From: Acidobacteriaceae bacterium
GTDB lineage: Bacteria > Acidobacteriota > Terriglobia > Terriglobales > Acidobacteriaceae
Assembly (NCBI GenBank): GCA_027306745.1
Contig: DAHUZD010000171.1
Coordinates: 1 to 10,313, forward strand
Length of the DNA stretch: 10,313 nt
Direction: 5' to 3'
Shown: piece after piece, positions 1 to 10,313 of the stretch
How positions within the stretch are numbered: the first letter of the stretch is position 1
How the letters are laid out: each line of letters opens with the position of its first letter
Notes under the pieces: model-generated
Seen by the model: only the letters and a program-made list of their open reading frames with translations
Told to the model about the DNA's origin: nothing
Database searches by the model: none
Program-made: the position numbers and the translations under genes

Positions 1-285
1 GTCGATGGCCAGTACGGGGGCACCCGTCTTCGGACGATGCCGCAACAGCGCCAGCGTCAAATCACCAGTGCCGCAGCAGAGATCGATAATTTGCGCCTCG
101 GGCTGCTGCAAAACTGGGCGGAATGCCCGCGCCGTTCGCCGCCACCACAGGCGGTCCATGTTGCAGGAGAGGATGTGATTGAGTCGGTCATAGCTGGGCG
201 CAATCGTGTTGAACATGGATTGCACGGCAGCGCTGGCGCTCTGCTCAGTGGCCGCTCCCTGCGGTTGTGCTCCCGGTGCAGACAT
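1..285 (-). CDS. menG: Demethylmenaquinone/ubiquinone C-methyltransferase (MenG/UbiE), N-terminal part
   Basis: Only the first 95 codons lie in the window; the gene runs off the left edge. The family transfers a methyl group from S-adenosylmethionine to demethylmenaquinone, the last step of menaquinone synthesis (or the C-methylation step for ubiquinone). The N-terminus has the family's opening pattern FNTIAPSYDRLNHILS (residues about 25-40) followed by WWRR, and then SAM-binding motif I as DLCCGTGDL (about 68-76). The ATG at 285-283 is preceded by GGGAG at 297-293, inside the end of aroB; the two genes are 2 bases apart, so they are co-transcribed and probably translationally coupled. Acidobacteria generally use menaquinone, so menG is the better name, but ubiE cannot be excluded from this fragment. 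Confidence 0.9.
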   Translation of the reverse strand, partial: MSAPGAQPQGAATEQSASAAVQSMFNTIAPSYDRLNHILSCNMDRLWWRRTARAFRPVLQQPEAQIIDLCCGTGDLTLALLRHRPKTGAPVLAID

Positions 286-287
286 CT

Positions 288-1394
288 TCACACTCCCAAT
301 TCCTGCACAGTTTGCATCATGCTGCGGATGGCGGCCAGCATCTCTTCTGCCGTGACATCGGTGACCACAATCGCTCGGCCCAGCTTGACGGGCAGAACAA
401 AATTGCGCGTATGAGAGCGATTCTTTTTGTCTGCATCAGTCAATTGCAGCAGACGTTGCGGGGTGACGGAAAATTTTGGCAACGGACCCAGTCGGAAGAG
501 CAGACGCTCCACACGCGCGGCATCCGCTGCCTGCCAGGCACCGCGCGCAACAGCCAGCCGCCCGGCGGCGATCATGCCCCAGGCGATGGCCTCGCCATGC
601 AGCAGCTTGCGATATTGCGTGGCCGCTTCAATGGCATGGCCGATGGTATGGCCTAGGTTGAGCAACATGCGCTGGCCCGACTCCCGCTCATCTGCGCTGA
701 CAATGCGCGCCTTGATGCGCACAGATACATGAATGGCCTGCGTCAATGCATCGATGTCGCCGCGCAGCATCGTGCTGCAATTTTTTTCCAGCCACTGGAA
801 GTAGGCTCCGTCGCCGAGCACGGCGGCTTTGATGCTCTCCACCATGCCTGCGCGCAATTCTCGTGGCAGCAACGTTTTGAGCAGCCTGGGATCCGTGAGC
901 ACGACGGCTGGCTGATGAAAGCTGCCAATCAGATTTTTTCCCGTGCGCAGATTGACGCCGGTTTTTCCACCCACAGAGGAATCAATTTGTGCCAGATAGG
1001 TGGTGGGCACCTGCACGTAGGGAATGCCACGCATATAGATGGCAGCGAGAAATCCCGTCAGGTCGCCAGCTACGCCTCCGCCAAAGGCGACCAGTAGAGA
1101 ATCGCGGCGCGCGCCTCGTTCCACCATCTCGTCGGCTAGCTTTTCTATGGAGGCAAGGCGCTTGTGCCGTTCGCCAGAGGGCAGAAATAAAATCTCTGGC
1201 TTCGTCGGCTGCTTGGCGAAGGACGCTAGAAATGCCTTGCCCCACAGCTTCCAAATCTCCGGCGTGGTGACAACGAAGATTTTGCCATGGGCCAGGCCGG
1301 TTTTGCGCAAATGCGTCGACAGGTTTTGCAGCAGGCCGGGCTGCACGCGCACAGAGTAGTTGCCACCAGCGGTTTGGACGGGAATGCTTGCCAC
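288..1394 (-). CDS. aroB: 3-dehydroquinate synthase
   Basis: AroB converts DAHP to 3-dehydroquinate, the second step of the shikimate pathway, in the cytoplasm with NAD+ and a divalent metal. The 368-residue length is normal. Visible motifs are the NAD-binding GGGVAGDLTGF (105-115), TTYLAQIDSSVGGKTG (131-146), and metal ligands equivalent to E. coli E184/H247/H264: E186 in GMVESIK, H249 in NLGHTIGHAIE and H266 in LHGEA. The start is a GTG at 1394-1392; it gives the normal family beginning (MASIPVQTAGGNYSVRV), whereas the ATG 11 bases upstream is out of frame. The ribosome binding site is weak (GATGGA). It is the first gene of an aroB-menG unit and diverges from nadB. I saw no convincing promoter in the 107 bases between them. 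Confidence 0.97.
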   Translation of the reverse strand: MASIPVQTAGGNYSVRVQPGLLQNLSTHLRKTGLAHGKIFVVTTPEIWKLWGKAFLASFAKQPTKPEILFLPSGERHKRLASIEKLADEMVERGARRDSLLVAFGGGVAGDLTGFLAAIYMRGIPYVQVPTTYLAQIDSSVGGKTGVNLRTGKNLIGSFHQPAVVLTDPRLLKTLLPRELRAGMVESIKAAVLGDGAYFQWLEKNCSTMLRGDIDALTQAIHVSVRIKARIVSADERESGQRMLLNLGHTIGHAIEAATQYRKLLHGEAIAWGMIAAGRLAVARGAWQAADAARVERLLFRLGPLPKFSVTPQRLLQLTDADKKNRSHTRNFVLPVKLGRAIVVTDVTAEEMLAAIRSMMQTVQELGV

Positions 1395-1501
1395 GATGAT
1401 TCCATCGTATCGCAGACGCAGAGATGCTTTCTCGGTTGGCGCTGCGGGCCTGTGATGGGTGCTATCGCAATCGCTGTACGTGCCGTGCTAGTCTCGAATC
1501 G

Positions 1502-3154
1502 GTGGACGTTCCTTCGCAATTCGATTCTGTCGTTGTTGGTGCTGGAATTGCCGGGTTGCGCGCAGCCATTACCTTGGCGCAGGCGGGCAATGTGCTGGTC
1601 GTCACCAAAGAAGCCGCTTCAGAATCCAACACGCAATATGCACAAGGCGGCATCGCCGTCGCCATGGGCGGCGAGCAGGATGTCTCGCTGCATTTTCAAG
1701 ACACACTGGCTGCGGGAGACGGTCTGGTTTTTCCGCCAGCAGCGGAGCTTCTTGTGCGCGAAGGCCCACAGAGAGTGCAAGAGCTGCTGGAGTGGGGAAC
1801 TGAATTTGATCGCATGCAGGGCGAGTTGATGCTGACGCGTGAAGGCGCGCATAGCCAGCCACGCATTCTGCACGCTCACGGCGACGCCACAGGCCGCGAG
1901 ATTGGCCGCGCACTGCTGCATCACGCCGCCACACATGCAAACATTCATTTGCTGGAGTGGACGATTACGGCGGAGCTGATCGTCCAGGATGGCCGCGTGG
2001 CTGGCATTACGCTACTGGGCCGCGATGGCAAACGATTTTCTGTGACCGCACGAACGATTCTTTTGGCCAGCGGCGGGGCTGGGCAGGTTTATAGCGACAC
2101 CACCAATCCCAGCGTGGCTACCGGCGACGGCATTGCCATGGCGGCGCGCGCAGGCGCAGAGATTGCCGACATGGAGTTCTACCAGTTCCATCCCACAGCG
2201 TTGAGCCTGCCAGGAGTTCCGCGCTTTTTACTTTCAGAGGCGCTGCGGGGCGAAGGGGCCTGGCTGCGCAATCATCGCGGCGAGCGGTTTATGAGCCGCT
2301 ATCACGCGTTGGAAGAACTGGCTCCGCGCGATGTGGTGGCGCGCGCCATCGCGCAGGAAGGCATGGGAGGCAGTGCTGGAGAAATGCTGCCCGTCTATCT
2401 GGATATGCGGCATATTCAAGGGCTGGATTTGGCCGAGCGTTTTCCGGGCATCTCCGCATTTTTGCACCAGCATGGATTGGATTTGTCACGCGACTTGATC
2501 CCTGTGCGTCCCGCTGCACATTATTTAATGGGGGGCGTGCGCACAGATTTGGACGGAAGAACTTCTTTGCCCGGCCTGTACGCGGCTGGTGAGGTCGCAT
2601 GCACCGGCGTGCATGGCGCCAACCGTCTGGCCAGCAACTCTCTGCTGGAGGGGCTGGTATTTGGCGCGCGCGCAGGCGAGGCCATGCGTGCCGAACAAGC
2701 AAAAATGAGCGCATCGAAACTGCCTACGCGGATGCTTGCCGTTGATGACAGCGCGAAGGCTGCCGGTGCGCAAGCCGACTGTTTGCCGCTGCGCACTGCG
2801 ATTCGAGAAGGCATGTGGCGCAATGCTGGTTTGCTGCGGGATGCCGATGGTTTGAATCGCATGCTGAACATGCTGCAAGCGATGGATCCAAAACTTCCAC
2901 CTGCCAGCACACGTGAGAGCATCGAATTGCGCAATCTACACAGCGTTGCGAGCCTGATCGCCACAGCGGCGCTGGCCCGGCAGGAGTCGCGCGGGGCGCA
3001 TGCGCGCACAGATTTTCCTGCGAAGCACGCAGGGCAGCCGTTGCACTCGTGCATCCAGGCTGGACAGGTTCGCTTTGTCGCATTCGATTCAGCGGCGAAC
3101 GGAGTGCTTGCTGCTCGGTCCATGCAGCAGGGAAGCTCCAGCCGTTACCGCTAG
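1502..3154 (+). CDS. nadB: L-aspartate oxidase
   Basis: NadB oxidises L-aspartate to iminoaspartate with FAD; NadA then condenses this with dihydroxyacetone phosphate to quinolinate. Numbered from the GTG chosen here (550 aa; the E. coli protein is about 540), the protein has the FAD dinucleotide motif GAGIAG (13-18), the SNTQYAQGGIA segment (42-52), QFHPTAL with H230, SEALRGEGA (245-253), ELAPRDVVARA with R276 (equivalent to the E. coli catalytic arginine) and the C-terminal HGANRLASNSLLEGLVFG FAD segment. The frame stays open upstream to an ATG at 1424, but those 26 extra residues are Cys/Arg-rich, unlike the family, and would leave only 29 bases to divergent aroB, so I prefer 1502. No strong ribosome binding site precedes either start. 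The 3' end overlaps terC by 66 bases. No NAD riboswitch is visible here, unlike nadA. Confidence 0.95.
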   Translation: MDVPSQFDSVVVGAGIAGLRAAITLAQAGNVLVVTKEAASESNTQYAQGGIAVAMGGEQDVSLHFQDTLAAGDGLVFPPAAELLVREGPQRVQELLEWGTEFDRMQGELMLTREGAHSQPRILHAHGDATGREIGRALLHHAATHANIHLLEWTITAELIVQDGRVAGITLLGRDGKRFSVTARTILLASGGAGQVYSDTTNPSVATGDGIAMAARAGAEIADMEFYQFHPTALSLPGVPRFLLSEALRGEGAWLRNHRGERFMSRYHALEELAPRDVVARAIAQEGMGGSAGEMLPVYLDMRHIQGLDLAERFPGISAFLHQHGLDLSRDLIPVRPAAHYLMGGVRTDLDGRTSLPGLYAAGEVACTGVHGANRLASNSLLEGLVFGARAGEAMRAEQAKMSASKLPTRMLAVDDSAKAAGAQADCLPLRTAIREGMWRNAGLLRDADGLNRMLNMLQAMDPKLPPASTRESIELRNLHSVASLIATAALARQESRGAHARTDFPAKHAGQPLHSCIQAGQVRFVAFDSAANGVLAARSMQQGSSSRYR

Positions 3155-4018
3155 GATGAACCCTAGCGCTGCAAGAGTAGCGGTGGCTGAGACTGTCCAT
3201 ATCGGTGCCAGCAGGAGTTTGGCCCCCGCCAGCAGAAGAATCGCACCCAGACCATAGTGCAACAGGGAAAGTCGTTCCAGAAAACCTGCAATGACAAAGT
3301 AAAGCGCACGCATTCCTGCGACGGCAAAAATGTTGGAGGCGTAGACGATAAAAAGGTTGTGTGTCACCGCCAGTACGGCCGGGATCGAATCCATAGCGAA
3401 AAGCAGGTCCACGATCTGCACGAAGAGCAACGTCAGCAGAAACTCTCTTTTCCTCCACGGATACTGACCTCGGCTCTTTTGCCGCGATGCAACCTTCAAT
3501 CCCAACATCTGCGCCAGCCTGCCCATCCAAGATGGCTTCTGCGGTTGCCTGCGGGCGGCCAGCATGTGCACAGCGGTCACGATCAAAAAACCACCTGTAC
3601 AGATCTGTACCCAGAAAAATTTCCGAAAAATGGAGACGCCAGCAGCGATTGCACAAGCACGCAGGAAGAACGCCCCAGCCAATCCCCAGAAAAAAATGCG
3701 GCGCTGTTGTTGAACGTCCAAGTGTAAAGAACGAAAGAGCACCAAAAAGACAAATAGATTGTCGATGCTCAGTGCTTCTTCCATGCCATAGCCGGCCAGA
3801 TATTCCGTGGCTGCCTGCCGGTTCAAAGCGTGATAAATCAGGCCGGCGAACAAGAGTGCAGCGGCAATCCACAATACTGTGGCCCAAACAGCATGGAGGG
3901 TGGTAGCGCGGTCGTCGCCTGCACGCGCGCCACGGCGCAACCATCCATCCGCGCAGAAGAGCGCGGCCAGCACAAGATGCAAGACCACCCACAGCCATCC
4001 AGGTTCGTGCAGAAACAT
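3089..4018 (-). CDS. TerC/Alx family integral membrane protein (metal homeostasis)
   Basis: This is a multi-pass membrane protein of the TerC family (309 aa from the chosen start). The family includes tellurite-resistance TerC and E. coli Alx; several members are implicated in manganese export. The two family signatures are clear: GMEEALSIDNLFVFLVLF, and later FVQIVDLLFAMDSIPAVLAV followed by SNIFAVAGMRALYF. The acidic residues inside these membrane helices (E, D and D...D) are the expected ion-pathway residues. The frame is open up to an ATG at 4060, but I chose the ATG at 4018 (MFLHEPGW...) because the 14 extra residues are polar and proline-rich and their ATG lies inside the putative ArsR operator. 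Neither start has a good ribosome binding site. It is divergent from arsR and overlaps the nadB 3' end tail to tail. The substrate cannot be told from sequence. Confidence 0.9.
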   Translation of the reverse strand: MFLHEPGWLWVVLHLVLAALFCADGWLRRGARAGDDRATTLHAVWATVLWIAAALLFAGLIYHALNRQAATEYLAGYGMEEALSIDNLFVFLVLFRSLHLDVQQQRRIFFWGLAGAFFLRACAIAAGVSIFRKFFWVQICTGGFLIVTAVHMLAARRQPQKPSWMGRLAQMLGLKVASRQKSRGQYPWRKREFLLTLLFVQIVDLLFAMDSIPAVLAVTHNLFIVYASNIFAVAGMRALYFVIAGFLERLSLLHYGLGAILLLAGAKLLLAPIWTVSATATLAALGFILAVTAGASLLHGPSSKHSVRR

Positions 4019-4057
4019 AGGCTGATGGTATCGCAGTGTCGGATATGGATAGCTCGT

Positions 4058-4079
4058 CATATTAGAAATATCGAATATG
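4058..4079. promoter_or_regulatory. Putative ArsR operator between terC and arsR
   Basis: A perfect 6-base inverted repeat, CATATT (4058-4063) and AATATG (4074-4079), separated by 10 bases, sits in an AT-rich patch that contrasts with the GC-rich surroundings. ArsR/SmtB dimers typically bind such AT-rich inverted repeats over their own promoter. The arms fall at about the -35 position and on the extended -10 of the arsR promoter, so a bound dimer would block RNA polymerase. A smaller nested repeat (ATATT-AGA-AATAT, 4059-4071) is also present. Binding by the adjacent ArsR is inferred. Confidence 0.6.
4059..4064 (-). promoter_or_regulatory. Possible -10 element for terC
   Basis: On the minus strand TAATAT (4 of 6 to the consensus) lies inside the operator. 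Transcription would begin near 4052, which fits the downstream ATG at 4018 and not the one at 4060. No recognisable -35 hexamer is found at the right distance, so this is a weak call. If true, the same repeat would control both divergent genes. Confidence 0.25.
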
Positions 4080-4093
4080 CTAAAATGCGAACA
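4078..4093 (+). promoter_or_regulatory. Extended -10 promoter for arsR-sulP, predicted leaderless
   Basis: TGC followed by TAAAAT (4081-4086) is a good extended -10 element, matching TATAAT at 5 of 6 positions. The predicted start, 7 bases beyond the -10, is A4093, the A of the arsR ATG. There is no ribosome binding site before that ATG, which fits a leaderless transcript. The hexamer at the -35 distance is CATATT, a poor -35 but the left arm of the putative operator. Confidence 0.5.
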
Positions 4094-4434
4094 TGCAAGA
4101 GTCTCTCCGACAATTCAAGGCAGATTTTTTTCAGGCTCTGGCGCATCCCACACGCATTGCCCTTGTGGAGCAGTTGCGGGACGGAGAACTCTCCGCGGGC
4201 ACACTGATCGGTCGGCTGGGGATTGAACAGGCGAATGCTTCGCAGCACCTTGCCGTGTTGCGCGCAAAGAATATCGTCGTGGGCCGCAAGGATGGCAATC
4301 AGGTTTTCTACAGCGTGCGAGACCCGCTCATCATCGATGTTCTAGATCTGATGCGCCGGTATTTTCATGCACACATGAACGAGGCCCTGGCCACGCTGAA
4401 GGCGCTGGGACGTGCGGAGAAGGTGCGCCGGTGA
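4093..4434 (+). CDS. ArsR/SmtB-family winged-helix repressor
   Basis: A 113-residue single-domain regulator, the usual size for the family. The pattern FFQALAHPTRIALVEQLRDGE (residues about 12-32) is the classic start of an HTH_5 domain. The recognition helix is in IEQANASQHLAVLRAKNIV, followed by the beta-wing GRKDGNQVFYSV. The protein has no cysteine at all, so it cannot use the thiol sites of ArsR, CadC or the sulfide sensors BigR/SqrR. The C-terminal helix has D, H and E residues (DPLIIDVLDLMRRYFHAHMNE), but the spacing does not match the SmtB alpha-5 zinc site, apart from an H-x2-E pair. It overlaps sulP by 4 bases (GTGA) and so is coupled to it; autoregulation of the pair through the repeat at 4058-4079 is likely. 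The signal is unknown. Confidence 0.93.
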   Translation: MQESLRQFKADFFQALAHPTRIALVEQLRDGELSAGTLIGRLGIEQANASQHLAVLRAKNIVVGRKDGNQVFYSVRDPLIIDVLDLMRRYFHAHMNEALATLKALGRAEKVRR

Positions 4435-6140
4435 AGCGCAACCTCCAATGGATGCCGGCTTCAGTACAGTGTCTGCGCCAATACACGCGTGCAGATTTTA
4501 GTGCGGATTTGCTGGCTGGCATTACCGTTGGCTCCGTAGCCTTGCCGCTGGCGATGGTCTTTGCCATAGCCGCCGGGCTGCCTCCGCAGTCGGGCCTCTA
4601 CACGGCGATCGTAGCCGGATTTTTGATTTCTGCCCTGGGCGGTTGCCGGATGCAGATTGGCGGACCGACAGGGGCATTCGTTGTCATCATCGCCAGCATT
4701 CTGGCCAAGTACGGCGTGTCCGGTCTGGCGCTGGTGACGTTGATGGCTGGCTGCATCCTGATCGTTATGGGTCTGACTGGGTTGGGGGCAGCGGTGCAAT
4801 ACATACCGCGTCCTGTGACGGTTGGCTTTACGAACGGCATTGCAATTTTGATTGCCTCCACACAGATCAAAGAGTTTTTTGGCCTGCGCATGGGAGTGAC
4901 GCCCAGTGCCTTTCTTGCGCGCATGGCCGCCATCGCGCACAGTTTGCCGACCATGACAATGCCAGCGCTGGCGCTATCTCTGGCAACTCTGGTCGTTTTG
5001 CTGTTACTTCCTCGTTGGACGCGACGCATCCCGAGCTCCATTGCTGCCATGGTTGTATGTACGGCGGTGGCTGCTGGGTTGCATTGGCCTGTGGAAACAA
5101 TTGGCTCCCGTTATGGAGGTATTCCATCTGGGCTGCCCCGGATCATTCTGCCTGCATTGCACGCGAGCCAGATTCTCCCCTTGTTGCCCGCAGCGATGAC
5201 CGTAGCTTTGCTGGCAGCAGTACAGAGTTTGCTCTCGGCCATGGTTGCAGACGGCCGAAGCGGAACCCGGCACAACTCCAACGTTGAGCTGGTGGCGCAG
5301 GGCATTGCCAACATCGCCTCGCCGTTGTTTGGAGGCATGCCGGCAACGGGCGCTGTGGCACGGACTGTAACGAACATTCGTGCTGGCGCCAAAAGTCCGG
5401 TAGCGGGCATCGTCCATGCTTTGACGCTATTGGTTCTACTGCTGGCGGCTGCCCCCTTGGCGCGTTTTGTGCCGTTGGCCACATTGGCAGCGGTGTTGAT
5501 GGTTGTTTGCTACAAAATGGGCGAGTGGCGGGATATCGCGGCCATCTGGCGCTTGTCCTGGGCAGACATTAGCGTCTGGGCTGCAACATTTCTGCTGACA
5601 GTGCTGGCGGATCTGACGGTTGCGGTGGAGGTGGGCATGGTGCTGGCGGCGCTGCTTTATATTCATCGCATAGCCGAGACCACAACCGTCTCCAGGGTGA
5701 CGGAGGAATACATCCGCGAAGGTCGCGCTCATGTTTTACAGGACAAGCCGGTACCGGAGCATGTGACCATCCTGCGCATTCACGGGCCATTTTTATTTGG
5801 CACGACGGACAAGCTGTTGGAAGCTACGGCGGACCTGAGCGGATTTGCGGCGATTGTGATCGTGCGGCTGCGCAATATGACGGCCATTGATGCGACGGGA
5901 ATGCATGCGTTGGAAAAGCTGGCGGAGCGGCTGAAGAATTCCGGACGGACACTGCTGCTGTGTGGAGCTTTAGATCAACCGGCGCACATGCTGGAACAAG
6001 CGGATTTTCTTGCGCATGTGGGCCGGGAAAATGTTTTGCCCAACATTGACACAGCACTGCGGCGCGCAGAAGAAATCCACGCCGAGTTCTGCGGAGTGGG
6101 CGGGGAACTCGCACAGCGCATTCGCAGCCGGTCGCTATGA
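4431..6140 (+). CDS. SulP/SLC26-family anion transporter with C-terminal STAS domain
   Basis: This 569-residue inner-membrane protein has the SulP core with many hydrophobic helices (about residues 25-420) and a cytoplasmic STAS domain (about 440-555). The family signature is clear: LAGITVGSVALPLAMVFAIA, then PPQSGLYTAI and GGPTGAFVVI. In the STAS domain, the loop DATG takes the place of the DSSG of anti-sigma antagonists. Family members carry sulfate, bicarbonate, dicarboxylates or other anions, usually with H+ or Na+. Nothing here fixes the substrate: there are no cysteine-biosynthesis genes and no carbonic anhydrase beside it. The GTG start at 4431 overlaps the arsR stop and has AAGG 8 bases upstream. 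It converges on the cyclase gene with 18 bases between. Confidence 0.93.
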   Translation: MKRNLQWMPASVQCLRQYTRADFSADLLAGITVGSVALPLAMVFAIAAGLPPQSGLYTAIVAGFLISALGGCRMQIGGPTGAFVVIIASILAKYGVSGLALVTLMAGCILIVMGLTGLGAAVQYIPRPVTVGFTNGIAILIASTQIKEFFGLRMGVTPSAFLARMAAIAHSLPTMTMPALALSLATLVVLLLLPRWTRRIPSSIAAMVVCTAVAAGLHWPVETIGSRYGGIPSGLPRIILPALHASQILPLLPAAMTVALLAAVQSLLSAMVADGRSGTRHNSNVELVAQGIANIASPLFGGMPATGAVARTVTNIRAGAKSPVAGIVHALTLLVLLLAAAPLARFVPLATLAAVLMVVCYKMGEWRDIAAIWRLSWADISVWAATFLLTVLADLTVAVEVGMVLAALLYIHRIAETTTVSRVTEEYIREGRAHVLQDKPVPEHVTILRIHGPFLFGTTDKLLEATADLSGFAAIVIVRLRNMTAIDATGMHALEKLAERLKNSGRTLLLCGALDQPAHMLEQADFLAHVGRENVLPNIDTALRRAEEIHAEFCGVGGELAQRIRSRSL

Positions 6141-6158
6141 ACCGCAGTCAGGCCACGG

Positions 6159-7124
6159 TTAGCGTTGATCAAGAAGGTGGATCGTTGTCAGTACGGTTTG
6201 GCCGGAGACGGTCAGGCTGTGCGCGCTGATCTTGTCCATCGTATCTTCGGGCGTGTGGTGGTAGCCGTCCGGGTGCATCATGCTGCGCGGGCCATAGTCG
6301 ATGTCGATGATGTCCGCAGTGGGCACACCGCGCTTCACAAATGGAAGCTGGTCATCTTCAACAAAATTGCTGTTTTCAAAAAAATACTGCGCGTATCCAT
6401 CCTGCTGCGCAGCTTTGTAAATCAAATCCTCCAGCCAGGGCGTGGAGTTGCTCTCGCGGCAGATGTCTAAATCCTTGTCGCCGATCATGTCCGTCAGCAT
6501 GTAGGCCCGGATGCGCTTCAGAGTGCCGTCACGCTCCCAGCGCGCGGCCAGGTGGCGGCTGCCGTAAAGTGAATCCTGATCCGTCCATTTGGATTGGATG
6601 GACTCTTCGCCATCAAAAAACACGAGCCAGACGCTGTATCCATTCAGCGTGCTTCCGCGCAGCAAATTGCCCAGCTCGACGAGCAGGCCCACGGTCGCCC
6701 CGCCGTCATTGGCTCCCACGAAGGATGTATTGCGCAGCCAGTAGTTGGTTTCGTAATGGCTGGCAACGACGATCACCCCGTCCTTCTTGCCCGGAAAGCG
6801 GACGATATAGTTATGCATCGTGAGCGGGCCGATGGGCGTGCTGGCGGTAAAGGTGTCCTCTTCCAGATTGTCTTTGGCGAAGGTTTGCTTGAGAAAATTT
6901 TCTGCGCATACGTGACCCGGACTGCCGATCCAGCGTGGACCGCAGGCGACGAATTTGTCCGCATACTCATAGGCCAGATTGCCATTGAAATGCGTGGAGG
7001 CCAGGTTGACTGGCGCGTGCTCCGCTACGTGCTTGGCCGTGTGCGAGGCCGCCAATGCAGGGGATGCTGCCAGGGCCAACGCCATGCTTGGTGCGAAAAA
7101 TTTTGCAATCCAGCGCAGTTGCAT
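6159..7124 (-). CDS. Secreted glutaminyl-peptide cyclotransferase-like zinc enzyme (M28 fold)
   Basis: The nearest recognisable relatives are glutaminyl cyclases, which turn N-terminal glutamine into pyroglutamate; they share the fold of M28 aminopeptidases. The stretch FFDGEES...DQDSLYGSRHLAA (about 169-194) resembles animal glutaminyl cyclase closely, as does the later DDQLPFVKRGVPT (257-269). Candidate metal and catalytic residues are D140 (GANDGG), E173 and E174 (DGEE), D212 (LTDMIG) and H290 (HHTPEDT), in the same order as human D159, E201, E202, D248 and H330. H123 is retained as in M28 peptidases. A Sec signal peptide (1-25, ending ALA before A26, no twin arginine) places it outside the inner membrane; C61 and C73 could form a disulfide. 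The ATG at 7124 has GGAGG just upstream and lies 11 bases after tatC. An aminopeptidase role remains possible. Confidence 0.85.
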   Translation of the reverse strand: MQLRWIAKFFAPSMALALAASPALAASHTAKHVAEHAPVNLASTHFNGNLAYEYADKFVACGPRWIGSPGHVCAENFLKQTFAKDNLEEDTFTASTPIGPLTMHNYIVRFPGKKDGVIVVASHYETNYWLRNTSFVGANDGGATVGLLVELGNLLRGSTLNGYSVWLVFFDGEESIQSKWTDQDSLYGSRHLAARWERDGTLKRIRAYMLTDMIGDKDLDICRESNSTPWLEDLIYKAAQQDGYAQYFFENSNFVEDDQLPFVKRGVPTADIIDIDYGPRSMMHPDGYHHTPEDTMDKISAHSLTVSGQTVLTTIHLLDQR

Positions 7125-7135
7125 TCAGCCTCCGG

Positions 7136-7924
7136 TTATACATTGCGTTTGCGGCGTTCCGGGTGCACCATGTGCGCGACGCCAATGCTGATGAAGTAAA
7201 GCACCAGCATGGGCGCAGCAAAGACACACATGGTCAGCACATCCGGCGTGGGCGTGATGATGGCCGCAATGATGAAAATAATCAAAATAGCATAGCGAAT
7301 GTTCTTCAAAAGAAATTTTGAGTTGACTATGCCGAAAAGCGCGAGAAAAAAGACGAGTATCGGCAGCTCAAAGATCAATCCCAAGCCAAGAATCACCGTG
7401 AGAAATAGACTCTCATATTCTTCGATGGTCACCAGCGGTTTGAACTGTGCGCCAAAGCCGATCAAAAACTCCAACGCACCGGGAAAGACGAAGCGGTAGC
7501 CAAAATACGCACCGCCCAGAAAGAGGCCGACGGTGGCGAACATGAAGGGCACAACGTACCGGCGCTCGCGTTGATAGAGACCCGGTGCGATGAAAAGCCA
7601 AAGCTGATACAGCACGAATGGCGAGGCAAGAATCAGCCCGCCGAAAAGTGCGATCTTCAAATAAAAATTAAATGGGTCTACTGGATTCAAATAACCAAGG
7701 CGCGTGTCCATGTGATGCGCGGCCAACGCTTGCGTGATGGGTTCGATCATGAATGCGGCGATGCGCTCATGAAATCCATACGCAACAAAAAACGCGATGA
7801 CGACATATACAACCGAGTGCACCAGGCGTTTGCGCAGCTCTTCCAGATGTTCCAGCAGGCTCATGCCGGGCAGTTCTGCGCGTTCAACTACAGCGCTGCG
7901 GGCGCGTTCCAACATTTCAGGCAT
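7136..7924 (-). CDS. tatC: Sec-independent (twin-arginine) translocase subunit TatC
   Basis: TatC is the polytopic inner-membrane receptor for twin-arginine signal peptides, carrying folded proteins across the membrane with TatA/TatB. From the ATG at 7924 it has 262 residues (E. coli 258), with six hydrophobic segments. Conserved parts visible are LLEHLEELRKRL (23-34; E29 corresponds to E. coli E15, part of the signal-peptide site), FIAPGLYQRERR (111-122; E120 corresponds to E. coli E103), and TPTPD...P...LYF near the end. The frame is open further upstream to 8005, but that segment lies inside tatA and looks like a shadow. The chosen start overlaps the tatA end by 8 bases, with GGCGGA upstream; a second ATG at 7915 would give a one-base gap. 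It is the middle gene of tatA-tatC-cyclase. Confidence 0.96.
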   Translation of the reverse strand: MPEMLERARSAVVERAELPGMSLLEHLEELRKRLVHSVVYVVIAFFVAYGFHERIAAFMIEPITQALAAHHMDTRLGYLNPVDPFNFYLKIALFGGLILASPFVLYQLWLFIAPGLYQRERRYVVPFMFATVGLFLGGAYFGYRFVFPGALEFLIGFGAQFKPLVTIEEYESLFLTVILGLGLIFELPILVFFLALFGIVNSKFLLKNIRYAILIIFIIAAIITPTPDVLTMCVFAAPMLVLYFISIGVAHMVHPERRKRNV

Positions 7925-8282
7925 GGGGTTTTTCCGCCGTTTGTGCAAAGTGTGCTGGCAGTACTTCTTCCTGCGAAGCGCTGAGGGTATTGCGAGGCTC
8001 GGCACCGGCGGCTGGGTTCACTGTGAGCGGAGCGGGTTCTGTTGGTGCAGGCGCGTCCGTTTTTGGTGGCAGAATGGAGGGTTCTGCCGGTGCGGATGCC
8101 TCTTTGCGCTCACGTTGTTCTGCCTGGCGCAACTCTTCCTCAATCTGAAATTTGAATTCATTGCTGGCCCGGCGGAACTCGCCGACCAGCTTGCCCAATT
8201 GCCGCGCCATCTCCGGCAACTTCTTGGGGCCGAAGATGATGAGTGCGAGCGTGAAGATGAAAATACTGTCGGCCAAACTCAT
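7917..8282 (-). CDS. TatA/TatB-family translocase subunit
   Basis: A 121-residue protein with one N-terminal membrane helix (about 5-17), the FGPKKLPEMARQLG hinge and amphipathic helix (17-30), a charged helix to about residue 62, then a Pro/Ala-rich disordered tail. This is the TatA/TatB/Hcf106 architecture. Two details lean toward TatB: the GP at the hinge with KLPE following, and an acidic residue (D5) near the membrane entry where TatB has a glutamate and TatA a glutamine. The tail is also longer than in most TatA proteins. Many Acidobacteria annotate such proteins simply as TatA/E, so no subtype is asserted. It starts at ATG 8282 without a clear ribosome binding site and overlaps tatC by 8 bases. 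A second TatA-type subunit would presumably be encoded elsewhere. Confidence 0.9.
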   Translation of the reverse strand: MSLADSIFIFTLALIIFGPKKLPEMARQLGKLVGEFRRASNEFKFQIEEELRQAEQRERKEASAPAEPSILPPKTDAPAPTEPAPLTVNPAAGAEPRNTLSASQEEVLPAHFAQTAEKPHA

Positions 8283-8290
8283 GCATCTTC

Positions 8291-8319
8291 ATCATACGCA
8301 GCCGCGAATCCGCAAACAA
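8291..8319 (-). promoter_or_regulatory. Sigma-70-type promoter for tatA-tatC-cyclase
   Basis: On the minus strand TTGTTT (8319-8314) and TATGAT (8296-8291) are separated by exactly 17 bases. The -10 matches consensus at 5 of 6 positions; the -35 matches only in its TTG. The predicted start is near 8284, leaving at most a couple of bases before the ATG at 8282, so the message would be essentially leaderless, which fits the missing ribosome binding site. Confidence 0.4.
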
Positions 8320-8420
8320 ACGCAGGCCTGGCTTTGGGCCGTTACGTTGCTGTTGGGGCATTTCTGCTCTTGCATGAGCAGCGCGTGCCGATGATCTCAG
8401 TGGAAGGTTTGTTGCTTCCG

Positions 8421-8429
8421 TATTAAAAT
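8421..8429 (+). promoter_or_regulatory. Candidate -10 region for nadA
   Basis: TATTAAAAT is the only AT-rich run in the nadA upstream region. Using TAAAAT (8424-8429) as the -10, transcription would start near 8436, about 45 bases before the riboswitch and 200 before the nadA ATG. No good -35 is seen 16-18 bases upstream, so this rests on composition and position alone. Confidence 0.3.
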
Positions 8430-8445
8430 CAAATGAAGAGTTGGA

Positions 8446-8480
8446 GTTCCCGACAGACGCAAGAGTCGCCGGGAAGGAAC
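8446..8480 (+). other. Leader hairpin 5' of the riboswitch
   Basis: TTCCCG (8447-8452) can pair with CGGGAA (8470-8475), with GAC/GTC complementarity (8452-8454 with 8465-8467) offering an alternative inner register. GTTCC (8446-8450) can instead pair with GGAAC (8476-8480). This structure is not part of the riboswitch core that I can recognise. No U-run follows it, so it is not a standard terminator. Confidence 0.3.
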
Positions 8481-8550
8481 GTTGCAACAACCCCGTGGTT
8501 TGGGCGCATCCGGCATGAAGTGGCCGGAGACGCAGCGAAGCCACTGCAAC
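8481..8550 (+). promoter_or_regulatory. NAD+-I riboswitch domain 1 (ligand-binding aptamer)
   Basis: P1 is GUUGCA (8481-8486) with UGCAAC (8545-8550), 6 perfect pairs. The core ACAACCCC is 8487-8494. Lower P2 is GUGGUUU (8495-8501) with GAAGCCAC (8538-8544 used), 7 pairs including one G-U. An internal loop follows (GG 8502-8503 against AGCG 8534-8537), then GCG (8504-8506) with CGC (8531-8533), then the apical stem UCCGGC (8509-8514) with GCCGGA (8523-8528) closing an 8-base loop. The bulged GCAGCGAAGC segment (8532-8541) is typical of the better-studied first domain. Confidence 0.88.
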
Positions 8551-8565
8551 TGGAATTGAACCGTT

Positions 8566-8630
8566 GCTTTCAACATCCCCGTTTTGCGTGGACGCTTCCC
8601 CCAAGGAGCGGCTGCGGCAGAACTGAAGGC
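8566..8630 (+). promoter_or_regulatory. NAD+-I riboswitch domain 2 with expression platform
   Basis: P1 is GCUUUCA (8566-8572) with UGAAGGC (8624-8630), 7 pairs with one G-U. The core ACAUCCCC is 8573-8580. Lower P2 is GUUUUGC (8581-8587) with GCAGAAC (8617-8623), 7 pairs with one U-G. The upper hairpin is CGCUUC (8593-8598) with GGAGCG (8605-8610), closing a 6-base loop. The internal loop differs from domain 1 (GUGGA against GCUGCG). The 3' strand of P1 covers AAGG at 8626-8629, the upstream half of the nadA ribosome binding region, so P1 formation would reduce initiation. Confidence 0.85.
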
Positions 8631-8634
8631 GGAG
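8626..8634 (+). promoter_or_regulatory. nadA ribosome binding site, partly within riboswitch P1
   Basis: AAGGCGGAG offers two overlapping sites: AAGG (8626-8629), 9 bases before the ATG, and GGAG (8631-8634), only 4 bases before it. The better spaced one is paired in P1 of riboswitch domain 2; the other touches the base of that stem. Confidence 0.65.
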
Positions 8635-8638
8635 AACC

Positions 8639-9781
8639 ATGACGACTGTTCTTGAAGCAGAGCTGCCGACGCAGGCGGCTACGCAGTGCACCCTCGACAA
8701 TTATTTGGAACTGCCCGATGCCAGTATGGACGGCCGCATCGCAGCGGCGCGCGCAAAGTTGGGCAAGCAGGCCATTATTCTGGGCCACCACTACCAGCGC
8801 GATGAGGTCATCCGCTTTGCCGACGCCACGGGCGACAGCTACAAACTGTCCAAAATCGCATCGCAGGCGGTAGGAAAGTACATCCTATTTTGCGGCGTGC
8901 ATTTTATGGCGGAGAGCGCAGACATTTTGGCGCAGCCGCACCAACAGGTAATTCTGCCCGACCTCAATGCCGGATGCTCCATGGCCGACATGGCCGACAT
9001 ATCCCAGGTGGAAGCATGCTGGGACAGCCTGACCGCTGCCGGCTTGACCGGTGCTGAAGCGGGCGGGTTGATTCCGCTGACGTATATGAATTCGACAGCA
9101 GCGATCAAGGCCTTTTGCGGCGAGCGTGGCGGACTGGTCTGTACCTCGTCTAATGCCGCGGCGGCGTTTCGCTGGGCCTTCGCGCGCGGTCAAAGGATTT
9201 TGTTTTTGCCCGATCAGCATTTGGGACGCAACACAGCGCACGCCTTGGGCCTGGCTCCGCAGGAGATGGTGGTCTGGGATCCGTATCAGCTTCAAGGCGG
9301 ACTAACGCCGGAGCGTCTGCGTGCCGCGCGCGTGATTTTGTGGAAAGGGCATTGCTCCGTGCACCAGCGCTTTTTGCCAGAGCATGTGGATCTCGTCCGT
9401 GCCAAGATTCCCGGCGTTCAGGTGGTGGTGCACCCAGAATGCCGCTTGGAGGTTTGCCAGAAGGCCGACGTGATTGGTTCGACGGAGCGGATTATTCGGA
9501 CGATCGAAGAGGCTCCAACTGGAACCAGCTTTGCCGTGGGGACGGAGATACATTTGGTGAACCGGCTGGGCAAACGCTTTGCTCCGCTGGGCAAACACGT
9601 CATCACGCTGGATGATGCTGGCTGCCTGTGCACGACCATGTTCCGCATCTCGCCGCAGCATCTGGCCTGGGCGTTGGAGAATCTGGTTGAGGGCACGGTG
9701 GTAAATCGTATTCGCGTCAGTGACGACGTGAAGCACTGGGCGCGCGTGGCACTGGATCGGATGCTGGAAATTCGTGGATAA
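8639..9781 (+). CDS. nadA: Quinolinate synthase A
   Basis: NadA is a cytoplasmic 4Fe-4S enzyme that condenses iminoaspartate (from NadB) with dihydroxyacetone phosphate to give quinolinate, the committed precursor of NAD. The 380 residues fit the longer form of the family. Seen motifs: ILGHHYQRDEV (47-57), FADATGDSYKLS (60-71), FCGVHFMAESADIL (84-97), AGCSMADMA (111-119), WKGHCSVHQRF (235-245), HPECRLEVC (265-273) and DAGCLCTTM (327-334). The three cluster ligands are probably C113, C239 and C329 or C331; H265 and E267 belong to the substrate pocket. The ATG at 8639 is chosen for the ribosome binding region just before it. Expression is under the NAD+-I riboswitch. DUF2203 follows after 27 bases, probably on the same message. 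Confidence 0.97.
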   Translation: MTTVLEAELPTQAATQCTLDNYLELPDASMDGRIAAARAKLGKQAIILGHHYQRDEVIRFADATGDSYKLSKIASQAVGKYILFCGVHFMAESADILAQPHQQVILPDLNAGCSMADMADISQVEACWDSLTAAGLTGAEAGGLIPLTYMNSTAAIKAFCGERGGLVCTSSNAAAAFRWAFARGQRILFLPDQHLGRNTAHALGLAPQEMVVWDPYQLQGGLTPERLRAARVILWKGHCSVHQRFLPEHVDLVRAKIPGVQVVVHPECRLEVCQKADVIGSTERIIRTIEEAPTGTSFAVGTEIHLVNRLGKRFAPLGKHVITLDDAGCLCTTMFRISPQHLAWALENLVEGTVVNRIRVSDDVKHWARVALDRMLEIRG

Positions 9782-9808
9782 TGCCAGCAGGGGGATGGAG
9801 CGGCATCC

Positions 9809-10243
9809 ATGAAAACCTTTTCACTCGACGAGGCGCAGACGTTGATTCCCGTGTTGGAGTCACTCATGAAGCGGGCCATGCAGGCGCGTGAAACCGCCGA
9901 GGGGGTTGAAGAGGATTTGCAGAGCTTGACGCAGCGCATTTTTTTGCACGGCGGAATGTTGGTGCCGATTGCGCAGGTGGCCCGCCGCCGCGCCGAGCGC
10001 GAGGTGGCCGTGCAACAGGTCAAGGACACTCTGCAGGAACTTGACGCCATCGGCGTACAGGTGAAAGACATCGAAAAGGGCCTGCTCGATTTTCCCTGCC
10101 GCCTCGGCGAGGAAACGGTTCTGCTGTGTTGGAAGATGGGTGAGTCGGAAATTCAATACTGGCACACGCTGGAGTCCGGCTTCAGTGGCCGCCAACCCAT
10201 CGATGAGCGCTTCCGCCGCGGACAAAAACAACGCCCCAATTGA
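9809..10243 (+). CDS. DUF2203 family protein, function unknown
   Basis: A 144-residue soluble protein. It begins with FSLDEAQTLIPVLESLM (4-20), the normal opening of DUF2203, and continues with long charged helices likely to form a coiled coil (about 20-90). The conserved C-terminal block is VQVKDIEKGLLDFPC, then VLLCWKMGESEIQYWHTLESGFSGRQPID (about 83-131). The strongly conserved K-D-E-G-DFP and C-W-GE-YWH residues suggest a binding or active site, but the family has no established function that I know of. GGAG at 9797-9800, 8 bases before the ATG, is a good ribosome binding site. It lies 27 bases after nadA with no terminator between, so it is probably under the same riboswitch-controlled transcript, though translational control at nadA need not extend to it. 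Confidence 0.88.
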   Translation: MKTFSLDEAQTLIPVLESLMKRAMQARETAEGVEEDLQSLTQRIFLHGGMLVPIAQVARRRAEREVAVQQVKDTLQELDAIGVQVKDIEKGLLDFPCRLGEETVLLCWKMGESEIQYWHTLESGFSGRQPIDERFRRGQKQRPN

Positions 10244-10313
10244 AGAACTTCTGCTGGTATGCAAGGATCAAGGCGAGGGCATACTCGCTGCATGCGCATT
10301 TCTTTTGTTGGTT
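10203..10313 (+). CDS. Possible start of a downstream gene, cut by window end
   Basis: A frame opens at ATG 10203 and stays open for 37 codons to the window edge, overlapping the DUF2203 end by 41 bases. It has no clear ribosome binding site and no recognisable domain; the end is hydrophobic (GILAACAFLLLV). A second possibility in another frame is ATG 10292, giving MRISFVG, a beta-alpha style opening seen in many Rossmann-type enzymes. The window is too short to choose between them. Confidence 0.2.
   Translation, partial: MSASAADKNNAPIEELLLVCKDQGEGILAACAFLLLV

Follow-up and report, generated by a model that had tools for sequence, protein, structure and literature searches.

The NAD+-I riboswitch (nadA motif, RF03013) has been published as an OFF switch, in which ligand-bound domain 1 aids the folding of domain 2 and the helix P1′ of the latter masks the ribosome-binding site (PMC10702441). 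An OFF-switch model with the ribosome-binding site in P1′ also appears in PMC7708056 and PMC7297122, and PMC9481103 already reports that the two aptamers consistently occur as a pair. Among the individual members of the class, the nadA riboswitch of Acidobacteriaceae bacterium KBS 83 (locus L262 of this study, with L054 at the same place) is the source of the published domain 2 structure. A ubiB variant of the nadA motif has also been described; it consists of two domains with a similar domain 1, its domain 2 being an uninterrupted stem (PMC7297122). Outside this class, the tandem glycine riboswitch likewise combines two similar aptamers, the second of which is joined to the expression platform (PMC10702441). 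The NAD+-II riboswitch (pnuC motif) is reported as a second class for NAD+; unlike NAD+-I, it senses the nicotinamide riboside part of the molecule and not the adenosyl part, and it is associated with pnuC (PMC10702441).

Identification of a Tandem NAD+-I Riboswitch Upstream of nadA

The window, that is, the whole stretch of 10,313 nucleotides of acidobacterial DNA analysed here, carries a nadA gene for which the initial annotation had proposed a tandem NAD+-I riboswitch as the leader. Two P1-ACANCCCC-P1a hairpins were found at the place that it had indicated (8480-8551 and 8566-8630), and the 3′ strands of P1 and of the inner helix adjoin in both copies, as it had described (AAGCCAC followed by TGCAACT in domain 1, and GCAGAAC followed by TGAAGGC in domain 2). 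The tandem also lies directly 5′ of nadA, with 8 nt between domain 2 and the ATG at 8639. The assignment to the NAD+-I/nadA motif class was borne out by the covariance-model search that the annotation had named as its check, the lack of any match being the outcome that would have spoken against it: with a gathering score of 37.5 bits, RF03013 (nadA riboswitch) matched both domains above the cut-off, domain 1 at 52.0 bits (E 4.4e-10) and domain 2 at 53.0 bits (E 2.2e-10), each over positions 1-62 of the 62 in the model. These were the only RF03013 matches in the whole assembly from which the window comes (1.94 Mb, 435 contigs, 71.6% complete). The 9-base core ACANCCCCG taken alone gave two matches against 0.30 expected; because two or more were also reached in 5 of 200 shuffles, the core by itself is weak evidence, and it is the covariance-model matches that settle the identity of the element. 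A match to the L25-Gammaproteobacteria leader at 3107-3131, below its cut-off and within a nadB-like reading frame, was judged to be due to chance.

Table 1. Predicted parts of the riboswitch and the genes downstream of it, in positions of the window.
Feature	Position	Strand	Basis
NAD+-I riboswitch domain 1 (predicted ligand-binding aptamer)	8480..8551	+	RF03013
P1 5′ strand CGUUGCA, partner 8545-8551; outermost C-U unpaired	8480..8486	+	
J1 bulge ACAACCCC, published positions A8-C15; assigned to ADP pocket, with C13/C14 for J1-J2 contact	8487..8494	+	sequence; role from PMC7708056
P1a of domain 1	8495-8501/8538-8544	+	
J2 5′ side GG (G23, G24)	8502..8503	+	sequence
J2 3′ side AGCG (A35 G36 C37 G38), domain 1 signature complete	8534..8537	+	
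P1 3′ strand UGCAACU	8545..8551	+	
Interdomain linker, 14 nt	8552..8565	+	
NAD+-I riboswitch domain 2 (predicted expression platform)	8566..8630	+	RF03013
P1′ 5′ strand GCUUUCA = anti-Shine-Dalgarno strand	8566..8572	+	
J1′ bulge ACATCCCC / ACAUCCCC	8573..8580	+	
P1a′ of domain 2	8581-8587/8617-8623	+	
J2′ 3′ side UGCG	8613..8616	+	
P1′ 3′ strand UGAAGGC	8624..8630	+	
Shine-Dalgarno-like AAGGCGG, 6 nt 5′ of ATG, 5/7 bases within P1′	8626..8632	+	
nadA, quinolinate synthase, 380 aa, putative regulated gene	8639..9781	+	Pfam NadA E 6.4e-96
DUF2203 gene, 27 bp 3′ of nadA	9809..10243	+	

By every sequence feature testable here, the leader before nadA is a genuine two-domain NAD+-I riboswitch and, within a class described earlier from Acidobacteria, an ordinary new member. 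Besides its score above the cut-off, it shares with RF03013 both domains as tandem stem-loops bulged by ACANCCCC, the GG/AGYG of J2 in domain 1, the short linker, the ribosome-binding site within P1′, the nadA gene downstream and the acidobacterial host; no defining difference was found, domain 2 of the window standing at the upper end of J2 similarity. The known regulatory class is thereby confirmed in another acidobacterial genome, where nadA is under probable feedback control. The Shine-Dalgarno-like AAGGCGG (Table 1) pairs with a generic anti-Shine-Dalgarno sequence, which may differ from the organism's own 16S end.

In the published structure of the aptamer, the pocket is formed by C6-G47, A7-U46, A8 and A10, as derived from crystal and binding work, and tight binding depends on C13-G38, C14-G36, G23-C37 and G24-A35 (PMC7708056). 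Domain 1 of the window has every one of them, and the GG/AGCG of its J2 is, by its letters alone, able to pair with J1. Domain 2 has four of the six J2 positions, keeping G23, G36, C37 and G38 and lacking G24 and A35, and in the energy model its J2′ is zipped into U-G/G-U wobbles that leave a single bulged G. The riboswitch of KBS 83 has the same architecture, with a domain 2 of 55.0 bits that keeps G23 and the GYG of J2′; it differs from that of the window in its loops and linker, and its NadA is 73% identical. The bulged domain 2 sets the window apart from the uninterrupted stem of the ubiB variant, and the tandem glycine riboswitch differs in its unrelated sequence and in that each of its aptamers binds ligand (PMC10702441).

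Distribution of the Riboswitch and Its Association with NadA

The initial annotation had described the class as confined to Acidobacteria, which fits the genomes examined: all 36 genomes above the cut-off in the phylum survey (of 396) belong to the window's own family, each with exactly two matches, and two further genomes gave single matches below it. In the class survey, 85 of 399 genomes were above the cut-off, again all in the family by their listing. The family survey placed 238 of 398 genomes above the cut-off and 240 with a match at E up to 0.001, the latter from 59 of the 79 genera; two matches per genome were present in 230 of these, one in nine, and four, on two contigs, in one. RF03013 matched none of 14 control genomes and none of 36 genomes reached via more distant NadA relatives, a search set without any positive, 23 members of which lie outside Acidobacteria.

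The surveys yielded 257 loci from 242 genomes (240 of the family and two outside it), the window and 13 others being represented twice. Both domains are present in 254 of them, among which are the loci from eight of the nine genomes with a single match. The three loci without a tandem (L255 in the family, L256 and L257 outside it) are sub-cut-off matches that lack the GCTTTCAACA anchor and were judged to be due to chance; two further weak matches outside the family were obtained in genomes G776 and G860. The 254 tandem loci reduce to 240 distinct tandems, and NadA is encoded downstream on the same strand in 236. Of the four misses, three (L070, L177 and L189) are loci whose sequence stops within about 150 nt; in the fourth (L225), nadA is degraded. 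A strict parser, which required clear helices and at most one bulge mismatch, kept 223 loci corresponding to 209 distinct tandems, leaving 31 of the 240 out of the 209-tandem counts given below; 204 distinct tandems from an earlier parser pass were used for the calculation of coupling.

The three closest named NadA relatives among the matches listed, from a Granulicella and two Acidobacteriaceae, are 75-77% identical to that of the window. The matches listed comprise 80 named NadA loci out of 591. Among the matches listed, nine loci have a NadA of at least 69% identity (L258-L265 and L280), and all of them carry at least one RF03013 match before nadA. In the same scan, eleven loci with a NadA of 60-63% identity had no RF03013 match, nor had twenty further NadA loci that were scanned; for 14 of the remaining 40, the whole genomes were among the 36 mentioned above, likewise with no match. 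This pattern of identities suggests that the riboswitch may accompany a single lineage of NadA. At four loci of other lineages (L267, L269, L270 and L271), matches to the Molybdenum cofactor riboswitch were observed about 1.2-1.5 kb before the nadA relatives.

Twenty hit-free family genomes, selected from the phylum and family surveys (the latter alone containing 158 without a match), were searched with the NadA of the window. Twelve had no NadA match, and six encode a NadA that is only 52-55% identical and around which, over about 4 kb, no Rfam model matched at gathering score. One genome (G210) showed a short weak NadA match only, and in another (G461), the only other genome of the window's genus that was searched, the nadA match (92% identity over residues 216-380) stops a single base short of the edge of a 3,749-base contig, so the leader was simply not assembled. 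On these 20 genomes, both the loss of the riboswitch with nadA kept and its absence from the window's genus were rejected.

Conservation of the Two Domains

The 209 distinct parsed tandems are related sequences and not independent events. Within this set, the complete J2 signature (GG plus AGYG) is present in 169 copies of domain 1 and in none of domain 2, and at least five of the six positions are kept by domain 1 in 189 tandems and by domain 2 again in none. The maximum in domain 2 is four positions, reached in 40 tandems including the window. As the other 20 copies of domain 1 keep four positions or fewer, domain 1 itself does not always carry the signature. These counts feed into the published dispute over whether one or two NAD+ are bound per riboswitch. 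The P1 helix of domain 1 varies with compensating changes, and at 11 of the 14 positions in the domain 1 helices pairing was higher than in any of 200 shuffles; of the other three, two are invariant and one equals the shuffle maximum. This covariation count leans towards structure, because the parser picked the 3′ strands by how they pair and because the sequences share ancestry.

Little variation is seen in J1′ and P1′. All 209 tandems have GCUUUCA as the 5′ strand of P1′ and 185 have UGAAGGC as its 3′ strand, and the J1′ bulge, in which the parser admitted at most one mismatch, is exactly ACANCCCC in 194. The other 15 bulges have C13 changed, to U in eight and to A in seven, and the full J2 of domain 1 is kept in 14 of these 15 tandems. 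Since an engineered C13A in the domain 2 bulge reduces regulation (PMC10702441), these natural C13A and C13U variants of domain 2 offer ready test cases. They were observed at L064, L079, L085, L087, L088, L136, L139, L155, L175, L179, L195, L215, L252, L253 and L254.

The linker is at most 14 nt long in 198 of the 209 tandems, with a median of 8. In five of nine tandems inspected, a biased pick of those missed by the strict parser, the arm of domain 2 measures only 14-16 nt and has no internal loop. Family members in which this arm is reduced to a simple short hairpin include L126 and L151. The absence of the internal loop from domain 2 was already noted from the consensus in PMC7297122, so the survey extends a known point and makes no discovery here. 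The domain 2 of the window was also considered as an unusual, domain-1-like sensor, a reading prompted by its 53 bits, above any second copy in the phylum survey; this was ruled out by the still higher score of KBS 83 domain 2 (55.0 bits), by the missing G24 and A35 and by the predicted wobble helix.

Proposed Mechanism of nadA Regulation

The tandem very probably represses the translation of nadA as an NAD+-I (nadA motif) riboswitch, with domain 1 binding the ligand and domain 2 serving as a clamp. According to the mechanism in the literature, domain 1 would bind one ADP-bearing ligand, physiologically NAD+, and the bound domain would help domain 2 to fold via tertiary contacts; P1′ would then hold the Shine-Dalgarno sequence, and the production of NadA would drop when the cofactor is plentiful. 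No intrinsic terminator was found in 8283-8700, which favours translational control. Because domain 2 lacks a complete version of the J2 loop on which tight binding depends, its role is most likely that of a clamp and not of a second sensor on a par with domain 1; the contrast in J2 between the domains (169 of 209 against 0 of 209) fits the one-ligand model and weakens the case for domain 2 as a second equal NAD+ sensor.

The name of the ligand is less secure than the class, since a full-length relative has been shown to bind ADP and ATP no less well than NAD+ (PMC10702441). The KDs reported for a full-length relative (NAD+ 31.5 uM, ATP 11 uM) are lower than the cell concentrations quoted (PMC10702441) and do not account for specificity or switching range. 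It is nevertheless unlikely that the element senses ADP/ATP or energy charge in place of NAD+: a gene of NAD+ synthesis, nadA, follows 236 of the 240 distinct tandems, the other four being three short stretches and one degraded nadA, and this points to NAD+ as the ligand.

Another proposal, put forward in PMC7708056, is a sensor of two concentrations in which both domains bind NAD+, domain 1 tightly and domain 2 at millimolar levels only, and domain 2 is switched to OFF by a ligand of its own. The sequence of the window agrees with what this proposal and the OFF-switch mechanism above have in common. The two-concentration sensor would account for the high conservation of J1′ (194 of 209 being ACANCCCC), for the NAD+ bound in the crystal structure of KBS 83 domain 2 (PMC7708056) and for the 53 bits and the kept G23, G36, C37 and G38 of domain 2 in the window. 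It is quite unlikely, however, as calorimetry of a full-length relative indicated one ligand and isolated domain 2 had no detectable binding (PMC10702441). The J2 determinants of tight binding, which a two-site sensor would keep in domain 2, are moreover complete in none of the 209 tandems and reach four of six in the window, where the energy model zips J2′ into the wobble helix, and some domain 2 arms of the family are only 14-16 nt long with no internal loop.

Returning to domain 2 as a clamp, a possible though tentative picture for the whole family is that it no longer senses ligand, keeping just the bulge and an invariant anti-Shine-Dalgarno helix, with a distal arm that can shrink to a simple short hairpin, and that it is closed by tertiary docking on ligand-bound domain 1 via J1′/P1′. 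The contacts tentatively put forward in the docking model are J1-1a and J1b-1a (PMC10702441). As J2′ (J1b-1a′) is unconserved and sometimes absent, docking would in general have to rely not on it but on the J1′ bulge or on P1′; a J1b-1a contact on the domain 2 side is thus unlikely to be general.

In the predicted folding of the window, domain 1 alone was unusually stable (z -3.39; stability reached by none of 200 shuffles), and domain 2 alone had a z of -2.21 (reached by 6 of 200); the leader as a whole (8440-8660) showed no unusual stability (z -1.26; 23 of 200 shuffles). When 40 or 60 nt of preceding sequence are included, P1 and P1′ are both disrupted in the lowest-energy fold of the window. 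Coupling from domain 1 to domain 2, calculated from partition functions with 5 nt upstream, had a median of 0.00 kcal/mol over the 204 distinct tandems, four of which were below -1 kcal/mol and none above +1. P1′ nearly forms by itself in the energy model, at a median cost of 0.21 kcal/mol in the same tandems, and with such coupling the switch is invisible at the level of secondary structure. A linker hairpin competing with P1 of domain 1, as in the minimum-energy fold of the window, was rejected as a general feature on the same median coupling. Very improbable is a switch of secondary structure in which, without ligand, the linker captures the P1 3′ strand and upstream sequence captures the 5′ strand of P1′, so that the Shine-Dalgarno sequence is free until ligand reverses the arrangement: it matches the minimum-free-energy fold of 8440-8660, where GCAAC pairs with the linker GUUGC, and the coupling of -1.52 kcal/mol in the window with 40 nt upstream, but that coupling is -0.29 kcal/mol with 5 nt and -0.66 kcal/mol with 60 nt, few tandems show any like it, and no sigma-70-like promoter was found in 8283-8700. 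Since secondary structure barely couples the domains in these models, the link between them is probably tertiary, as the docking model assumes.

Gene Context

The DUF2203 gene downstream of nadA (Table 1) is possibly co-transcribed with it. At L225 (genome G568), the tandem precedes a short N-terminal remnant that resembles NadA and contains stops, behind which comes a frame that by eye looks like DUF2203, so that nadA looks degraded there while the riboswitch and the downstream gene remain; the similar order hints at a conserved nadA-DUF2203 pair. A nadB-like gene (1424-3154; FAD_binding_2, likely an L-aspartate oxidase) lies on the same contig, apart from nadA, and the window search gave no RF03013 match at it. 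The tatA and tatC genes (7136-8282, minus strand) are divergent from nadA, and a TatA-like start was seen by eye upstream of the riboswitch in L022, so this divergent arrangement may be conserved. Further away, at 4093-6140, a gene for an ArsR-type regulator overlaps the start of that for a SulP-type sulfate permease by 4 bp, likely forming a two-gene operon. Upstream of domain 1, 22 of 239 loci contain the motif TATTAAA, compared with an expectation of 0.85 under mononucleotide shuffling.
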